Assembly: GCA_014800945.1 (NCBI GenBank)
Contig: JAAVFD010000023.1
Coordinates: 62,001-126,000 of the forward strand
Source: Barnesiella sp.
GTDB lineage: Bacteria; Bacteroidota; Bacteroidia; Bacteroidales; Muribaculaceae
Length of the DNA: 64,000 bases
Direction: 5' to 3'
Of the stretch, positions 1 to 64,000 are shown in pieces. The translations under genes and the position numbers were made by a program. Under the pieces are notes generated by a model. That model saw only the letters and a list, made by a program, of their open reading frames with translations. It was not told the DNA's origin and did not search any database. Positions within the stretch are counted from its first letter, which is position 1. Every line of letters starts with the position of its first letter.

Positions 1-13
1 CTTCGTTCATCAT
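1..13 (-). CDS. possible start of the next gene, cut by window edge
   Basis: Twelve bases after the recN stop, the minus strand reads ATG ATG AAC GAA and runs off the window. This could be the first codons of the gene following recN in the same direction. Only four codons are visible, so neither the reading frame nor the product can be checked. Confidence 0.25.
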
Positions 14-24
14 GACAATTTACA

Positions 25-1686
25 TTAACTATTTTTAATAAGTGATTCGGCTGTTGCTCTTGCCGTCGGATCATCTGTTTTTCCACTTAGCATCAGGGCA
101 ATCTCGCCTATGCGCTCTTCGTGTGACAGCGGCGATACTCTTGTGTGGGTAGAGTGTTCGTCATCTTCCTTATATACTTTGAAGTGGGATGCTCCTCGTG
201 CGGCAACCTGAGGTAGGTGTGTGATGGTTATCACCTGAATCTTATCGCCCATCTGCTGCATCATGGCACCAATCCTTGCGGCAACGTCGCCACTCACTCC
301 GGTATCAATTTCGTCAAAAATGATTGTGGGCAAACTCATTTTGCCGGCAATAATGGTTTTGAGGCATAGCATAAGGCGTGAAATTTCACCACCAGAAGCG
401 GCTCCTGCCACCGGCAAAAGCGGCTGATTTTTGTTGAAAGCAAACCGGTACTCAACTTTATCCATACCAGTGGCTGAAATTTCAGCCGGCTCTACGGCAA
501 TCTGCACCTGCAGGTTTTTCATGCCGAGCGGTATTGCAAGTTCAGTGAGATTCCCGGCAAGTGCCAGGGCAGCCTCTTTTCTTGCCGTTGATATTTCAGC
601 AGCAGTTTCTTTAGCTAAGGCAAGTGCTCTTCTGGCTTCTTTTTCAAGCTCAGATATAGTTGATTCACTGTTGTCAAGAGCCTCAAGACGGCTGCGGAGT
701 TTTTCGCGAAGTTCGATAAGCTCTTCAACAGAAGAAACTTTGTGTTTCTGTTCCAGAGAATATATCTCATTAAGCCTTGATTCAATGCTGTCCAGTTCCG
801 CAGGATCAGCAGCGAGGTTACGGTCAATAGCCGAGAGTGTTTCAGCAATGTCGCTCAGTTCTATGGATGCGGCTTCGAGGCGTTCCGGAATCCTATCCTT
901 TTCATCAAGCAGAGAGTCAATGCCTTCGCAAGCATCTGAGGCTTCGGATATCAGCGAAAGCACATTTCGCGGTGAGTCGGTCAATGCCTGGAGAGCATCG
1001 TTGAGGTAGCTTTTCAGCTCAGTAAGATTAGACATCACATCGCGCTCTTTCTCAAGACTTTCCTGCTCACCGGGCTCTAGTTTCATCTCGTCAAGCTGTT
1101 CAAGCTGATAACGTGTAAAGTCTTCGTCATTTCTGGTACGTTCAATCCTTACTTTAGCAACCTTAAGTTTTTTAAGGGCTTCTCTAAATGCGGTGAACCT
1201 CAGAGTGTATAGTTTTATCCGCTCCTCGTTTCCGGCAAGATTATCCAGCACTTTGAGCTGGAAATCAGGGTGGGCAAGCAGTTGATTCTGATGCTGAGAG
1301 TGGATGTCAATCAACTGGAGTGAAACAGCTTCAAGTTTGTTGAGAGGCACAGGGGAGTCGTTGACGAACGCTCTTGATCTGCCAGCCGGAGAAAGCTCCC
1401 TGCGAAGAATGCAGCGTGTGTCATCCCACTCAATATCGTTGGCTTCACAATAAGATTTTAGTGCGGGATAGTAGTTAACTGAGAAAACCGCCTCGATAAT
1501 AGTCTTTTTGTCCGGTTGCCTTATTGATTTCATGTCGGCTCGAGCTCCCAAAAGCAGTGAGAGCGCTCCGAGCATGATTGACTTACCGGCACCGGTCTCA
1601 CCCGTAATAATATTGAGCCCCGGCTTGAAAGATATGTCAATAGTGTCAATAAGAGCGTAGTTTGATATATGTAGTGATTCCAGCAT
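25..1686 (-). CDS. recN: DNA repair protein RecN
   Basis: SMC-like ATPase used in recombinational repair of double-strand breaks. The 553-residue length is normal for RecN. The N-terminus opens directly into an ABC-type head with Walker A GETGAGKS at residues 29-36. A long charged coiled-coil middle follows (about 160-370). The C-terminal half-head carries the signature ASGGEISR starting at 430 and the Walker B/DEID segment at about 456-461. It is the last complete gene of a minus-strand run in which dnaN, an exonuclease, coaBC and a DUF4835 gene precede it. The gap to the upstream gene is only 7 bases, so co-transcription is likely. This gene order is common in Bacteroidales. Confidence 0.97.
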   Translation of the reverse strand: MLESLHISNYALIDTIDISFKPGLNIITGETGAGKSIMLGALSLLLGARADMKSIRQPDKKTIIEAVFSVNYYPALKSYCEANDIEWDDTRCILRRELSPAGRSRAFVNDSPVPLNKLEAVSLQLIDIHSQHQNQLLAHPDFQLKVLDNLAGNEERIKLYTLRFTAFREALKKLKVAKVRIERTRNDEDFTRYQLEQLDEMKLEPGEQESLEKERDVMSNLTELKSYLNDALQALTDSPRNVLSLISEASDACEGIDSLLDEKDRIPERLEAASIELSDIAETLSAIDRNLAADPAELDSIESRLNEIYSLEQKHKVSSVEELIELREKLRSRLEALDNSESTISELEKEARRALALAKETAAEISTARKEAALALAGNLTELAIPLGMKNLQVQIAVEPAEISATGMDKVEYRFAFNKNQPLLPVAGAASGGEISRLMLCLKTIIAGKMSLPTIIFDEIDTGVSGDVAARIGAMMQQMGDKIQVITITHLPQVAARGASHFKVYKEDDEHSTHTRVSPLSHEERIGEIALMLSGKTDDPTARATAESLIKNS

Positions 1687-1693
1687 ATCGGTT

Positions 1694-2593
1694 CTATTCT
1701 TTAATAGATTCTATTCTTTTTGCTTCCGTAGGGTATATTTCAATCAGCATATTGTACACTGATTTGCGTTCATCGGCAGGTCCCTTTGAGTAGATGTTTG
1801 ACAGTTCGTCAAGTTTGGTATCTCTGAAAAGGGTGATAACCGGTGACATAGGTGCCGCTGAAGCAACAGATTGCAGGGCTTTGAGTGATTCTGTTATGGC
1901 TGCTCTGCCTTTGTCAGGGCTGACAGACATTATGTCAAGACCTTTACGGTGGTAGTCGTAGTAAATGTTTCTTATGGCTGAAGAATTGCCTTCGGTGATA
2001 GCTGAGAGGAGTGAGGCTCTGTTTCGTGAATCGTCAATAGCTCTCCAGCCCTTTTCTCCGGTGTTTCTGGCGAGCTGAACAATTTCAGCAGCTGCTTCAT
2101 ACATTCTGTCTCCTCCCTTGGGTGCGAAAGAGTCGGAATCAACGGCAATGATGAGGTACGCGAAAAAGTCGAGAATTGCGGCAAGATTGCTTTCAACAGA
2201 AGAGGATGTGTGGATAATTCTGTCGCCCGGGGTATAAGAAAAGCTGATATCGTTATCAACCAGGTTGATAAGGGTAGAGGTGTAGGACGAGCCATAAACG
2301 GGGCGTGAAGACTGAACTTGTAGTGTTCCGGTGACTGTATTATCAGTGTAATCATTGACAGTGAGGTAGAGTTTACAGTCAATTTTCTCAATGGTGGAGT
2401 ACTGTGCATCGGTAAACGATGTTGTGTTCATATACTCCGCAATGGCTTCCTTGAGTGCATTGAATGTTTCCGGAGAAGCATTGGTGACTTTAGCCGCATT
2501 GATTTCAACATTGCAGTTCAATTCCGAAGCTTTGATGAATTGCGTTACAAAGCTTGATAAAAACACTACAACAATGCAGACAAATGGCTTCAT
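1694..2593 (-). CDS. DUF4835 family exported protein
   Basis: 299-residue protein with an N-terminal signal peptide (hydrophobic residues about 5-22, then mature ELNCNVEIN). The start of the mature part, with paired strands and a conserved early Cys, matches my memory of the Bacteroidota family DUF4835. Members have no established function and regularly sit between coaBC and recN, as here. The first codon overlaps the coaBC stop by 4 bases, so the two are translationally coupled. No catalytic motif or lipobox is evident. It is probably periplasmic or attached to the outer membrane. Family assignment rests on sequence feel and gene order. Confidence 0.8.
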   Translation of the reverse strand: MKPFVCIVVVFLSSFVTQFIKASELNCNVEINAAKVTNASPETFNALKEAIAEYMNTTSFTDAQYSTIEKIDCKLYLTVNDYTDNTVTGTLQVQSSRPVYGSSYTSTLINLVDNDISFSYTPGDRIIHTSSSVESNLAAILDFFAYLIIAVDSDSFAPKGGDRMYEAAAEIVQLARNTGEKGWRAIDDSRNRASLLSAITEGNSSAIRNIYYDYHRKGLDIMSVSPDKGRAAITESLKALQSVASAAPMSPVITLFRDTKLDELSNIYSKGPADERKSVYNMLIEIYPTEAKRIESIKE

Positions 2594-3789
2594 CTATTTT
2601 CTGTTAGGTAGTCCCAAAGTGCGGCAGCTGCTTCCGGCTTTGTCATTAGCGGAAGTGGTGTCACGGTGCCATTTTTATCAATAAGGGTTATCACATTGGT
2701 GTCGGTGCCAAATCCGGCTCCGGGTGTACGGAGTGAGTTCAGTGCAATAAGGTCGAGATTCTTTCTTTTGAGTTTATCAATAGCATTTGTCTGCTCATTG
2801 TCCGTTTCAAGTGCAAATCCAACTAAGATTTGCCCGCTTTTTTTCTCAGCACCGAGAGTTGCAGCAATATCCGGGTTTTTTACAAGGTTAATAACCTGAA
2901 CATCCTGCTTTTCGCGTTTAATTTTCTTGTCAGCAGGATTTGCGGGTGCATAGTCGGCAACAGCCGCACACATGACCGCTATATCACAGGTATTGAAAAA
3001 GTTTTCGCATTCATGTAGCATCTGCTTGGCAGACTCGACCGGTACAACCGTGACTCCTGGCTGAGCAGGTCGGAGAGATACGGGTCCGCTGACAAGAATG
3101 ACATCCGCTCCTCTGCGGGCTGCTTCGTCAGCAATAGCATATCCCATTTTTCCGGAAGAATAGTTGCCGATAAATCTAACCGGGTCAATTTTTTCATATG
3201 TAGGTCCGGCTGTCACAAGAACCTTCTTGCCTTTAAGCAACTGTGACTTAGCGAAATATTTTTGCATCTCCGCCACAATTATCTCCGGTTCCTGCATTCT
3301 GCCTTTGCCAACGAGATGACTTGCGAGTTCTCCAGAAGCAGGCTCTATGATATGGTTGCCATAGCTGCGGAGTTTATCAATATTAGCGGTAGTGGAGGGG
3401 TGTGCCATCATGTCAAGATCCATTGCCGGTGCAACGAACACCGGTGATTTGGCGCTGAGGTATGATGTTACAAGCATATTGTCCGCTACTCCGTTCGCCA
3501 TTTTAGCAATGGTGCATGCAGTAGCCGGGGCAATAATCATGGCATCAGCCCAAAGACCGAGATCAACATGGCTGTGCCATTCTCCGGTGTTGGCTGTAAA
3601 AAATTCACTGATAACCGGATTGCCAGTGAGGGCAGCCAGTGTGACCGGTGTAATGAACTCTTTAGCTGATGGGGTCATGATAACTTGTACCTCCGCTCCG
3701 GCTTTTATCAATAAACGAGCAAGCATCGCTGACTTGTATGCAGCGATGCCCCCAGTTATTCCGAGAATAATATGTTTGCCGTTAAGCAT
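2590..3789 (-). CDS. coaBC: CoaBC: phosphopantothenoylcysteine decarboxylase / phosphopantothenate-cysteine ligase
   Basis: Bifunctional enzyme for two successive steps of coenzyme A synthesis: ligation of 4'-phosphopantothenate with cysteine, then decarboxylation to 4'-phosphopantetheine. The N-terminal flavoprotein half (1-185) has GITGGIAAYK at 10-19, the catalytic-type His74 in HVDLGLWAD, PAMD at 121-124 and the substrate-clamp motif GKGRMQEP at 161-168. The residue matching the E. coli active-site Cys158 appears to be Ser157, a substitution I believe is frequent in this phylum. The C-terminal ligase half contains NYSSGKMGYA at 209-218 and a DYAP loop. It overlaps the exonuclease gene by 8 bases and DUF4835 by 4. 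Confidence 0.96.
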   Translation of the reverse strand: MLNGKHIILGITGGIAAYKSAMLARLLIKAGAEVQVIMTPSAKEFITPVTLAALTGNPVISEFFTANTGEWHSHVDLGLWADAMIIAPATACTIAKMANGVADNMLVTSYLSAKSPVFVAPAMDLDMMAHPSTTANIDKLRSYGNHIIEPASGELASHLVGKGRMQEPEIIVAEMQKYFAKSQLLKGKKVLVTAGPTYEKIDPVRFIGNYSSGKMGYAIADEAARRGADVILVSGPVSLRPAQPGVTVVPVESAKQMLHECENFFNTCDIAVMCAAVADYAPANPADKKIKREKQDVQVINLVKNPDIAATLGAEKKSGQILVGFALETDNEQTNAIDKLKRKNLDLIALNSLRTPGAGFGTDTNVITLIDKNGTVTPLPLMTKPEAAAALWDYLTENR

Positions 3790-4570
3790 CCTTGTTCTCT
3801 TTTTTAATTGGCTTTATTCTGTTATAAATGGCTGTGAAAGCGTCTTTGGTGTTCTGAGCGAAATCACCGTTCAGAATCCATGAGTAGTAACTCGGGTCGC
3901 GCTTGAGTACATCTTCGGCAATTTTGCCTTTATACTTTCCGAAGTTGATAACTTCCTTATGATCGTCATTATAAATAAGCCGTCCCATAAAATCTACATT
4001 TCTGGTGTGGCTTGAGTACTCGCTGAGAAATGTTATATCATTTTCGAGGTCAGAATATCTGTCAAGCTGCGATTTAAGTACTTCATATGTGGCTCTTATA
4101 TCAGCATTGGCTGAATGGGCTCCCTCGAGATCCTTATCGCAGTAGAATTTGTAAGCAGCAATAAGATTGCGGGGTTCTTTCTTATGAAAAATTGTCTGAA
4201 CGTCAACAAACCGCACCTGTGTGAAGTCGAATTTGACACCGGCTCTCTGAAACTCCTGGTCAAGCATGGGCACATCAAACCGGTTTGAATTGAACCCGGC
4301 GATATCACATCCGCTGAAGATGTCAGACAAAGAATGTGCCACCTGAGAGAATTTTGGCTCGTTTGCCACATCCTCGTCCTTGATGCCATGAACAGCTGTA
4401 GCTTCCGGCGGGATAGGACACTCAGGATTAATTCGCCTTGTGCGTTCAAATTCCGAGCCGTCCGGATTAACCTTAATCAAGGATATTTCCACAATCCTAT
4501 CTTTTAGAATGTCTGTGCCTGTGGTTTCCAGGTCAAAAAAGATTATAGGTCTGTCAAGATTCAGATTCAT
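3782..4570 (-). CDS. DnaQ-like DEDDh 3'-5' exonuclease with C-terminal DUF3820-like domain
   Basis: 262 residues. The exonuclease domain shows all four DEDDh positions: Asp13 and Glu15 (FFDLETTG), Asp99 (NRFDVPML), and His152 with Asp157 (HSANADIR). This is the fold of the DNA polymerase III epsilon proofreading subunit and RNase T. The C-terminal 60 residues (FGKYKGK at about 212-218, then DPSYYSWIL) resemble the small DUF3820 module often appended to bacterial exonucleases. The gene lies 14 bases downstream of dnaN, which fits a replication or repair role beside the sliding clamp. Whether it is the true replicative proofreader cannot be decided from sequence. No polymerase is fused. Confidence 0.9.
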   Translation of the reverse strand: MNLNLDRPIIFFDLETTGTDILKDRIVEISLIKVNPDGSEFERTRRINPECPIPPEATAVHGIKDEDVANEPKFSQVAHSLSDIFSGCDIAGFNSNRFDVPMLDQEFQRAGVKFDFTQVRFVDVQTIFHKKEPRNLIAAYKFYCDKDLEGAHSANADIRATYEVLKSQLDRYSDLENDITFLSEYSSHTRNVDFMGRLIYNDDHKEVINFGKYKGKIAEDVLKRDPSYYSWILNGDFAQNTKDAFTAIYNRIKPIKKENKDA

Positions 4571-4584
4571 CAGTCAAAGTTCTG

Positions 4585-5709
4585 TTATTCAACGATATTC
4601 ATGGGCATTAGCAGGATGAGTAGTTCTGAATCGGGCTCGTTTTCAGCAGGTACGCATACTGCGGGATGGCTTGCATCTGAAAGTTTCATGATAACATCTG
4701 TGGTAGAGATTGTAGAGAAAATTTCAATAAGATACGGTGCGCCAAAACCAATCATGAGCTCATTGCCGGTGTAGCTGCAAGGCACAGACTCCCAACCGCT
4801 TGTGCCATAGCTATTGTCTCTTGCTCTAAGAGTGAGAGTGTCGGGTGTGAGTTTGAATTTAATGAGTCCGTTTCCACAATCACCAAACACGCCTACTCTT
4901 CGCACCGCAGTGAGGAATGAGAGACGGTCAACCGTGAGAGAGTAGGGATTGTTTTCAGGAATAACCCTGTCGTAGGGAGGAAACGCACCCTTAATCTGGC
5001 GACAGTCGAAAGTGAAAGAGGGTGAATTGAACTTAACGCTCTTCTCAGAAATAGTAACCTCAATCTCGTCCTCCTTGCCAAATACATTTTTAATTACAGT
5101 AGCCGGTTTCAGCGGAAGAATGAATGAGCATTCAGCCCCCGGCTTGATGAGTGAGTTGGTGTACTTAACCAATTTTCTGGTGTCAGTAGCAACAAAAATG
5201 ATTTTATCAGGCTTGACATCCCAAAGAATACCCATCATCTGAGGGCGGAGTTCATCAGTGCCCACAGCGAAAAGAGTATTTTCAATACCCTTCATAACCA
5301 AATCGGCAGGCATAGTGAAAGAAATACTCTCACCCTCCTCCGCCTCAGAGGTAGAGGGATACTCAACACCTGTGATGGCAACAGTGTTGTACATACCGTT
5401 GGGATATGAAATTTTAACCTCAAGATTATCATCATCAATCTCAAAAGTAATGCCCTGGTCAGGCATCTCCTTCAAAAGATCAACAATCCTTCTTGCATCA
5501 AGGCAAAACGAGCCACTGCCTTCCGCTCCGGTAACAGGCAAACGTCCCACAAGGCTATTCTCCATGTCCGAAGCCTTAACAGTGAGGATATCACCCTCAA
5601 GAGTGAACAGGAAATTGTTGAGAATAGTCAGTGCATTCTTAGAATTGATAACTTTGCTCACAGCCGAAACATAGCTGTGGAGAGTTTTGCTGGGTACATT
5701 AAATTTCAT
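4585..5709 (-). CDS. dnaN: DNA polymerase III subunit beta (sliding clamp)
   Basis: 374 residues, the standard length for the three-domain beta clamp. The N-terminus MKFNVPSKTLHSYVSAVSKV and the central RPQMMGILWDV segment are typical, and the C-terminus LLILLMPMNI matches the hydrophobic protein-binding edge. It forms the ring that tethers the replicative polymerase to DNA. It is the first gene of the minus-strand run ending in recN and has its own promoter at 5742-5773. There is no dnaA or recF neighbour, as is usual in Bacteroidales where dnaN is away from the origin. Confidence 0.97.
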   Translation of the reverse strand: MKFNVPSKTLHSYVSAVSKVINSKNALTILNNFLFTLEGDILTVKASDMENSLVGRLPVTGAEGSGSFCLDARRIVDLLKEMPDQGITFEIDDDNLEVKISYPNGMYNTVAITGVEYPSTSEAEEGESISFTMPADLVMKGIENTLFAVGTDELRPQMMGILWDVKPDKIIFVATDTRKLVKYTNSLIKPGAECSFILPLKPATVIKNVFGKEDEIEVTISEKSVKFNSPSFTFDCRQIKGAFPPYDRVIPENNPYSLTVDRLSFLTAVRRVGVFGDCGNGLIKFKLTPDTLTLRARDNSYGTSGWESVPCSYTGNELMIGFGAPYLIEIFSTISTTDVIMKLSDASHPAVCVPAENEPDSELLILLMPMNIVE

Positions 5710-5741
5710 ATCAGTGAATTCTTTGTAATCTTACTAAAAGG

Positions 5742-5773
5742 CAAAAGTATGAAAAAAAAGAGATAAACTCAAA
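5742..5773 (-). promoter_or_regulatory. Bacteroidota-type promoter of the dnaN operon
   Basis: Minus strand: -33 box TTTG (5770-5773), 20-base spacer, -7 box TACTTTTG (5742-5749). It matches the phylum consensus TTTG-N19-21-TAnnTTTG exactly. Transcription should begin near 5736, about 26 bases before the dnaN start codon. Confidence 0.7.
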
Positions 5774-5819
5774 TAGCAATAAAAAAAATGAGATTAATGT
5801 AGATAAGTGGATAAAAAAT

Positions 5820-5853
5820 AAGAAACCGCATCAAGTAAATGAAGCGGTTTCTT
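5820..5853 (-). terminator. Rho-independent terminator after tRNA-Cys
   Basis: Perfect 10-bp inverted repeat (5820-5829 with 5844-5853), loop of 14. On the minus strand it is followed by TATTTTTTAT. It lies two bases beyond the tRNA discriminator, so it ends the single-gene tRNA transcript. Confidence 0.75.
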
Positions 5854-5855
5854 AG

Positions 5856-5926
5856 AGGTTCCTAGCAGATTCGAACTGCTGTAAACGGTTTTGCAGACCG
5901 GTGCCTAACCACTCGGCCAAGGAACC
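5856..5926 (-). tRNA. tRNA-Cys (GCA)
   Basis: 71-base tRNA. The acceptor stem GGTTCC pairs with GGAACC. The D-loop and TTCGAATC T-arm are intact, and the anticodon loop CTGCAAA gives anticodon GCA (Cys). Position 73 is U, the identity discriminator expected of tRNA-Cys. CCA is not encoded. It has its own promoter (5956-5986) and terminator (5820-5853). Confidence 0.96.
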
Positions 5927-5955
5927 AATTATGCTCGTTGAGCGTTTTGCGACTG

Positions 5956-5986
5956 CAAAGTTAGCTCAAATTTTATAATCTGCAAA
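5956..5986 (-). promoter_or_regulatory. promoter of tRNA-Cys
   Basis: Minus strand: TTTG (5983-5986), 19-base spacer, TAACTTTG (5956-5963), an exact match to the Bacteroidota consensus. Transcription should start about 20 bases before the mature tRNA 5' end. Confidence 0.7.
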
Positions 5987-6171
5987 TAAAAAAGAGAATT
6001 ATTTGCTCTGATTGACCGGATTTCAGTTGGATTTCAGTGAGAATCAGTGGATTATCGCAAAAGAGATAATATGTTCAGGAAAATGCAATACAACTCAATA
6101 CTCTCATATTATATATAAATAGTGACGAATTCTATTCATCAAACGACAATATCTGTTAAGGTTATAGCTCC

Positions 6172-6501
6172 TTATTGTTGGACACTGCGTTTTATCAAAG
6201 GTAATGCTACATTTGCTACCAATGCACCGAAAAGTGTGCAATAAGAGCAAAAGATGATCAGATTCATAATAGTTATAGAATCTGAATAATAGGCCGAAAC
6301 AGAGAAGTTTATACCGAATATGAGAGTTATAACGGCAGCTATTACACACACCCACAACTCAATATTAGCAGCAACACGCCTTTTTTTCTCCGGCAATCTG
6401 TTAAGTACAGTCCGTGTAAACCACGGATTATAAGGAGCTTCAGGAAGCTCGCTTTTAAGCAAATCACCAAAATTCTTATCACGTATATCCATATTTTTCA
6501 T
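6172..6501 (-). CDS. small two-TM membrane protein downstream of an ECF sigma factor
   Basis: 109 residues. The cytoplasmic-looking N-terminus (about 1-45) contains DLLKSELPEAPYNPWFTRTVLNRLPEKKRR. Two hydrophobic helices follow, at about 48-68 and 78-100. The arrangement, a soluble head of about 45 residues followed by membrane helices directly after a sigma gene with a 4-base overlap, is what a minimal anti-sigma factor would look like. It lacks the HxxxCxxC zinc anti-sigma motif. I do not recognise a named family, and the anti-sigma role is inference from context. A second in-frame Met lies at codon 4. Confidence 0.65.
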   Translation of the reverse strand: MKNMDIRDKNFGDLLKSELPEAPYNPWFTRTVLNRLPEKKRRVAANIELWVCVIAAVITLIFGINFSVSAYYSDSITIMNLIIFCSYCTLFGALVANVALPLIKRSVQQ

Positions 6502-7034
6502 AACGATTTTAATGCTTTAGCCATTTTATTACGAGCCCTTGAAAGATACACCTTGACTGTTCCCTCCGGAAGCTCGGTTATCTCGCAAATCTTTTTTATG
6601 GGCTGATCCTCCATATAAAACAGAAGTACAAGACTTCTTTCAGTTTCATTCAAAGCATTAAGAGCGACACTCACATCATGCTTACTCTCAACCTCATTTT
6701 CGGGAGTAAGATTAGAATCAGCAACCGAACAAACCTCATCAAGTCCCGAAACAATCTCACCTCCACGTCTGTTAGCCAGAAACTCTCTGTATGCAATCTT
6801 GTATAGCCAAGTCTTGAACCGCGCCAACCCCTTGAACGACCGAATTGACACATAAGCCTTAAGAAAAGTTTCCTGAGCAATATCATCAGTCTGAGACGCA
6901 TCACCACCGGTGAGATTGAGCACAAAACGTCTCAAACCAGCCTGATACTCATCAACAAGCCTACCGAAAGCGTGACGGTCATCAGCCGCCACGCATCTCG
7001 CAATAAGTGATATTTCCTCAAATTTACTGAGCAT
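6498..7034 (-). CDS. RNA polymerase sigma factor, ECF (sigma-70) family
   Basis: 178 residues from the chosen start MLSKFEE. An upstream in-frame ATG at 7058 would lengthen the overlap with the preceding gene. Region 2 is visible as HAFGRLVDEYQAGLRRF ... DDIAQETFLKAY ... FKTWLYKIAYREFL. Region 4 is LNETERSLVLLFYMEDQPIKKICEITELPEGTVKVYLSRARNKM, whose helix-turn-helix binds the -35 region. There is no region 3, so it is an ECF-type factor. It sits between a DUF6249-like membrane protein (overlap 11 bases) and a small membrane protein (overlap 4 bases), suggesting a co-regulated signalling triad. The target regulon cannot be read from this window. Confidence 0.93.
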   Translation of the reverse strand: MLSKFEEISLIARCVAADDRHAFGRLVDEYQAGLRRFVLNLTGGDASQTDDIAQETFLKAYVSIRSFKGLARFKTWLYKIAYREFLANRRGGEIVSGLDEVCSVADSNLTPENEVESKHDVSVALNALNETERSLVLLFYMEDQPIKKICEITELPEGTVKVYLSRARNKMAKALKSL

Positions 7035-7635
7035 CAGGGTTTTCGTTGCCCGATTCAATAGAGCGGTTCTCCAAAACAGCTGAAATAATCTTCACTAAGC
7101 CCACAAGAATCGGAAGCGAACACATTGCGCAAGGCGTATCCGCGCCTACCACCATGAAGAAAATTACACCCGATAATCCAACGGCAGTCCACATCATGCC
7201 GCTTGTAAGACTTTTCCTACGCCGTAATTCGCCGTAATTCTTGCTGTTATTGTAAAATGAGTCCGGTAGCTGAATGCCCTTGTTCAATGACGCATCAATA
7301 ATCTGATACTTAGCAAGCAAATTCGCTCTCTTGTAATGGAGGCATATCCACAAAACAGCTAATGTGAACAGAAACGGAATGCAGATAACACACAGTTTAA
7401 TAATATCCCTTTCATTATCCCCTTTGCTAATGGTTATAGCAGGTGAAACAACAACCCGCGTGTTTGCAATAGAATCAAAAGATGGAATTTCAGCCATCTC
7501 ACTCTCAATCTGCTGTCTTATCATCTCACGGTCAATATCATCAAGAGACTCACCGGAATTATGGATGGTGCAGCCTGATAGAGAGGCTACGCTGACTACT
7601 GCACACACCAACAGTTTAAGTAAATTGTTTATCAT
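7024..7635 (-). CDS. DUF6249-like membrane lipoprotein upstream of ECF sigma factor
   Basis: 203 residues. The N-terminus carries a lipoprotein signal ending SLSGC, so Cys22 would be lipidated. A polar segment of about 60 residues follows, then hydrophobic helices at about 82-104, 147-168 and 170-190. The three-helix C-terminal half with a basic Arg-rich loop (ELRRRKSLTSGMMW) resembles DUF6249 proteins found beside ECF sigma factors in Bacteroidota. That family name is from memory. It is the first gene of the sigma triad and overlaps it by 11 bases. Its role is unknown, possibly envelope sensing. Confidence 0.7.
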   Translation of the reverse strand: MINNLLKLLVCAVVSVASLSGCTIHNSGESLDDIDREMIRQQIESEMAEIPSFDSIANTRVVVSPAITISKGDNERDIIKLCVICIPFLFTLAVLWICLHYKRANLLAKYQIIDASLNKGIQLPDSFYNNSKNYGELRRRKSLTSGMMWTAVGLSGVIFFMVVGADTPCAMCSLPILVGLVKIISAVLENRSIESGNENPDAQ

Positions 7636-7710
7636 AACGTTTTATTGTTTTTGTAATATTCTAATTATGGATTCACTTCTTAGAGGCAATTTGCATCCGT
7701 AAGGTTACAC

Positions 7711-7902
7711 TTACCAGAATTTTTTTCCATCCTTATTATATTCCCAACCCTTGCTGAGCATATACTTCAAGAATAAATCCACATCAAAATTCATGTCATC
7801 GCAAAGTTCTTCAAGCGAGGCATAGTTATCTCTCAACTTCATATTCACAAAACTCATGAGCATCGCCGGGTCTGACGGAAGTTTACTGAAATCATTTTCC
7901 AT
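7711..7902 (-). CDS. DUF4250 domain protein
   Basis: 63 residues, almost entirely one small helical domain: LPSDPAMLMSFVNMKLRDNYASLEELCDDMNFD ... ending KKFW. The conserved pattern (LPxDPxMLxSxxNxKLRDxY, then sLeeLC) fits DUF4250, a short family of unknown function common in gut anaerobes. Length equals the family's. It stands alone between the sigma triad and a divergent plus-strand operon. A -7-like TATTTTTG lies at 7930-7937 upstream with no clear -33 partner. Confidence 0.8.
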   Translation of the reverse strand: MENDFSKLPSDPAMLMSFVNMKLRDNYASLEELCDDMNFDVDLFLKYMLSKGWEYNKDGKKFW

Positions 7903-8018
7903 AACAAACAGTTAAAATTAATTCATGTGCAAAAATAGCCAAAAGGCAGGTTTAATTGATTTCTTTTCTATTATCAAATTATAATATAAAGTAATTTACA
8001 CGACTTACTTAAAATAAT

Positions 8019-8026
8019 TACCTTTG
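8019..8026 (+). promoter_or_regulatory. -7 element very close to the start codon of the 8035 lipoprotein
   Basis: TACCTTTG matches TAnnTTTG. The expected transcription start (about 6 bases downstream) falls within 2-4 bases of the ATG at 8035, implying a nearly leaderless mRNA. The -33 position has TTTA (7995-7998), an imperfect match. Confidence 0.45.
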
Positions 8027-8034
8027 CATTACCG

Positions 8035-8550
8035 ATGAAAAATATTTTAATAATAATATTGTCCTTCCTCTGCCTGAGTTCATGTGGTGAAAAAGTGTCT
8101 TCGGCTGCTGCACCCCAACTACAGGCTGTTGAGATAGCTCAAAACAGCACTCCCGAAAAAGCTGCATCTTTGATGATCGACTGGTTGATAAACGCAGATA
8201 CCGCCCAAAGAAAATTTTCGCGTAACCTATCGGTAAATATTCTGCTGTATTATGACACAATAGGTTCGCCGGACAGCGCAAGGAGATTTGTTGCTGCCTT
8301 TGACAGTATATCCGAGCGACTCTCTGCATCGAAACGTGCCAGAATTCTTTTAGCGCTGAATTCACCATCAAAAACAGCAGCGATAATTGCCCGCCAAAAG
8401 AGTGATGAGCAACTGATCAATGAAGTAAAATCATTGCTTCAAGGTAATCAAGTTCAACTCGAACTATTTAACACGTCATTTGAAGAAGCACAAAAACAAA
8501 TAAAACTACTTGAAAATGAAAACAGTGAGTCAATACGCTCAGATGATTGA
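8035..8550 (+). CDS. hypothetical lipoprotein
   Basis: 171 residues with a lipoprotein signal peptide (MKNILIIILSFLCLSSC, lipidated Cys17). The mature part is helical and charged, with no domain I recognise. The segment MIDWLINADTAQRKFSRNLSVNILLYYDTI suggests a helical repeat. The last 35 bases overlap the polyprenyl synthetase gene in another frame, so translational coupling is likely. Function unknown. Being first in an operon with an isoprenoid enzyme and a TatD nuclease does not suggest a specific role. Confidence 0.75.
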   Translation: MKNILIIILSFLCLSSCGEKVSSAAAPQLQAVEIAQNSTPEKAASLMIDWLINADTAQRKFSRNLSVNILLYYDTIGSPDSARRFVAAFDSISERLSASKRARILLALNSPSKTAAIIARQKSDEQLINEVKSLLQGNQVQLELFNTSFEEAQKQIKLLENENSESIRSDD

Positions 8551-9481
8551 AACAAGCATCTCAGCACTACCACTTGACAAAGAACCGTCTGGACTCTATG
8601 CCCCAATTCGGTACGCCCTGGAAGCAGGCGGCAAAAGACTCCGCCCGGTATTGACTCTATCGGTGGCAGATGCTCTATGCGGCAATCCTGACAGAGCCAT
8701 CAGTCAGGCAATCGGAATAGAAATGTTTCATAATTTCACTCTGCTGCATGATGACGTTATGGATAAAGCAGATGTGCGCCGCGGCCGTCCTACTGTTCAT
8801 CGCAAATATTCTGAGAGCACGGCTATTTTGAGCGGTGATGCAATGCTGACAATTGCAAGCGGTTTAATAATGAAGGATTGCGCTGATAGTAAATTGAGAT
8901 CTTTGTTGAACTTGTTCAACAAAACCGCTATGGAAATTTACGAAGGTCAGCAGTATGACATGGATTTTGAAAACCGTAACGATGTGACTGTTGACGAATA
9001 TATGGAAATGATACGTCTCAAAACATCCGTTTTGCTCGGGTGCGCGTGTGAGATGGGAGCTGTTATGGCGGATGCAGATACAGCAACCTGTAGGGCATTT
9101 TATGGTTATGGAGAAAAATTAGGGCTTTCTTTTCAGCTCAAGGATGACTGGCTTGACACTTACGGTGATCCAGAAACCTTTGGAAAGTCGATAGGAGGAG
9201 ATATTGCTAATGAGAAGAAAACATGGCTGCTCATAACAGCTATGACTGAGGATAAATCAGGGGTTTTGGAAAGTGTGTTAGGTAATAATACTACAGTTGA
9301 GCAGAAAATAGAAAAGGTTAGGGGAGTATATGACAGCCTTAATCTGTCAGAGCGTTGTCGCCTTTTAGAAGAAAAATATGCGGCTGAAGCAATAAAATGT
9401 CTTAATACAATAAACATGAGCGCAGATGCCAGAAAATTTTTTAATAATCTCGCATTTAACTCACTCAAACGAATAAAATGA
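8516..9481 (+). CDS. polyprenyl synthetase (all-trans isoprenyl diphosphate synthase)
   Basis: 321 residues from the ATG at 8516. A TTG two codons upstream is a less likely start. It condenses isopentenyl diphosphate onto allylic diphosphates. First Asp-rich motif DDVMD is at 79-83 (followed by RRGRPTVH) and the second is QLKDDWLD at about 211-218. A substrate-binding GGKRLRP is at 38-44. The residue five before the first motif is Phe74; bulky aromatics there usually limit products to C15-C20, so a short-chain product is inferred. It overlaps the upstream lipoprotein and the downstream tatD by 4 bases. Confidence 0.93.
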   Translation: MKTVSQYAQMIETSISALPLDKEPSGLYAPIRYALEAGGKRLRPVLTLSVADALCGNPDRAISQAIGIEMFHNFTLLHDDVMDKADVRRGRPTVHRKYSESTAILSGDAMLTIASGLIMKDCADSKLRSLLNLFNKTAMEIYEGQQYDMDFENRNDVTVDEYMEMIRLKTSVLLGCACEMGAVMADADTATCRAFYGYGEKLGLSFQLKDDWLDTYGDPETFGKSIGGDIANEKKTWLLITAMTEDKSGVLESVLGNNTTVEQKIEKVRGVYDSLNLSERCRLLEEKYAAEAIKCLNTINMSADARKFFNNLAFNSLKRIK

Positions 9482-10251
9482 ATCTTACGGATACCCATAC
9501 GCATCTTTATCTGGAGGATTTTGCTCCAAATCCTGAAGAAGTGGTAAACAGAGCTATAGAATCCGGGGTCAGCAGAATGATTTTTCCTAATGTAGGTGTG
9601 GATACCATTGAACCGATGAAAAGGCTCAATTCAATATTTCCTGAACAAACGTTTATGGCTATGGGTCTGCATCCAACTGAAATAAATGAATCAGCGAGTG
9701 ATGTTTTTGCCGCCATTCTTGATGAATTCAACTCAGGTATTGGAAAATGGGTGGCAGTAGGAGAGATCGGTATGGATTTATACTGGGACAAAACTTATGC
9801 CTCTAAACAGCAGGATATACTTGATAGGCAGCTCACTCTTGCTGAGCAAAACAATCTTCCGGTTATAATTCACTGCCGAGAGGCTATTGATGAGACACTT
9901 GAGGTTTTTGAAAATCATCGGGGAATTAGGGGAGTGTTCCATAGTTTCTCTGGTGCTGAGCGGGATGTGGAACGTATAAGAAATATAGCCGGTGATTTTT
10001 ATTTCGGCATAAACGGAGTGGTAACTTTCAAAAACTGCGATGTTAAATCTGTGCTCCCACTCATAACTCCGGAGAGAATATTACTGGAAACTGATGCTCC
10101 TTATCTTGCGCCGGTGCCGATGAGAGGTAAGAGAAACGAAAGTTCGTATCTGGTTCATACAGCCCGCTTTGTTTCAACCACATTAGGAATAAATGAGGAA
10201 GCGCTGGCAGATATCACAACCGCCAACGCCTCCAATCTTTTTAATATTTAA
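9478..10251 (+). CDS. TatD family metal-dependent hydrolase
   Basis: 257 residues, the usual TatD length. A TIM-barrel amidohydrolase fold is indicated by the N-terminal metal motif DTHTHLY (residues 5-11), the EIGMDLYW loop carrying the bridging Glu, IHCRE, HSFSG and the late metal Asp in LLETDAPYLAP. Family members are 3'-5' exonucleases acting on DNA/RNA and hydroperoxide-damaged ends. The start overlaps the polyprenyl synthetase stop by 4 bases, so both are in one plus-strand operon. It converges on nqrF, with only 39 bases between the two stops and no convincing terminator there. Confidence 0.94.
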   Translation: MNLTDTHTHLYLEDFAPNPEEVVNRAIESGVSRMIFPNVGVDTIEPMKRLNSIFPEQTFMAMGLHPTEINESASDVFAAILDEFNSGIGKWVAVGEIGMDLYWDKTYASKQQDILDRQLTLAEQNNLPVIIHCREAIDETLEVFENHRGIRGVFHSFSGAERDVERIRNIAGDFYFGINGVVTFKNCDVKSVLPLITPERILLETDAPYLAPVPMRGKRNESSYLVHTARFVSTTLGINEEALADITTANASNLFNI

Positions 10252-10290
10252 GACCCAGTTCCCTATTAATTAACGCAGGGTGTAGGGGGA

Positions 10291-11595
10291 TTATCCTCCG
10301 AAATTATCGTAGTGAATGCTCTCAGGCTCAACTCCAAGACTGTCAAGCATACCTTCTACAGCTTTACTCATTGGTCCGGGGCCACACATATAATATTCAA
10401 TGTCTTCAGGATTTTCGTGATTCTTCAAGTATGTATCATATATTACCTGATGAACAAATCCCGGAGTATATTTTACTCCAGCAGCATCTGCAGCAGGATC
10501 CGGCCGGTCAAGAGCAAGATGAAACTTAAAGTTAGGAAATTCTTTCTCAAGCTGAAGGAAGTCGTCAAGATAAAAGACTTCATTCAGGGCTCTTGCACCA
10601 TAGAAATAGTTCATAACTCTGTCTGTGGTTTTCAGAGTCTTGGTCATGTGCATAATCTGTGCTCTTAAGGGAGCCATTCCGGCACCGCCTCCAATCCACA
10701 TCATCTCCTTCTTGCTGTCAAAAATTGGGTGGAAGTCACCATAAGGTCCACTCATCACCACTTTATCACCGGGCTTGAGAGTGAAAATGTAGCTTGACGC
10801 AATACCGGGCATAACATCCATGAATCCAACTTCGGGTTTAGGTTTCATCGGTGGTGTGGCGATTCTAACGGTGAGCATAATTCTATCCCCCTCAGCTGGA
10901 TAGTTAGCCATAGAATATGCTCTTACAGTAGTTTCCGTATTTTTACATTTAAGTGAAAAGAGTCCATACTGTTCCCATGCCGGTAGATATTCCTCGCCTA
11001 TAAGTTTTTTGTCAATATCCTTATCGTAGCTCATTTCATATGGGGGAATCTTAATCTGGGCATAAGAGCCGGGGATAAAATCCATGTGCTGTCCCGGCGG
11101 GAGAGCAACAATAAATTCTTTGATGAAGGTGGCTACATTTTTATTGGATATGACTTCACATTCCCATTCCTTGATGTCAAGTACTGACACGGGAACTCCA
11201 ATCTTCATATCCTCCTTAACCTTCACCTGACAGGCGAGTCTCCAGTCATCCTTAATCTGCTTGCGGGTGAAATGCACGGTTTCTGTAGGAAGAATGTCAC
11301 CGCCACCTTCAAAAACCTGTACTTTGCACTGTCCGCAACTGCCTTTACCGCCGCATGCCGATGGCAGGAATATATTTTGGTCTGCAAGAGTACTGAGTAG
11401 CGGTTTGCCTGATTCCGCTGTAATATCCTTATCGTTATTTATAATAATGTGTACTTTACCGGAATGCACCAGATAGTGCTTTGCTACCAGAAGCACACAT
11501 ACAAGAATTATTGTGACAGCGAGAAAAACAGCCACACCGGCAATAATAGTCAGTGTTCCGGACGCATCGAAACAAAATATTGTATTGATAGCCAT
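10291..11595 (-). CDS. nqrF: Na+-translocating NADH:quinone reductase subunit F
   Basis: 434 residues. This is the NADH-oxidising entry point of the Na+ pump. One N-terminal membrane helix (about 12-35) is followed by a ferredoxin-like 2Fe-2S domain with CGGKGSCGQC (about 80-89) and a later Cys in RLACQ. Next comes an FAD domain containing RAYSMANYP and a C-terminal NADH domain with GGGAGMAPLR and YYMCGPGPM. It is the last gene of nqrABCDEF, 4 bases after nqrE. Length is slightly above the Vibrio protein because of a short insertion in the FAD domain. Confidence 0.97.
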   Translation of the reverse strand: MAINTIFCFDASGTLTIIAGVAVFLAVTIILVCVLLVAKHYLVHSGKVHIIINNDKDITAESGKPLLSTLADQNIFLPSACGGKGSCGQCKVQVFEGGGDILPTETVHFTRKQIKDDWRLACQVKVKEDMKIGVPVSVLDIKEWECEVISNKNVATFIKEFIVALPPGQHMDFIPGSYAQIKIPPYEMSYDKDIDKKLIGEEYLPAWEQYGLFSLKCKNTETTVRAYSMANYPAEGDRIMLTVRIATPPMKPKPEVGFMDVMPGIASSYIFTLKPGDKVVMSGPYGDFHPIFDSKKEMMWIGGGAGMAPLRAQIMHMTKTLKTTDRVMNYFYGARALNEVFYLDDFLQLEKEFPNFKFHLALDRPDPAADAAGVKYTPGFVHQVIYDTYLKNHENPEDIEYYMCGPGPMSKAVEGMLDSLGVEPESIHYDNFGG

Positions 11596-11599
11596 AAGT

Positions 11600-12217
11600 T
11601 CAGATTTTTATTCCGAGGAAGCTCATGAAGGCAATCCCCATAAGAGCCGTAATAATAAATGTTATTCCAGTACCGCGGAGTGGTGCAGGAATATTTGAAT
11701 ATGAGGCAATGCGCTCACGAATAGCAGCGATAGCCACAATGGCGAGCAGCCATCCGATACCCCATCCTCCACCAGCGCAAAGAGCGGTCCATACACTTGG
11801 AAAATCTCTCTGCTGCATGAATAGTGAACCTCCGAGTATTGCACAGTTAACAGCAATAAGAGGCAGGAAGATACCTAACGAAGAGTAAAGAGCCGGGCTG
11901 AATTTTTCCACAGCCATTTCTACCAACTGTGTCATAGATGCAATAACAGCTATGAACATAATCAACGAGAGAAAGCTGAGATCTACATCAGCATATTCCG
12001 GCCCAAGCCACGCAAGCGCTCCGGCTTTAAGCACGTATGTTTCGAGAAGATAATTTACCGGAAGAGTGATGACGAGCATAAATGTTACGGCAATTCCAAG
12101 TCCGAAAGCAGTCTTGACATTCTTTGACACGGCAAGAAAAGAGCACATGCCAAGGAAGTATGCGAATATCATATTGTCGATAAAAATCGACCGAATAAAT
12201 ATGTTTAGATTTTCCAT
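11600..12217 (-). CDS. nqrE: Na+-translocating NADH:quinone reductase subunit E
   Basis: 205-residue integral membrane subunit with about six hydrophobic helices, homologous to NqrD with inverted topology. The two share a membrane-embedded iron centre with Cys ligands. NCAILGGSLFMQQRD (about 115-129) and the preceding helices are typical. It lies 21 bases after nqrD and 4 before nqrF. Confidence 0.96.
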   Translation of the reverse strand: MENLNIFIRSIFIDNMIFAYFLGMCSFLAVSKNVKTAFGLGIAVTFMLVITLPVNYLLETYVLKAGALAWLGPEYADVDLSFLSLIMFIAVIASMTQLVEMAVEKFSPALYSSLGIFLPLIAVNCAILGGSLFMQQRDFPSVWTALCAGGGWGIGWLLAIVAIAAIRERIASYSNIPAPLRGTGITFIITALMGIAFMSFLGIKI

Positions 12218-12238
12218 AACTCTTGATAAAGCTTAAAG

Positions 12239-12865
12239 TCAAGGTTCCTGAAGGTCTTTATTACGTGAACGCTGAACCCAAATAATGCAAGCAACAACAA
12301 TAAGTGCCATAGGTGGCAAAATCATAAGTCCGTTGTTAACATATCCGGCATCGTAGAAGCTCTGCGGTACTACCTGATAACCCAAAAGAGTGCCGCTGCC
12401 AAGCAATTCACGGAAAAATCCTACAATAACAAGAATAATTGTGTAACCGAGTCCATTACCAACACCATCAAGGAATGATGCCCACGGACGATTAGCCATA
12501 GCAAATGCCTCCAGACGTCCCATGAGAATACAGTTGGTAATAATAAGCCCGATGAACACAGAAAGTTGTTTGCTCACATCGTATGCGTAAGCTTTCAGCA
12601 ATTGATCGACAATAACCACCAGTCCCGCAACAACAACGAGTTGCACTATGATTCTAATATTGGTAGGAATGGTATTGCGGATAAGGGAGATAATCACATT
12701 GGAAAAAGCCAGAACAGCAATAACCGAAATGCCCATTACAATAGCCGGTTCAAGCTTGGCTGTTACAGCCAGGACGGAGCATATACCGAGTATCTGAACG
12801 ACAACAGGGTTGTTATTTGACAATGGGTTAAACAATATGCTCTTATATGAATTTTTTTCTGGCAT
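12239..12865 (-). CDS. nqrD: Na+-translocating NADH:quinone reductase subunit D
   Basis: 208-residue membrane subunit. Six predicted helices surround the conserved GICSVLAVTAKLEPAIVMG (27-45) and ITNCILMGRLEAFAM (about 109-123) segments, which carry the Cys residues that with NqrE bind the intramembrane iron centre. It follows nqrC after 2 bases and is fourth in the operon. Confidence 0.96.
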   Translation of the reverse strand: MPEKNSYKSILFNPLSNNNPVVVQILGICSVLAVTAKLEPAIVMGISVIAVLAFSNVIISLIRNTIPTNIRIIVQLVVVAGLVVIVDQLLKAYAYDVSKQLSVFIGLIITNCILMGRLEAFAMANRPWASFLDGVGNGLGYTIILVIVGFFRELLGSGTLLGYQVVPQSFYDAGYVNNGLMILPPMALIVVACIIWVQRSRNKDLQEP

Positions 12866-12867
12866 AG

Positions 12868-13575
12868 CTATTGTTTCTTATTAAGGTTTATGAGGAAGGT
12901 GCTATATGGAGCGAGACAATTTGCAAGCATACTGCCGACACCTTTACTCGTAATTGTGCCTCCGCTCACTCCGTCAACATAATCTTCGTTGCCGGTAGGT
13001 TTCTGCCCGGACTTAACTACCGAGATTGGCATAAATTCGTTGTCTTTTATGAGTTGCTTGCCTTCGAACTGATCGCTGAACGCCGGTTTCTCAATTTCGG
13101 CACCCAGGCCGGGTGTTTCACCCTGATGTGCGAAATAAGCTCCGAAAATTGTACTACCGTTTGAATCGATAGCTACATATCCCCATATCGGACCCCAAAG
13201 TCCCGCACCATATACAGGTAGAATATATTTAAGGTCACCATTTTCAAGACGGCATTCAAATACCGGTAATTTTCTGTCATCATCAGCAAGTTTAATTTGT
13301 TCTGCCACATTGATGTTAAATGCATTTCCGGGAATTTCCTCACCGGAAGAGTTGATGACTTTCTGACTGACAATATACTTGCTGAAATCGTCTCCAATTT
13401 TACCCTTTTCCGGAGTGATATGCACCGATGCCAGAATCTGCCTCATTTTATCGATGTCGGCATTTTCTGTCTGCTTGCTTCGTAAGCTAAGGGAGGTGAA
13501 AGCAAGCGCAGTTCCTACAATCGCAGCAAGTACAATGATGTATATCACTGTGTATGTATTGCTCTGCTTGTTCAT
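12868..13575 (-). CDS. nqrC: Na+-translocating NADH:quinone reductase subunit C
   Basis: 235 residues: one N-terminal membrane helix (about 8-29) and a periplasmic FMN-binding domain. The flavinylation motif appears as VSGGTITSKG near the C-terminus; the second Thr corresponds to the threonine that carries covalent FMN in Vibrio NqrC (family form SGATxTS). This predicts dependence on an ApbE-type flavin transferase, not present in this window. It is 2 bases from both nqrB and nqrD. Confidence 0.96.
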   Translation of the reverse strand: MNKQSNTYTVIYIIVLAAIVGTALAFTSLSLRSKQTENADIDKMRQILASVHITPEKGKIGDDFSKYIVSQKVINSSGEEIPGNAFNINVAEQIKLADDDRKLPVFECRLENGDLKYILPVYGAGLWGPIWGYVAIDSNGSTIFGAYFAHQGETPGLGAEIEKPAFSDQFEGKQLIKDNEFMPISVVKSGQKPTGNEDYVDGVSGGTITSKGVGSMLANCLAPYSTFLINLNKKQ

Positions 13576-13577
13576 GA

Positions 13578-14786
13578 TTATTCAGTTTTTGCCTTGAGGC
13601 GGTTAATACGGCGACTGATATTGGACTGAACTATACAGTAGTCTATTAGAGGTGCAAACGCATTCATGAGAAGAACCGCTAGCATAGCCCCTTCAGGATA
13701 GCCGTTGTTGTACACTCTTATTATAATGGCTATTATACCTACAAGTAAACCATAGATATATTTACCAACTCCGGTTCGAGCAGCTGTCACAGGGTCGGTA
13801 GCCATGAATACGGCAGCAAAAGCAAATCCGCCGAACAAAAGTTGCTGAAGAGGAGAAAGGTATGATGCAGGATAAAGAGGAGTCGCACACCAGTTGACCA
13901 CAACTCCGGCAATGAGTCCGCCGGCAAAAACAGAAAGCATTATGCGCCAGCTTGCGATACCGGAAATTAGCAGTAGGGCAGCCCCGATAAGTATGCAAAG
14001 CGTTGAGGTTTCACCAAATGAACCAGGTATAAGTCCGAGAAAAGCATCCCAGTTGCTTATTGTTCCTCCCACAATATTTCTTACCGGTGAAAATCCGTCT
14101 GTCATTGTGGCAATCTGTCCAAGTGGTGTTGCTCCAGAAATTCCGTCTGCAAAATTGACAGTACCTCCGAGTCCACAAATCGGATGCGCAGATATGAAAG
14201 CACGGTCGCCGCTCATACTTGCCGGATATGCGAAAAATAGGAATGCTCTGGTAACAAGTGCTACATTGAATATATTATAACCAGTTCCTCCGAATACTTC
14301 CTTCACAAAAATAACAGAGAAAGCTGTTGCCACAGCAAGCATCCATAATGGTGTTTCAATAGGGCAGATGAGTGGAATCAGGATACCGGTTACAAGAAAA
14401 CCTTCCTGAATCTCCTCTTTGCGCCACTGGGCTACCACGAACTCGATTCCGAGTCCAACAAGATAAGTCGTGACAATTTTCGGCAGAATGGCAAGAAATC
14501 CGTAAGCCATAATGCTCCAGAACGGAAACTCTGTGGCGTGAGAGCCAAGAAAATTTTGATAGCCGGTATTATACATGCCGAAAAGCAAACTAGGCATAAG
14601 CGACAGCACTACAATAATCATTATTCTCTTTGAATCCAGGCTATCATGGACATGCACTCCCGATGCCGATGTGGTTTTCGGGGTATAGAGAAATGTTTCC
14701 AAGCCGTCAAATACCGAATGAAATGCCTGGAACTTGCCTCCCGGTTCAAAATTCGGCTTAATTCGGTCTAAATATTTACGTAACAT
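13578..14786 (-). CDS. nqrB: Na+-translocating NADH:quinone reductase subunit B
   Basis: 402-residue polytopic subunit and the main Na+ channel-forming component. The covalent-FMN motif DGISGATPLGQ is present (Thr in SGAT), as are the conserved N-terminal segment KPNFEPGGKFQAFHSVFDG (about 10-28) and about ten hydrophobic helices. It lies between nqrA (21 bases) and nqrC (2 bases). Confidence 0.97.
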   Translation of the reverse strand: MLRKYLDRIKPNFEPGGKFQAFHSVFDGLETFLYTPKTTSASGVHVHDSLDSKRIMIIVVLSLMPSLLFGMYNTGYQNFLGSHATEFPFWSIMAYGFLAILPKIVTTYLVGLGIEFVVAQWRKEEIQEGFLVTGILIPLICPIETPLWMLAVATAFSVIFVKEVFGGTGYNIFNVALVTRAFLFFAYPASMSGDRAFISAHPICGLGGTVNFADGISGATPLGQIATMTDGFSPVRNIVGGTISNWDAFLGLIPGSFGETSTLCILIGAALLLISGIASWRIMLSVFAGGLIAGVVVNWCATPLYPASYLSPLQQLLFGGFAFAAVFMATDPVTAARTGVGKYIYGLLVGIIAIIIRVYNNGYPEGAMLAVLLMNAFAPLIDYCIVQSNISRRINRLKAKTE

Positions 14787-14807
14787 CTTTATAATGTTGG
14801 TTTTAGT

Positions 14808-16139
14808 TTATTCATTCTCCTTGCGGAGCCACTCAAGTCCTTCCCTTACAGCTTTCTGAATTTCTGTTTTTGAGGGATCAACGTATTCACACAAGGCAAA
14901 ATCTTCAGGAGCCACTTCATAAATTCCGAGTTTCTCCATCAAATCAATGTCTCTCGCTCCGATAGCTTTGAGCAGATATTCGGTCATGATATCCATAGGC
15001 ATAACCTTGTCATAAATACCGCTCATAATCATAGCTCTGTGTCCACCGAGTATTCTGGCGTCAGGTGAAAATTTCTTTTTGAAAAAACGGAACGGGAAAG
15101 ACCGGCTCACACTCATTTTGGATGGACTCAAAGATGCCCATCCCATAAATTCATCAACATCATCTCCTTCAGCCATAACGGTGAGCTGCGTATAGGGGAA
15201 TCTCAAAAATCCGTTCAAATCAATCTTGATGCCGGTGAGAATGTTGCCGGAAATAATGCGAAGATGCTTCCCGTCAGAGGGAAGGTGGTTATCCAGCAAA
15301 GGTTTAACGGCAGCACCTTGAACGGTAGAAGCATAATATGGATTCACGGTTTCCGGTCCGGTTACAGCAACAACAGTAGAAAAATCGCGTTTGCCGGTAA
15401 AACAAAGTTCACCAATTCTCGCAACTGTAAGAATGGAGAGCGTCCACACAGTGTCACCTTTATTAATAGGTGATATGAGTGATGCCTGCACTCCCGGATT
15501 GCCGGATGGATGAGGACCGGTTACGATATAATGTTCTCCCTCCTCAGGCACATCAAAAGAACAATCGGATTTTGTACATATATAAACCTTGCCGGTGGTG
15601 AGAGATGAGAGTGCTTTAATACCGGCAGTTATTTGAGCCTGTTTATTCTCAATGATTCTGTTGATGTCCGGTGCGAGAGGTGAAGAATCAAATGCAGTAA
15701 CGAAAATGTCTCTCGGACTTATACCTGTTAAAGGCACAATATCATAGGGGCGCTGACGCATTTCCGTCCACAGTCCGCTATCTTTTAATGCTGCAATAAT
15801 CGACTCGGCGGTTGAACCGACATTGAAATGTTTTTCCTCATTTCCGGCAGCGGTGATTTCTACCCGTTCTATCTTGCGTCTTTCTCCTCTTATGACAGCT
15901 GATACGGTTCCTGCAACCGGAGATGTTAGCTTTACATCTTCATTATTTTTATCGTGCATAACAGGTGCACCGGCTTCAACCTTATCGCCCTCCTTTACCT
16001 CAAGTTTTGGTAAAAATCCGGGAAAATCATCCGGAATTACCGCGATAACGGTAGGCTTAACTGCCGTTGGGCTGCTCCATTCAGCTGCACCCTTGATGCT
16101 GAGATCGAGCCCACGCTCGACCGTTAAGGATTTATCCAT
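14808..16139 (-). CDS. nqrA: Na+-translocating NADH:quinone reductase subunit A
   Basis: 443-residue soluble subunit on the cytoplasmic face. It contains a biotin/lipoyl-like N-terminal fold (LEVKEGDKVEAGAPVMHDK) and the Rnf-C-like segments GPHPSGNPG, as in other NqrA proteins. It is the first gene of the six-gene nqr operon and has a promoter-like element at 16178-16207, divergent from the exbB promoter. No Cys or flavin motif is expected or seen. Confidence 0.96.
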   Translation of the reverse strand: MDKSLTVERGLDLSIKGAAEWSSPTAVKPTVIAVIPDDFPGFLPKLEVKEGDKVEAGAPVMHDKNNEDVKLTSPVAGTVSAVIRGERRKIERVEITAAGNEEKHFNVGSTAESIIAALKDSGLWTEMRQRPYDIVPLTGISPRDIFVTAFDSSPLAPDINRIIENKQAQITAGIKALSSLTTGKVYICTKSDCSFDVPEEGEHYIVTGPHPSGNPGVQASLISPINKGDTVWTLSILTVARIGELCFTGKRDFSTVVAVTGPETVNPYYASTVQGAAVKPLLDNHLPSDGKHLRIISGNILTGIKIDLNGFLRFPYTQLTVMAEGDDVDEFMGWASLSPSKMSVSRSFPFRFFKKKFSPDARILGGHRAMIMSGIYDKVMPMDIMTEYLLKAIGARDIDLMEKLGIYEVAPEDFALCEYVDPSKTEIQKAVREGLEWLRKENE

Positions 16140-16177
16140 AGTAATGGTTCTGAAAGATTGGATACATTTTAACGGCG

Positions 16178-16207
16178 CAAAGTTATCAATATTTAGTTAA
16201 ATTCAAG
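16178..16207 (-). promoter_or_regulatory. candidate promoter of the nqr operon
   Basis: Minus strand: -7 box TAACTTTG (16178-16185), with CTTG (16204-16207) 18 bases upstream standing in for TTTG. One mismatch and a short spacer make it weaker than the other promoters here. The intergenic region 16140-16454 also contains the exbB promoter and an untranslated exbB leader of about 140 bases with no other feature I can support. Confidence 0.5.
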
Positions 16208-16275
16208 TAAAATCATCACATATATTAATATAAAAGAAGTATTCATCAATCAAATTAAAAATAAATCCTAAAAAA

Positions 16276-16306
16276 TTTGTCAGTTAAAAACTAAGTACTA
16301 CTTTTG
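16276..16306 (+). promoter_or_regulatory. promoter of exbB-exbD-exbD-tonB
   Basis: TTTG (16276-16279), 19-base spacer, TACTTTTG (16299-16306), an exact consensus match. Transcription from about 16312 would leave a 5' leader of about 140 bases before the exbB ATG at 16455. Confidence 0.7.
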
Positions 16307-16454
16307 CGTTAATGTTTCCCAAGGGAATCCTGCATGTAACCGAAAATCGATACCACGAACGAGTCGAAAACGCGGCTTACAAGGAGCGCCCGCAGAACCA
16401 TGAACCAAATAACTTAAATAATAACCTTAACAAACAATTTAGTAATTATCTATT

Positions 16455-17279
16455 ATGGAAGCTCAAAAGCCCATTCAGCCTGCGGCAAAAAAGCCCGCTG
16501 CTAAAGAAGGTAGCAATGTAGGCGGTATCAAAAACGCGTTTTTTGTTATTATCGCATGCTTCGTTGTTGCTGTATGTCTCTTCATCTTCTGGTTCGGTCA
16601 CGAATCACACTTCGAAGAAGGTCATCCCATTGATCTTTGGGGCACAATCTACAAAGGTGGATTCATCGTGCCTATTCTTCAGACCCTCTTCCTCACTGTA
16701 ATCGTTCTTTCAGTTGAACGTTACATCGCAATGAGCAAAGCTAAAGGAAAAGGCAATATCACCAAATTTGTTGCCGGTGTTAAAGCTTGCCTCGTTAAAA
16801 ACGATATCGAAGGTGCTAAAAAACTTTGCCAGACCCAGCAGGGTAGTGTAGCAGCAGTTGTTAAAGCAGCTCTCGTTCGTTATCAGGAAATGGATCTCAA
16901 CACTACACTTACTAAAGAGCAGAAAGTCGCTACTCTTCAGAAAGAAGTAGAAGAAGCAACTGCACTTGAGATGCCCCAGCTTCAGCAGAACCTTCCCATC
17001 GTTGCCACAATGACAACTCTCGGTACTCTCGTAGGTCTTCTCGGTACTGTGATGGGTATGATCAAATCATTCCAGGCTCTCGCACAGAGCGGTGCTCCTG
17101 ACTCAACCGAACTTTCAACCGGTATTTCTGAGGCTCTTATCAACACAGCCTTCGGTATCGCAACCGGTGCATTCGCTGTAATTTCTTACAACTACTACAC
17201 CAACAAGATCGATAACCTCACATACGCTATCGACGAAATCGGTTTCTCAATCGTGCAGACATTCGCTGCAACTCACTAA
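16455..17279 (+). CDS. exbB: ExbB/TolQ-type proton channel subunit
   Basis: 274 residues. It has an N-terminal Pro/Lys/Ala-rich cytoplasmic stretch, a first membrane helix at about 26-48 and a second at about 70-90. The diagnostic MotA/TolQ/ExbB helix TLGTLVGLLGTVMGMIKSF is at about 185-203, followed by a last helix. With ExbD it forms the inner-membrane motor that uses the proton gradient to energise TonB for uptake through TonB-dependent (SusC-type) receptors. It is first in a four-gene plus-strand operon, followed after 38 bases by exbD. The start ATG is preceded by an A/T-rich region without Shine-Dalgarno, normal for the phylum. Confidence 0.95.
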   Translation: MEAQKPIQPAAKKPAAKEGSNVGGIKNAFFVIIACFVVAVCLFIFWFGHESHFEEGHPIDLWGTIYKGGFIVPILQTLFLTVIVLSVERYIAMSKAKGKGNITKFVAGVKACLVKNDIEGAKKLCQTQQGSVAAVVKAALVRYQEMDLNTTLTKEQKVATLQKEVEEATALEMPQLQQNLPIVATMTTLGTLVGLLGTVMGMIKSFQALAQSGAPDSTELSTGISEALINTAFGIATGAFAVISYNYYTNKIDNLTYAIDEIGFSIVQTFAATH

Positions 17280-17317
17280 TCTCATATTACACCTAAAATT
17301 ATAAACAAAACAGTAAT

Positions 17318-18034
17318 ATGGGAAAAGTAAAAATTAAAAGAAAGAGTACCCTCATCGACATGACCGCGATGAGTGACGTGACTGTTCTTTTGCTTACTTT
17401 CTTCATGTTGACGTCAACTTTCCTTCAGAAGGAACCTGTGACTGTAATTACACCGTCATCTGTCTCTGAAATTAAGGTGCCTGTAGCAAACGTTGCTACT
17501 ATCCTTATTTCACCCGAAGGTAAAGTGTTCATGTCTATCACCGGTGATGCCGAAGCTGAGAATAAAGACACCTGGGGCTCAGAGGCCATCAGAGCTGAAA
17601 TTCTCAAAAACGCTGTTACCGAGTATAATAGACTTCACCCGAGCAATCCCGTGAATCTCACCGAACAGGACGTTGCGGTATTCTCCAAAATCAACATGTT
17701 TGGAGTACCCTTCAGAGCTTTGCCTGAATTCTTGAGATTGTCACAGACTGAGCAGGATAAAGTGATTTCAGATATGAGCCGTGCGGACGTAGGTATTCCC
17801 TTGGATGATAACCGCGACCTCACTAAGCCTAACGAATTCCAGATCTGGATGCGCGCTATCTACTCAAGCTCTAACGACAACCTTCAGGCTATGATGAAGA
17901 AAGGCGAAGGTATAGCAGTGAAAGCCGACCACGGCACTCCTTATGAAAGAGTTCACAACGTACTCGATAATCTTCAGACACTCAAGATGAACCGCTTCAG
18001 CTTGATGACTGCACTTAAAACTGAGCAAGACTAA
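17318..18034 (+). CDS. exbD: ExbD family biopolymer transporter (first copy)
   Basis: 238 residues, clearly longer than the roughly 140 of E. coli ExbD. The basic N-terminus (GKVKIKRKSTL) leads into one membrane helix in which Asp20 (MSDVTVLLLTFFML) matches the proton-carrying Asp. The remaining 200 residues are periplasmic, including an unusually long insertion before the C-terminal fold. It lies 6 bases from a second exbD. Confidence 0.92.
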   Translation: MGKVKIKRKSTLIDMTAMSDVTVLLLTFFMLTSTFLQKEPVTVITPSSVSEIKVPVANVATILISPEGKVFMSITGDAEAENKDTWGSEAIRAEILKNAVTEYNRLHPSNPVNLTEQDVAVFSKINMFGVPFRALPEFLRLSQTEQDKVISDMSRADVGIPLDDNRDLTKPNEFQIWMRAIYSSSNDNLQAMMKKGEGIAVKADHGTPYERVHNVLDNLQTLKMNRFSLMTALKTEQD

Positions 18035-18040
18035 ATCATT

Positions 18041-18769
18041 ATGGCACAGATAGAACAATCAGACAAGGGTGGCAAGAAGAAAAAAGGCGCCCAGAAGAAA
18101 ATGTCTATCCATGTGGACTTTACTCCCATGGTTGACATGAATATGCTTCTGATTACGTTCTTTATGCTTTGTACCACAATGATTAAATCTCAGACCCTGC
18201 AAATTTCACTTCCTACCAATGAGAAGCTGGAGCAGCAGGATATGAGCAAAGCTAAAGAATCAGAAGCGATAACCCTCATCGTTGATACCGAGCGTAATGA
18301 AAACGGCGATATCAAGAAAGATGAAGAAGGTAAACCCCTGAACATCGTTTACTACTACGAGGGACAGGCTCAGATCGATACACTTACAGGTGCCTCTAAT
18401 ATTAAGAAAGAGACATTTGTTGGTAACGATGGAACTGTTCAGCGTGGTATCCGCAAGATCCTCCATGACCGCAACAAGCAGGTACTTGCAAAAATTGACG
18501 TTCTTAAAGAGCAGTGGCGCAACAAAGAGCTCCACCCTAATAAGGATCTCAACGACAGCATCTATCAGGCAAGAGCAAAAGAGTACAGAAATGACTCTAC
18601 ACTCACTCGTCCTATCGTGGTCATAAAGGCAACTCCCCAGGCTTCTTGGGAAAGCCTTATAAGCGCACTTGACGAAATGCAGATCAATCATATCTCACGC
18701 TATCAGATCGATAATATGAATCGTAATGACTCGCTTATGATTGACGGTTATAATCGTGCAAACAGGTGA
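18041..18769 (+). CDS. exbD: ExbD family biopolymer transporter (second copy)
   Basis: 242 residues. A Lys-rich tail comes first, then DFTPMVDMNMLLITFFMLCTT with the conserved membrane Asp32. The long periplasmic domain contains a charged insertion (about 75-140) not seen in proteobacterial ExbD. Paired, dissimilar ExbD proteins next to ExbB and TonB are common in Bacteroidota. Motor stoichiometry suggests an ExbD heterodimer, but that is inference. The C-terminal part (VVIKATPQASWESLISALDEMQ) is the conserved ExbD/TolR fold. Confidence 0.92.
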   Translation: MAQIEQSDKGGKKKKGAQKKMSIHVDFTPMVDMNMLLITFFMLCTTMIKSQTLQISLPTNEKLEQQDMSKAKESEAITLIVDTERNENGDIKKDEEGKPLNIVYYYEGQAQIDTLTGASNIKKETFVGNDGTVQRGIRKILHDRNKQVLAKIDVLKEQWRNKELHPNKDLNDSIYQARAKEYRNDSTLTRPIVVIKATPQASWESLISALDEMQINHISRYQIDNMNRNDSLMIDGYNRANR

Positions 18770-18813
18770 TTATTTGATGTAAGATATATATTAACTTTAA
18801 AAGCTTAGAAAAA

Positions 18814-19665
18814 ATGGCAAAAGATGTAGATCTTTCATCAAAAGAGTGGCGCGACATTATTTTTGAAGGCAAGAATAAGGAGTATGGTGCATATAAACTC
18901 CGTCAGGAATCTAATGCCCGTCACAATAAAGCAATGTTAGTTATTATCATTGTGCTTGCTATCGTTGCCGCTCTCGCTTTCCTTGTAAACACTGTAATCA
19001 AGGCGGCTGAGGCTCGCCCGGAGGATACAGGTGAACAGGTTCTCGCCGAACTCGTTGTTAACGAAGAACCCGAACCGGAACCCGAAGAAGAGCAGCAGCG
19101 CATAGAGGAGCCGCAACCTGAAGTAATCAAAGAGGAACTTCTCAATACCGTTAAATCCGCTGAAATCGCAATCGTGCCTGACGAAGAGGCAGAAGAGATT
19201 AAGAGCCAGGATGAAATGAAAGAAGATGACCGCGCTATCGGTGCAGTTAATGAGGACCGTGGTGTTGACGACATCATCAATGCTCAGGAGCATAAGGATG
19301 TTGTGGTTGTTGAAGAGAAGAAACCTGAACATGATGACAACTATGTGTTTGAAGCTGTTGAACAGGAAGCTAAGTTCCCTGGTGGTGACAAAGCTCTTAT
19401 TGATTGGCTTGGTAGTCACACCAATTATCCTCAGACAGCACTTGACAATGGTGTTCAGGGTACAGTTCGCGTTCGTTTCGTTGTTAAGAAAGATGGTACT
19501 ATAGGTGATGCAAAAGTGCTCAAACCTATTGATCCCGCACTTGATAAAGAAGCTCTGCGAGTTGTAAAGAGCCTGCCGAAGTTTATTCCCGGCAAGATGA
19601 ACGGACATGCAGTGAACTGTTACTTTACAGTGCCTGTAAGATTCCGAATCGTTAACCAGGGCTAA
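18814..19665 (+). CDS. tonB: TonB energy transducer
   Basis: 283 residues. The cytoplasmic N-terminus has the Bacteroidota TonB signature (LSSKEWRDIIFEGKNKEYGAYKLR, about 5-28). One membrane helix follows at about 39-60, then a Glu/Pro-rich periplasm-spanning segment (EPEPEPEEE at about 85-93) and a C-terminal TonB domain starting at FPGGDKALIDWL and including VQGTVRVRFVVKKDGTIGDAKVL. It transmits motor force to outer-membrane receptors. Last gene of the operon, ended by a strong terminator at 19685. Confidence 0.96.
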   Translation: MAKDVDLSSKEWRDIIFEGKNKEYGAYKLRQESNARHNKAMLVIIIVLAIVAALAFLVNTVIKAAEARPEDTGEQVLAELVVNEEPEPEPEEEQQRIEEPQPEVIKEELLNTVKSAEIAIVPDEEAEEIKSQDEMKEDDRAIGAVNEDRGVDDIINAQEHKDVVVVEEKKPEHDDNYVFEAVEQEAKFPGGDKALIDWLGSHTNYPQTALDNGVQGTVRVRFVVKKDGTIGDAKVLKPIDPALDKEALRVVKSLPKFIPGKMNGHAVNCYFTVPVRFRIVNQG

Positions 19666-19684
19666 TATTATCTAATTATTATGA

Positions 19685-19720
19685 TAGGGCGATGAAATAT
19701 TTCATCGCCCTATTTTTTTT
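19685..19720 (+). terminator. strong Rho-independent terminator of the exb-tonB operon
   Basis: A perfect 28-base palindrome (19685-19712, 14-bp arms) is followed by an uninterrupted run of eight T. Confidence 0.92.
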
Positions 19721-19840
19721 GGGGTTAACTATTAGCGGAGAAACTGAATAGTAACCGATTTGCTTTGAGTAAGGTTTAGATACAAATACTGATAATTATA
19801 TTCATTGATTTTTCAGGTGCCAATTCATAGATGGCAACAA

Positions 19841-19872
19841 AAAATGGTGCGCTTTTTGAAGCGCACCATTTT
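19841..19872 (-). terminator. Rho-independent terminator of dnaJ
   Basis: Perfect 14-bp inverted repeat (19841-19854 with 19859-19872), 4-base loop. On the minus strand the stem's own A/T end and following bases give a short T tract. It lies 19 bases after the dnaJ stop. Confidence 0.8.
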
Positions 19873-19890
19873 ATACAGTTTGTTATCAAA

Positions 19891-21063
19891 TTAGTCAAAA
19901 ATATGCCGCAGTTTACTGAAAATACGGTTTTTTACGCTCTCAGTCGGCACCATATTGGGCTTGTCTTTAAGCTCTTCAATGGTTTTCTTCTCATCGTCGC
20001 TCAGATTTTCAGGCACATAAACCATAACATTAACAAGTTCATCACCTGTTCCTGAACCATCTGTGGAGGGGAGACCTTTGCCACGCAGACGCAAAATCTT
20101 GCCCGGTTGGGTTCCAGGAGCAATTTTAAGTCTTGCTCTTCCGCTGATAGTCGGTACTTCGGCAGTTCCTCCGAGGGCAGCTGTCGGGAAATCAAGCATT
20201 AGATTATATATCACATCATTTCCATCTCTAATGAGTTCCGGATGCTTTATTTCTTCAATAACAACCAACAAGTCACCGTTTATGCCACCGTGCATCGGGG
20301 CATTACCTTTACCTTTGACTGTGAGAACCATGCCATCGCTCACTCCGGCGGGGATGTTGAAGGAAACTGTCTGTTCTTTGTGCTCAACTCCGGTACCGTT
20401 GCAATAGTGGCATTTCTCAGTTATAATCTTTCCTTCGCCGTTACATTCCGGACAAACGGCTGCGCTCTGCGACATTCCGAAAATTGTCTGTTGGGCGCGA
20501 AGCACAGTTCCGGTACCATTACAAGTAGGGCAAGTGTGGAACGATGTGCCATCTTTGGCACCTGTTCCATTACAATGATCATCCTTGGCAAATGCTTTAA
20601 GTTTAAGGGTTTTTGAAACACCCTTGGCAATATCTTCCAGAGATAGTTTCAGTGTTATTCTCAAATCATCGCCTTTGCGCTGACGCTTGCGCGGTCTTCC
20701 ACCGGCTGCACTTGCGAAATTGCCCATGTCAAATCCGCCTCTGCCTCCGAAAATATCACCGAATGCCGAGAATATATCGTCCATAGACATTCCACCGGAG
20801 CTGTAGTAACCACCGCCTCCTCCACCAGGGAATCCCTGGGGACCCATGGAGTGTCCAAACTGGTCATATTTCTGACGCTTATCGGGGTCGGAAAGCACAT
20901 CATAGGCTTCAGCTGCCTCCTTGAACTTCTCCTCAGCCTCTTTGTCACCCGGATTTTTATCCGGATGGTATTTTATTGCAAGCTTTCTATATGCTTTTTT
21001 GAGTTCATCGGCTGTTGCCGACTTGGAAACTCCAAGCACTTCATAGTAATCTCTCTTATCCAT
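19891..21063 (-). CDS. dnaJ: chaperone DnaJ (Hsp40), atypical first zinc motif
   Basis: 390 residues. J-domain with HPD at 33-35, Gly/Phe/Tyr-rich linker 71-125, cysteine-rich domain 160-225 and C-terminal substrate-binding sheets. Three of the four CxxCxGxG repeats are intact (178-185, 204-211, 218-225). The first reads DDHCNGTG, so Asp161 replaces its first Cys and only seven of eight zinc ligands remain. It stimulates DnaK ATPase and hands over clients. grpE lies 25 bases upstream, so the two are probably co-transcribed. DnaK is not in this window. Confidence 0.96.
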
Positions 21064-21088
21064 CGGGATGAGTGTTTATTTATCAGAA

Positions 21089-21700
21089 TTATTGTGCAAC
21101 AACCACTTTAGCGTGACGAAGCACTTTATCATTTATGGTATAACCCTTGGTGGGTGTGTCAATTACCTTGCCCTTGCTATCTTCATCTTGAGCTGGCACC
21201 ATAGCGATTGCCTCGTGCATGTCGGGGTTGAATTCTGTGCCGGTGCTTTCAATAGCTTTTACACCGTTCTGTTCAAGGTACTTGACAAGTTTATTGTATA
21301 TAAGTTCCATGCCCTCTCTCAGAGCCTGTGGGTCATCGGTTGTTTTGTTGGCTTCAATACCTCTTTCAAAATCATCAACGATAGGCAATATACCTTTCAT
21401 TGCTGATTCACCGGCATTCTTTATTATGTCACTCTTTTCTTTGAGGGTGCGTTTACGGAAATTATCAAACTCCGCCATTAGGAAGAGATATTCCTTCTTC
21501 TCTTTCTCAACTTTCAGCTTTTCTTCAGCAAGTTGCTTGGCAAGAGCGTCTATTTCACTCATCTCGGCATTTTCAATATCCTCTGCTGATTCATTCTCCT
21601 CAGCTGCTTCGGGTACGTTATCCATCACTCCGGCAACATCTTCTGCCGGGTCAAAGGGTTCTTTGCCAATTTTTTCTTTGTTTTCAGAATTGTCACTCAT
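21089..21700 (-). CDS. grpE: nucleotide exchange factor GrpE
   Basis: 203 residues from the MSDNSENKEK start. A longer in-frame reading from 21748 adds 16 residues that do not look like GrpE. The acidic N-terminus and long coiled coil (about 55-105: LAKQLAEEKLKVEKEKKEYLFLMAEFDNFRKRT) are followed by the C-terminal beta wing with GTEFNPDMHEAIAMVP. It releases ADP from DnaK and forms a chaperone operon with dnaJ. No CIRCE element or hrcA is visible upstream. Confidence 0.95.
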   Translation of the reverse strand: MSDNSENKEKIGKEPFDPAEDVAGVMDNVPEAAEENESAEDIENAEMSEIDALAKQLAEEKLKVEKEKKEYLFLMAEFDNFRKRTLKEKSDIIKNAGESAMKGILPIVDDFERGIEANKTTDDPQALREGMELIYNKLVKYLEQNGVKAIESTGTEFNPDMHEAIAMVPAQDEDSKGKVIDTPTKGYTINDKVLRHAKVVVAQ

Positions 21701-21825
21701 GACCATGTATATTTTTTTGTTATTATAATCACTTTTAACCGAAAGCATTCAAAAATCCTGCCAAACAGTTACTCTTGATGTCTCGGTATATAATTTGATA
21801 ACAAAAACCACGGGATAACGTTCAA

Positions 21826-22659
21826 TTATTGTAGCAGAGATGTGAATATGTCACAATCGGGAAAGTCCTTTTTAAGAGATTCTGACAAAATGTCACTTTC
21901 GGAGGAAAAAATGCCGAATACCGATGAGCCGGAACCTGACATAGATGCATAAAGAGCACCTATATTATATAAGGTGTCTTTAATTGCTCGTATTTCCTCG
22001 AATTCAGTGAATACTGATTTTTCAAAATCATTAATTATCTTGCCTGACCATAGTTCCGGGCTCAACTCATCAAACAATTCCATCAGAGTAACCGCAGGCT
22101 TCATGGGAGTTACTCCAGAATAAGCTTTTGCGGTTGGAACACTAACCGGTGGTTTAACAATTACTATGCGGTAACCCTTAAGAGATAAATCAATCTCTGC
22201 CAGTTCTGTACCGATTCCGGTGGCAAGCATTGGTGTGTTATAAATGAAGAATGGACAGTCCGCACCTATTTCAGAGGCACATTCTGCGAGAAATTCCCTG
22301 GATAGGTCAAGACTGAAAAGCTCATTAAGTGCCGTGAGAGTAAATGCCGCATCAGACGATCCACCACCCAAACCGGCTCCGTCAGGGATAATCTTGTGAA
22401 GAAAGATATCCACAGGAGGAAGGGGAACTCTTCTGTCAAGAGCTTTGTAAGCTTTCATTACGAGATTTTTGTCAGGTGGGCACGCTACTTGTCTGCCGGA
22501 TGTTGTCAGGGTCGTTTCAGTTCCCGAAGCAGGCACTATTTCAAGAATGTCGGTCCATGGGACCGGATACATTACAGATTCAATATTATGGTATCCGTCC
22601 GAGCGTTTGTCAATTATGTTAAGTCCGAGATTAATTTTAGCGTTGGGAAAAACAATCAT
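21826..22659 (-). CDS. ispE: 4-diphosphocytidyl-2-C-methyl-D-erythritol kinase
   Basis: 277 residues. A GHMP-family kinase of the MEP isoprenoid pathway that phosphorylates CDP-ME at the 2-OH. The ATP-binding glycine loop is GAGLGGGSSDAAF (about 94-106). The N-terminal FPNAKINLGLNI and the C-terminal MSGSGSSVFGIF are both family hallmarks. It is divergent from dnaB. A 126-base gap separates it from the grpE start, so shared transcription with grpE-dnaJ is uncertain. Confidence 0.95.
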   Translation of the reverse strand: MIVFPNAKINLGLNIIDKRSDGYHNIESVMYPVPWTDILEIVPASGTETTLTTSGRQVACPPDKNLVMKAYKALDRRVPLPPVDIFLHKIIPDGAGLGGGSSDAAFTLTALNELFSLDLSREFLAECASEIGADCPFFIYNTPMLATGIGTELAEIDLSLKGYRIVIVKPPVSVPTAKAYSGVTPMKPAVTLMELFDELSPELWSGKIINDFEKSVFTEFEEIRAIKDTLYNIGALYASMSGSGSSVFGIFSSESDILSESLKKDFPDCDIFTSLLQ

Positions 22660-22706
22660 GTTTATAAGTGTTCAATAACTTGACATTATTATCTCGGGCG
22701 AAATTA

Positions 22707-22726
22707 GCAAATTTCAATAAATTTGC
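22707..22726. promoter_or_regulatory. inverted repeat and dnaB -7 element between ispE and dnaB
   Basis: A 7-bp perfect inverted repeat (22707-22713 with 22720-22726) lies in the 85-base divergent interval. Its right half overlaps TAAATTTG (22718-22725), a -7 match for dnaB whose ATG is 20 bases downstream. No good TTTG partner is seen at -33. Confidence 0.35.
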
Positions 22727-22744
22727 AGAAAATACTTGAAATAA

Positions 22745-24295
22745 ATGGCAACCCACGATCAGAACAAATCAAATTTTAACCGTAAATCAAAACCGGTAAT
22801 CCAGGATCTGGGAGGAAGGATACCTCCGAGAGATAAAGATCTTGAGGAAGCAGTGCTCGGAGCACTTATGCTTGAAAAAGATGCATACACTATTGTTTGT
22901 GATCTTCTGAAGCCGGAGTGTTTCTACGAACCGGCCCACAGTAAGATTTATGAAGCGATACAGCACCTCGGGGCGGCGCAGAAACCTATCGATATGCTTA
23001 CTGTTACCGAACAGCTTCGACTTGACGGAAATCTTGATGAAGTTGGAGGACCGGTTTATATAAGTGAACTAACTTCAAGGGTGCTCAGCGGTGCCAACGT
23101 TGAATATCATGCACGAATTGTTGCGCAGAAATATCTTGCCAGAGAACTCATTTCATTTGCATCAGAAATAGAGAGCAAGGCTTTTGACGAAAGCAATGAT
23201 GTTGATGATCTTCTTCAGGCTGCCGAGGGTAAGCTATTTGAAATTTCTCAGAGAAATGTAAAGAAAGATGTTACACAGATTGACCCCGTAATCGGTCAGG
23301 CTATTATACAGATTCAGGCGAGTGCCAATAGGGCTTCCGGTTTGAGCGGACTGGAAAGTGGATACCACGAACTTGATAAGCTCACTTCCGGATGGCAGAA
23401 CTCAGACCTGATTATTATTGCTGCTCGTCCTGCAATGGGTAAAACAGCTTTTGTGCTGTCAATGGCTAAGAATATGGCTGTTACATATAATACCCCTATT
23501 GCGATTTTCTCTCTTGAAATGTCAAACCTGCAGCTTGTAAACCGTTTGATAAGTAATGTGTGTGAACTCGGTGGCGAAAAAATTAAAAGCGGTCAGCTTA
23601 CCCCGGTGGAATGGGACCAGCTGATGAGTAGAATTAAGAAACTGTACGGTGCGCCACTGTATATCGATGACACTCCCTCTCTTTCTATTTTTGAACTCCG
23701 CACAAAAGCGCGCCGCCTTGTAAGGGAGCACGATGTGAAATTCATCATCATTGACTATTTGCAGCTAATGAATGCATCTGGTATGAGATTCGGAAGCCGT
23801 GAGCAGGAGGTGAGTATGATTTCGCGTTCGCTCAAGCAGCTTGCCAAGGAACTCAACATCCCCATTGTAGCCCTCTCGCAGCTTAACCGAAGTGTTGAAA
23901 GCCGAGGTAAAGATGATGATAAGAACGGAAAACGCCCTCAGTTGAGTGACCTCCGTGAGAGTGGTGCCATTGAGCAGGATGCCGATATCGTTTGCTTTAT
24001 TCACCGTCCTGAATACTACTTACGCTCAGATGTTGATTCAGAAGGTAATGATATAAGAGGTCTTGCGGAATTCATTGTGGCTAAACACCGTAGTGGTAAG
24101 GTTGACGATGTTAAAATGCGGTTTAGAAAAGAATTTGCTCGTTTTGAAAACTGGGATGAGAGCCCGGTTATGATGGCATCTTCAGTAGGAAGCAGAATGA
24201 ATAGTGGAGCGGCTGATTCTGTTGGAGTTTCCTCTTTTGAAGGTGGCACTGCTGATTTTCTTTCCGGCCCGAGTGATGAAACACCACCTTTTTAA
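22745..24295 (+). CDS. dnaB: replicative DNA helicase DnaB
   Basis: 516 residues. The hexameric helicase unwinds DNA at the replication fork. The N-terminal scaffold domain opens GGRIPPRDKDLEEAVLGALML. The RecA-like motor has Walker A RPAMGKTAF (about 227-235), Walker B FIIIDYLQLM and the loop LSQLNRSVESR. No intein interrupts it. The C-terminal 35 residues are low-complexity Ser/Gly-rich. It reads away from ispE. Confidence 0.97.
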   Translation: MATHDQNKSNFNRKSKPVIQDLGGRIPPRDKDLEEAVLGALMLEKDAYTIVCDLLKPECFYEPAHSKIYEAIQHLGAAQKPIDMLTVTEQLRLDGNLDEVGGPVYISELTSRVLSGANVEYHARIVAQKYLARELISFASEIESKAFDESNDVDDLLQAAEGKLFEISQRNVKKDVTQIDPVIGQAIIQIQASANRASGLSGLESGYHELDKLTSGWQNSDLIIIAARPAMGKTAFVLSMAKNMAVTYNTPIAIFSLEMSNLQLVNRLISNVCELGGEKIKSGQLTPVEWDQLMSRIKKLYGAPLYIDDTPSLSIFELRTKARRLVREHDVKFIIIDYLQLMNASGMRFGSREQEVSMISRSLKQLAKELNIPIVALSQLNRSVESRGKDDDKNGKRPQLSDLRESGAIEQDADIVCFIHRPEYYLRSDVDSEGNDIRGLAEFIVAKHRSGKVDDVKMRFRKEFARFENWDESPVMMASSVGSRMNSGAADSVGVSSFEGGTADFLSGPSDETPPF

Positions 24296-24303
24296 TATAT
24301 TTG
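24296..24303 (+). promoter_or_regulatory. -7 element for the leucine-rich-repeat gene
   Basis: TATATTTG matches TAnnTTTG immediately after the dnaB stop. No TTTG is found at the right distance upstream. It would give a 5' leader of about 100 bases before the ATG at 24412. Confidence 0.3.
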
Positions 24304-24411
24304 TAAGTGGTTGCGAAGATTATGATATAATATTAAAATTAGTTAAAATTGAAAACCATATTTAACGAACCGTTGTTCAACTTATAAACAAATTTAATTC
24401 ATCAACAAGTT

Positions 24412-25485
24412 ATGAAAAAAGTTCTATTACTTCTCGCCCTCGCGCTCGGTTGCACGACGGCTTTCGCCCAAAATCTTGATAAGAACGAAGCAAAGCAGCT
24501 AAAGGCTTTCCTTACCCAGACATCAGAAAAAGGCACAACCAACGCTCAAGAGCTTAAGGTTTCAGATATCAAATCACTCGGAGCTATTGAAGGTGTTACC
24601 GTTGTTAACGGTCACGTGACCGCTATTGAGTGGAAAGATAAAAAACTCGCAGGTAACCTTGCACTGAATGGTTTCAGCCAGCTCGCTAAAGTTGATGTTA
24701 GCCGCAATAAACTAACAGGATTTGCAGTAACCAATGCTCCCGCTCTTACACAAGTTAATGCCTCACGTAATGTTCTCGGCACATTTGATATCACCGGATG
24801 TCCTGAAATTACCGAGCTTACTCTTTACAAAAACCGTCTGAGTGATGTTAATCTCGGTGCGGATGTATTTACCAAAACTGCGAAACTCAAAAAGCTTAAC
24901 GTAAGCAATAACCTTTTTGTTGATCTTAATGTTAGCGGTGTTACAAGCCTTCAGACTCTTAACTGTCAAGGCAACAACCTCGAAACACTTATGATTACCG
25001 GTTGCACAGGTCTTAAGAACCTATACTGCGGATACAATAAGCTTACAAGCCTTAATCTCGCAGGTGTTGAAAATCTTCAGAACCTTAACCTTGACGATAA
25101 CGAAATCTCTACAATGATAGTGTCCGGTCTTCCCCAGCTCAGCACTCTCATCTGCTCAGATAATAATATGGTCACACTCAGCCTTCGCGACTGTAAGAAC
25201 CTTTTCGACTTGGTTTGCTCTTACAATGACCTTACCACTCTCGATGTAACTCAGTGCCCCAACCTACAGTTCGTGGACTGCTCTTACAACGACCTCACCA
25301 GTCTGACACTTTCAAGCCAGTACTTCCTCCAGCGTCTGCTTTGCAACAACAACCAGCTCACAACTCTTGATGTTTCTTTCGACCAGGCTCTGGTATATGT
25401 TAACTGCCGTTACAACCAGATTATTGACCTCCGCACAGAAGCTTGCCCCAACCTTCGCATGGTGGCTTGCCAGTGGAACTACTAA
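24412..25485 (+). CDS. secreted leucine-rich-repeat protein
   Basis: 357 residues: signal peptide (1-20, cleaved after AFAQ), about 60 helical residues, then ten or more irregular LRR units of about 21-23 residues. Their pattern is xLxxLxCxxNxLxxLxLxxC (for example NLYCGYNKLTSLNL and FVDCSYNDLTSLTL), so the concave face alternates Cys and Asn ladders. The last unit runs to the C-terminus with no capping domain and no type IX secretion tail. It is likely periplasmic or surface exposed and protein-binding, with no specific target inferable. It ends at a strong terminator and is monocistronic. Confidence 0.85.
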   Translation: MKKVLLLLALALGCTTAFAQNLDKNEAKQLKAFLTQTSEKGTTNAQELKVSDIKSLGAIEGVTVVNGHVTAIEWKDKKLAGNLALNGFSQLAKVDVSRNKLTGFAVTNAPALTQVNASRNVLGTFDITGCPEITELTLYKNRLSDVNLGADVFTKTAKLKKLNVSNNLFVDLNVSGVTSLQTLNCQGNNLETLMITGCTGLKNLYCGYNKLTSLNLAGVENLQNLNLDDNEISTMIVSGLPQLSTLICSDNNMVTLSLRDCKNLFDLVCSYNDLTTLDVTQCPNLQFVDCSYNDLTSLTLSSQYFLQRLLCNNNQLTTLDVSFDQALVYVNCRYNQIIDLRTEACPNLRMVACQWNY

Positions 25486-25510
25486 TAATCTGCTGACATA
25501 AACGAATAGC

Positions 25511-25552
25511 CCGCGGGGCGCTGACTCCAAGTCTGCGTCCCGCGGTTTTTTT
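25511..25552 (+). terminator. Rho-independent terminator of the LRR gene
   Basis: GC-rich stem CCGCGGG (25511-25517) pairs with CCCGCGG (25539-25545), followed by seven T (25546-25552). The T tract also supplies the -33 box of the lepA promoter. Confidence 0.88.
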
Positions 25553-25580
25553 GCACACACAGCATTTTTGACTAATTTTG
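25550..25580 (+). promoter_or_regulatory. promoter of lepA
   Basis: TTTG (25550-25553), 19-base spacer, TAATTTTG (25573-25580), an exact consensus match. The -33 box overlaps the upstream terminator's T run. The ATG is at 25611, giving a leader of about 25 bases. Confidence 0.7.
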
Positions 25581-25610
25581 CACCGCAAACAAATTGAAAA
25601 TATTTTTTAG

Positions 25611-27398
25611 ATGAAGAATATTAGAAACTTCTGCATCATTGCTCATATAGATCATGGCAAGAGTACACTTGCTGATAGACTCCTTGAATACACAGACACT
25701 GTGGCGGCTAAAGATTTACAGGCACAAGTGCTTGATGATATGGAGTTGGAGCGTGAACGAGGCATAACGATTAAAAGCCACGCCATTCAGATGGATTATA
25801 CCCTTGAAGGCGAACGTTATGCGCTTAATCTGATTGACACTCCGGGGCATGTTGACTTTTCTTATGAAGTTTCACGTAGCATCGCTGCTTGTGAAGGCGC
25901 ACTTCTGATTGTTGATGCTTCACAGGGTATTCAGGCACAGACAATTTCCAATCTGTACATGGCTATTGACAATAATCTTGAAATTATACCCGTAATAAAC
26001 AAGATTGACCTCGATAGCGCCAAGCCTGAGGAGGTTGAAGACCAGATTATTGATTTGCTCGGATGTGACCGGGAGGATATTATTAGGGCAAGCGGCAAAA
26101 CCGGAGCCGGAGTGCCTGAGATTCTTGAGGCAATTATTAAGAGAGTACCTGCTCCGGTCGGCGACCCACATGCCCCTCTTCAGGCGCTGATATTTGACTC
26201 CGTTTTTAATCCGTTCCGTGGTATCATCGCATATTTTAAGATTGTTAACGGCACTATTCGCAAAAATGACTTTGTCAAGTTTGTGTCAACAGGCAAGGAA
26301 TATCATGCAGATGAAATAGGGGTGCTCAAAATGCAGATGTCACCTCGGGCTGAATTGTCCGCAGGTAATGTAGGCTATATTATTTCCGGCATCAAAACTT
26401 CTCGCGAAGTAAAAGTGGGTGATACCATTACCCACGTTGAGCGTCCGTGCACTGAAGCTATTGACGGATTTGAAGAGGTGAAACCCATGGTGTTTGCCGG
26501 TGTTTATCCCATTGAGACCGAAGATTTTGAAAATCTCAGAGCTTCTCTTGAAAAACTACAGCTGAATGATGCATCACTCACTTTCCAACCGGAGAGCTCC
26601 GCTGCTCTCGGTTTTGGATTCCGTTGCGGATTCCTCGGATTGCTTCACATGGAAATTATTCAGGAGCGACTTGGTAGGGAATTCGATATGGATGTTATTA
26701 CAACAGTTCCTAACGTGTCATATCGGGTTTATGACAAACGTGGCACGATGACCGAGGTACACAACCCTTCCGGTCTGCCTGATGCAACGCTGATTGACCA
26801 TATTGAAGAGCCTTATATCCGTGCTTCCATAATTACTGCTGCTGAGTTTATCGGACCTATAATGACACTTTGTCTCGGTAAAAGAGGCATTCTTGTGAAA
26901 CAGGAATATATTTCCGGCAATCGAATGGAAATGATTTTCGATATGCCGCTCGGAGAAATTGTTATAGATTTTTATGATAAGCTTAAAAGCATATCTAAAG
27001 GATATGCCTCATTTGACTATCACCTGCACGATTTCCGTGAATCAAAACTTGTGAAACTCGATATCCTCCTCAACGGAGAGAGTGTTGACGCACTCAGCAC
27101 ATTGACTCATGCAGACAACGCCGTGACTTTCGGACGCCGTATGTGTGAGAAACTAAAGGAGCTTATCCCGCGTCAGCAGTTCGACATAGCTATCCAGGCT
27201 GCCATTGGAGCCAAAATCATAGCTCGCGAAACCATCAAGGCGGTAAGAAAAGATGTCACCGCAAAATGTTATGGTGGTGATATATCGCGTAAACGCAAAC
27301 TTCTGGAAAAGCAGAAAAAAGGTAAAAAGCGCATGAAACAGATCGGTTCTGTTGAAGTGCCGCAAAAAGCGTTTCTTGCTGTCCTCAAACTTGACTGA
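25611..27398 (+). CDS. lepA: elongation factor 4 (LepA)
   Basis: 595 residues, the usual length. Translational GTPase associated with ribosome back-translocation and biogenesis. The G domain has [16 protein letters not shown] (11-26), the switch [18 protein letters not shown] and NKIDLDSA. Domains II and III follow, then the LepA-specific C-terminal domain containing [33 protein letters not shown]. It is transcribed alone. A weak hairpin (27418-27442) follows the stop but lacks a T run. Confidence 0.97.
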
Positions 27399-27486
27399 TT
27401 AGAAACATTTTTATATTCCGGAAAAATCAACATTTTTTCCGGTTAAGTGTGATTTTATCAATATTATCTAACAAAAAGAAAAATAG

Positions 27487-28902
27487 ATGTCAAACAACAA
27501 TGCGTCGGTTGACTCTGTGAAAGAATCAACTACTCATCGACTTCCTTTCTATGCGGCACGTCAGGCTATTCGCCGCCATGCTTCAGGTGGTAATATTCTC
27601 ATTTTTGTCACCTTGTTGGCTATGATTATTGCCAATATCCCGGCAATCAACCAGTATTATTTCGATTTTTGGAATCAGGAAATGCGTCTTCAGATAGGCG
27701 ATTTCAATGTATTCAGCCACAGTGGAGAGGCTATGTCTGTTCTTGAATTTATCAATGACGCGCTCATGGCGGTGTTCTTCTTCTCCATCGGTCTGGAAAT
27801 CAAGCGTGAGGTTCTCGTTGGCGAACTTTCATCTTTCAGGCAGGCTCTCCTCCCGATAATGGGAGCGGTTGGTGGCATGATTATGCCCGTGGCAATTTAT
27901 TACATTATGAGCAAGGGTACTGATTATAGTGGTGGGGCTGCAATACCCATGGCTACTGACATTGCCTTTTCTCTCGGTGTGCTCACCATGCTTGGAAAAA
28001 GAGTTCCACTGAGTCTCAAAATTTTTCTCACGACTCTCGCAGTGGTTGATGATTTAGGCGGTATCATTGTGATAGCAGCCTTTTATTCAACTCATATCGA
28101 ATGGATTATGCTTCTTTATGCGGTAGGTATTCTTGCACTCCTTCTGCTTGGTAGTTCTATGAAAATTAAAAGTAAGATTTTCTATATTGGACTCGGGGGA
28201 GTGGTCTGGTTCCTGTTCCTTAATTCCGGAGTTCATCCCACTATTGCAGGAGTGCTGGTTGCATTCTGTGTTCCGGCAACACCGGTATTTGAGCCGCGCA
28301 AATATGTAAGGGCTATCAGAGTCTCCATTTCACACTTCAACACAGATGATGATGAGTCGCTTGCCGGTAGAACCATCCTTAGCAAGCAGCAGATGAACTG
28401 GTTGAAGGAAATAGAAAGTGCGTCCGATAAAGTAATCTCACCGCTTCAGGACCTTGAAGACACCCTTCATCCTATAGTGAATAATTTCATAGTGCCGCTT
28501 TTTGCATTTGCCAACGCTGGTATTCTGCTCCTTGGACTTGACCCCGCATCTGTGATTGAGGGAATAAGCCTCGCTATTATTTTAGGTCTTGTTATCGGCA
28601 AATTCTCCGGTATCCTGCTATTCTCCTGGCTCACTGTTAAATTCAAATTCGCTCCTATGCCCGACAGATCCAACTGGCTGATGATGGCTTCAGTGGCTAT
28701 GCTCGGTGGTATTGGATTCACAGTGTCACTCTTCATTGCTAACCTCTCATTTGCAGGTATGGGAGCTCATGGAGCCGATCTGCTAAACCATGCCAAGCTC
28801 GGTATTGTTGTCGGCTCCGTTTTGTCTGGACTGCTCGGATTCATTTTGCTCCATCGCTTTTTGCCCAAAGAGAAAATAGACGAAGAGTCGGAGGCACAAT
28901 AA
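27487..28902 (+). CDS. nhaA: Na+/H+ antiporter NhaA
   Basis: 471 residues, longer than the 388 of E. coli because of a hydrophilic loop (about 265-320) and a short charged tail. About twelve membrane helices. The ion-binding pair of Asp residues is visible in LAVVDDLGGIIVIA (about 188-201), and the unwound-helix motif ATDIAFSLGVLTMLG (about 157-171) is conserved. It exports Na+ in exchange for protons, which connects with the Nqr sodium pump elsewhere in the window. It ends at a terminator at 28935. Confidence 0.95.
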   Translation: MSNNNASVDSVKESTTHRLPFYAARQAIRRHASGGNILIFVTLLAMIIANIPAINQYYFDFWNQEMRLQIGDFNVFSHSGEAMSVLEFINDALMAVFFFSIGLEIKREVLVGELSSFRQALLPIMGAVGGMIMPVAIYYIMSKGTDYSGGAAIPMATDIAFSLGVLTMLGKRVPLSLKIFLTTLAVVDDLGGIIVIAAFYSTHIEWIMLLYAVGILALLLLGSSMKIKSKIFYIGLGGVVWFLFLNSGVHPTIAGVLVAFCVPATPVFEPRKYVRAIRVSISHFNTDDDESLAGRTILSKQQMNWLKEIESASDKVISPLQDLEDTLHPIVNNFIVPLFAFANAGILLLGLDPASVIEGISLAIILGLVIGKFSGILLFSWLTVKFKFAPMPDRSNWLMMASVAMLGGIGFTVSLFIANLSFAGMGAHGADLLNHAKLGIVVGSVLSGLLGFILLHRFLPKEKIDEESEAQ

Positions 28903-28934
28903 GAGGCGATTCACATTAAAATATTCAAAATATC

Positions 28935-28975
28935 GACTCCGGGAGAATTAAAAAGCTCTCGGAGTTTGTTTTTTT
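28935..28975 (+). terminator. Rho-independent terminator of nhaA
   Basis: 10-bp stem with one G-T wobble (28935-28944 with 28956-28965), followed by TTGTTTTTTT. The TTTG inside this tail is also the -33 box for rprX. Confidence 0.8.
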
Positions 28976-28995
28976 ACATTTAAGTGTTAATTTTG
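28965..28995 (+). promoter_or_regulatory. promoter of the rprX-rprY operon
   Basis: TTTG (28965-28968), 19-base spacer, TAATTTTG (28988-28995), an exact consensus match. It predicts a 5' leader of about 117 bases containing several mutually exclusive hairpins (29015-29063). Confidence 0.68.
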
Positions 28996-29118
28996 ACCCA
29001 AAATGTTAAAAATAGGCGTTTTTTAGTGGTAATGCCGTAACAATAACGCCATTAATGTTGTTAACATAATAAAGCTAAAAATAATATAATAATTCAAGGA
29101 TTTATTTCCTTACATGAT

Positions 29119-30642
29119 ATGAAAAAATCAACAATTTGGTCAATAACTATTATCATGGCTCTTACATTTGCCGGGCTTCTTTATGTCCAGGTTATGTATA
29201 TGAAAAACATGATAAGGATGCGTGATGACCAATTCTCGGAAGGTGTAAAACGCAGCTTATATGCGGTCACTACATCACTTGAACAGGACGAAACCAAATA
29301 TTATATTGAAGAAGATATCGCTCAGATTGAAACTTCCGTTCTGCCTCGGTTCTCGGTAGGTGGCAAAGATCAGGGCGGTATTGAAATGTCATTCACCACA
29401 GTGGATGGCGATCAAGGCTCACTTATTCTTAAAGGAGATCTTACCAAACTCGCCCCTCCCGGAGTATCGCTACAGGCTGTTGGTAAGCAACCGACTATGC
29501 ATGAAATTCTTAGAAACCAATACCTATATCAGCGTTCACTGCTTGATGAGGTGATTTTTAGAATGATCAGCCAGAGCAGCAACCGTCCTATAGCACTGAG
29601 AGCAGACTCGGCAAGAGTGGCTACTTATCTTAGAATGGAGTTTGACAATAACGGACTCGAATTGCCATTTGAATTCGCGGTGGTAAACCGCACCGGTGCT
29701 GTTACCTACAAATCTCCCGGATATAATCCTCAGGAAGCGGGAGATGACAATATGTTTGTCCAGACCCTCTTCCCCAACGATGCTAAAAGCGCAATGAATT
29801 ATATAAAGGTGTATTTCCCGACTAAGCAGGACTATATTCTGTCCTCACTCAAATACATAATTCCCGCTTTTATACTCACATTTATACTCCTCGTAGTGTT
29901 TACATACACCATATTCCTCACTTTCAGGCAAAAGAAACTCACTGAAATGAAGAATGACTTTGTTAACAATATGACACACGAGTTCAAAACACCCATCTCT
30001 ACAATTTCACTCGCTGCCCAGATGCTCAATGACTCCTCCGTTAGAAAGAGTCAGAATATGCTTGAGCACATTTCAGGAGTAATAAATGAAGAAACCAAAC
30101 GACTCAGATTCCTTGTGGAGAAAGTGCTCCAGATGTCACTATTCGAGCGGCAGAAAGCAACACTCAAGCTTCAGGATATAGATGCAAATGTGGCTATTGC
30201 CAACATTGTGCACACATTTAAGATAAAGGTTGAAAAATACGGAGGAAAAATTGAGGCAGAGCTTAACGCGGAGCACTCAGTTGTGAATGTGGATGAAATG
30301 CACTTCACAAACGTGCTGTTCAACCTCCTTGACAATGCTGTCAAATACCGTCGCGAGGATACACCGCTGAAACTCGTGGTGACAACACGAGATTTGGCAG
30401 CCGACAAAATTGAGATATCGGTGCAGGACAATGGCATCGGAATCAGAAAAGAAGACCTGCGCAAGATTTTTGAAAAATTCTATAGGGTTTCAACAGGAAA
30501 TGTCCACGATGTAAAAGGCTTTGGTCTCGGACTTGCCTATGTTCACAAAATGGTCAAGGAGCTCAAAGGTGAAATCACTGTTGAAAGCGAACTTAATTCC
30601 GGAACAAAATTTATAATAATATTACCAATAACTAAAAATTGA
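29119..30642 (+). CDS. rprX: sensor histidine kinase, RprX-like
   Basis: 507 residues. It has an N-terminal membrane helix (about 7-29), an extracytoplasmic sensor region of about 200 residues and a second membrane helix (about 240-265). Next come a dimerisation domain with the phosphoacceptor His in NNMTHEFKTPIST and a GHKL ATPase domain with N box NVLFNLLDNAVKYR, G1 DNGIGIRK, F box FEKFYRV and G2 GFGLGLAYV. Sequence and pairing resemble Bacteroides RprX. It is followed after 4 bases by the response regulator. The signal is unknown. Confidence 0.9.
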   Translation: MKKSTIWSITIIMALTFAGLLYVQVMYMKNMIRMRDDQFSEGVKRSLYAVTTSLEQDETKYYIEEDIAQIETSVLPRFSVGGKDQGGIEMSFTTVDGDQGSLILKGDLTKLAPPGVSLQAVGKQPTMHEILRNQYLYQRSLLDEVIFRMISQSSNRPIALRADSARVATYLRMEFDNNGLELPFEFAVVNRTGAVTYKSPGYNPQEAGDDNMFVQTLFPNDAKSAMNYIKVYFPTKQDYILSSLKYIIPAFILTFILLVVFTYTIFLTFRQKKLTEMKNDFVNNMTHEFKTPISTISLAAQMLNDSSVRKSQNMLEHISGVINEETKRLRFLVEKVLQMSLFERQKATLKLQDIDANVAIANIVHTFKIKVEKYGGKIEAELNAEHSVVNVDEMHFTNVLFNLLDNAVKYRREDTPLKLVVTTRDLAADKIEISVQDNGIGIRKEDLRKIFEKFYRVSTGNVHDVKGFGLGLAYVHKMVKELKGEITVESELNSGTKFIIILPITKN

Positions 30643-30646
30643 ATTT

Positions 30647-31354
30647 ATGGAAGACCGTTTACGTATCCTGCTTTGTGAGGATGATGAAAACCTCGGCATG
30701 CTGCTTAGAGAATATCTGCAGGAAAAAGGATATAACGCAGACCTCTACGCTGACGGAGAAAGTGGCTACAAAGCATTTCTCAAAGGTAAATATGACCTTT
30801 GCGTGCTTGATGTCATGATGCCCAAAAAAGATGGATTTGCACTCGCAAGCGAAATTCGCACCATCAACTCGGAAGTTCCCATCATATTCCTCACAGCAAA
30901 ATCCCTAAAGGAAGATATTCTGGAAGGATTCAAGATTGGAGCCGACGATTACATCACTAAGCCATTCTCGATGGAGGAACTTTTATTCCGTATCGAGGCA
31001 ATTCTTCGCCGTGTCAAAGGCAAAAAAGGCAAAGAAATTACAATGTACAAAATTGGTAAGTTCACATTTGACACTCAGAAACAGGTGCTTATGATTGACG
31101 ATAAAGTCAACAAACTTACCACCAAAGAGTCTGAGCTCCTCAGCCTTCTGTGCGCACACGTCAACGAAATACTTGAAAGAAACTTTGCCCTCAAGACTAT
31201 CTGGATTGACGACAACTACTTCAACGCACGCAGCATGGACGTGTATATCACACGTCTCCGCAAATACCTCCGTGAAGATCCCTCAATCGAGATTATCAAC
31301 ATCCACGGTAAAGGCTACAAACTCATCGCCCCAGAGCCCGAAACAGAAAAATAA
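30647..31354 (+). CDS. rprY: response regulator, OmpR family, RprY-like
   Basis: 235 residues. The receiver domain (1-120) has acidic residues in LLCEDDENLG, phosphoacceptor Asp in LCVLDVMMPKKDG, then FLTAKS and ITKPFS. The winged-helix DNA-binding domain (about 135-230) includes SMDVYITRLRKYL and IHGKGYKL. The receiver strongly resembles Bacteroides fragilis RprY as I remember it. It is the partner of the kinase 4 bases upstream, and the pair ends at the terminator at 31375. Confidence 0.93.
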   Translation: MEDRLRILLCEDDENLGMLLREYLQEKGYNADLYADGESGYKAFLKGKYDLCVLDVMMPKKDGFALASEIRTINSEVPIIFLTAKSLKEDILEGFKIGADDYITKPFSMEELLFRIEAILRRVKGKKGKEITMYKIGKFTFDTQKQVLMIDDKVNKLTTKESELLSLLCAHVNEILERNFALKTIWIDDNYFNARSMDVYITRLRKYLREDPSIEIINIHGKGYKLIAPEPETEK

Positions 31355-31374
31355 ACATACTACCCAATCACGCG

Positions 31375-31409
31375 AGTGGAGGCTGGAGACATCCCGCCTC
31401 CACTTTTTG
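31375..31409 (+). terminator. Rho-independent terminator of rprXY
   Basis: Perfect 9-bp stem (31375-31383 with 31396-31404), 12-base loop, then TTTTG. Confidence 0.82.
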
Positions 31410-31457
31410 TATTGTTGAAAATCGGGGAGGAGGTTGATTTGAATGGGATTTTTTTAT

Positions 31458-31465
31458 TATATTTG
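31458..31465 (+). promoter_or_regulatory. -7 element upstream of porU
   Basis: TATATTTG matches TAnnTTTG. A GTTG at 31433-31436 (21-base spacer) could act as -33. It supports starting porU at 31556, since an in-frame upstream ATG at 31376 would precede this promoter. Confidence 0.4.
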
Positions 31466-31555
31466 TACTATACAGAAAAATATTCGGTGAGTTTAGACAT
31501 AGTTAATTATAATAAGCGGGCAATAATCAAGTTTTTTGTGCGTTATGATTATGCA

Positions 31556-34500
31556 ATGAAACGGAATACACTTATCAGATTCATACATATAATTCTACTG
31601 ATAGCCAACGCATTTCCTGTCTTGGCGTTTGATTTGAGCAGCTATGCAGGGCAGTCACGCCTCAGTGAAGGTAAATGGCGCAAGGTCAGTGTTAATCAGT
31701 CGGGAATACATTTTATCAGTCGCTCTCAGCTTAAATCTCTGGGATTCAGCAATCCGGAAAGAGTGATTGTTGCAGGATACGGTGCTATGGGTGTGCCGGA
31801 TGTACTATCTGCGTCAACCTATGTAGATGATTTGCCGGAGGTTCAGTGTGAGCGCACACCTGATGGCATCTATTTCTATGCCGTTGGACCTGAAGTGGTT
31901 TCTGTTGACAGTGACGGTAGAAATATCGTGACTCTGAATCCATATACCTCCAAGGGATACTATTTTATAGGTGAAGGGGAACCGGCAGCGGTAATAACTG
32001 AAGAGGGAAGAGCTGAAATTCATAATCAGCCGCTCACTGTTTTTACCGATTATATTCACCATGAGATTGATAAGGTGAATTATGGCAGCAGCGGAACACG
32101 TTTTTTCGGTGAAGATTTCCGTTTCACTCCTTCAAGTAATTTTCCATTTATCCTGAAAGATGCGGTTCAGGGGAGTGCCTTTGAGGTTAAAGCGACTTTT
32201 GCAAATAAATCGGCTACCCGCTCTGATTGGGCAATGACTGTTAATGGAGAAACAATATCAGAGTCCATAGCTCCTACTCCGTCTTCCGACTATGGGTTGT
32301 CTGGAGAAATATCAGGGCTGTATAAGGTTGATGGCGAAAATCTTGATGTTAGAATTTCATTTAACGCAGGCGCAAATCTTAGTGCGGCAAATCTTGATGC
32401 TATAACGGTAAACTACCCTCGCCGGATACGTTTAGATGAGGGAATTCTTGATTTCGGGGTAACTTCAACGGCGGTAAAACTTGCCGGTGCAGATAAAAAT
32501 ACAAGAGTATGGGATACAACTGATCCGCTCCGTATAATCCGCATGAATGTAGTGGATACGGAAGATGGCATTGCATGGGTGAACGATTATACAGGCTATC
32601 GCCATTATTCGGCTTGGTCGATCGGAGCCAAATTGCCTGCTGTGACCGATGAAGGTGCAGTAAAGACGCAGAATCTGCATTCACTCACCACACCGGATAT
32701 GGTCATTATCACGATGCCCGAGTTTGCTCAGACTGCCAAGCGTATAGCCTCGCTCCATGAACGCATTGATACCATGGAGGTTGCCGTGGTTATGCAGAAT
32801 GATATTTTTAATGAGTTCAGCTCCGGATCTACTGATCCCGGAGCATTCCGCCGTTTCCTCAAAATGCTCTACGACCGAGGGATGGCTACAGGGAAAGAAC
32901 TGAGATACGCACTCTTTTTAGGGCGTGGCACTTTCGATATCCGAGGTGTCACTTCAGGAGCAGCATCTCTATCCGGTAGCATTATGCCGCTATGGCAATC
33001 AGCGGAGAGCCTTGTGGAAACAGTATCTTATACCACCGATGACTTTTTCGCATTTCTGGAGGACAATAGCGGACTCCGGCCCGGAGCTGACAGATACTGC
33101 ATAGCAATAGGCAGGATACCGGCAAGGAGTGCCTCCGAAGCTGAAACATACGTGGATAAACTTGAAGGATACGTTTGCTCGCCACCGGAGGGGGAATGGC
33201 ACAACAGGGTGATAATGACCGCAGATGATGGAGACCGCGGCATTCACCTCACTCAGGCTGACGAACTTGTAGATGCCATGCGCAGCAATCCGTTCGGAGC
33301 ATCGATGGTGTATGACAAGGTATATATCGATGCATACCCTCTTGTTGGAGGAGTTTGCCAGACCGGCAGAGAAAAGCTGCACAAGCTGCTCGATTCAGGA
33401 GCGTCATGGTGGACATATACCGGTCATGCTAATAAATATTACCTGACAGGCCAGGGAATTATGACTCTAAATGATTTGAATTCTCTGTCAAACAGATATT
33501 TACCGGTATTCTTCGGCGCTACTTGTTTCTTCATGCAATGGGATGGCATGGAACAGAGCGGTGCCGAGAAAATGTTTTTCCGTCCCAAAGCCGGAGTAAT
33601 AGCTGCAATATCAGCCACACGTCCGGTTTATATATCAGAGAACTCTCTTCTAAGCCGTGCGCTTGGACGTGAAGCCTTCGCGGTGGACGCTAACGGAAAC
33701 GGACTTGCAATAGGAGATATTCTCAAGAATGCCAAGAACCGGCTTAGCGGTTCAGCGGGTACCACCAATAACAATAAACTGCGCTATGCCCTTATGGGTG
33801 ATCCGGCTATGAGAGTGGCTGCAGGCAAGTACCGTGCTGAGGTTACACACATCAATGGCAAGGATGTTGAAACAGAGCAGGAGGATATCGTTATTAAAGG
33901 TAGAGAAAACGTAATTGTAAAAGGACATATACTATCTTCCGATGGCAAACCGGCAATCGGTTTCAACGGCACGGTAAGAGCAACCCTGTATGATGCCGAG
34001 ACAAGTGTAACAACCCTTGGAAGAAACATAGACAATACAACCGGTCAATCCTTGGTGTATGACGAGCATGGTGATCGCCTTTTCTCAGGTCGTGACTCTG
34101 TGGAATCAGGTGAGTTTGAGCTCAAAATATCAATGCCGGCTGAACTTGCCGATAATTACCGGAATGCACTCCTAAGTCTCAATGCGAGGTCATTGGACGG
34201 TGAAGATGCAATAGGAACATATTCACAATTTTATGTGTATGGTTCTGACGAGGATGTGCCGCTTGACACCGTTCCTCCGGTAATTTCACGATTCTATCTC
34301 AATCACCCCACATTTGTTGCCGGTGACAAAGTAAACGATAGCCCCATGGTGCTCGCTGAGGTAAGTGACAATATCGCCATTAACCTATCAACTGCCGGAA
34401 TAGGGCGGGCTATGACCCTAAAACTTGACGGAGTGACTACCTACAGCAATGTCGCTGACTACTTTACCCCGTTTGCAGACGGTACTCCCGGTGGGACAAT

Positions 34501-34930
34501 TGCTTATCCGCTAAGCACCCTGTCCGATGGAGCACATGACCTGACTCTAAGAGTGTTTGATACCTCGGGAAATGCAACCGAAGCTACTGTTGACTTTGTA
34601 GTTGACCCGCTCGTCCAGCCTGAGATATTTGATGTATATACCGATGTGAATCCTGCTTCGGTGGAAGCAAACTTCTTTGTTAATCACAATCGTCCTGATG
34701 AAACTCTCACTGTTACAGTAAGTGTTTACAACCTCATGGGAGTGCTTGTGTGGAGCAAAACAGTGACAGACAGGAGCGATATGTTTACCTCCGCACCCAT
34801 AAAATGGGATCTTAACGACTTGGGAGGCAGAAGAGTGTCACGAGGCATATACATTTATCGAGCCGATGTAAGCGTAAACGGTACACGCCGCCTCTCCAAA
34901 GGCAAACGCATTGCCGTCACCGGTCACTAA
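31556..34930 (+). CDS. porU: type IX secretion system sortase PorU (C25 gingipain-like)
   Basis: 1124 residues from the ATG at 31556, which begins a proper signal peptide (KRNTLIRFIHIILLIANAFPVLAF). The in-frame extension back to 31376 lies within the upstream terminator and is rejected. A prodomain-like N-terminal region of about 330 residues is followed by a C25 protease domain with the catalytic pair His624 (TGHANKYY) and Cys657 (GATCFFMQWDG). Ig-like beta domains and a C-terminal FlgD/T9SS-like domain (VYNLMGVLVW ... RGIYIYRADV) follow. PorU removes C-terminal secretion signals and attaches cargo to the cell surface. Length agrees with Porphyromonas PorU (about 1158). Confidence 0.88.
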   Translation: MKRNTLIRFIHIILLIANAFPVLAFDLSSYAGQSRLSEGKWRKVSVNQSGIHFISRSQLKSLGFSNPERVIVAGYGAMGVPDVLSASTYVDDLPEVQCERTPDGIYFYAVGPEVVSVDSDGRNIVTLNPYTSKGYYFIGEGEPAAVITEEGRAEIHNQPLTVFTDYIHHEIDKVNYGSSGTRFFGEDFRFTPSSNFPFILKDAVQGSAFEVKATFANKSATRSDWAMTVNGETISESIAPTPSSDYGLSGEISGLYKVDGENLDVRISFNAGANLSAANLDAITVNYPRRIRLDEGILDFGVTSTAVKLAGADKNTRVWDTTDPLRIIRMNVVDTEDGIAWVNDYTGYRHYSAWSIGAKLPAVTDEGAVKTQNLHSLTTPDMVIITMPEFAQTAKRIASLHERIDTMEVAVVMQNDIFNEFSSGSTDPGAFRRFLKMLYDRGMATGKELRYALFLGRGTFDIRGVTSGAASLSGSIMPLWQSAESLVETVSYTTDDFFAFLEDNSGLRPGADRYCIAIGRIPARSASEAETYVDKLEGYVCSPPEGEWHNRVIMTADDGDRGIHLTQADELVDAMRSNPFGASMVYDKVYIDAYPLVGGVCQTGREKLHKLLDSGASWWTYTGHANKYYLTGQGIMTLNDLNSLSNRYLPVFFGATCFFMQWDGMEQSGAEKMFFRPKAGVIAAISATRPVYISENSLLSRALGREAFAVDANGNGLAIGDILKNAKNRLSGSAGTTNNNKLRYALMGDPAMRVAAGKYRAEVTHINGKDVETEQEDIVIKGRENVIVKGHILSSDGKPAIGFNGTVRATLYDAETSVTTLGRNIDNTTGQSLVYDEHGDRLFSGRDSVESGEFELKISMPAELADNYRNALLSLNARSLDGEDAIGTYSQFYVYGSDEDVPLDTVPPVISRFYLNHPTFVAGDKVNDSPMVLAEVSDNIAINLSTAGIGRAMTLKLDGVTTYSNVADYFTPFADGTPGGTIAYPLSTLSDGAHDLTLRVFDTSGNATEATVDFVVDPLVQPEIFDVYTDVNPASVEANFFVNHNRPDETLTVTVSVYNLMGVLVWSKTVTDRSDMFTSAPIKWDLNDLGGRRVSRGIYIYRADVSVNGTRRLSKGKRIAVTGH

Positions 34931-35073
34931 TCCCCCCGAACATTATCAAGGTGAGTTTATACACAATATCACCTTTGTAGTTTAGAAGATTTAATATTTA
35001 TATTGCTAACGGTGTATATAAATTATGCTTGAAAATCCGTGAGGATTATTGGGAGTGTGCTTTTTTTGTTAGA

Positions 35074-35562
35074 TTATTTATCGACTTGCTTACGATTATT
35101 CTGAGGAATATCGGTTATATTAATATCTCTATTTGTTGTAAAATCTTTAATTTGACTAACTATTTGTTTTTGTGAAATATCAAAACTATCAAGAGTATCT
35201 TGTATTTTATCTAAATTCTCTTTTAGAAGGGTATTAGTTGCGGCAAGATTTTCGGACGTAGCTTTGATGTTATCAGCAACTGAATTAATTTTATCGAATT
35301 GACGATGTATTTCATTATTAGACGTGTAAGTATATTGTATTGCAAAAATAGAAAGAGTTATAGATAGCAATACAGAACAAACTGAAATATAATTCATCAA
35401 GTTCTCACTACAACAAACTCTTTCAGAAATAATAAAAGATATAAGCGCTATGATAACAAACATCAAGATGCATATCAACCACCAAAAATGAGGAGAACCA
35501 GTTGAAAGGGAATAGTTTTTGGTGGGCTTACTTTTGGTCTGTTCACTCTCTAATTGCTTCAT
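35074..35562 (-). CDS. hypothetical membrane protein with C-terminal coiled coil
   Basis: 162 residues. A short polar N-terminus is followed by two membrane helices (about 28-50 and 58-80) and a long amphipathic helix rich in Asn/Asp/Leu/Ile (about 85-150, DKINSVADNIKATSENLAATNTLLKENLDKIQDTL) that should form a coiled coil. It overlaps the upstream gene by 20 bases, so the pair is coupled. The DNA is markedly more A/T-rich than porU or the rml genes, consistent with acquired material. No family recognised. Confidence 0.7.
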   Translation of the reverse strand: MKQLESEQTKSKPTKNYSLSTGSPHFWWLICILMFVIIALISFIISERVCCSENLMNYISVCSVLLSITLSIFAIQYTYTSNNEIHRQFDKINSVADNIKATSENLAATNTLLKENLDKIQDTLDSFDISQKQIVSQIKDFTTNRDINITDIPQNNRKQVDK

Positions 35563-35962
35563 TTACCTTTTTGTAAAATAATTCAATAGTTGCTTTTAAT
35601 GACATGACACAACGCTCAAATAGCAATTCTATATGTTCGTCTGAATATATAAACTGCTCTACAGATAACCACACTTGATTTTCTGTTAAAACAAATGCTT
35701 TCACAACCTTATAAGTAGTATTGAAATCATTAATTATGGAACCATATTTGCATTTGTCAACATCGCTCTCTCCCTCAATTTTAAATATATTGGGTAAAAG
35801 CATCCTAAAATAGTTAGAATCAGAATTATCATATACAAAAAGATAATTCAAGTCCTCATATTGGAACGTTATTTGTTCTTCTACGTTATTTTGAAACGCA
35901 AGATTTTTAGATGAAAGATATTGTATAAATTTTGATTGCATTTTTCGTATGGCGTTACTCAT
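35543..35962 (-). CDS. hypothetical YbjN/CesT-chaperone-like small protein
   Basis: 139 residues from MSNAIRKMQS; an ATG at 36010 is upstream of the promoter. The alternating pattern ITFQYEDLNYLFVYDNSDSNYFRMLLPNIFKI followed by helix-strand-helix (IINDFNTTYKVVKAFVLTENQVWLSVEQFI) resembles the YbjN / secretion-chaperone fold. That is a shape-based guess with no confirming motif. The -7 box at 35964-35971 nearly touches this ATG, so the true start may be the Met at codon 8 (35941). It is coupled to the membrane coiled-coil gene. Composition is A/T-rich. Confidence 0.65.
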   Translation of the reverse strand: MSNAIRKMQSKFIQYLSSKNLAFQNNVEEQITFQYEDLNYLFVYDNSDSNYFRMLLPNIFKIEGESDVDKCKYGSIINDFNTTYKVVKAFVLTENQVWLSVEQFIYSDEHIELLFERCVMSLKATIELFYKKVNEAIRE

Positions 35963-35963
35963 G

Positions 35964-35994
35964 CAAAGGTAATTATATTTTCTTGTATGGCAAA
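35964..35994 (-). promoter_or_regulatory. promoter of the small two-gene module
   Basis: Minus strand: TTTG (35991-35994), 19-base spacer, TACCTTTG (35964-35971), an exact consensus match. Its -7 box ends one base before the ATG at 35962, so the mRNA is leaderless or starts after that ATG. Confidence 0.65.
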
Positions 35995-36081
35995 GAAAAT
36001 TTCTAACCATATGGATGTGGATAAAAATGGCTAAACATCTGCAAAGGTTAGTTGAACCTGTGCTGTGATTATTAGTCTAAT

Positions 36082-36113
36082 TTTGTAAATAACATAATTT
36101 ATTTGTAATTTTG
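36082..36113 (+). promoter_or_regulatory. promoter driving the candidate structured RNA
   Basis: TTTG (36082-36085), 20-base spacer, TAATTTTG (36106-36113), an exact consensus match with no gene directly behind it. Predicted transcription start is about 36120. The nearest plus-strand gene starts 300 bases further on. Confidence 0.6.
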
Positions 36114-36119
36114 TAACTG

Positions 36120-36370
36120 GAAATAGAGCCGAAGAGTTGGCTCAAAAGTCTGAAAAGGTGTTATTTGAATTATCTTTGCTTAGTAAATTCTCGCAAAATC
36201 TACTAATAGTTAGAAAGATAAGTACAAGTAGCACCTGCACTAGATGCTTTATATCTACCCTTTGGGGTACTATATAGCTCATCAGTGTGGGTGTTTTGTC
36301 ATATCTCTAACTAAAGGCAATGCGAGAAGCCTACTAAGCGGATATGCAGAGTACAATCCCACACTTTTTC
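36120..36370 (+). ncRNA. candidate structured RNA, unassigned family
   Basis: This 415-base gene-free stretch (36011-36425) contains several perfect helices in order. First is 36126-36130 with 36139-36143. Second is a long interrupted hairpin: 36156-36160 with 36232-36236, 36170-36177 with 36214-36221, and 36180-36185 with 36201-36206. Third is 36256-36260 with 36265-36269, extended by 36250-36254 with 36272-36276. Last is another long hairpin: 36284-36291 with 36358-36365, 36300-36305 with 36341-36346, and 36315-36318 with 36329-36332, which ends in TTTTC like a terminator. A consensus promoter sits at 36082-36113. It is not RNase P, tmRNA, SRP RNA or any riboswitch I recognise. It could be a free small RNA or a leader of the lipoprotein at 36426. 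Confidence 0.45.
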
Positions 36371-36425
36371 TATACCAATTATTTAACCGCTTTATCGGGA
36401 TTGTAAGGCAGAAAAATGTTTTACA

Positions 36426-36854
36426 ATGAAACACTTAAAGTTTTTATTTCTAGTGCTTATCGGATTAACTTTCAGCACTACCGTTACATCCTGTAAGGAT
36501 GATGTCAAAGAACCATCTAAAGGTCTAGCTGGTACTATTTGGAAAATTAATTCAGCAACCGAAGATGATTTATATGAAGGTGAAGATGATGAATATGAAT
36601 TTGTTGGAACAACTGTGACTTTCAACAGCGATGGTAATGTAACTTTTTCTAAGCCAAATGCTTGGTCTTATGCAAAATGGTCTTATACAAATGATAAGTT
36701 GAAAATCGTTTTAGGTGAAGGTGAACCTGATGATTATATGGAAGGCTCATTTGTTATAAATGGGAATAAGGCTACTTATACTTATTCTTGGTATGATATT
36801 GATGGTGATTGGGGTGGAAAAGATGAATATGTCATGATCCTAACAAAACAATAA
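36426..36854 (+). CDS. lipocalin-like lipoprotein
   Basis: 142 residues with a lipoprotein signal peptide ending TSC (lipidated Cys23). The mature part, starting LAGTIWKIN and alternating short strands (TVTFNSDGNVTF, AKWSYTNDKLKIVLG, FVINGNKATYTY), has the look of the small lipocalin-like domains abundant in Bacteroidales surface lipoproteins. It is A/T-rich and flanked by the candidate RNA and a good terminator, so it is its own unit. Function unknown. Confidence 0.75.
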   Translation: MKHLKFLFLVLIGLTFSTTVTSCKDDVKEPSKGLAGTIWKINSATEDDLYEGEDDEYEFVGTTVTFNSDGNVTFSKPNAWSYAKWSYTNDKLKIVLGEGEPDDYMEGSFVINGNKATYTYSWYDIDGDWGGKDEYVMILTKQ

Positions 36855-36912
36855 TCTATGTAGGTTAAAAAAATGTTATATTTAATACATTTCTAATTAC
36901 TTATCTATACTT

Positions 36913-36942
36913 AGCTCCAACTTAATCAGTTGGAGCTTTTTT
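36913..36942 (+). terminator. Rho-independent terminator of the lipocalin-like gene
   Basis: Perfect 9-bp stem (36913-36921 with 36929-36937), 7-base loop, followed by T5. The remaining space up to rmlB (36943-37131) shows nothing I can support. Confidence 0.87.
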
Positions 36943-37131
36943 AATGATTAAATGTCTTTCGTTGAGCTACTTATTCAATAGCTTTTATTGGTCTGCATTA
37001 TGGTTGTTAGGGTAATCTTATATCTGATTAAAAGGATATTGATTCGGAAGAAGCTCATCTGCAATAATCGCCGTCCGCTACTGGTATCTTGAGTCATCAG
37101 TTTTGCAGTACGGTCAGATTTTATTTGTTGA

Positions 37132-38268
37132 TTAGCGGTTTTGGTACATGTCGGTGTAGTAGCGCTCGTAGTCGCCGGAAGTGATGTTGTCCATCCATTC
37201 CTGATTGTCAAGGTACCAGCGGACGGTTTTTTCAATGCCTTCCTCAAACTGTAGCGATGGTTCCCAGCCAAGTTCTTTCTGTAGTTTACGGGAATCTATT
37301 GCATAACGAAGGTCGTGTCCGGCGCGGTCGGTAACGTAAGTTATCAGTTCATCGGAGTACCCTTCAGGGTTACCGAGGAGACGGTCAACTGTCTTGATAA
37401 TTACCTTGATAAGGTCAATATTTTTCCATTCATTGAAACCACCGATATTGTATGTGTCGGCTACTTTACCTTTGTGGAAAATAAGGTCAATTGCGCGTGC
37501 ATGATCTTCAACAAACAGCCAGTCTCTCACATTTTCACCTTTTCCATAAACAGGCAGCGGCTTTCTGTTACGGATGTTGTTGATGAACAAAGGTATAAGT
37601 TTTTCGGGGAACTGATATGGACCGTAATTGTTAGAGCAGTTGGTGACCAATGTCGGCATTCCGTATGTGTCATGATAAGCTCTTACAAAGTGGTCTGAGC
37701 TCGCTTTTGACGCTGAATATGGTGAGTGCGGATTATATTTTGTTGTTTCAAGGAAGAATTCTGTTCCGAACGCCAGATGATGTTCAGAAGATGACGCAGT
37801 GGTGGTAAACGGTGATTCAATACCCTCGGGATTAGTGAGTTCAAGGGCACCGTAAACTTCATCGGTAGAGATGTGGTAAAAGAGTTTGCCGTCATATTTC
37901 TCCGGCAGGCTTTCCCAATATTCTTTGGCTGCCTGAAGAAGAGCAAGTGTACCCATCACATTTGTTCGTGCAAATGTAAAGGGGTCTTTGATTGAGCGAT
38001 CAACATGGCTTTCTGCCGCGAGATGAATAATCCCTGTAATCTTATGCTCTTTGATAATTCTGCGCATTTCATCAAGGTCCGCAATATCAGCCTTGACAAA
38101 GGAATAGTTGGGTTTGCTCTCAATATCCTTGAGATTGGCGAGGTTTCCGGCATAGGTGAGCTTGTCGAGATTGACAATGTTATATTCGGGATATTTGTTT
38201 ACAAATAGTCTTACAACATGGCTGCCGATAAATCCGGCACCTCCGGTTATGAGGATATTTTTTTTCAT
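37132..38268 (-). CDS. rfbB: dTDP-glucose 4,6-dehydratase
   Basis: 378 residues. Second step of dTDP-rhamnose synthesis, producing dTDP-4-keto-6-deoxyglucose, which is also the precursor for the Fdt-type aminosugar predicted nearby. NAD-binding GGAGFIGSHVV (9-19), the STDEVYG segment with catalytic acidic residues, and YSASKASSDH with the catalytic Tyr/Lys pair are all present. Last gene of the rmlA-C-D-B run, overlapping rmlD by 4 bases. Also called rmlB. Confidence 0.97.
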   Translation of the reverse strand: MKKNILITGGAGFIGSHVVRLFVNKYPEYNIVNLDKLTYAGNLANLKDIESKPNYSFVKADIADLDEMRRIIKEHKITGIIHLAAESHVDRSIKDPFTFARTNVMGTLALLQAAKEYWESLPEKYDGKLFYHISTDEVYGALELTNPEGIESPFTTTASSSEHHLAFGTEFFLETTKYNPHSPYSASKASSDHFVRAYHDTYGMPTLVTNCSNNYGPYQFPEKLIPLFINNIRNRKPLPVYGKGENVRDWLFVEDHARAIDLIFHKGKVADTYNIGGFNEWKNIDLIKVIIKTVDRLLGNPEGYSDELITYVTDRAGHDLRYAIDSRKLQKELGWEPSLQFEEGIEKTVRWYLDNQEWMDNITSGDYERYYTDMYQNR

Positions 38269-39131
38269 TGCTCTGTCAGGTTTTTAATGCATTTTTTGAG
38301 TGAGGTTTTCCAGTATGGAATGGAAATGCCGAAAGTGTTTTTGAATTTGGTTTTATCAAGAACAGAGTAGGAGGGGCGTTCTACCGGAGAGGGGTATTCG
38401 CTTGATTTGCAGGGCTGAATATCGCAGTTGAAGTGTCCGGATAATTCGGCTATTTCTTTAGTGAAATCGAACCAGGAGCAAACCCCTTCATCGGAATAGT
38501 GATAAATTCCTTCGTTTCCTTCGTATTTGCCGTTGTCAATAATATCCACAATAGCGTTCGCGAGGTCTCTCGCATAGGTCGGTGTTCCGGTCTGGTCAAT
38601 CACCACTTTCAGCTCAGGCTTGGTAGCGGTGAGATTCAGCATTGTCTTCACGAAATTTTTGCCGAACTCGGAGTATAGCCATGCGGTGCGAATGATTATA
38701 GCCTTGCATCTGCTGTCTGCAATTTTCTGCTCACCATGCAGTTTGGTAACTCCGTACACTCCTGTGGGATTTGTCGGCTCGGTTTCATTTCTGGGGGTAT
38801 TGCCCTGATTGCCACCGAATACATAGTCAGTTGAGATATGAATGAGTGTGCAGCCGTTTTTCTTAGCGGCATCCGCGAGATAGCCCACAGCATCCGCATT
38901 GAGTTTTTCTGCAAAATCAGCCTGCTCTTCGGCTTTTTCAACATTGGTGTAAGCAGCGCAATTCACAATGATGTCAAAATTATTGGAACTTACACCAAGA
39001 TCAACCGCTTCAGGGTCAGTGATGTCAATGTCATCTGCATCTGTAAAAATATATTCGTTCGCCGAGTTTTCAGCTGCTATTTTCAGGCAGGTGCCAAGCT
39101 GTCCGTTGCCGCCTGTAACGAGTATTCTCAT
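38265..39131 (-). CDS. rfbD: dTDP-4-dehydrorhamnose reductase
   Basis: 288 residues. Final NADPH-dependent step giving dTDP-L-rhamnose. N-terminal VTGGNGQLGTCL (5-16), STDYVFGG, and the catalytic-type Tyr/Lys in GVYGVTKLHGE (YxxxK) are as in RmlD. Overlaps rmlC and rmlB by 4 bases each. Confidence 0.96.
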   Translation of the reverse strand: MRILVTGGNGQLGTCLKIAAENSANEYIFTDADDIDITDPEAVDLGVSSNNFDIIVNCAAYTNVEKAEEQADFAEKLNADAVGYLADAAKKNGCTLIHISTDYVFGGNQGNTPRNETEPTNPTGVYGVTKLHGEQKIADSRCKAIIIRTAWLYSEFGKNFVKTMLNLTATKPELKVVIDQTGTPTYARDLANAIVDIIDNGKYEGNEGIYHYSDEGVCSWFDFTKEIAELSGHFNCDIQPCKSSEYPSPVERPSYSVLDKTKFKNTFGISIPYWKTSLKKCIKNLTEQ

Positions 39132-39703
39132 TTCTTATAAAGGTCAATGTTAATATCAAACGGAGAGTCGAAGTCTGCGAGCATCGGGTGATTCTTGTCT
39201 TTTTCTGAAAGGATAGCGCTGTCAAGTGTCATTTTCCAGTCAATGCCGAGAGAAGTATCAAGAATAGAGATGCCACCATCCGCTTCCGGATGATAGAAGT
39301 TGTCGCATTTGTACTGAAATACCGCGATGTCGCTGAGTACGGCGAACCCGTGGGCAAAACCACGGGGGACGAACAGCGCGAGGTGATTATCCTCTGTTAA
39401 CTGAACAGCCACATGTTTGCCAAATGTGGGGGAGTTCTTACGAATATCCACCGCCACATCAAGAACGGCGCCTTTTACGCAACGCACAAGTTTAGACTGA
39501 GTGTAGGGCGGACGCTGAAAATGCAGTCCGCGCAATACTCCCCGGGAGGAGCAGCTTTCATTGTCCTGCACAAAATCAACCGGACGTACCTTTTCATCAA
39601 ATTCTCTCTTGGAGTAGCTCTCAAAGAAATAGCCTCTTGAATCGGTGAATATTCTTGGCTCAATAATCACCACATCGGGAATTGCCGTTTTTATAACATT
39701 CAT
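39128..39703 (-). CDS. rfbC: dTDP-4-dehydrorhamnose 3,5-epimerase
   Basis: 191 residues, a cupin-fold epimerase. RGVLRGLHFQRPPYTQSKLVRCVKG contains the catalytic-type His, and PRGFAHGFAVLSD the second conserved block. It converts the 4-keto-6-deoxyglucose intermediate to the L-lyxo form for RmlD. Lies 2 bases from rmlA. Confidence 0.96.
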   Translation of the reverse strand: MNVIKTAIPDVVIIEPRIFTDSRGYFFESYSKREFDEKVRPVDFVQDNESCSSRGVLRGLHFQRPPYTQSKLVRCVKGAVLDVAVDIRKNSPTFGKHVAVQLTEDNHLALFVPRGFAHGFAVLSDIAVFQYKCDNFYHPEADGGISILDTSLGIDWKMTLDSAILSEKDKNHPMLADFDSPFDINIDLYKK

Positions 39704-39705
39704 AG

Positions 39706-40611
39706 TTATTCAAGATTTTTGAAACCGGTACGATGAATCTCCTCAACAACCTTGATGAGGTATTTTCCATATTGATTTTTAAGCATAGGCCGGGCAAGCT
39801 CCCTCATTTTGTCGGCAGAAATCCATCCCTGACGGTAGGCAATGCCTTCAAGACAGGCAATTTTGAGTCCCTGACGCTTTTCAAGCACTTCAACATAGAT
39901 TGAAGCTTCGGCAAGAGAGTCATGAGTGCCTGTGTCAAGCCAAGCGAAGCCTCTGGGCAGGGTCTGCACCTTCAGTTCTCCATCTTTAAGAAATTCCTGA
40001 TTTACAGTAGTTATTTCCAGTTCGCCTCGAGCCGATGGTTTGATATTGTGAGCTATCTCTACAACCTTGTTGGGGTAGAAATACAGTCCTACGACCGCGT
40101 AATTGGATTTCGGATTCTCCGGCTTCTCCTCGATTGAGAGACATTTGCCGTTTTTGTCGAATTCAGCAACCCCGTAACGCTCAGGGTCATCCACCCAATA
40201 GCCGAACACTGTTGCTTTACCATGATTTTCGGCATCGTCAACCGCAGCTTTGAGCACTTGTGAGAATCCGGCTCCGTGAAAAATATTATCACCGAGAACA
40301 AGACACACGCTATCGTCGCCAATGAACTCTTTACCAATTATAAACGCCTGAGCAAGTCCGTCGGGACTCGGTTGTTCCGCGTAGGTGAAATTGACTCCGT
40401 AGTCACTTCCATCTCCGAGTAGTCTTTTGAATCCCGGAAGATCTTGGGGAGTTGAAATAATAAGTATATCTCTGATTCCGGCAAGCATAAGGGTGGAAAT
40501 AGGATAATACACCATCGGCTTGTCGTATATAGGCAAGAGCTGTTTGCTTACTCCCTTGGTAATCGGGTATAAGCGTGTGCCGGAACCTCCGGCGAGTACA
40601 ATTCCTTTCAT
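39706..40611 (-). CDS. rfbA: glucose-1-phosphate thymidylyltransferase
   Basis: 301 residues. First step of dTDP-sugar synthesis, joining dTTP and glucose-1-phosphate. The N-terminal nucleotide loop [28 protein letters not shown] (6-33) and LGDNIFHG are diagnostic. Allosteric inhibition by dTDP-rhamnose is usual for this family. First gene of the minus-strand rmlACDB operon. A TATCTTTG -7 box lies 21 bases upstream. Confidence 0.97.
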
Positions 40612-40631
40612 GGTTCAAAATGTTTAATACA

Positions 40632-40639
40632 CAAAGATA
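40632..40639 (-). promoter_or_regulatory. -7 element of the rml operon
   Basis: Minus strand TATCTTTG matches TAnnTTTG. A TTTG lies 23 bases upstream (40663-40666), longer than the usual spacer. Confidence 0.4.
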
Positions 40640-40717
40640 TAATCGAGCCGCGACAATCATGTCAAAGAATCAGCTCATTTAATATATTTTAACTACGTAT
40701 GTGGTTAAAATAATTAA

Positions 40718-40757
40718 TCAGTCCACCCATTACTAAAGTGAGTAATAGGTGGACTGA
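40718..40757 (-). terminator. terminator after the beta-barrel gene
   Basis: Strong 17-position stem with one mismatch (40718-40734 with 40741-40757), 6-base loop. On the minus strand it is followed by an A/T-rich stretch with TTATTTT. Confidence 0.7.
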
Positions 40758-40803
40758 GTAAATTGTAGAACTTCTGTCAAAAAATAAAGTATTAATAAGG
40801 AGT

Positions 40804-41418
40804 TCAGAATGTGTATCTGGCTCCGAGTTGCAGACGGCGTGGACTAAAATCCAATATTACCCGATCTTTGCCAATGCAGCCGGAAGGACTCGAAAGTCTG
40901 CCATCGCCAACCTCAACACCGGTATAAACATAGTGGGCGATAAGTGAAAAATTATGGTTTATAGCAAATTTTGCACCGAGTGAAAAGCCGATTTCTCCTA
41001 AATCAGTTGAAGCACTGAACTTGCTGACATACTTATAATATGAACCTTTGCCTTCCACAAAAACTTTCCATCGTCCTCTGTTAATAAATGAGTATTGTCC
41101 GTAAAGTGTTACAATATTATAATGAGAATGGGTGTATGAGTCGTTTGTCTGGAAAGTAGCCCGAAGACCAAAAGTCCAATAGTTGTTAATCTCTAATCCG
41201 ATGGAAGGAGAGAACTGAGCAAACCAGTATGTCTTATTAAAATTATTAACAACTATGTCGGCATCTCCTATGCTAATTTCCTTATCTATATAAGTAGTTC
41301 CGGGTCCCAATGTGAATTCTATAAAAAATTTGGGCACAGAAACAGACTGGGCGAAAGTTTTTTGAGTTAATGGAATAGCCAATGATGCTATAAGCAAAGA
41401 GAAGAGTATTCTTTTCAT
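40804..41418 (-). CDS. small outer-membrane beta-barrel protein
   Basis: 204 residues. Signal peptide to about residue 23 (FAQ/SVS), then about eight alternating amphipathic strands (IGLEINNYWTFGLRATFQ, IVTLYGQYSFINRGRWKVFVEGKGSYYKY, LGARYTF). It ends in a C-terminal Phe after aromatic-alternating residues, the insertion signal of outer-membrane barrels. Length fits an eight-stranded OmpW/OmpX-type barrel. It overlaps the broken C10 protease gene by 4 bases. Whether it is functionally linked to that protease is unknown. Confidence 0.75.
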   Translation of the reverse strand: MKRILFSLLIASLAIPLTQKTFAQSVSVPKFFIEFTLGPGTTYIDKEISIGDADIVVNNFNKTYWFAQFSPSIGLEINNYWTFGLRATFQTNDSYTHSHYNIVTLYGQYSFINRGRWKVFVEGKGSYYKYVSKFSASTDLGEIGFSLGAKFAINHNFSLIAHYVYTGVEVGDGRLSSPSGCIGKDRVILDFSPRRLQLGARYTF

Positions 41419-42835
41419 GATTTAGGTTTTATGTTATAAATTGTTTCAACGGAATTGCCATCTATCGTTATTGTATATCCAGAAGTTAGATTAAGAGTCC
41501 AATTACTATTGAAATAGTAACCGTTTAGTTTATTACCTCCTCCAAAATCCATATGATATGCCGGTACTGAAGACGCATATGAATTTGTCGATCTCAATGT
41601 AGCGAAAGCAGCTAATGGATCAATATCAGCAAAATCACCTGTATATTGAACGACTTTATACTCAGTAGTAGTTTCAACAGATGATGTACCATCACAAATC
41701 CAATTAAAATTAACATATGTATTGTTGGAATTCTTTATGTATTGCATATAAACAGGACCAAAGTTTTTTAGTTGGTCGTACATATTGAATTTCCCAAATT
41801 TTCCAGTTGAATAACTATAACCTTCTGCTTGTAATCCTATCATAGCATTGTTTATTGACGAAACAGCGTCATTAAAATTATCATAATTACACATTCGACT
41901 AATCAGAAGAAGAAGTTTGGGTAATGGATTATCAGCGTTTGCAGTTGATAGGGATAATGGCATAGAAATTAAATTCAATGATTTAGGGGAGTCGTGATAA
42001 TGAATTATACGCGCAACAGCAACACCTGTAGTGGGAAGAAATTGTGTCAAAGGGGACGGGAGAGCTGCATTATAAGGATAGCTTTCATTCCACTTACTCT
42101 TTAGTAATGGTGCAACGCTATATGTTTTAGTCGTTTCGCGCGATAATACAAACCCCGGGGCATTATAGAGTGTTAATGAGCCTTTTAAATCCTGTATTAC
42201 TTGGCGAATAGATTCCGGATAAATGTTAGGATTAGCACTGGATATATTCACTACTTCATATCCTTGTCTATTCCATTCGGCAATTGCAGCATTTGTGGTT
42301 TGGGAAACATCATCTAAAGTAGATCTACTTGAATTTAAAAAACTTGATTTGGTAGATGTCAGTTTATGCCAAGCCCGTGCTATATCTGATGACATCATTT
42401 GATTATAATCTTTACTTGTTGTTGATGTCATTTCCCTTATTAACTTTTCAGAAATAGTTCCTCTTATTGTGTTTAAATCCATTCTACCTTCAGAGCTGTA
42501 AGCAACTACTGGATAACAATCTTTATTAGCAGAAACAACAACAAAACCATTCTTCTCACCAAAGTTTATAATATGAGCTATTACAGTTTCATCGTATCTC
42601 TTAATTCGGAAATGGTTTGTTCAAGTAAAGTTGAACGACTGTCAACAATTTTAGACATAAAATTATTAGCAACTCTTTTAACTACAGATTCATCAACAAC
42701 ACTTGTTGTATCAGAAGTAGTTAAGAGTGCTTCTGTAAAATCCATTTTGCGAGTATTGGAAATTTCCGGTTCCACTAGGTCATTCGAACAACTCGAAGTT
42801 ATTAGTACAATAGCAAGTAAAAAAGTAATTCTCAT
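41415..42835 (-). pseudogene. frameshifted C10 (streptopain-like) cysteine protease, active site lost
   Basis: Two adjacent frames together make one C10 protease precursor. 42835-42581 encodes a lipoprotein signal (LLAIVLITSSC) and the start of the propeptide (VKRVANNFMSKI). The next frame is open from about 42620 and continues the propeptide (NGFVVVSANKDCYPVVAYS), then the protease domain VAPLLKSKWNESYPYN and the C-terminal MDFGGGNKLNGYYF block. The frames differ by one base and must switch between 42584 and 42620. The catalytic Cys position (family GCVAxA) reads TTGVAVA; the codon is GGT at 42024-42026, one base from TGT. The catalytic His site (HAWVxDG) reads NFNWICDG. Most likely a decayed gene. 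A structural, non-catalytic role for the longer frame is the alternative. Confidence 0.75.
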
Positions 42836-43140
42836 GATTTAGGTTTTAAGGTTAATAAATAATTCCGAATGCAATTTATAAAAAAATAATTTAAAGATAA
42901 GCGAGATGACTATGTTTTAATAGCAGTTTAATATAATTTAACTATGATAAATTAGAGTGTAATTATTCAGCGAAATTATTCTTGGTGTTCTGATACTTAC
43001 AAAAGTTCAGATTTAATAAAACGCCAAAAATGGATAATTTACCGTAGGTTTCAGAGAATTTGAATCTCATAAATAGTTGATTGTTAGTACTACTTGTTCC
43101 TCTGATTCGCAGGATTGTTACATTAAAACATAATAAGTGT
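42836..43140. other. gene-free A/T-rich stretch
   Basis: About 305 bases between the broken C10 protease gene and the flippase stop. I find no open frame of interest, no consensus promoter pair, no strong hairpin and no tRNA. It should contain the protease gene's promoter, but none matches the consensus. Confidence 0.5.
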
Positions 43141-44586
43141 CTATTTGAGGGAGGATTTGATTTTGCGAAAGGTAATGAAGAGAGAGGTTAAGAATATCAG
43201 CGACATAGCAGTGTAAGCAGGTATGGTGCTCATAAATGATGATGCCAAAGCAGCCGATGATAAGATAACTGAAAGTGTTATACCGATAAGCGTTTGCTTA
43301 TTAAACCTGAAAGAGTATAGTTTTTTCTGCACAAGGTAGTCGGTTATGATTCCTATTATTCCGTCCGCAATAACAGCCAAGCCGAGACCGATGATACCGT
43401 AAAAATAGTATGCTGTGCAGGAGATCGCTATTTTAGCAGCATTATAAAAGACAACTTCCGTCCAGATATATACCTTTTTGTTATCCTTGGCAAATGTAAT
43501 ATAGCCGAGTGGATAATTGATGGCTCGCAGCAGAATACCGAATCCCATCCAGCGAATGAGCTCTGTAATCTGCTCAAATTCAGGTGTTAGCAATAATTTT
43601 ATGAGCATCGGTGCGGTAAGAATCATTCCGCACACAATCGGTGATACAATGTAGGTGAGAAGGGTTATCTGCCTGTTGGCGAGGTCGCGCACATAACTGT
43701 TGTCACTGATGTTTCTTGACAGTCTCGGCAGATAGTCAACAGCCATGGCACTGAAAACAATGCCGACATACTGCATTGTGATAGAATTGGCAGCCTGAAA
43801 GAAGCCGACGTTTTCCATATCGCCGAAAGTGCGTATGAATAGATTGATGAAGTAAATGGCACCTGTGGTGACAAGATTTCCCAGCACAAGCATCAGACCG
43901 GTTGCTATCAGTTTTTTTACAGCCGGTTTACTTGACTTTAATTTTACTGAGGTGTTAACCGGGATTCGACATTTTTTCAGGGTATGGGAGTAGAAAAAGT
44001 ACATTGCCGCAGACATCAGAATAATTGCCGGGACAATACCGTTTACACCCATAAACCAATAAAGAGGTACACCTAAGATTAGCCCTGCAATTGCCGACAC
44101 AAGTGATGCGCGAGATAGTTTCTTTACCTGATGAAGTCCCTGAAGTACAGATAGCTTGCCGGCTGCGGCTATAGAAAAGAATAGAGAGAGTGAGAGAGCC
44201 ATGAATTTGACTGTGGCTGAATAGTTGCCGAAGGTGATTCGGCTTAATAGCGGGGACAAAGCAAAGCAGATAAGCGCTCCGAAAATTGCTGTTATGAATA
44301 TAAGCCTGATAGCGAGGGCGATGTTTCCCGAAAGTTTTGCTTCATCTGAGTGATTCGCAGAAATCTCCTTCACAATTGCCAGATTCAATCCCAATGAGCC
44401 GAAAATCTGAACTGTATTAAGCGCGGAATAATACAGTGTGTTAATTCCCATACCTTCCGGACCGAGAAACATAGCGACAAATTTTCCACGGATAATGGAA
44501 ATAAGTACCTGAATTATCTGCACTCCGCCAAAGAGTGAGATTCCTTTTAGCAGACTCTTGTCGCTGTTGTCAATTTTCTCATCCAT
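43141..44586 (-). CDS. polysaccharide flippase (Wzx/O-antigen translocase family)
   Basis: About 481 residues from MDEKIDNSDKSLLKGISLFGG. An earlier in-frame ATG at 44625 would overlap the aminotransferase gene by 32 bases. Around 12-14 membrane helices fill the protein. LSVLQGLHQVKKLSRASL and the N-terminal GGVQIIQVLISIIRGKFVAMFLGPEGMGINTLYYS are typical of O-antigen/teichoic-acid exporters of the MOP superfamily. It flips lipid-linked glycan units across the inner membrane. It follows the FdtA/FdtB-like sugar genes, so the exported glycan probably contains their product. Confidence 0.9.
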   Translation of the reverse strand: MDEKIDNSDKSLLKGISLFGGVQIIQVLISIIRGKFVAMFLGPEGMGINTLYYSALNTVQIFGSLGLNLAIVKEISANHSDEAKLSGNIALAIRLIFITAIFGALICFALSPLLSRITFGNYSATVKFMALSLSLFFSIAAAGKLSVLQGLHQVKKLSRASLVSAIAGLILGVPLYWFMGVNGIVPAIILMSAAMYFFYSHTLKKCRIPVNTSVKLKSSKPAVKKLIATGLMLVLGNLVTTGAIYFINLFIRTFGDMENVGFFQAANSITMQYVGIVFSAMAVDYLPRLSRNISDNSYVRDLANRQITLLTYIVSPIVCGMILTAPMLIKLLLTPEFEQITELIRWMGFGILLRAINYPLGYITFAKDNKKVYIWTEVVFYNAAKIAISCTAYYFYGIIGLGLAVIADGIIGIITDYLVQKKLYSFRFNKQTLIGITLSVILSSAALASSFMSTIPAYTAMSLIFLTSLFITFRKIKSSLK

Positions 44587-44593
44587 TAATGAT

Positions 44594-45697
44594 TCAGGAG
44601 TGCCATTCATTAATAAGTTTGACAATATATTCAGCCTCGCAGGGAGTCAATACCGGGGAGATGGGTAAAGAGAGTTCCGAATTGTGAATGAATTCGGTAA
44701 CAGGTAGTGACAACGTGTGCCATTGAGGGAGAGCTTTCTGCCGATGCGGAGGAACAGGGTAGTGAATGAGAGTCTGTACTCCGTTGGCATACAGATATTC
44801 CTGCAACCTGTTGCGCTTAGGTGTGAGAATGGGATAAATGTGGTAAACATTCTGCTCTTCCGGCGATGGTGAAGGTAGTGTTATTTCAGGATTGCATATT
44901 CCGCGATTATATATATCAGCTATTTCGGTTCTTCGCTTGTTTTCCTTATCAAGGTATCTTAGTTTGACCGAAAGAATTGCAGCCTGCATCTCATCAAGCC
45001 GGGAATTTCTACCTATATAGTCAAAAATATATTTCTCAGGGGAGCCGTAGTTTGCGAGAGTACGAACTGTTTGTGCCAGTTCGGCATCGTCGGTAGTAAC
45101 CGCTCCGGCGTCACCCAGAGCTCCAAGGTTTTTTCCCGGATAGAAACTGTGGGCGGCGGCATTTCCAAGGCTACCTGTTCGTTTAGCCCCAAACCGGCAG
45201 CCGTGTGCCTGAGCATTATCCTCAATAAGGAGTAGATTGTGCTCATTGCAAATGTCAGCGAGTTCCTGAGAAAACGCACATCTTCCGTAAAGGTGTACAA
45301 TAAGCAAGGCTTTGGTTTGCGGAGTTATAGATTTTCTGATTTCGTCCGGAGATATTTGCAGTGTTGTGGCATCGGGCTCAACAGGAACCGGTTTAAGTCC
45401 GGCTTGAATAACCGCATTTATCGTGGCGATATATGTGTTTGCCGGTACAATGACTTCGTCCCCGGGAGCGAGTCTGCCAAGTTCAATATAAGCTCTGAGA
45501 ATCAGATATATTGCATCGAGACCGTTTGCGCAGCCAACAGCAAAGGTCGTTCCGATATAGTCGGCATATTCTTTTTCAAAATCAAGAACCTCACCTCCGA
45601 GTATATATTGCCCTGATGAAATGACTCTCCGGATCGCTTCAGAAATTTCTTGGGAGTGTAGCTGATTAATCTTTTTGAGGTCGAGAAACTTAATCAT
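44594..45697 (-). CDS. DegT/DnrJ/EryC1 sugar aminotransferase, FdtB-like
   Basis: 367 residues. PLP-dependent enzyme that transaminates nucleotide-linked keto sugars. PLP Lys189 lies in [14 protein letters not shown], with EDNAQAHGC just before and [12 protein letters not shown] upstream. It is directly paired (8-base overlap) with a sugar 3,4-ketoisomerase, the combination that makes dTDP-3-amino-3,6-dideoxyhexoses (Fuc3N or Qui3N). Its substrate would derive from the RmlA/RmlB product encoded 5 kb away. The acetyltransferase that usually completes the pathway is not seen in the window. Confidence 0.9.
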
Positions 45698-46352
45698 TCT
45701 TCAGGTTTGATGATTTGATAATATCTAAAAATTCAGAGTATTCGCTTATGTAGTCATCCGGATTGAAAAGATCCGAGGCAAAAACCATGCAAACTGCATC
45801 CGGGGTGAATTTCTGTAGAGTGTGCCACACACCGATAGGAGCTTCCACAGGAAAGTCCGGTGATGTGAGTCTGACGGATTTCTTGGCTGTACCATTGTCA
45901 AGTTCAACCTCAAAGGCACCCTGCAGCGAGAAAATCAGTTGGGAAGTGGTGAGGTGGGCATGGTTGCCACGGCTTTTTCCTTTGTGAATGTCAGTCATAA
46001 AATATGCCCTGCGCGCTCTGAACGGTATTTGCAATTGCGTGAGATGACTTATAGTTTTTTCGCTGAGAATAAGCAGAAATGAATCAGAGGATTTGTCAAG
46101 ATAGATATCTTCGGCAGGTTTGGTAAGTATTCCGTTGTTTATGCCATGGAGAATAGTATCTGAATTAACCGTGATATTTCCAACCGGAGCCATCATAAAA
46201 GCGTGAGAGGGGAGCGATATCTTGTCTGGAATTTCTTCTTTGGCAAGCAGATAGACCGCCCGTATTTGAAAGGGCAGGTGCGTGACCTCTTCAACAAAGG
46301 TAAGCTTACCTCTGCTGTCAATAAATTCAGGAAGTTGAAACAGGTCAGACAT
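45690..46352 (-). CDS. dTDP-4-oxo-6-deoxyglucose 3,4-ketoisomerase (FdtA/WxcM-like) with duplicated cupin
   Basis: 220 residues where the family is usually about 135. Residues 1-36 are a normal FdtA start ([25 protein letters not shown]). A divergent stretch of about 70 residues follows in place of the active-site core. The family core then restarts at [13 protein letters not shown] and continues with the His motif RGNHAH (128-133), [13 protein letters not shown] and [11 protein letters not shown]. The first core copy has lost the His motif ([10 protein letters not shown]). It probably isomerises the 4-keto sugar to the 3-keto form for the adjacent aminotransferase. Confidence 0.85.
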
Positions 46353-46370
46353 GACAATTCTTAAAACCTA

Positions 46371-46404
46371 AAATGGTGTGTCAAAATTGATTGACACACC
46401 ATTT
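46371..46404 (-). terminator. terminator of the etfBA-acyl-CoA dehydrogenase operon
   Basis: Perfect 14-bp inverted repeat (46371-46384 with 46391-46404), 6-base loop, 22 bases after the acyl-CoA dehydrogenase stop. The T tract comes from the stem end and following TAGGTTTT. Confidence 0.75.
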
Positions 46405-46426
46405 AAACGGATTATCTATTGAAAAA

Positions 46427-48127
46427 TTATGCTTTGTAAGCATTAATCTGTTCAGGCTTGAAATTAGCAATGAAGTCAGCATGTTTAGAAACTTCAGCCT
46501 GAGCGAGTTTAGCATACACCTCAGCAGAGTGGGTGAATGAATCGTTGCGGGTAGCATCGCTGAGCAGCAGGTAGCTCATGATGATAACTCCAGCCATCTC
46601 AACAAGACGACGAGCCATGAAGTCAGCGTAAGCGTTATCATTAGCTTCTGTTACGGTCTTGACAGCTTCCTCATAACGAGCGGTCATAGCAACGAGTGCA
46701 TCGTGAATCCACTGGAGCTCGGGTTTAACAGCCTTAGCTTCGTATTCTTTGATGAGGCTGAGATATGTACCGGTTGTGACGTGGCGGATGGCTGCAACTA
46801 CCTGAAGCTGGGTTGTGCCTTCGTAGATAGATGTGATGCGAGCATCGCGATAGATGCGTTCGCAAGCGTAATCTTTCATGAAGCCGCTGCCACCGTGAAT
46901 CTGGATACAGTCGTAGGTGTTCTGGTTGCAGTATTCGCTGCCCATACCTTTAACAAGGGGAGTGCAGGCGTCTGCGAGTTTGCTGTAGTATTTAGCTTCT
47001 TTTCTTTCTTCGGGAGTGAGTGTGCGCTCTTTAGCGATATCATCATAGATTTTGTAAATATCAACAAATCGTGATGTTTCGTAAAGGAGTGCGCGAGAAG
47101 CATCAAGTTTAGCCTTAATAACAGCGAGCATTTCGTAAACAGCCGGGAACTCAATGATAGCCTTGCCGAACTGCTTTCTATCTTTTGCATAAGCGAGTGC
47201 CTCGCGATATGCTCTTTCGCTGATTCCAACGCTCTGAGCAGCAATGCCGAGACGTGCGCCGTTCATAAGTGCCATCACATACTTGATGAGACCGAGACGT
47301 GGTGAACCGCAAAGTTCTGCGGGCGCGTTTTTATAAGTAAGCTCGCAAGTGGGTGAGCCTTTGATGCCCATTTTGTTTTCTATACGGCGAACGTCAACAC
47401 CACCGTTGCGTTTGTCATAGATGAACATTGAAAGACCGCGACCGTCTTTAGTTCCTTCTTCAGAACGAGCAAGAACGAGGTGAATATCGCTGTCACCGTT
47501 TGTAATGAAGCGTTTCACACCGTTGAGCACCCATGTGCCATCCTCTTTTTTTGTTGCTTTGAGCATAACGCTCTGGAGGTCTGAACCGGCATCGGGCTCT
47601 GTGAGGTCCATAGACATGGTTTCGCCCTGACAAACACGGGGAATATATCTCTGCTTCTGGTCTTCGTCGGCAAATTCATAGATAGTCTCTGCGCAGTCCT
47701 GAAGTCCCCAAAGGTTTTCAAAACCTGCATCAGCGCGGCTAACGATATCAGCAGCCATGATGTAGGGGGTGATGGGGAAGTTAAGACCACCAAGACGGCG
47801 TGGCATAGCCATGCCCATCAGTCCAGCCTTTTTGCAAAGCTCAAGGTTTTCCTGAGTGCCGGGTGCATATGTAACTCTACCGTTTTCAACTTTGGGACCT
47901 TCGTGGTCTACTCCTTCGGCATTTTCAGCGATTTTGCCTCCGCAGATGTCGCCAACGATTTCAAGAACCTTGTCATATGAGTCCATAGCGTCCTCATAGT
48001 TGACAGGTGCATGGTCAAATTTATCAGCATCGGTGTAGTTGCGCTCCTTGAGCTCAACAATTTTCTCCATAAGAGGGTGAGAAAGGTGATGCTTAAGATC
48101 GGGATTATCAGTATAAAAATTAGCCAT
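46427..48127 (-). CDS. acyl-CoA dehydrogenase
   Basis: 566 residues. FAD enzyme oxidising acyl-CoA thioesters and passing electrons to ETF. It has the core motifs TEPDAGSDLQ and NGVKRFITNG for FAD/substrate binding, YEAL-type helices (RKQFGKAI) and QIHGGSGFMKDYACERIYRDARI near the C-terminal third. An extra C-terminal helical region of about 120 residues (from about 440) makes it longer than the usual 380. It follows etfB and etfA in one operon, so the ETF pair is presumably its dedicated electron acceptor. Substrate chain length cannot be told. Confidence 0.94.
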   Translation of the reverse strand: MANFYTDNPDLKHHLSHPLMEKIVELKERNYTDADKFDHAPVNYEDAMDSYDKVLEIVGDICGGKIAENAEGVDHEGPKVENGRVTYAPGTQENLELCKKAGLMGMAMPRRLGGLNFPITPYIMAADIVSRADAGFENLWGLQDCAETIYEFADEDQKQRYIPRVCQGETMSMDLTEPDAGSDLQSVMLKATKKEDGTWVLNGVKRFITNGDSDIHLVLARSEEGTKDGRGLSMFIYDKRNGGVDVRRIENKMGIKGSPTCELTYKNAPAELCGSPRLGLIKYVMALMNGARLGIAAQSVGISERAYREALAYAKDRKQFGKAIIEFPAVYEMLAVIKAKLDASRALLYETSRFVDIYKIYDDIAKERTLTPEERKEAKYYSKLADACTPLVKGMGSEYCNQNTYDCIQIHGGSGFMKDYACERIYRDARITSIYEGTTQLQVVAAIRHVTTGTYLSLIKEYEAKAVKPELQWIHDALVAMTARYEEAVKTVTEANDNAYADFMARRLVEMAGVIIMSYLLLSDATRNDSFTHSAEVYAKLAQAEVSKHADFIANFKPEQINAYKA

Positions 48128-48145
48128 CGTGCTTATCCGAAGTGT

Positions 48146-49174
48146 TTATTTAGAATTTTTCTTGTAATATTTGATGAGCTTGGGAATCACATCTTCGGCG
48201 TTGCCGGTGATAACATAGTCGGCAATGTCGTTGATAGGAGCGTTAGGATCATTGTTGATAGAGATGATCATAGCGCTGTCCTGCATACCGGCGATGTGCT
48301 GAATCTGCCCGGAAATACCGCAAGCTATATAGAGTTTGGGACGTACAGTGACACCTGTCTGACCAATCTGGCGGTCATGTTCGGTGAATCCGGCGTCAAC
48401 AGCGGCACGGCTTGCACCCACTTCAGCTCCGAGTGTGTCAGCGAGTTCAAAAAGAAGGTCAAAGTTTTCTTTAGAACCCATTCCGTAGCCACCGGCAACA
48501 ATAATGGGTGAGTTTTTGATGTTAACCTTTGATTTTTCAATATGGCGGTCAATGATTTCCACCACGAAGTCCTCCGGTTTAACATACTTCTTAACGTCGA
48601 GGTTAACGACTTTGCCTTTGTGATTCTTGTCGTGAATCTGTTTCTTCATCACGCCCTCGCGCACTGTTGCCATCTGAGGACGGCAGTCGGGGTTAACGAT
48701 TGTAGCAACGATGTTACCACCGAATGCGGGACGAATCTGATATAAAAGGTTTTCGTATTCCTTACCGGTCTTTGGATCTTTGTGATTACCGATTTCAAGT
48801 GCAGTACAGTCAGCTGTGAGACCGCTGTGCAAGCATGAAGAAACACGGGGACCGAGGTCGCGACCGATGCAGGTAGCACCCATGAGACATATCTGCGGTT
48901 CAATTTCCTTGAAGAGATTGATGAGCACAGATGCGTGAGGGTTTGAAGTATAGGGGTATAGTTTTTTATCTTCTACCTTGTAAACAGTGTCCGCACCGTA
49001 CTGTATGATTTCTTTTTCTACATCCTTGAGGTTGTCACCAATAACAACAGCTTCCAGCTTGACACCGAGAGTGTTTGCGAGCTGACGACCTTTTGTGAGG
49101 AGTTCGAGGCTCACATCGGCTACTTTGCCGTCCTCATACTCACAATATACTATAAGATTATTTTTATCGCTCAT
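48146..49174 (-). CDS. etfA: electron transfer flavoprotein subunit alpha
   Basis: 342 residues. The C-terminal FAD domain includes GGYGMGSKENFDLLFELADTLGAEVGASRAAVDAG, TGVTVRPKLYIACGISGQIQH and INNDPNAPI, the standard ETF-alpha blocks. With EtfB it accepts electrons from the adjacent acyl-CoA dehydrogenase. It lies 27 bases after etfB. Confidence 0.96.
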   Translation of the reverse strand: MSDKNNLIVYCEYEDGKVADVSLELLTKGRQLANTLGVKLEAVVIGDNLKDVEKEIIQYGADTVYKVEDKKLYPYTSNPHASVLINLFKEIEPQICLMGATCIGRDLGPRVSSCLHSGLTADCTALEIGNHKDPKTGKEYENLLYQIRPAFGGNIVATIVNPDCRPQMATVREGVMKKQIHDKNHKGKVVNLDVKKYVKPEDFVVEIIDRHIEKSKVNIKNSPIIVAGGYGMGSKENFDLLFELADTLGAEVGASRAAVDAGFTEHDRQIGQTGVTVRPKLYIACGISGQIQHIAGMQDSAMIISINNDPNAPINDIADYVITGNAEDVIPKLIKYYKKNSK

Positions 49175-49201
49175 AATTAGTCTTGTTAAATGATGAGGTT
49201 A

Positions 49202-50074
49202 TTAGCCGATAGTGTGGTTTGCAAGGAGTTCCTTAACGAGGTTTTCAATAGCCTCATCGTTGTCTTCAAGACGGAGGTTTTCCTTGGCGGTAAACACTAC
49301 ATTAACAATATTTTTAACTTTAGTGGGTGAGCCGGGCATACCGATCTGTTCGGGGTCGGCATTAACATCGGCGGCACTCCATTCCTGGATATGAAGTTCA
49401 GGACGACGTGCATAAATTTCTTTAGCGTTGTCATTGAGCGCATCAACTCCGGAAGGAGAAGTGGCGTGTTTGAACTTCATGACGCGCATAGCATTTCTGG
49501 GGCGACATTCTGCTGCAGAACCGTTGACGGTAACTACACAGGGAAGGGGAGCTTTGACTGTTTCCACTCCGTTTTCAAGGCGGCGTTTAACAGTAACTTT
49601 TCCGTCCTTGAGGTCAATAATTTCTTCAGCATATGTAACCTGAGGAATACCAAGTTTTTCGGCAATCTGGGGACCAACCTGAGCTGTGTCACCGTCAATA
49701 GCCTGACGACCTCCGAGGATAATGTCAACTTTGCCGAGTTTCTTCACAGCCTGTGCGAGTGAGTAAGAGGTGGCGAGAGTATCAGCACCTCCGAGAACTC
49801 TGTCAGTGAGCACAATACCACCATCAGCACCACGGAAAATGGCTTCGCGTATAACCTCACTTGCTCTGGGAAGTCCCATAGTGAGAACAGTTACTTTAGA
49901 GCCGGGATTTGCATCTTTGATACGGAGCGCCTGCTCAAGCGCATTAAGATCTTCCGGGTTGAAGATAGCCGGCAGGGCGGCACGGTTGATTGTGCCGTCC
50001 TCTTTCATTGCGTCTTTGCCCACATTTCTGGTGTCGGGTACCTGCTTTGCGAGCACAACAATGTTTAGACTCAT
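49202..50074 (-). CDS. etfB: electron transfer flavoprotein subunit beta
   Basis: 290 residues. Starts with IVVLAKQVPDT and contains FNPEDLNALEQALRIKD, GGRQAIDGDTAQVGPQIAE and the family Arg-rich stretch VKRRLENGVETV. First gene of the etfB-etfA-acyl-CoA dehydrogenase operon behind a clear promoter (50109-50139). Confidence 0.96.
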   Translation of the reverse strand: MSLNIVVLAKQVPDTRNVGKDAMKEDGTINRAALPAIFNPEDLNALEQALRIKDANPGSKVTVLTMGLPRASEVIREAIFRGADGGIVLTDRVLGGADTLATSYSLAQAVKKLGKVDIILGGRQAIDGDTAQVGPQIAEKLGIPQVTYAEEIIDLKDGKVTVKRRLENGVETVKAPLPCVVTVNGSAAECRPRNAMRVMKFKHATSPSGVDALNDNAKEIYARRPELHIQEWSAADVNADPEQIGMPGSPTKVKNIVNVVFTAKENLRLEDNDEAIENLVKELLANHTIG

Positions 50075-50108
50075 ATTAAAATCTTTTATTAATAGTTTTT
50101 TCAGATTG

Positions 50109-50139
50109 CAAAGTTAGTAATTTTCAGCGAAAAAGCAAT
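50109..50139 (-). promoter_or_regulatory. promoter of the etf operon
   Basis: Minus strand: -7 box TAACTTTG (50109-50116), 19-base spacer, ATTG (50136-50139) as -33 with one mismatch. The -33 box abuts the purF stop. Confidence 0.6.
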
Positions 50140-51543
50140 TTAATCGAAGCTACTTCCGTCAAAGCAATGTGTGCAAACCTTGCATTTGGGAAGTCCGATA
50201 GCTTTGATAACATCTTCAATGGAGCTGAATTTAAGAGACGATATTTTGAGCTTTTCCCTTATTCTTTCCACCATAGCCTCGTATTTCGGGCTACCGGTAG
50301 TGGCGTATTCATCAAGATGAGCATCGGGGTTTCCTTCAAGTTCTGCAATTACTCTTCGTGTGATAAGCTCCATTTCGCTTTTTGAAGCTGTGAAATTGAG
50401 ATATTTACATGGGTAAATGAGCGGTGGGCAACTGATGCGCATGTGAACTTCTTTTGCTCCATTTTCAAACAAATCGGCAACATTATCCCTCAGCTGAGTG
50501 CCTCTGACAATAGAATCATCGCAGAAAACCACTCTTTTGCCTTTCATCATGGCGGTGTTGGGGATAAGTTTCATTTTAGCAACAAGCTCTCTTCGCTCCT
50601 GGGTGCTGGGTGTGAAACTTCTCGGCCATGTAGGGGTGTATTTTACAATAGCTCTTTTGTATGGAATCTTTTTGCCATCAGAATATCCGAGTGCCATGCC
50701 GATGCCGGAGTCGGGGATAGCGCTGACAAAATCTGATTCGGTTTTGTCGGTTTCTCCCATTGCAGCTCCGAAAGCATAACGCACTTCATCAACATTTTTG
50801 CCTTCGTACTCACAAACAGGATAACCGTAGTAGGTCCAGAGGAAAGCGCAAATCTGCATTTCATCACCGGGTGCTTTGAGCTGACGCATTGATTCGGCAT
50901 TGAATTCCACAATTTCTCCGGGACCGAGATTGTATTCAATAGAGAAACCGAGGTTTGGGAAAGCGCAGGTTTCCGATGTAGCAGCATGTGCACCTTTTTT
51001 CTTGCCTATAATAATAGGTGTGCGTCCAAGCCGGTCTCTTGCAGCAATAATTCTGTCCTCAAGCAGCAATAGCATTGAGCAAGAACCTTTGACTCTCTTG
51101 TAAACATTCTCAATGCCGGATACAAAATCAGTGCCTTCGCTTATAAGTGCGGCAATCATTTCGGTGGGATTGATAATGTCATAGCTGTGCTCACAGAAGT
51201 GATGCCCTTTAGCGAGCAGTTCTTTTTCAAGTTGCTTGATGTTGTTGATTCTGGCAACGGTGACTATAGCAAATTTGCCGAGATGACAGTTTACTATAAT
51301 AGGCTGAGCATCGGTGTCACTAATGACACCGATGCCGCAGTTGCCTGAAAATTCATCAAGATCACTTTCAAATTTAGTGCGAAAATAAGAATTTTCAATA
51401 TTGTGGATCGAACGGTTGAAAATGCCGTCGTGACAGGTAGCCATACCGGCACGTTTAGTACCCATGTGGCTGTTGTAGTCAACTCCGTAAAACAGGTCGT
51501 TGACACAACGCTCACTTTCAGCTACTCCAAAAAAACCTCCCAT
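50140..51543 (-). CDS. purF: amidophosphoribosyltransferase-like protein (PurF family) with inactive glutaminase domain
   Basis: 467 residues. PurF makes phosphoribosylamine from PRPP using ammonia released from glutamine by an N-terminal Cys. Here the start reads MGGFFGV; the expected nucleophile Cys2 is Gly, and the ATG GGA GGT codons are clear. The glutamine-binding HTRYST and HNGN blocks are also absent (replaced by GVISDTDAQ and ARINNIKQ). The synthase half is intact, with PRPP loop VVFCDDSIVRGTQLR (338-352). Four Cys at 232, 379, 454 and 457 are spaced like the 4Fe-4S ligands of Bacillus PurF. It follows purL by 22 bases. It may be an ammonia-using PurF or a paralog; I recall the same MGGFFG start in other gut anaerobes. 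Confidence 0.85.
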   Translation of the reverse strand: MGGFFGVAESERCVNDLFYGVDYNSHMGTKRAGMATCHDGIFNRSIHNIENSYFRTKFESDLDEFSGNCGIGVISDTDAQPIIVNCHLGKFAIVTVARINNIKQLEKELLAKGHHFCEHSYDIINPTEMIAALISEGTDFVSGIENVYKRVKGSCSMLLLLEDRIIAARDRLGRTPIIIGKKKGAHAATSETCAFPNLGFSIEYNLGPGEIVEFNAESMRQLKAPGDEMQICAFLWTYYGYPVCEYEGKNVDEVRYAFGAAMGETDKTESDFVSAIPDSGIGMALGYSDGKKIPYKRAIVKYTPTWPRSFTPSTQERRELVAKMKLIPNTAMMKGKRVVFCDDSIVRGTQLRDNVADLFENGAKEVHMRISCPPLIYPCKYLNFTASKSEMELITRRVIAELEGNPDAHLDEYATTGSPKYEAMVERIREKLKISSLKFSSIEDVIKAIGLPKCKVCTHCFDGSSFD

Positions 51544-51565
51544 AAGATTGGTTGTATTTAGTTAT

Positions 51566-54500
51566 TTATTTAGATGCTTTGTTTTTTTCTATCCATTTGC
51601 GAGCATTGATGAATGCGTCAATCCATGGTGTAACCTCATCTTTTTTGCGAGCAGCCGGATAGTATCCGCACTGCCAGGGGAAGATGGCTCTTTCAAGGTG
51701 AGGCATCATTGCAAGGTGGCGACCGTCATCAGAGCAGATGCCTGCAACAGCTGAACGGGAATCATTGGGATTTGCGGGATAAGCGTTATAACTGTACTTG
51801 GCAACGATGTTGTATCTGTCCAGAGGAAGTGGTAAGTTGAATTTACCTTCACCGTGGGCAATCCATATACCGGTCTTCATACCCGAAAGGGGACCGAACA
51901 TCACAGAATTATTCTGAGGGATGGTGAGTCCAAGGAAATTGCTTTCAAACTTATGGCTACCGTTGTGCTCCATTCTGGTGCGCTTCTCATGGCCAGGGTT
52001 GATCAGGTTAAGCTCAATCATGAGCTGACAACCGTTACAAATTCCAAGGCTTAGTGTGTCGGGACGAGCATAGAAGTTTTTGAGTGCTTTTTCAGCTTTA
52101 GGATTCCATTTGAATCCGCCTGCCCAACCTTTGGCAGAACCAAGAACGTCTGAGTTGGAGAAGCCACCGCAGAACACAATCATGTTTACATCCTCAAGTG
52201 TCTCTCTTCCGCTCATAAGGTCTGTCATGTGAACATCTTTAACGTCAAATCCGGCGAGATAAAGAGAATAGGCCATTTCTCTATCGCCATTCACGCCTTT
52301 TTCACGAATAATTGCTGCACGGATACCCGATTTTTCGTGCTTTCCGAGTGTTATTCCTCGTGAAGCGAGTTTACCATCAAATCCTTTTGGGAAGCGGAAC
52401 CGTATAGGTTGCTTTTTATAGTTTTCAAAACGTGCTTTAGCATGAGTTTCACCGCTCTGCTCACAATCCATCAGATATGATGAACGATACCATACATCAC
52501 GCATATAGTCAATGTCGATAAGACGCTCTGAACCCTCATGGTTTATCATGAGTATTCTCTCGGCTGATGTGTTACCTATGATTTTTGCAGGTACTCCTGC
52601 AGCTGAGAGTGTTTTTAGTGTAGATTCCACGCTTCTGTCTGCAATCTGAAGAACAATTGCCGGGTTTTCGGCAAAGAGAATCTTAACAAGATCCTTCTGT
52701 CCTTCAGCAACAAAAGCATCGGTGTTGAACTCAATACCGCCATTCGTATTAGCGAATGTCATTTCAAGTAGAGTTGTCACCAGACCTCCGGCACTGACAT
52801 CGTGAGCAGCGAGTATGGAGCCGCTCTTGACAAGCCGCTGCACCGCAGCGAATGCTTTGGTAAACAGTGTAACATCCTTTACCGTTGGAGCATCCGATCC
52901 GATTTTGTTAAGACTCTGAGCAAATGCGCTACCACCGAGTCGGAGTTCATCACCAGAGAAGTCTATATATAATAAGGTGGATTTAATATTTCTGAGTACG
53001 GGGGAAACAGTGCGTCGGATATTGCTTACCTCTCCAGCGGCAGAGATAATAACAGTGCCGGGGGCAAAAACTCTTTCATCACCATATTTCTGGGTCATGG
53101 ATAGTGAGTCCTTACCGGTGGGAATATTGATTCCGAGTTCACAGGCAAAGTTGCTGCAAGCCTCGACAGCGCGGTATAAGGCAGCGTCCTCACCGGCATT
53201 TTTGCAGGGCCACATCCAGTTGGCACTCAGAGAAACAGACTTAAGGCCATCCTTAAGGGGAGCACCTACGATATTTGTCAATGCTTCTGCAATAGCCATC
53301 ACTGAGCCTTTGGCAGAATCGGCAAGCGCAACCTGAGGAGCGTGACCGATTGAAGTGGCTATACCTTTTTTGCCTCGGTAGTCAAGAGCAACAACACCGC
53401 AGTCGCTTAGAGGCAACTGGAGTTCTCCCTGACACTGCTGTCGTGCAACTTTTCCGGTTACAGAACGGTCAACTTTATTTGTAAGCCAGTCCTTGCAAGC
53501 TACAGCCTCAAGGCTTAAGACATCTCTTAAATATGTTTCAATTTCAGATTCAGAGTATTCGGCATCTTTGTATTTGAGAGTCTGAGTTGTATCAGTCATG
53601 ACAGTTTTGGGGGAGTTGCCGAACATATCCGCCATAGCAAGATCAATAGGGCGAACGCCATCCTTCTGTTCAAATACAAATCGGTTGTCACCAGTGGTTT
53701 CGCCTACAACATAAAGCGGACTGCGCTCACGCTCAGCGATTCGGTTTACATATTCTATGTCTTTTTCCTTAATAACCAGACCCATTCTCTCCTGGCTTTC
53801 GTTGCCTACAATTTCCTTAGCGGAGAGTGTGGGATCACCGACCGGCAGTGCAGACATATCAATTTTTCCACCGGTTGTTTCAACAAGCTCTGAAAGCGCG
53901 TTGAGGTGACCGCCGGCTCCGTGGTCGTGAATAGACACTATGGGGTTTGAATCACTTTCGGCAAGTGCTCTGATTACATTGCTTACGCGCTTCTGCATTT
54001 CAGGGTTAGCCCTCTGAATAGCGTTAAGCTCAATAGAGTTGTCATAACTACCTGTTTCAACAGATGAAACAGCTCCACCTCCCATACCGATTCGGTAATT
54101 GTCACCTCCAAGAATAACAACCTTTTGCCCGGGGGTAGGTTCTCCTTTTATAGCATCTTTTTTAGCAGCGAATCCAACACCACCGGCAAGCATAATAACC
54201 TTGTCGTAAGCATACATTCTTCCATTTTCATCGTGCTCAAATGTGAGAAGTGAACCACAGATTAGTGGCTGACCGAACTTATTGCCGAAATCAGAAGCAC
54301 CGTTAGATGCTTTGATGAGAATTTCAGCAGGTGTTTGATATAGCCAAACTCGCGGATTCATCATGAGTTCCCATCTGTGATCCGGCGACATGCGTGGGTA
54401 TGAGGTCATATAAACGGCAGTACCGGCAATAGGAAGGCTGGCTTTGCCTCCGCCGAGACGGTCTCTGATTTCACCACCGCTACCAGTTGCAGCACCGTTA

Positions 54501-55273
54501 AATGGCTCAACAGTTGTGGGGAAATTATGTGTTTCAGCTTTTAGTGAGATAACGGTGCGCACCGGCTTTACGTCAAAAAAGTCGGGGCGATCAGGGTTTG
54601 TGGGGTAGAACTGGTCTATTTCCGGACCTTTAACAAACGCCACATTATCCTTGTATGCAGACACAAGTCCGTTGGGGTTTACTTGCGATGTTTTCTTGAT
54701 TAGTTTGAAGAGGCTTGAGGGTTTTTCCTCTCCGTCAATAATGAAAGTGCCGTTGAAAATTTTATGGCGGCAGTGTTCGGAATTAACCTGAGAGAAACCG
54801 AACACTTCGCTATCGGTGAGGGGACGGCCAAGTTTTTTAGACAGGTTTCTCAGATAGTCCTCCTCTTCGGGACTCAATGCAAGTCCTTCAGCTTTATTGT
54901 ATTCAGCGATATCCTGGATGTACACAATTGGTTCGGCAGTGCGACCGGCATTGAAAATCTGAGAATTCAGTCCGTCATATACTCTTTCAAGCATTTTGTC
55001 GTGTTTGGGCGGATTTTCCTTTGCGAGAGTATATTGCTCAATCCTTGTGATTCCCGATATGCCCATGTTTTGGGTGATTTCAACCGCATTGGTGCTCCAC
55101 GGGGTTGTCATCTCTTTTCTCGGACCAACAAAGGTGCCTTTTACTGATTTAGATACTAACGGCTTAGCACCGTCAAAAAGCCATGTAAGCTTTTCGTTCT
55201 CCTGCTGTGAGAAATTGTGGTCGGTTTCTACGGCGATAACCGTTGAAGTTCCCTTTTTGAAGAATACTACCAT
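51566..55273 (-). CDS. purL: phosphoribosylformylglycinamidine synthase, long single-chain form
   Basis: 1235 residues, the fused (proteobacterial-type) FGAM synthase of purine synthesis. The N-terminal PurS-like region is followed by the ATP-dependent synthase with SEHCRHKIFNG (about 170-180), TGSGGEIRD and HDHGAGG. The C-terminal glutamine amidotransferase has nucleophile Cys in LGICNGCQLM and the His/Glu pair in HLERAIFPWQ. The glutaminase triad is complete here, unlike in the adjacent purF. A TAAATTTG -7 box lies about 42 bases upstream. Confidence 0.97.
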   Translation of the reverse strand: MVVFFKKGTSTVIAVETDHNFSQQENEKLTWLFDGAKPLVSKSVKGTFVGPRKEMTTPWSTNAVEITQNMGISGITRIEQYTLAKENPPKHDKMLERVYDGLNSQIFNAGRTAEPIVYIQDIAEYNKAEGLALSPEEEDYLRNLSKKLGRPLTDSEVFGFSQVNSEHCRHKIFNGTFIIDGEEKPSSLFKLIKKTSQVNPNGLVSAYKDNVAFVKGPEIDQFYPTNPDRPDFFDVKPVRTVISLKAETHNFPTTVEPFNGAATGSGGEIRDRLGGGKASLPIAGTAVYMTSYPRMSPDHRWELMMNPRVWLYQTPAEILIKASNGASDFGNKFGQPLICGSLLTFEHDENGRMYAYDKVIMLAGGVGFAAKKDAIKGEPTPGQKVVILGGDNYRIGMGGGAVSSVETGSYDNSIELNAIQRANPEMQKRVSNVIRALAESDSNPIVSIHDHGAGGHLNALSELVETTGGKIDMSALPVGDPTLSAKEIVGNESQERMGLVIKEKDIEYVNRIAERERSPLYVVGETTGDNRFVFEQKDGVRPIDLAMADMFGNSPKTVMTDTTQTLKYKDAEYSESEIETYLRDVLSLEAVACKDWLTNKVDRSVTGKVARQQCQGELQLPLSDCGVVALDYRGKKGIATSIGHAPQVALADSAKGSVMAIAEALTNIVGAPLKDGLKSVSLSANWMWPCKNAGEDAALYRAVEACSNFACELGINIPTGKDSLSMTQKYGDERVFAPGTVIISAAGEVSNIRRTVSPVLRNIKSTLLYIDFSGDELRLGGSAFAQSLNKIGSDAPTVKDVTLFTKAFAAVQRLVKSGSILAAHDVSAGGLVTTLLEMTFANTNGGIEFNTDAFVAEGQKDLVKILFAENPAIVLQIADRSVESTLKTLSAAGVPAKIIGNTSAERILMINHEGSERLIDIDYMRDVWYRSSYLMDCEQSGETHAKARFENYKKQPIRFRFPKGFDGKLASRGITLGKHEKSGIRAAIIREKGVNGDREMAYSLYLAGFDVKDVHMTDLMSGRETLEDVNMIVFCGGFSNSDVLGSAKGWAGGFKWNPKAEKALKNFYARPDTLSLGICNGCQLMIELNLINPGHEKRTRMEHNGSHKFESNFLGLTIPQNNSVMFGPLSGMKTGIWIAHGEGKFNLPLPLDRYNIVAKYSYNAYPANPNDSRSAVAGICSDDGRHLAMMPHLERAIFPWQCGYYPAARKKDEVTPWIDAFINARKWIEKNKASK

Positions 55274-55314
55274 CTCTATGTGATAACGGTTGATATAGCT
55301 TGAAAATTAAAATG

Positions 55315-55322
55315 CAAATTTA
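55315..55322 (-). promoter_or_regulatory. -7 element of purL
   Basis: Minus strand TAAATTTG matches TAnnTTTG. No TTTG at the right distance upstream, so this is only a possible internal promoter. Confidence 0.3.
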
Positions 55323-55910
55323 ATCAAAAAAATTTGAGGAATAGGTCGAGTTGCAATCATTTTGTTGCTCAAAAATCTTAATAATTGATTGACGGGGGAT
55401 GATGATTCCTACTATATGCGAATCCTTTATTTCAATCACCCAGCTTTTTTGTCGCTGCCTTATGTCCTTTATCTGAGCGAATTGAATGCGTTCAGTCGAT
55501 GTTATTTTATCCTCGGTATCTACCAAATAAATCTCAATGTATTTCCCGGAAACAATTCGGATTTTTTTTGGGGATAAAGCTATTCGAGCCTGAGGAGTGA
55601 GGAGCTTTGAAAAATAAATGTTGGCAATAATAAATGGTGCTATGAGGAAAAGAAATATCAGAGTTACTAAAATCCATCGAATGTCGAAAATCATAGCAAT
55701 AATGCTGAAAATTATTATAGGAATAATAATGAGTAGGCAATAGGTGCTTATGCTTCGGCTGATGGCAAGTGACAGATATTCAGAAGCCGTTGATTTGAAG
55801 GTTGAGGTGATAATTACCTTTCCCGGTTTAACAAAATCCTCCGTCGTGCATGTGCAGACGGAGGATGTGGTAATATTTTCCGTTTCAGTCTTCAAGTTTG
55901 TGAATAACAA
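55320..55910 (-). CDS. hypothetical membrane protein with PH/YcxB-like C-terminal region
   Basis: 196 residues. A polar N-terminus of about 50 residues is followed by two membrane helices (about 53-75 and 80-100). A C-terminal strand-rich region (RIVSGKYIEIYLVDTEDKI ... IQFAQIKDIRQRQKSWVIEI ... IIPRQSI) has the alternating pattern of small PH-like domains next to two helices, as in YcxB-type proteins. That resemblance is weak. It overlaps the DUF1015 gene by 26 bases and sits 46 bases before purL, so it is probably in the same transcript. Confidence 0.6.
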   Translation of the reverse strand: MLFTNLKTETENITTSSVCTCTTEDFVKPGKVIITSTFKSTASEYLSLAISRSISTYCLLIIIPIIIFSIIAMIFDIRWILVTLIFLFLIAPFIIANIYFSKLLTPQARIALSPKKIRIVSGKYIEIYLVDTEDKITSTERIQFAQIKDIRQRQKSWVIEIKDSHIVGIIIPRQSIIKIFEQQNDCNSTYSSNFFD

Positions 55911-57132
55911 GTCCGGATCTTAATTTGGGTTCAAACCAGGTGGTTTTAGGAGGCATGATATTACCGGAGTCAGCAATATCCATGAGTTGTTTCATTGATA
56001 CGGGATACAGCGCAAGTGCCATAGCCATCTCTCCGGAATCTACTCTTCGCTTTAGCTCTCCCAGCCCTCTGATTCCTCCAACAAAATCAATTCTTTTGTC
56101 ACTGCGCAGGTCATGGATGCCCAGAATATCTCTGAGAATAAGATCGCTGGAAATAGTCACGTCAAGCACACCAATCGGGTTATTGTCATCATATCTGCCT
56201 TCGCGGGCAGTGAGACTGTACCATTTACCCGGTAGGTATAAAGAAAAATTATGTAAGCCCGTTGGAGTATAAATCTCTTCACCCGCTTCCTCTACGATGA
56301 AGTCTTTATTGAGTGCAGCGATAAAGTCTTGAGGTGAAAGTCCGTTCAAATCCTTAACTACCCGGTTGTAATCAATAATCTTCAGGTGTGAGGCTGGAAA
56401 TGCAACGGCAAGGAAGTAATTGTATTCCTCGTCTCCTTTATGATTGGGATTCTGTTTAGCCTTCTCATTGCCAACAAGTGCAGCGGCGGCAGTGCGGTGA
56501 TGTCCGTCGGCAATATACAGGTATGGAATCTTTTCAAACTCCGCAGTGATAGCGGCGATGGTGTCGTCATCTTCCACTACCCAGAAATGGTGCCCGAACC
56601 CGTCCGGAGCGGTGAAATCATACTCAGGTGTAGTAGCTGTTACGTTCTTAATTATGGTTTCAAGAACATCATTGTCCGGGAACGCGAAGAATACAGGTTC
56701 AATGTTGGCATTGTTGATTCTAACATGCTTCATGCGATCCTCTTCTTTATCGCGTCGGGTAAGCTCATGCTTTTTTATGCGCTCGTTCATGTAGTCATCA
56801 ACGTTGGCAGCAATAACAATGCCGTACTGGGTGCGTCCCTCCATTGTCTGGGCATAGATATAATAATGCTCTTTGTTATCCTGAACGAGCCATCCGTTAT
56901 TCTGGAAAGCATTGAAATTTTCCACAGCCTTGTCATACACTTCAGGAGAGTGCTCATCTTTGCCGGGTTCAAAGTCGATTTCCGGCTTGATGATGTGGTA
57001 AAGTGACTTGGGATTACCTTCTGATTCAGAACGGGCTTCCTCAGAGTTCAGCACATCATACGGTCTTGATGCCACTTCGGTAACAATCTCTTTGGGAGGT
57101 CTAACACCCTTGAATGGTTTAACTTTTGCCAT
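55885..57132 (-). CDS. DUF1015 family protein
   Basis: 415 residues. Starts AKVKPFKGVRPPKEIVTEVASRPYDVLN, the highly conserved opening of DUF1015. It also has YIYAQTMEGRTQYGIV, HELTRRDKEEDR and LYIADGHHRTAAAAL, whose HHR-type motif suggests nucleotide or phosphate handling. The family has been linked by context to serine metabolism, but no activity can be inferred here. It lies 39 bases after purA in the purine-themed run. Confidence 0.9.
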   Translation of the reverse strand: MAKVKPFKGVRPPKEIVTEVASRPYDVLNSEEARSESEGNPKSLYHIIKPEIDFEPGKDEHSPEVYDKAVENFNAFQNNGWLVQDNKEHYYIYAQTMEGRTQYGIVIAANVDDYMNERIKKHELTRRDKEEDRMKHVRINNANIEPVFFAFPDNDVLETIIKNVTATTPEYDFTAPDGFGHHFWVVEDDDTIAAITAEFEKIPYLYIADGHHRTAAAALVGNEKAKQNPNHKGDEEYNYFLAVAFPASHLKIIDYNRVVKDLNGLSPQDFIAALNKDFIVEEAGEEIYTPTGLHNFSLYLPGKWYSLTAREGRYDDNNPIGVLDVTISSDLILRDILGIHDLRSDKRIDFVGGIRGLGELKRRVDSGEMAMALALYPVSMKQLMDIADSGNIMPPKTTWFEPKLRSGLVIHKLED

Positions 57133-57171
57133 GGTGAAATGATTTAAGGTGTGGAAAATGTTATCTCAGGT

Positions 57172-58437
57172 CTATCTAACTATAGTCTGCTCTCTATCCG
57201 GTCCCACACTGACAATGTAGATAGGCGTTTCAAGCTCTTTTTCAAGGAATGCGAGGTAGTCTTTGAATTCCTTAGGAAACTCGGTTTCGCTTTTCATTTT
57301 TGTCATATCGGTTTTCCATCCGGGTAGTGTAACATATATAGGCTTGATTGTTTCACTATCTATAGAGTAGGGGAAGTCTGTAACTTTTTCACCATTGATT
57401 TCGTATGCCACGCAAGCTTTGATTTCATCAAATCCGTCAAGCACATCGCTCTTCATCATGATTAGTTTAGTGACTCCGTCAACCATGATAGCATATTTCA
57501 GTGCAACAAGGTCAATCCATCCGCATCTGCGTTCCCTGCCGGTAACCGCACCGTATTCATGTCCGAGGTCTCTGATTTTTTTACCGGTTTCGTCAAAAAG
57601 TTCAGTAGGGAACGGACCGCTGCCTACACGAGTACAATATGCTTTGAAAATTCCGTAAACATCACCTATTTTATTGGGAGCCACACCGAGTCCGGTACAT
57701 GCCCCGGCAGTAACTGTGTTTGAGGAGGTTACGAAGGGATATGAGCCGAAATCCACATCAAGCAGAGTACCCTGAGCACCCTCACAGAGTATCTTTTTGC
57801 CATCTTTGAGAGCTCGGTTGATAACAAATTCGCTGTCAACTATATCATATGTTTTAAGGTACTCAATAGCGTCAAGCCATTTTGCTTCAGCCTCAGTGAT
57901 ATCGGGAGTCTCTCCCATAGCCTTGAGAGTTGCAAGATGTTTATTCTTTGCCACTTTGTAACGCTCATTGAAATCCGGAGACAGTGCATCTCCCAGCCTG
58001 AGACCGTTTCGGCTTATCTTATCTGTGTAAGTAGGTCCTATGCCTTTGCCGGTTGTGCCGATTTTGGCACCGCCTTTAGCTTTTTCATTAGCAGCGTCAA
58101 GAAGACGGTGAGTAGGTAAAATCAGATGGACTTTCTTGGAAATCTTAATGAGTGAACGGATGTTAACACCTGATTTTTCCAATGCTTCAGCTTCTTCTTT
58201 GAATAGCACCGGGTCAAGCACAACACCATTGCCAATTATATTGGTACGACCTTTCTGGAATATACCTGACGGGATTGAGCGGAGTACATATTTCTTTCCT
58301 TCAAATTCAAGAGTGTGTCCGGCATTGGGACCACCCTGAAATCGAGCCACCAAATCATATTTCGGTGTCAAAACGTCCACTACTTTACCTTTTCCTTCAT
58401 CGCCCCATTGGAGCCCTAATAACACATCGACTTTCAT
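57172..58437 (-). CDS. purA: adenylosuccinate synthetase
   Basis: 421 residues from the ATG at 58437. A GTG two codons upstream would overlap fur and is less likely. It condenses IMP and aspartate with GTP, the first committed step to AMP. The P-loop-like LLGLQWGDEGKGKVVDVL (about 4-21) carries the catalytic Asp. NAGHT, the IMP-binding TTGKGIGPTYTDKISRNGLR and the Asp-binding VTGRERRCGW are all present. It starts 2 bases after the fur stop, so the two are co-transcribed from 58956-58986. Confidence 0.97.
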   Translation of the reverse strand: MKVDVLLGLQWGDEGKGKVVDVLTPKYDLVARFQGGPNAGHTLEFEGKKYVLRSIPSGIFQKGRTNIIGNGVVLDPVLFKEEAEALEKSGVNIRSLIKISKKVHLILPTHRLLDAANEKAKGGAKIGTTGKGIGPTYTDKISRNGLRLGDALSPDFNERYKVAKNKHLATLKAMGETPDITEAEAKWLDAIEYLKTYDIVDSEFVINRALKDGKKILCEGAQGTLLDVDFGSYPFVTSSNTVTAGACTGLGVAPNKIGDVYGIFKAYCTRVGSGPFPTELFDETGKKIRDLGHEYGAVTGRERRCGWIDLVALKYAIMVDGVTKLIMMKSDVLDGFDEIKACVAYEINGEKVTDFPYSIDSETIKPIYVTLPGWKTDMTKMKSETEFPKEFKDYLAFLEKELETPIYIVSVGPDREQTIVR

Positions 58438-58439
58438 AA

Positions 58440-58949
58440 TCACTTGTGCTGTTTATTTACAGTATTTTTAATTGTTTTTGTGGTTTTGTCGGCAGATGTA
58501 CGTTTTTTTTTCGAACATCTTGAACATACACCATATATATATAGGTCGGTGTATGCCGGGCGAAATGTGCCGAATCGAAGCGAGGAGAGTGTTGAATCAA
58601 GCGCTGAATCTTTAATTTCACGCACCTTGCCGCAGCTTGTACATACAAGGTGATGGTGATTGGTTAGACCGGTGATTTTTTCGTACTGTGCAGGTTGCCT
58701 GCCGAAAGTGCGTCGGCGCACAAGAGTGGCTTCGGTAAGATGCTCCAATGTGTTATATACAGTGGTGCAACTTACATGATACCCTTCGGCATGGAGAGCG
58801 GCATGCAATGATTCAACCGTAAAATGGTCGTTAAGGTCAAATACTTTATCCAGAATGGCGTAGCGTTCAGGAGTCTTGCGCAGTTTGTGCTGCGTAAGAT
58901 ACTTTGTGAAAGCTGCCATTGCGGCTGTTTTAACCTTGTCATCGCTCAT
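58440..58949 (-). CDS. Fur family metalloregulator
   Basis: 169 residues. The N-terminal winged helix (KLRKTPERYAILDKVFDLNDHFTVESLHAAL ... VSCTTVYNTLEHL) binds DNA. The C-terminal metal and dimerisation part has HHHLVCTSCGKV and the second Cys pair CSRC. The final 30 residues are Lys/Thr-rich and disordered. Which metal (Fe, Zn, Mn) or peroxide it senses cannot be told. Placed immediately upstream of purA, from one promoter. Confidence 0.93.
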   Translation of the reverse strand: MSDDKVKTAAMAAFTKYLTQHKLRKTPERYAILDKVFDLNDHFTVESLHAALHAEGYHVSCTTVYNTLEHLTEATLVRRRTFGRQPAQYEKITGLTNHHHLVCTSCGKVREIKDSALDSTLSSLRFGTFRPAYTDLYIYGVCSRCSKKKRTSADKTTKTIKNTVNKQHK

Positions 58950-58955
58950 TGCTTA

Positions 58956-58986
58956 CAAAGTTATATATTCCACCGGATTTGCCAAA
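58956..58986 (-). promoter_or_regulatory. promoter of fur-purA
   Basis: Minus strand: TTTG (58983-58986), 19-base spacer, TAACTTTG (58956-58963), an exact consensus match. The -33 box lies directly beside the tyrA stop. Predicted start is about 58950, making the fur mRNA almost leaderless (ATG at 58949). Confidence 0.68.
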
Positions 58987-58987
58987 A

Positions 58988-59761
58988 TTATTTGATGTTT
59001 TCGCGGACTCTTTCCAGATAAGATTTCATTGCTTGAGAATCATGTTTTTCCACAATTTCTTTTAATAAGGTAAGTTGTGTGGTGATCTGATCAAGCTGTT
59101 CCGGTGTATTCGGATTAAATAAGATTTCGCTCAGTAGAAAATCATCCTCACTCATCAATCCTTTAGCAATTTTCATGTGACGCTTGAAAGTTGTGCCGGG
59201 TGCATCCTGATGTTTCATCACGGACGCGAACACAAGGGTGGAAGCGAAAGGCACTGACAGAGAGTATGCTATGGTGAGGTCATGCTCCTTGAAAGTGTAT
59301 TCTTCTATATGGAGGCCGAGTCTTGAATACAGATCTTTGAAGAATACTTTTCCAAGACAGTCTCCCTCGCTGATAATAATAGCATTTTCATCGGCGAGAT
59401 TGCTTAATGACGCAAAAGTGGGACCGAACATCGGGTGAGTGCTGACGAACGGATGTCCGCATTCGGCATAAAATTCCGGTAATCCGTTTTTTACCGATGC
59501 GATATCCGAAATAATACAGCCCTTGCTTATATGTGGTAGCACAGCCTTGAATGCCTCTATGGTATATTTTACTGTTGCTGCGTTAATTACGAGTTCAGGG
59601 TCAAAATTGTCAACTTCATCAAGCGATTCAAACCTGAGAGTATGATAAGTAAAGCGAAGCCTTTCAGGAGATGGATCGTAAACAGCAACTTCGTGGTCAA
59701 ATGAAAGGAGGTCGCTGAAAAATGAGCCCATTTTCCCGGCTCCAAGAATAAGTATTCTCAT
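58988..59761 (-). CDS. tyrA: prephenate dehydrogenase
   Basis: 257 residues. NAD(P)-dependent oxidation of prephenate to 4-hydroxyphenylpyruvate, the tyrosine branch. The Rossmann loop ILGAGKMGSFFSDLL (4-18) and catalytic-type His in STHPMFGPTF are visible. No ACT or mutase domain is attached; the chorismate mutase is supplied by the fused protein encoded just upstream (1-base overlap). Last gene of the pheA operon. Confidence 0.93.
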   Translation of the reverse strand: MRILILGAGKMGSFFSDLLSFDHEVAVYDPSPERLRFTYHTLRFESLDEVDNFDPELVINAATVKYTIEAFKAVLPHISKGCIISDIASVKNGLPEFYAECGHPFVSTHPMFGPTFASLSNLADENAIIISEGDCLGKVFFKDLYSRLGLHIEEYTFKEHDLTIAYSLSVPFASTLVFASVMKHQDAPGTTFKRHMKIAKGLMSEDDFLLSEILFNPNTPEQLDQITTQLTLLKEIVEKHDSQAMKSYLERVRENIK

Positions 59762-60843
59762 TATTTTTTTATTCTGTCGTTAAGCACTTCAATTTGCTGG
59801 CGCACGGATTCATCATGTATTGCAAGAAGAATAGTTTTGAGGAATTCAGCACCCAGTCCCATTTCTTCGCCAAGTTTAACTCGTGTTCGCATCACATCAT
59901 TGTAACGGTTTGCCTGAACCACGCTCATACGGTGTTCCTTTTTATACTGACCAATTTCGCGTGAAATTCTCATTCGGTTGCTTAGAATTTCAAGCAGGTC
60001 GTTATCAACTTTGTCTATCTGCTGTCGTAAGAGTGTGAGATTTTCAGTGCTCTGCTTTGAATCACGAACAACGAGGGTGTTAAGAATAAAGTTGAGAATT
60101 TCAGGTGTAACTTGCTGAGACGCGTCACTCCAAGCCTTATCCGGATCACAGTGACTTTCAACTATCAGTCCGTTGAATCCCATGTCGAGTGCTTCCTGAC
60201 AAAGGGGAGCTATGAGTTCGCGCTTTCCACCAATATGTGAAGGGTCACAAATAATTGGGAGGTTAGGGAAACGAAGGCGTAATTCGATAGGGATGTGCCA
60301 GTTAGGCATGTTTCTGTACAGATGCTTTCCATAAGTGCTGAATCCTCGGTGAATAGCTCCGAGTTTTCTTATTCCGGCATTATATATTCTTTGCATCGCG
60401 CCAATCCACAATTCGAGATCAGGGTTGACAGGGTTTTTTACAAGAACTGTTACATCAGCCTTGTTTTCGCTCAGGGTATCAGCAATTTCCTGCATGGCGA
60501 AAGGATTTGCGGATGTGCGGGCTCCAATCCACAGAATGTCTATACCGGCAGCAAGAGCTTCTTCTACATGCTGCTTTGTAGCAACCTCGGTAGCTGTGAG
60601 CATTCCGGTTTGTTCCTTGACTTTTTTCATCCATTCAAGCCCCGGGGTACCTACGCCTTCAAATCCTCCCGGTTTAGTTCTTGGTTTCCAAATGCCGGCT
60701 CTGAAAATACGAATGCCGTTATCAGCAAGTTCGCGTGCTGTGCATAGCACCTGTTCTTCTGTTTCAGCACTGCAGGGGCCTGCAATGATTAGAGGCCGGT
60801 CGGTAGGATATCCTTCCGGTATTATAGACTGTAAATCTTCCAT
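59761..60843 (-). CDS. bifunctional DAHP synthase / chorismate mutase
   Basis: 360 residues. The N-terminal DAHP synthase domain of the KDO8P-synthase-like subfamily (GPCSAETEEQ, KPRTKPGGFEGVG, WIGARTSANPFAMQ, ICDPSHIGGKRELI) makes the first shikimate-pathway intermediate. The C-terminal 90 residues (LRQQIDKVDNDLLEILSNRMRIS ... QANRYNDVM) are an AroQ-type chorismate mutase, probably also serving as feedback sensor. This fusion is known in Bacteroidota. Entry enzyme and branch-point enzyme are thus in one polypeptide in the middle of the Phe/Tyr operon. Confidence 0.94.
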   Translation of the reverse strand: MEDLQSIIPEGYPTDRPLIIAGPCSAETEEQVLCTARELADNGIRIFRAGIWKPRTKPGGFEGVGTPGLEWMKKVKEQTGMLTATEVATKQHVEEALAAGIDILWIGARTSANPFAMQEIADTLSENKADVTVLVKNPVNPDLELWIGAMQRIYNAGIRKLGAIHRGFSTYGKHLYRNMPNWHIPIELRLRFPNLPIICDPSHIGGKRELIAPLCQEALDMGFNGLIVESHCDPDKAWSDASQQVTPEILNFILNTLVVRDSKQSTENLTLLRQQIDKVDNDLLEILSNRMRISREIGQYKKEHRMSVVQANRYNDVMRTRVKLGEEMGLGAEFLKTILLAIHDESVRQQIEVLNDRIKK

Positions 60844-60871
60844 TTGTATTTTTTTTGTTTATGTTAATTAA

Positions 60872-62050
60872 TTATTCTTTAGTAATTTCTGCATCTTTAA
60901 GGCGACCAAGTGCTCTAAGCATATTCTCCTTGTTGGCGCAAAGTGATATGCGGATATACCTCTCTCCGTTTGAGCCGAAAATAAAACCGGGAGTGATAAA
61001 CACTCTTGCTTTATATAGGGCATCATCAGCTAATTTTTCGCCGGATTGACAATCATCGGGTACTTTTGCCCAAAGAAATAATCCTTTTTGGTTAGAATCA
61101 AACGTACACCCGAGGGCTGTAGCTATTTCCTCAGCAACTTTACGGCGCTCTGAATAAACTTCATTAAGTTCATCATACCACTCTTTACCGCTTTGCAATG
61201 CTTTAACGGCAGCAAGCATAACAGGTTTGAACATTCCTGAATCAATATTTGATTTGACTTTCAGAATCCAGTTGACAAACTGAGGGTTGCTTGCAAGCAT
61301 TGCTACTCTCCATCCTGCCATATTATGGCTCTTGCTTAATGAATTGAGTTCAATTGCAATATCTTTTGCACCGGGTACAGACAGAATGCTTTCAGGATTA
61401 GGATTCAGGATAAAGCTGTATGGATTGTCATGCGCAATAACTATGTTGTGTTTTTTACCGAAATCTATGAGCTTGGCATATAATTCTTTGTCAGCAGGAG
61501 TCCCGGTCGGCATGTGTGGGTAGTTGACCCACATGAGTTTTATTTTGTCAAGCGGAAGCGTTTCAAGTTTATCAAAATCTGGCTTCCATCCGTTGTTTTC
61601 TGTAAGATCATAAGTGAAAATTTCAGCTTGCACAAGATTGCTAACCGATGTATATGTAGGGTAGCCGGGATTTGGAACAAGAACTCCGTCACCCGGGTTA
61701 AGAAATGCAAGTGAAATATGTAGAATGCCCTCCTTACTTCCGATTAGAGGCTGAATTTCAGTGTCCGGATTCAGGTCAACACCGTACCATTTTTTGTACC
61801 ATTCGGCAAATGCTTGTCTGAGAGCCGGTAATCCTACGTATGGTTGATAGCTGTGATTGCCTTCTTTTGCTGCTTCAGCTGCCAGTGTGGTTATTACTTC
61901 AGATGAAGGCATTCTGTCTGGCCCGCCGATTCCTAAAGAAATAATGTCCATTCCTTTGGCGTTCATTTCAGCTACTTCACGCAATTTGCGGGAAAAGTAG
62001 TACTCTTTGACCGAAGATACTCTGTCTGCTGGTTTGATTTCAGATTTCAT
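60872..62050 (-). CDS. class I/II aminotransferase of the Phe/Tyr operon
   Basis: 392 residues from MKSEIKPADRV. An in-frame ATG at 62089 would overlap pheA by 50 bases. PLP Lys is in ELNSLSKSHNMAGWR, with SLGIGGPD, GYPTY, and the Arg in RISLCANKEN near the C-terminus for the substrate carboxylate. Its position between pheA and the DAHP synthase suggests it converts phenylpyruvate and/or 4-hydroxyphenylpyruvate to Phe/Tyr. It overlaps the pheA end by 11 bases. Confidence 0.9.
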   Translation of the reverse strand: MKSEIKPADRVSSVKEYYFSRKLREVAEMNAKGMDIISLGIGGPDRMPSSEVITTLAAEAAKEGNHSYQPYVGLPALRQAFAEWYKKWYGVDLNPDTEIQPLIGSKEGILHISLAFLNPGDGVLVPNPGYPTYTSVSNLVQAEIFTYDLTENNGWKPDFDKLETLPLDKIKLMWVNYPHMPTGTPADKELYAKLIDFGKKHNIVIAHDNPYSFILNPNPESILSVPGAKDIAIELNSLSKSHNMAGWRVAMLASNPQFVNWILKVKSNIDSGMFKPVMLAAVKALQSGKEWYDELNEVYSERRKVAEEIATALGCTFDSNQKGLFLWAKVPDDCQSGEKLADDALYKARVFITPGFIFGSNGERYIRISLCANKENMLRALGRLKDAEITKE

Positions 62051-62888
62051 TTTTACATTCTTTATATTCACCAAGTACTTTGAAGTCATTCAGAAGGGGG
62101 CGCACGGCATCAAGTGCCTGGCGATACCTGACAAATGAATCAAAAGTAATATCAACGTAAAACCTATACTCCCATTCTCTGCCAATGATAGGCATTGATT
62201 GGATTTTTGACAGATTCATGTCGTAAAAAGTAAATATGGTGAGGATTTTAGACAATGCACCTTGAGTGTGGGGGAGAGTAAACACTATAGATGCCTTATT
62301 AAGTTCTTCATCCTTTGGTTTGAGCTCTTGTGCAACGAGGGGATCGGCAAGAATCAAAAAACGGGTGAAATTGCGCTTGTTAGTCTCAATGCCTTTATCA
62401 AGAATTTCAAGATTGTAAAGGTTGGCAGCGAATTCTCCACAAACAGCGGCGTGCCCTGTAAGATTATTATCAGAAATGTCTTTTGCACTTCCGGCTGTGT
62501 CAGTCTTCTCAACAATTCTTAGATTCGGATGTTTTCTCAGATATTGTTCGCACTGCATAAGTGCCATTGGATGAGAATTCACCTCTGAGAGTTCTTGAAT
62601 GAGTTGTCCTTTCAAAGCAGCAAGAACATGAGAAATTCTCATTTTATATTCTCCTATAATAGTAAGATTGCTCTTTCTAAGGAGCTCATGGTTTTGCAGC
62701 AATGCACCGGCAATGGTATTTTCTATAGCCAATATACCGAGTAGGGATGCGTCGGTTTCAAGGGTCTCAAACATGGAGTTGAATGTGTCGCATGGCACTG
62801 TGTCTATTTCCTGTGGATGGAAATATGCTCTTGCCGCAGCGTCATGATAGCATCCGGCTACTCCTTGTATGGTTACTTTCCGTTTCAT
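62040..62888 (-). CDS. pheA: prephenate dehydratase
   Basis: 282 residues. It converts prephenate to phenylpyruvate, the phenylalanine branch. The catalytic domain (1-185) has GVAGCYHDAAARAYF, IENTIAGALLQNHELL, HPMALMQCEQYL, and the TRF-type motif NFTRFLIL. A C-terminal ACT domain (about 200-275) with GALSKILTIFTFYDMNLSKIQSMP should give feedback inhibition by Phe. There is no chorismate mutase domain, unlike E. coli PheA. First structural gene of the operon, preceded by the leader peptide and attenuator. Confidence 0.95.
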   Translation of the reverse strand: MKRKVTIQGVAGCYHDAAARAYFHPQEIDTVPCDTFNSMFETLETDASLLGILAIENTIAGALLQNHELLRKSNLTIIGEYKMRISHVLAALKGQLIQELSEVNSHPMALMQCEQYLRKHPNLRIVEKTDTAGSAKDISDNNLTGHAAVCGEFAANLYNLEILDKGIETNKRNFTRFLILADPLVAQELKPKDEELNKASIVFTLPHTQGALSKILTIFTFYDMNLSKIQSMPIIGREWEYRFYVDITFDSFVRYRQALDAVRPLLNDFKVLGEYKECKNEI

Positions 62889-62904
62889 ATAAACGTGTTA
62901 CATA

Positions 62905-62941
62905 AAAAATCCCGTCGTCAATCAAAGGCGCCGGGATTTTT
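62905..62941 (-). terminator. attenuator terminator between the leader peptide and pheA
   Basis: Perfect 10-bp stem AAAAATCCCG (62941-62932) with CGGGATTTTT (62914-62905), extended by a CG/CG pair inside the loop. On the minus strand it ends in six T then ATG. It lies inside the pheA leader, 35 bases after the leader-peptide stop and 17 before the pheA ATG, so unconditional termination there would silence the operon. Confidence 0.85.
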
Positions 62942-62975
62942 ATCATGAATTATTTATGTTTTATCATTTGATGAT

Positions 62976-63050
62976 TCAGGCACATAAAATCCCGTTTTTA
63001 TTTTTGGTAAAATAAAAATATGAATAACAATATGTGCTAAATCGTTTCAT
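62976..63050 (-). CDS. Phe/Tyr-rich leader peptide of the pheA operon
   Basis: 24 codons plus TGA, too short for routine gene calling. After Met-Lys-Arg, residues 4-14 read FSTYCYSYFYF: three Phe and four Tyr in eleven codons, ending with four consecutive Tyr/Phe codons (11-14). The last codons (Asn19-Gly20-Ile21-Leu22) contain the 9-base copy of the terminator's 3' arm. The ATG is about 12 bases after the predicted transcription start. The composition matches the products of the operon that follows, as in classic leader-peptide attenuators. Confidence 0.82.
   Translation of the reverse strand: MKRFSTYCYSYFYFTKNKNGILCA
62986..62994 (-). promoter_or_regulatory. antiterminator arm of the pheA attenuator
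   Basis: Minus strand CGGGATTTT inside leader codons 19-22 is identical to the 3' arm of the terminator (62914-62906) and can pair with its 5' arm (62940-62932). A ribosome stalled at the Tyr/Phe codons leaves it free to pair, which prevents termination. A ribosome that reaches the stop codon covers it. Confidence 0.75.
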
Positions 63051-63068
63051 TTGTTACTAATTGATATG

Positions 63069-63098
63069 CAAATGTAGTGATTTATTTCTTATTGCAAG
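63069..63098 (-). promoter_or_regulatory. promoter of the pheA operon
   Basis: Minus strand: -7 box TACATTTG (63069-63076). The -33 candidate is CTTG (63095-63098) with an 18-base spacer, or TTTG (63099-63102) with 22. It would start transcription near 63062. Confidence 0.5.
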
Positions 63099-63143
63099 CA
63101 AAACGGGAGGAAAAATAAATAAATTGTAGCATGATTCGTTAAA

Positions 63144-63170
63144 AAAAATCATTTACGTTTAATGATTTTT
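63144..63170 (-). terminator. terminator overlapping the hisS stop codon
   Basis: Perfect 10-bp inverted repeat (63144-63153 with 63161-63170) with seven-base loop. The 5' arm consists of the last hisS codons, and the 3' arm runs into eight T on the minus strand. Confidence 0.72.
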
Positions 63171-64000
63171 ACTGCTTCCTCCGGTGTCACGAGGGTCTGT
63201 GTCCCTTCTGTCATATCTTTCAGGGTCATCATTCCTTTAGCCATTTCTTCCTCTCCCACAAGAGCAACAAATGGAATACAGCGTGAATTAGCGTAGGTCA
63301 TCTGCTTCTTCATCTTTGCTGCATCCGGATATATCTCACATGGAATGCCTTCTGAACGAAGTTCTTTCAGCATCCTCATGGCTGCAATCGCTTCTTTTTC
63401 ACCAAAATTTGAAAACATAACAGACGGAGCTGAAGTCACGGTGTCGGGGAACAGATTAAGGGCGGTGAGAACATCATATATTCGGTCAGCTCCGAAGGAT
63501 ATACCCACACCACTCAGTCCAGGCATACCGAATACGCCTGTCAGGTTGTCATATCTGCCTCCACCTGAAATGCTGCCTATTTCAACATCAAGGGCTTTGA
63601 CTTCAAGAATTGTGCCTGTGTAGTAATTCAGTCCTCTGGCAAGCGAAACATCCAGATCAATCTCGGCTTTTGTTTCAAGTTGTGTCGTTGCACTGATTAG
63701 AGTTTCAAGTTCTGCAATTCCAAGGAGTCCTGTTTCGCTGTTAGAAAGTAGTGATTTAAGTTGATTTAGTCGCTCCTCCGGAGTTCCTTTAATGTCAAGA
63801 ACAGGTACCAGCTTCTCAATCGCCTCTTGAGAAAGTCCTCTTTGGGCAAGATCCACTTTCACATTTTCAATACCGATTTTGTCTATTTTATCTATGGCAA
63901 CAGTAATGTCGGTCAATCTCTCGGGTTCTCCGATAATCTCAGCAATTCCGGCAAGTACTTTTCTATTGTTAAGTTTAATCACTACTCTTATGCCGAGTTT
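63149..64000 (-). CDS. hisS: histidyl-tRNA synthetase, C-terminal part (cut by window edge)
   Basis: The frame is open to the window edge (K-L-G-I-R-V upstream of the GTG at 63982), so this is the 3' part of a larger gene. About 283 of roughly 450 residues are visible. Class II motif and HisS-specific segments are present: INNR-type LNNRKVL near the left edge, ARGLNYYTGTI (His A motif), SGGGRYDNL and GISFGADRIYDVL (motif 3). The C-terminal anticodon-binding domain (from about VTSAPSVMFSNFG) ends EEAVKIIKRK. Confidence 0.95.
   Translation of the reverse strand, partial: KLGIRVVIKLNNRKVLAGIAEIIGEPERLTDITVAIDKIDKIGIENVKVDLAQRGLSQEAIEKLVPVLDIKGTPEERLNQLKSLLSNSETGLLGIAELETLISATTQLETKAEIDLDVSLARGLNYYTGTILEVKALDVEIGSISGGGRYDNLTGVFGMPGLSGVGISFGADRIYDVLTALNLFPDTVTSAPSVMFSNFGEKEAIAAMRMLKELRSEGIPCEIYPDAAKMKKQMTYANSRCIPFVALVGEEEMAKGMMTLKDMTEGTQTLVTPEEAVKIIKRK

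Follow-up and report, generated by a model that had tools for sequence, protein, structure and literature searches.

A predicted Phe/Tyr leader-peptide attenuator upstream of the pheA operon in Bacteroidales, with sensor codons that appear to follow gene content

Introduction

The window analyzed here, a stretch of 64,000 nucleotides from Barnesiella sp., carries an operon of pheA, an aminotransferase gene, a fused DAHP synthase/chorismate mutase gene (DAHPS/CM) and tyrA, and it raises the question of how such an operon is adjusted to the supply of phenylalanine and tyrosine. In enterobacteria, pheA is preceded by an attenuator in which a Phe-rich leader ORF is combined with mutually exclusive antiterminator and terminator helices. 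An earlier note on this DNA had proposed a leader-peptide attenuator in front of the operon, reading both amino acids as the operon makes both, and knew of no described Phe/Tyr counterpart.

Results

Attenuator Parts in the Window

The leader ORF, terminator, duplicated arm and promoter-like element were confirmed to the base where the earlier note had placed them, and Pfam domains bore out the genes of the operon (Table 1). The leader ORF has 24 codons, from ATG to TGA, with FSTYCYSYFYF as residues 4–14. Upstream of it, a TAnnTTTG and a TTTG were read by means of the Bacteroides promoter consensus and are presumably the promoter. The 3' part of hisS, identified by Pfam, lies further upstream and ends about 47 bases before this promoter-like element. 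The terminator (62941-62905), with its T run, stands immediately 5' of pheA (start 62888), and about 16 nt separate its end from the pheA start. The parts list of leader, terminator and duplicated arm held, although it had overlooked a third helix, in which segment 1 can pair with the end of the leader and so enclose segment 2 (the 1:2 or protector helix).

Table 1. Coordinates of the pheA leader and operon in the window.
Feature	Position	Strand	Evidence
Presumed promoter	63069..63102	minus	−7 element TACATTTG 63076-63069; TTTG 63102-63099 as possible −33 element
Leader ORF MKRFSTYCYSYFYFTKNKNGILCA, predicted Phe/Tyr sensor	63050-62976	minus	sequence; kept across Bacteroidales
Segment 1, GCACATA, 5' arm of protector helix	63037-63031	minus	fold, covariation
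Segment 2, CGGGATTTT, antiterminator arm in leader codons 19-22	62994-62986	minus	sequence, pairing energy, covariation
3' arm of protector helix, TATGTGC, over leader end	62986-62980	minus	fold, covariation
Segment 3, AAAAATCCCG, arm common to antiterminator and terminator	62941-62932	minus	sequence, pairing, covariation
Segment 4, CGGGATTTTT, 3' arm of terminator, entering U tract	62914-62905	minus	sequence, pairing, covariation
pheA, prephenate dehydratase	62040..62888	minus	PF00800
Class I/II aminotransferase	60872..62089	minus	PF00155
DAHPS/CM fusion	59761..60843	minus	PF00793, PF01817
tyrA, prephenate dehydrogenase	58988..59761	minus	PF02153

The 171 nt leader had a minimum free energy of −34.8 kcal/mol, compared to a shuffled mean of −24.7 (z −2.6; 3 of 200 shuffles folded as well). 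Pairing of segments 2 and 3 in the window was −13.2 kcal/mol and exceeded that of shuffles at p = 0.010 only, so that the strength of the case rests in the homologues. A sigma-70-type scan of 62700-63300, which used a loop limit of 8 and the E. coli consensus and was unsuited to this terminator and to Bacteroidota, picked neither the proposed promoter nor the leader terminator. At other positions it proposed three promoter-like sites, one of them on the minus strand (63190-63162), and a single terminator-like site on the plus strand, roughly the numbers obtained from shuffles.

Known RNA families were also sought. No Rfam 15 family reached its gathering score at the site, and the whole window yielded one tRNA only. 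With E values admitted up to 10, the leader site gave no supported match (the best score, 21.1 bits, fell short of a cut-off of 43), and the enterobacterial Phe_leader model RF01859 scored 14.3 bits against a cut-off of 55 (E 8.4).

The source assembly is 2.34 Mb in size and 82% complete. Among the best 80 of 587 loci, the nearest named relative of its PheA is that of Paramuribaculum intestinale (87%), followed by other Muribaculaceae, of the order Bacteroidales. A gene for a Fur-family regulator (PF01475; 58440-58949, minus strand) lies directly 3' of tyrA.

Recurrence Upstream of pheA

The set of pheA upstream regions numbered 239, to which the genus contributed 26, the wider family a further 25, the order 108 and named organisms 80 (the best 80 of 587 loci). 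For the family, with 115 genomes holding pheA, only those given as loci were included, and both G250 places were left out. Removal of 15 duplicates and 7 regions shorter than 180 nt left 217 usable regions, ten further near-copies still among them. Leaders were defined as ATG-started ORFs of 8–45 codons with at least six F/Y in 12 codons. Such a leader was present in 177/217 regions, compared to 52 of 2170 dinucleotide shuffles, and it was found in 38/50 Muribaculaceae regions, 90/104 from other Bacteroidales (47/51 families) and 49/63 named-organism loci. When regions sharing an exact 60-mer were merged, 207 were left, 167 of them with a leader and 158 with leader and terminator. In the 60 nt preceding the first leader ATG, the promoter-like TAnnTTTG occurred at 136/164 loci (131/3280 mononucleotide shuffles). 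Shuffle comparisons, here and below, leave common descent uncorrected. The earlier note had asked whether homologues keep the short F/Y frame and the duplicated arm; leader, terminator and matching arm do recur together.

Cultured examples, all with single leaders, include Parabacteroides distasonis MNRFSFTYYFYYFYFSRVRAGVCM, Bacteroides finegoldii MKSFTYAYYFFFYFYFSNKVEREFVCIK and Phocaeicola massiliensis MKALYNTYFFFFYYFYFSNKVKREFVCVR. The whole operon is annotated in the same order in P. distasonis, and up to the DAHPS/CM gene, at the end of the stretch, in B. finegoldii. For these three species, pheA is found on circular records labeled as plasmids (NZ_OY725761.1, NZ_OY725947.1 and OY726023.1, respectively); the first two have further operon genes annotated too, which is odd for plasmids.

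The hairpin could instead be an ordinary terminator, belonging to hisS or to an independent small RNA or small-protein gene, with the F/Y frame as incidental AT-rich sequence. The region upstream of pheA is indeed AT-rich, the end of hisS is near, and a terminator was found in the last 230 nt of 10/40 leaderless regions, some of which hold an F/Y frame that is below threshold or starts with GTG or TTG. However, leader and terminator co-occurred at 168/177 loci (Fisher p ~2e-20, with search stretches not identical and relatedness ignored), and the rarity of leaders among same-sequence shuffles speaks against an incidental frame, as do the mostly synonymous changes in the control codons described below. 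An ordinary terminator also would not account for a segment 2 that matches its own segment 3 at a near-fixed distance, and we consider this explanation very improbable.

The remaining exceptions were nine leader loci of the 177 without a terminator by our filter and 40/217 regions without an ATG leader at the threshold. In six relatives of Paramuribaculum (L015, L016, L018, L019, L021, L022), pheA abuts or overlaps hisS (0–17 nt) and has no promoter, leader or terminator.

Outside Bacteroidales, where 40 of 41 places were used (G514 left out), a leader was found at 25/40 loci (12/18 families), 21 of them with a terminator, in a set that had no shuffle control. Family f119 (L278, L281, L283, L284, L295, L297) showed no aromatic leader at 6/6 of its pheA loci.

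Model R1, run on 59 Muribaculaceae genomes, gave 36 matches of at least 64 bits, one per genome; 32 lay directly upstream of pheA, and the remaining four were in genomes without a known pheA place. Weaker matches (32–40 bits) numbered 13: the one in G488 is also before pheA, one is beside the known G173 pheA leader, that of G489 has an F/Y-rich ORF on the opposite strand, and the other ten have no F/Y leader. A wider role of the element was rejected, since all strong matches with a known pheA place were at pheA and ten of the 13 weak ones were without an F/Y leader.

Switching Helices and Ribosome Spacing

One chance ORF was dropped from 184 leader records, leaving 183 leaders. Their median 2:3 energy was −14.8 kcal/mol with the leader's own arm versus −10.2 with foreign arms, and the own segment 3 outperformed the mean foreign one in 175/183. 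Compared to its own shuffles, 2:3 pairing reached p ≤ 0.05 in 158/183 leaders and gave p > 0.05 in 25/183 (L008, p = 0.60).

Segment 2 began 4–15 nt past the last F/Y codon in 178/183 leaders, compared to 234/915 mononucleotide-shuffled ones, and never more than 7 nt past the leader stop codon (183/183). The earlier note had argued from spacing that a ribosome stalled at the last sensor codon leaves the antiterminator arm free, and the homologues agree: in 147/183 segment 2 starts 8–13 nt past that codon, with 36/183 outside this range. Under strict merging, the counts were 168/173 (4–15 nt) and 137/173 (8–13 nt). Toeprint distances and the ribosome footprint put the leading edge of a ribosome about 8–13 nt past the codon in its A site. 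Consequently, the arm would be exposed as long as the ribosome waits on the final sensor codon and would be masked shortly afterwards.

Covariation was measured on 45 sequences (set A2), hand-picked from 128 diverse ones among 154 that had p ≤ 0.05 and a length of 175 nt or less; the following counts therefore lean to well-behaved leaders. In the 3:4 helix, 96.5% of cells were paired and 20 double-change cells were counted versus 3.7 in shuffles; the corresponding values were 83% and 41 versus 18.7 for 2:3, and 81% and 28 versus 11.2 for 1:2. All three helices exceeded shuffles and slid registers in paired cells, double-change cells and covariation score. Compensatory changes in the 2:3 and 3:4 helices, which the earlier note had put forward as a check, are thus present beyond shuffles. 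Two further measures were not beyond shuffles for 2:3 and 1:2, namely pairs with changes on both sides (reached by 72 and 195 of 500 shuffles, respectively) and further pair types (42 and 38 of 500). The 1:2 helix had weaker support than 2:3 and 3:4. Covariation links segment 3 to each of its two partners, as needed for an either/or switch.

A conserved, structured element before pheA might also be a riboswitch, a T-box or a protein-binding leader that senses the amino acid or its tRNA directly, the peptide being a by-product, and PMC9723704 classes the pheA element of Flavobacterium psychrophilum as a probable original cis-element. We think this hardly likely: the Rfam searches gave nothing at gathering score and nothing supported up to E 10, what is conserved are the codons and the three switching helices, and the codon content follows the gene content. 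Still less probable is attenuation mainly of pheA translation by a hairpin that hides the start, since, despite the closeness of terminator and pheA start, the hairpin has a T run in the 168 leader loci counted above (a T run being required by the search) and the first hairpin of series pairs lies far upstream of pheA.

Proposed Mechanism

The features expected of a leader-peptide attenuator are found together in the sequence: an F/Y-rich ORF between promoter and gene, a terminator, an antiterminator sharing an arm with it, a 1:2 helix, and suitable spacing. The computational case is strong, and in all likelihood the element is a ribosome-mediated transcription attenuator that responds jointly to charged tRNA-Phe and charged tRNA-Tyr and governs the pheA–aminotransferase–DAHPS/CM–tyrA operon. 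When both amino acids are plentiful, the ribosome would reach the leader stop codon and cover segment 2, and segments 3 and 4 would form the terminator. When either is scarce, the ribosome would stall on a Phe or Tyr codon with its leading edge just short of segment 2, which would be freed to pair with segment 3, and the polymerase would continue into pheA. If the leader is not translated, the 1:2 helix would hide segment 2 and termination would be expected. From the parts observed, with their conservation, covariation, spacing and match of codons to gene content, we infer the stalling, a transcript end close to 62905 and the direction in which the system responds.

Sensor Codons and Gene Content

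Codons were counted in leaders whose arm had p ≤ 0.1 (n = 173), and their control zones held 743 Phe and 667 Tyr codons. Over the nine codons that end with the last F/Y, 591/1111 single-base codon changes were synonymous (53%; 15% expected), and swaps between F and Y made up 345 of the 520 non-synonymous single changes (471 non-independent pairs). The synonymous excess and these swaps indicate that the frame is kept as a coding sequence and that F and Y are interchangeable in it.

Both F and Y occurred in the last six codons of 168/173 leaders. The five with F only were L137, L141 (f24), L160 (f15), L204 (f34) and L212 (f89), and a sixth, L205 (f34), lies outside the arm filter. We obtained downstream sequence for 60 loci, consisting of the Phe-only ones and f24 relatives and then mostly one per family, chosen blind to the downstream genes; 58 had a leader. 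A pheA was called solo if no aminotransferase, DAHPS/CM or TyrA match was found in up to 7 kb, where TyrA was sought by the window's protein only and divergent forms (e.g., that of G258) were missed. The more F/Y-rich leader was taken from series pairs. Tyr was absent from the last ten codons before solo pheA (6/6) and present at least once before pheA with DAHPS/CM (52/52), a difference with a Mann–Whitney p of 3e-5 by locus and 5e-4 by family (4 vs. 44 families), ancestry ignored. Family f15 contains both kinds. In the L212 leader, codon 2, which is outside the control zone, encodes Tyr, and L216, which stands before an operon, has none in its last six codons (trailing Phe) and two in its last ten. 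Outside the test, L209 (G484, f89) is a weak counter-example, with one Tyr in a sub-threshold leader, MITVNTIRFFFYFKMEA, and with the DAHPS/CM of that genome on contigs other than that of pheA.

In three of the solo-pheA families, the genes split off from pheA have Tyr-rich leaders of their own (e.g., MIKNISVFAYFYYYFYFSKK and MNNTFGYYAFYYYFFYNN). The split-off sets are aminotransferase–DAHPS/CM–tyrA in f24, tyrA–DAHPS/CM in f15, and a set with the aminotransferase first in f89; in f34, the DAHPS gene is at contig starts. At the f24 and f15 leaders, a terminator is present and the matching arm pairs strongly (−16 to −21 kcal/mol). Each f89 split-off locus has two Tyr-rich leaders, of which the first terminators alone passed the filter, with arms of −12.4 and −7.9 kcal/mol. 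The proposal that the sensor reads both amino acids as the operon makes both is supported by these Phe-only leaders at solo pheA and Tyr-rich leaders at split-off Tyr genes, suggesting that leader codon content follows gene content.

Tryptophan codons were also seen. They occur ten times in the control zones of the 173 leaders, inside those of L175, L180, L181, L190, L193, L199, L206, L208, L215 and L223; several leaders outside Bacteroidales have them too, and by eye they were noted in the control zones of L276, L277, L286 and L296. Upstream of the split-off aminotransferase gene of f89 (L420, L421), three of the four Tyr-rich leaders include a Trp codon. It is suggestive only, but Trp may perhaps be read too, as the operon holds a DAHP synthase.

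Attenuators in Series

At 15 loci in 10 families (L135, L136, L139, L150, L164, L169, L185-L187, L192, L193, L200, L208, L218 and L234), a pair of F/Y leaders was found, both followed by a terminator of their own. L138 is a further pair by eye, its first terminator having been missed by the T-run filter. In 13/15 pairs, both leaders prefer their own segment 3 over that of the partner; L200 and L218 do not. The first terminator and the second ATG are 13–60 nt apart in 15/15 pairs, and TAnnTTTG is absent from all 15 gaps, that of L192 holding a looser match too near the ATG to serve. With such short gaps and no TAnnTTTG in them, one promoter probably serves both units, which makes them gates in series. 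Two leaders also occur at two loci outside Bacteroidales (family f152).

Taken across these loci, the sequences make it reasonably probable that an old attenuator family guards aromatic synthesis in much of the Bacteroidia. Its sensor would have been rewritten with the operon (F and Y before operons, Phe-only at solo pheA, Tyr-rich at split-off tyr genes), and in ten of the Bacteroidales families sampled two F/Y attenuators, mostly with separate arms, would act in series on one leader as two same-signal gates. If so, two such gates should make the response steeper and less leaky, and the pairs offer a way to study their effect on the steepness of the starvation response.

Discussion

The element resembles the enterobacterial pheA attenuator (RF01859) in its F-rich leader ORF, its exclusive helices and its place before pheA. 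It differs in that the Bacteroidales leaders have Tyr codons nearly as often as Phe codons, and in that the operon adds DAHPS/CM and tyrA. Bacteroid-trp (RF01692), a candidate cis-element for Trp, is from the same phylum as the pheA leader and differs in its amino acid. Its model matched neither the site nor the genome of the window, the genome being scanned with stricter filters, and exceeded its cut-off in 5/99 Bacteroidales genomes under such filters. Attenuators in Bacteroidetes/Chlorobi are reportedly mentioned by Vitreschak et al. (2004).

As to the view that no Phe/Tyr counterpart was described, it stands for the sensor, which we did not find described in the open-licence literature, and needs qualifying for the element as such. 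In 2005, a putative attenuator was tabulated, from Merino's website, before pheA > hisHb > aroAIb-aroQ > tyrA of Bacteroides thetaiotaomicron and associated with tyrA (PMC1173090, Table 7). This is the same operon in the same bacterial order, and the tabulated attenuator is very probably the same element as that of the window; the table line itself is silent on any leader peptide, on an amino-acid sensor, on distribution and on tandem forms. A 2021 study placed a structured 5' element without an Rfam hit before pheA in F. psychrophilum and other Flavobacteriaceae, and referred to strong indications of leader-peptide attenuation in front of amino-acid operons (PMC9723704). Gene and phylum agree with ours; for pheA, the text covered names neither a peptide nor a sensor nor a structure. 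Small ORFs reminiscent of leader peptides have been noted in 5' UTRs of B. thetaiotaomicron (PMC7366714), and Bacteroid-trp itself appears as a table line in PMC2864571.

More distant likenesses are also on record. Before aroF in Acholeplasma, uORFC-13-1 is a candidate Phe-reading uORF with a terminator (24 examples, at least one Phe codon; PMC8632094). It likewise targets a DAHP synthase gene, in another phylum, and is likened here by its published description. In the Salmonella mgtCBR leader, two ORFs with attenuators respond to differing signals, ATP and proline (PMC3641672), whereas both members of the Bacteroidales pairs are F/Y-rich and would be expected to respond to the same signal. 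In the open-licence literature, to which the search was confined, we found neither a Phe/Tyr leader described for Bacteroidota, nor sensor retuning, nor a same-amino-acid series pair of leader-peptide attenuators; the portions covered of PMC2864571, PMC1273637, PMC2965389, PMC8632094, PMC4833913 and PMC1183508 likewise contained no Phe/Tyr leader or same-signal pair.

In kind, this is a classical attenuator that had already been hinted at. It stands above the ordinary in three respects: its wide spread, a sensor that is retuned along with gene content, and the pairing of units in series. The last two, and the Phe/Tyr sensor, are the parts not found described in the open-licence literature. For a major gut phylum in which attenuation by leader peptides had only been hinted at in the literature covered, it would provide a specific and easily tested system controlling the synthesis of Phe and Tyr, and it would imply close coupling of transcription and translation in Bacteroidota. 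The match of codons to operon is a natural experiment, which suggests that the codons of the leader track the products of the genes behind it.

Two minor observations concern pheA itself. A Muribaculaceae-like pheA locus, nearly identical upstream to L030, is found in a record titled Lachnospiraceae (L055, JAMPGZ010000024.1), probably a mislabeled or mixed assembly. Among Muribaculaceae genomes at least 90% complete, a pheA match was obtained in only 115/226 (plus the window's own genome), which suggests that Phe auxotrophy is frequent in the family.
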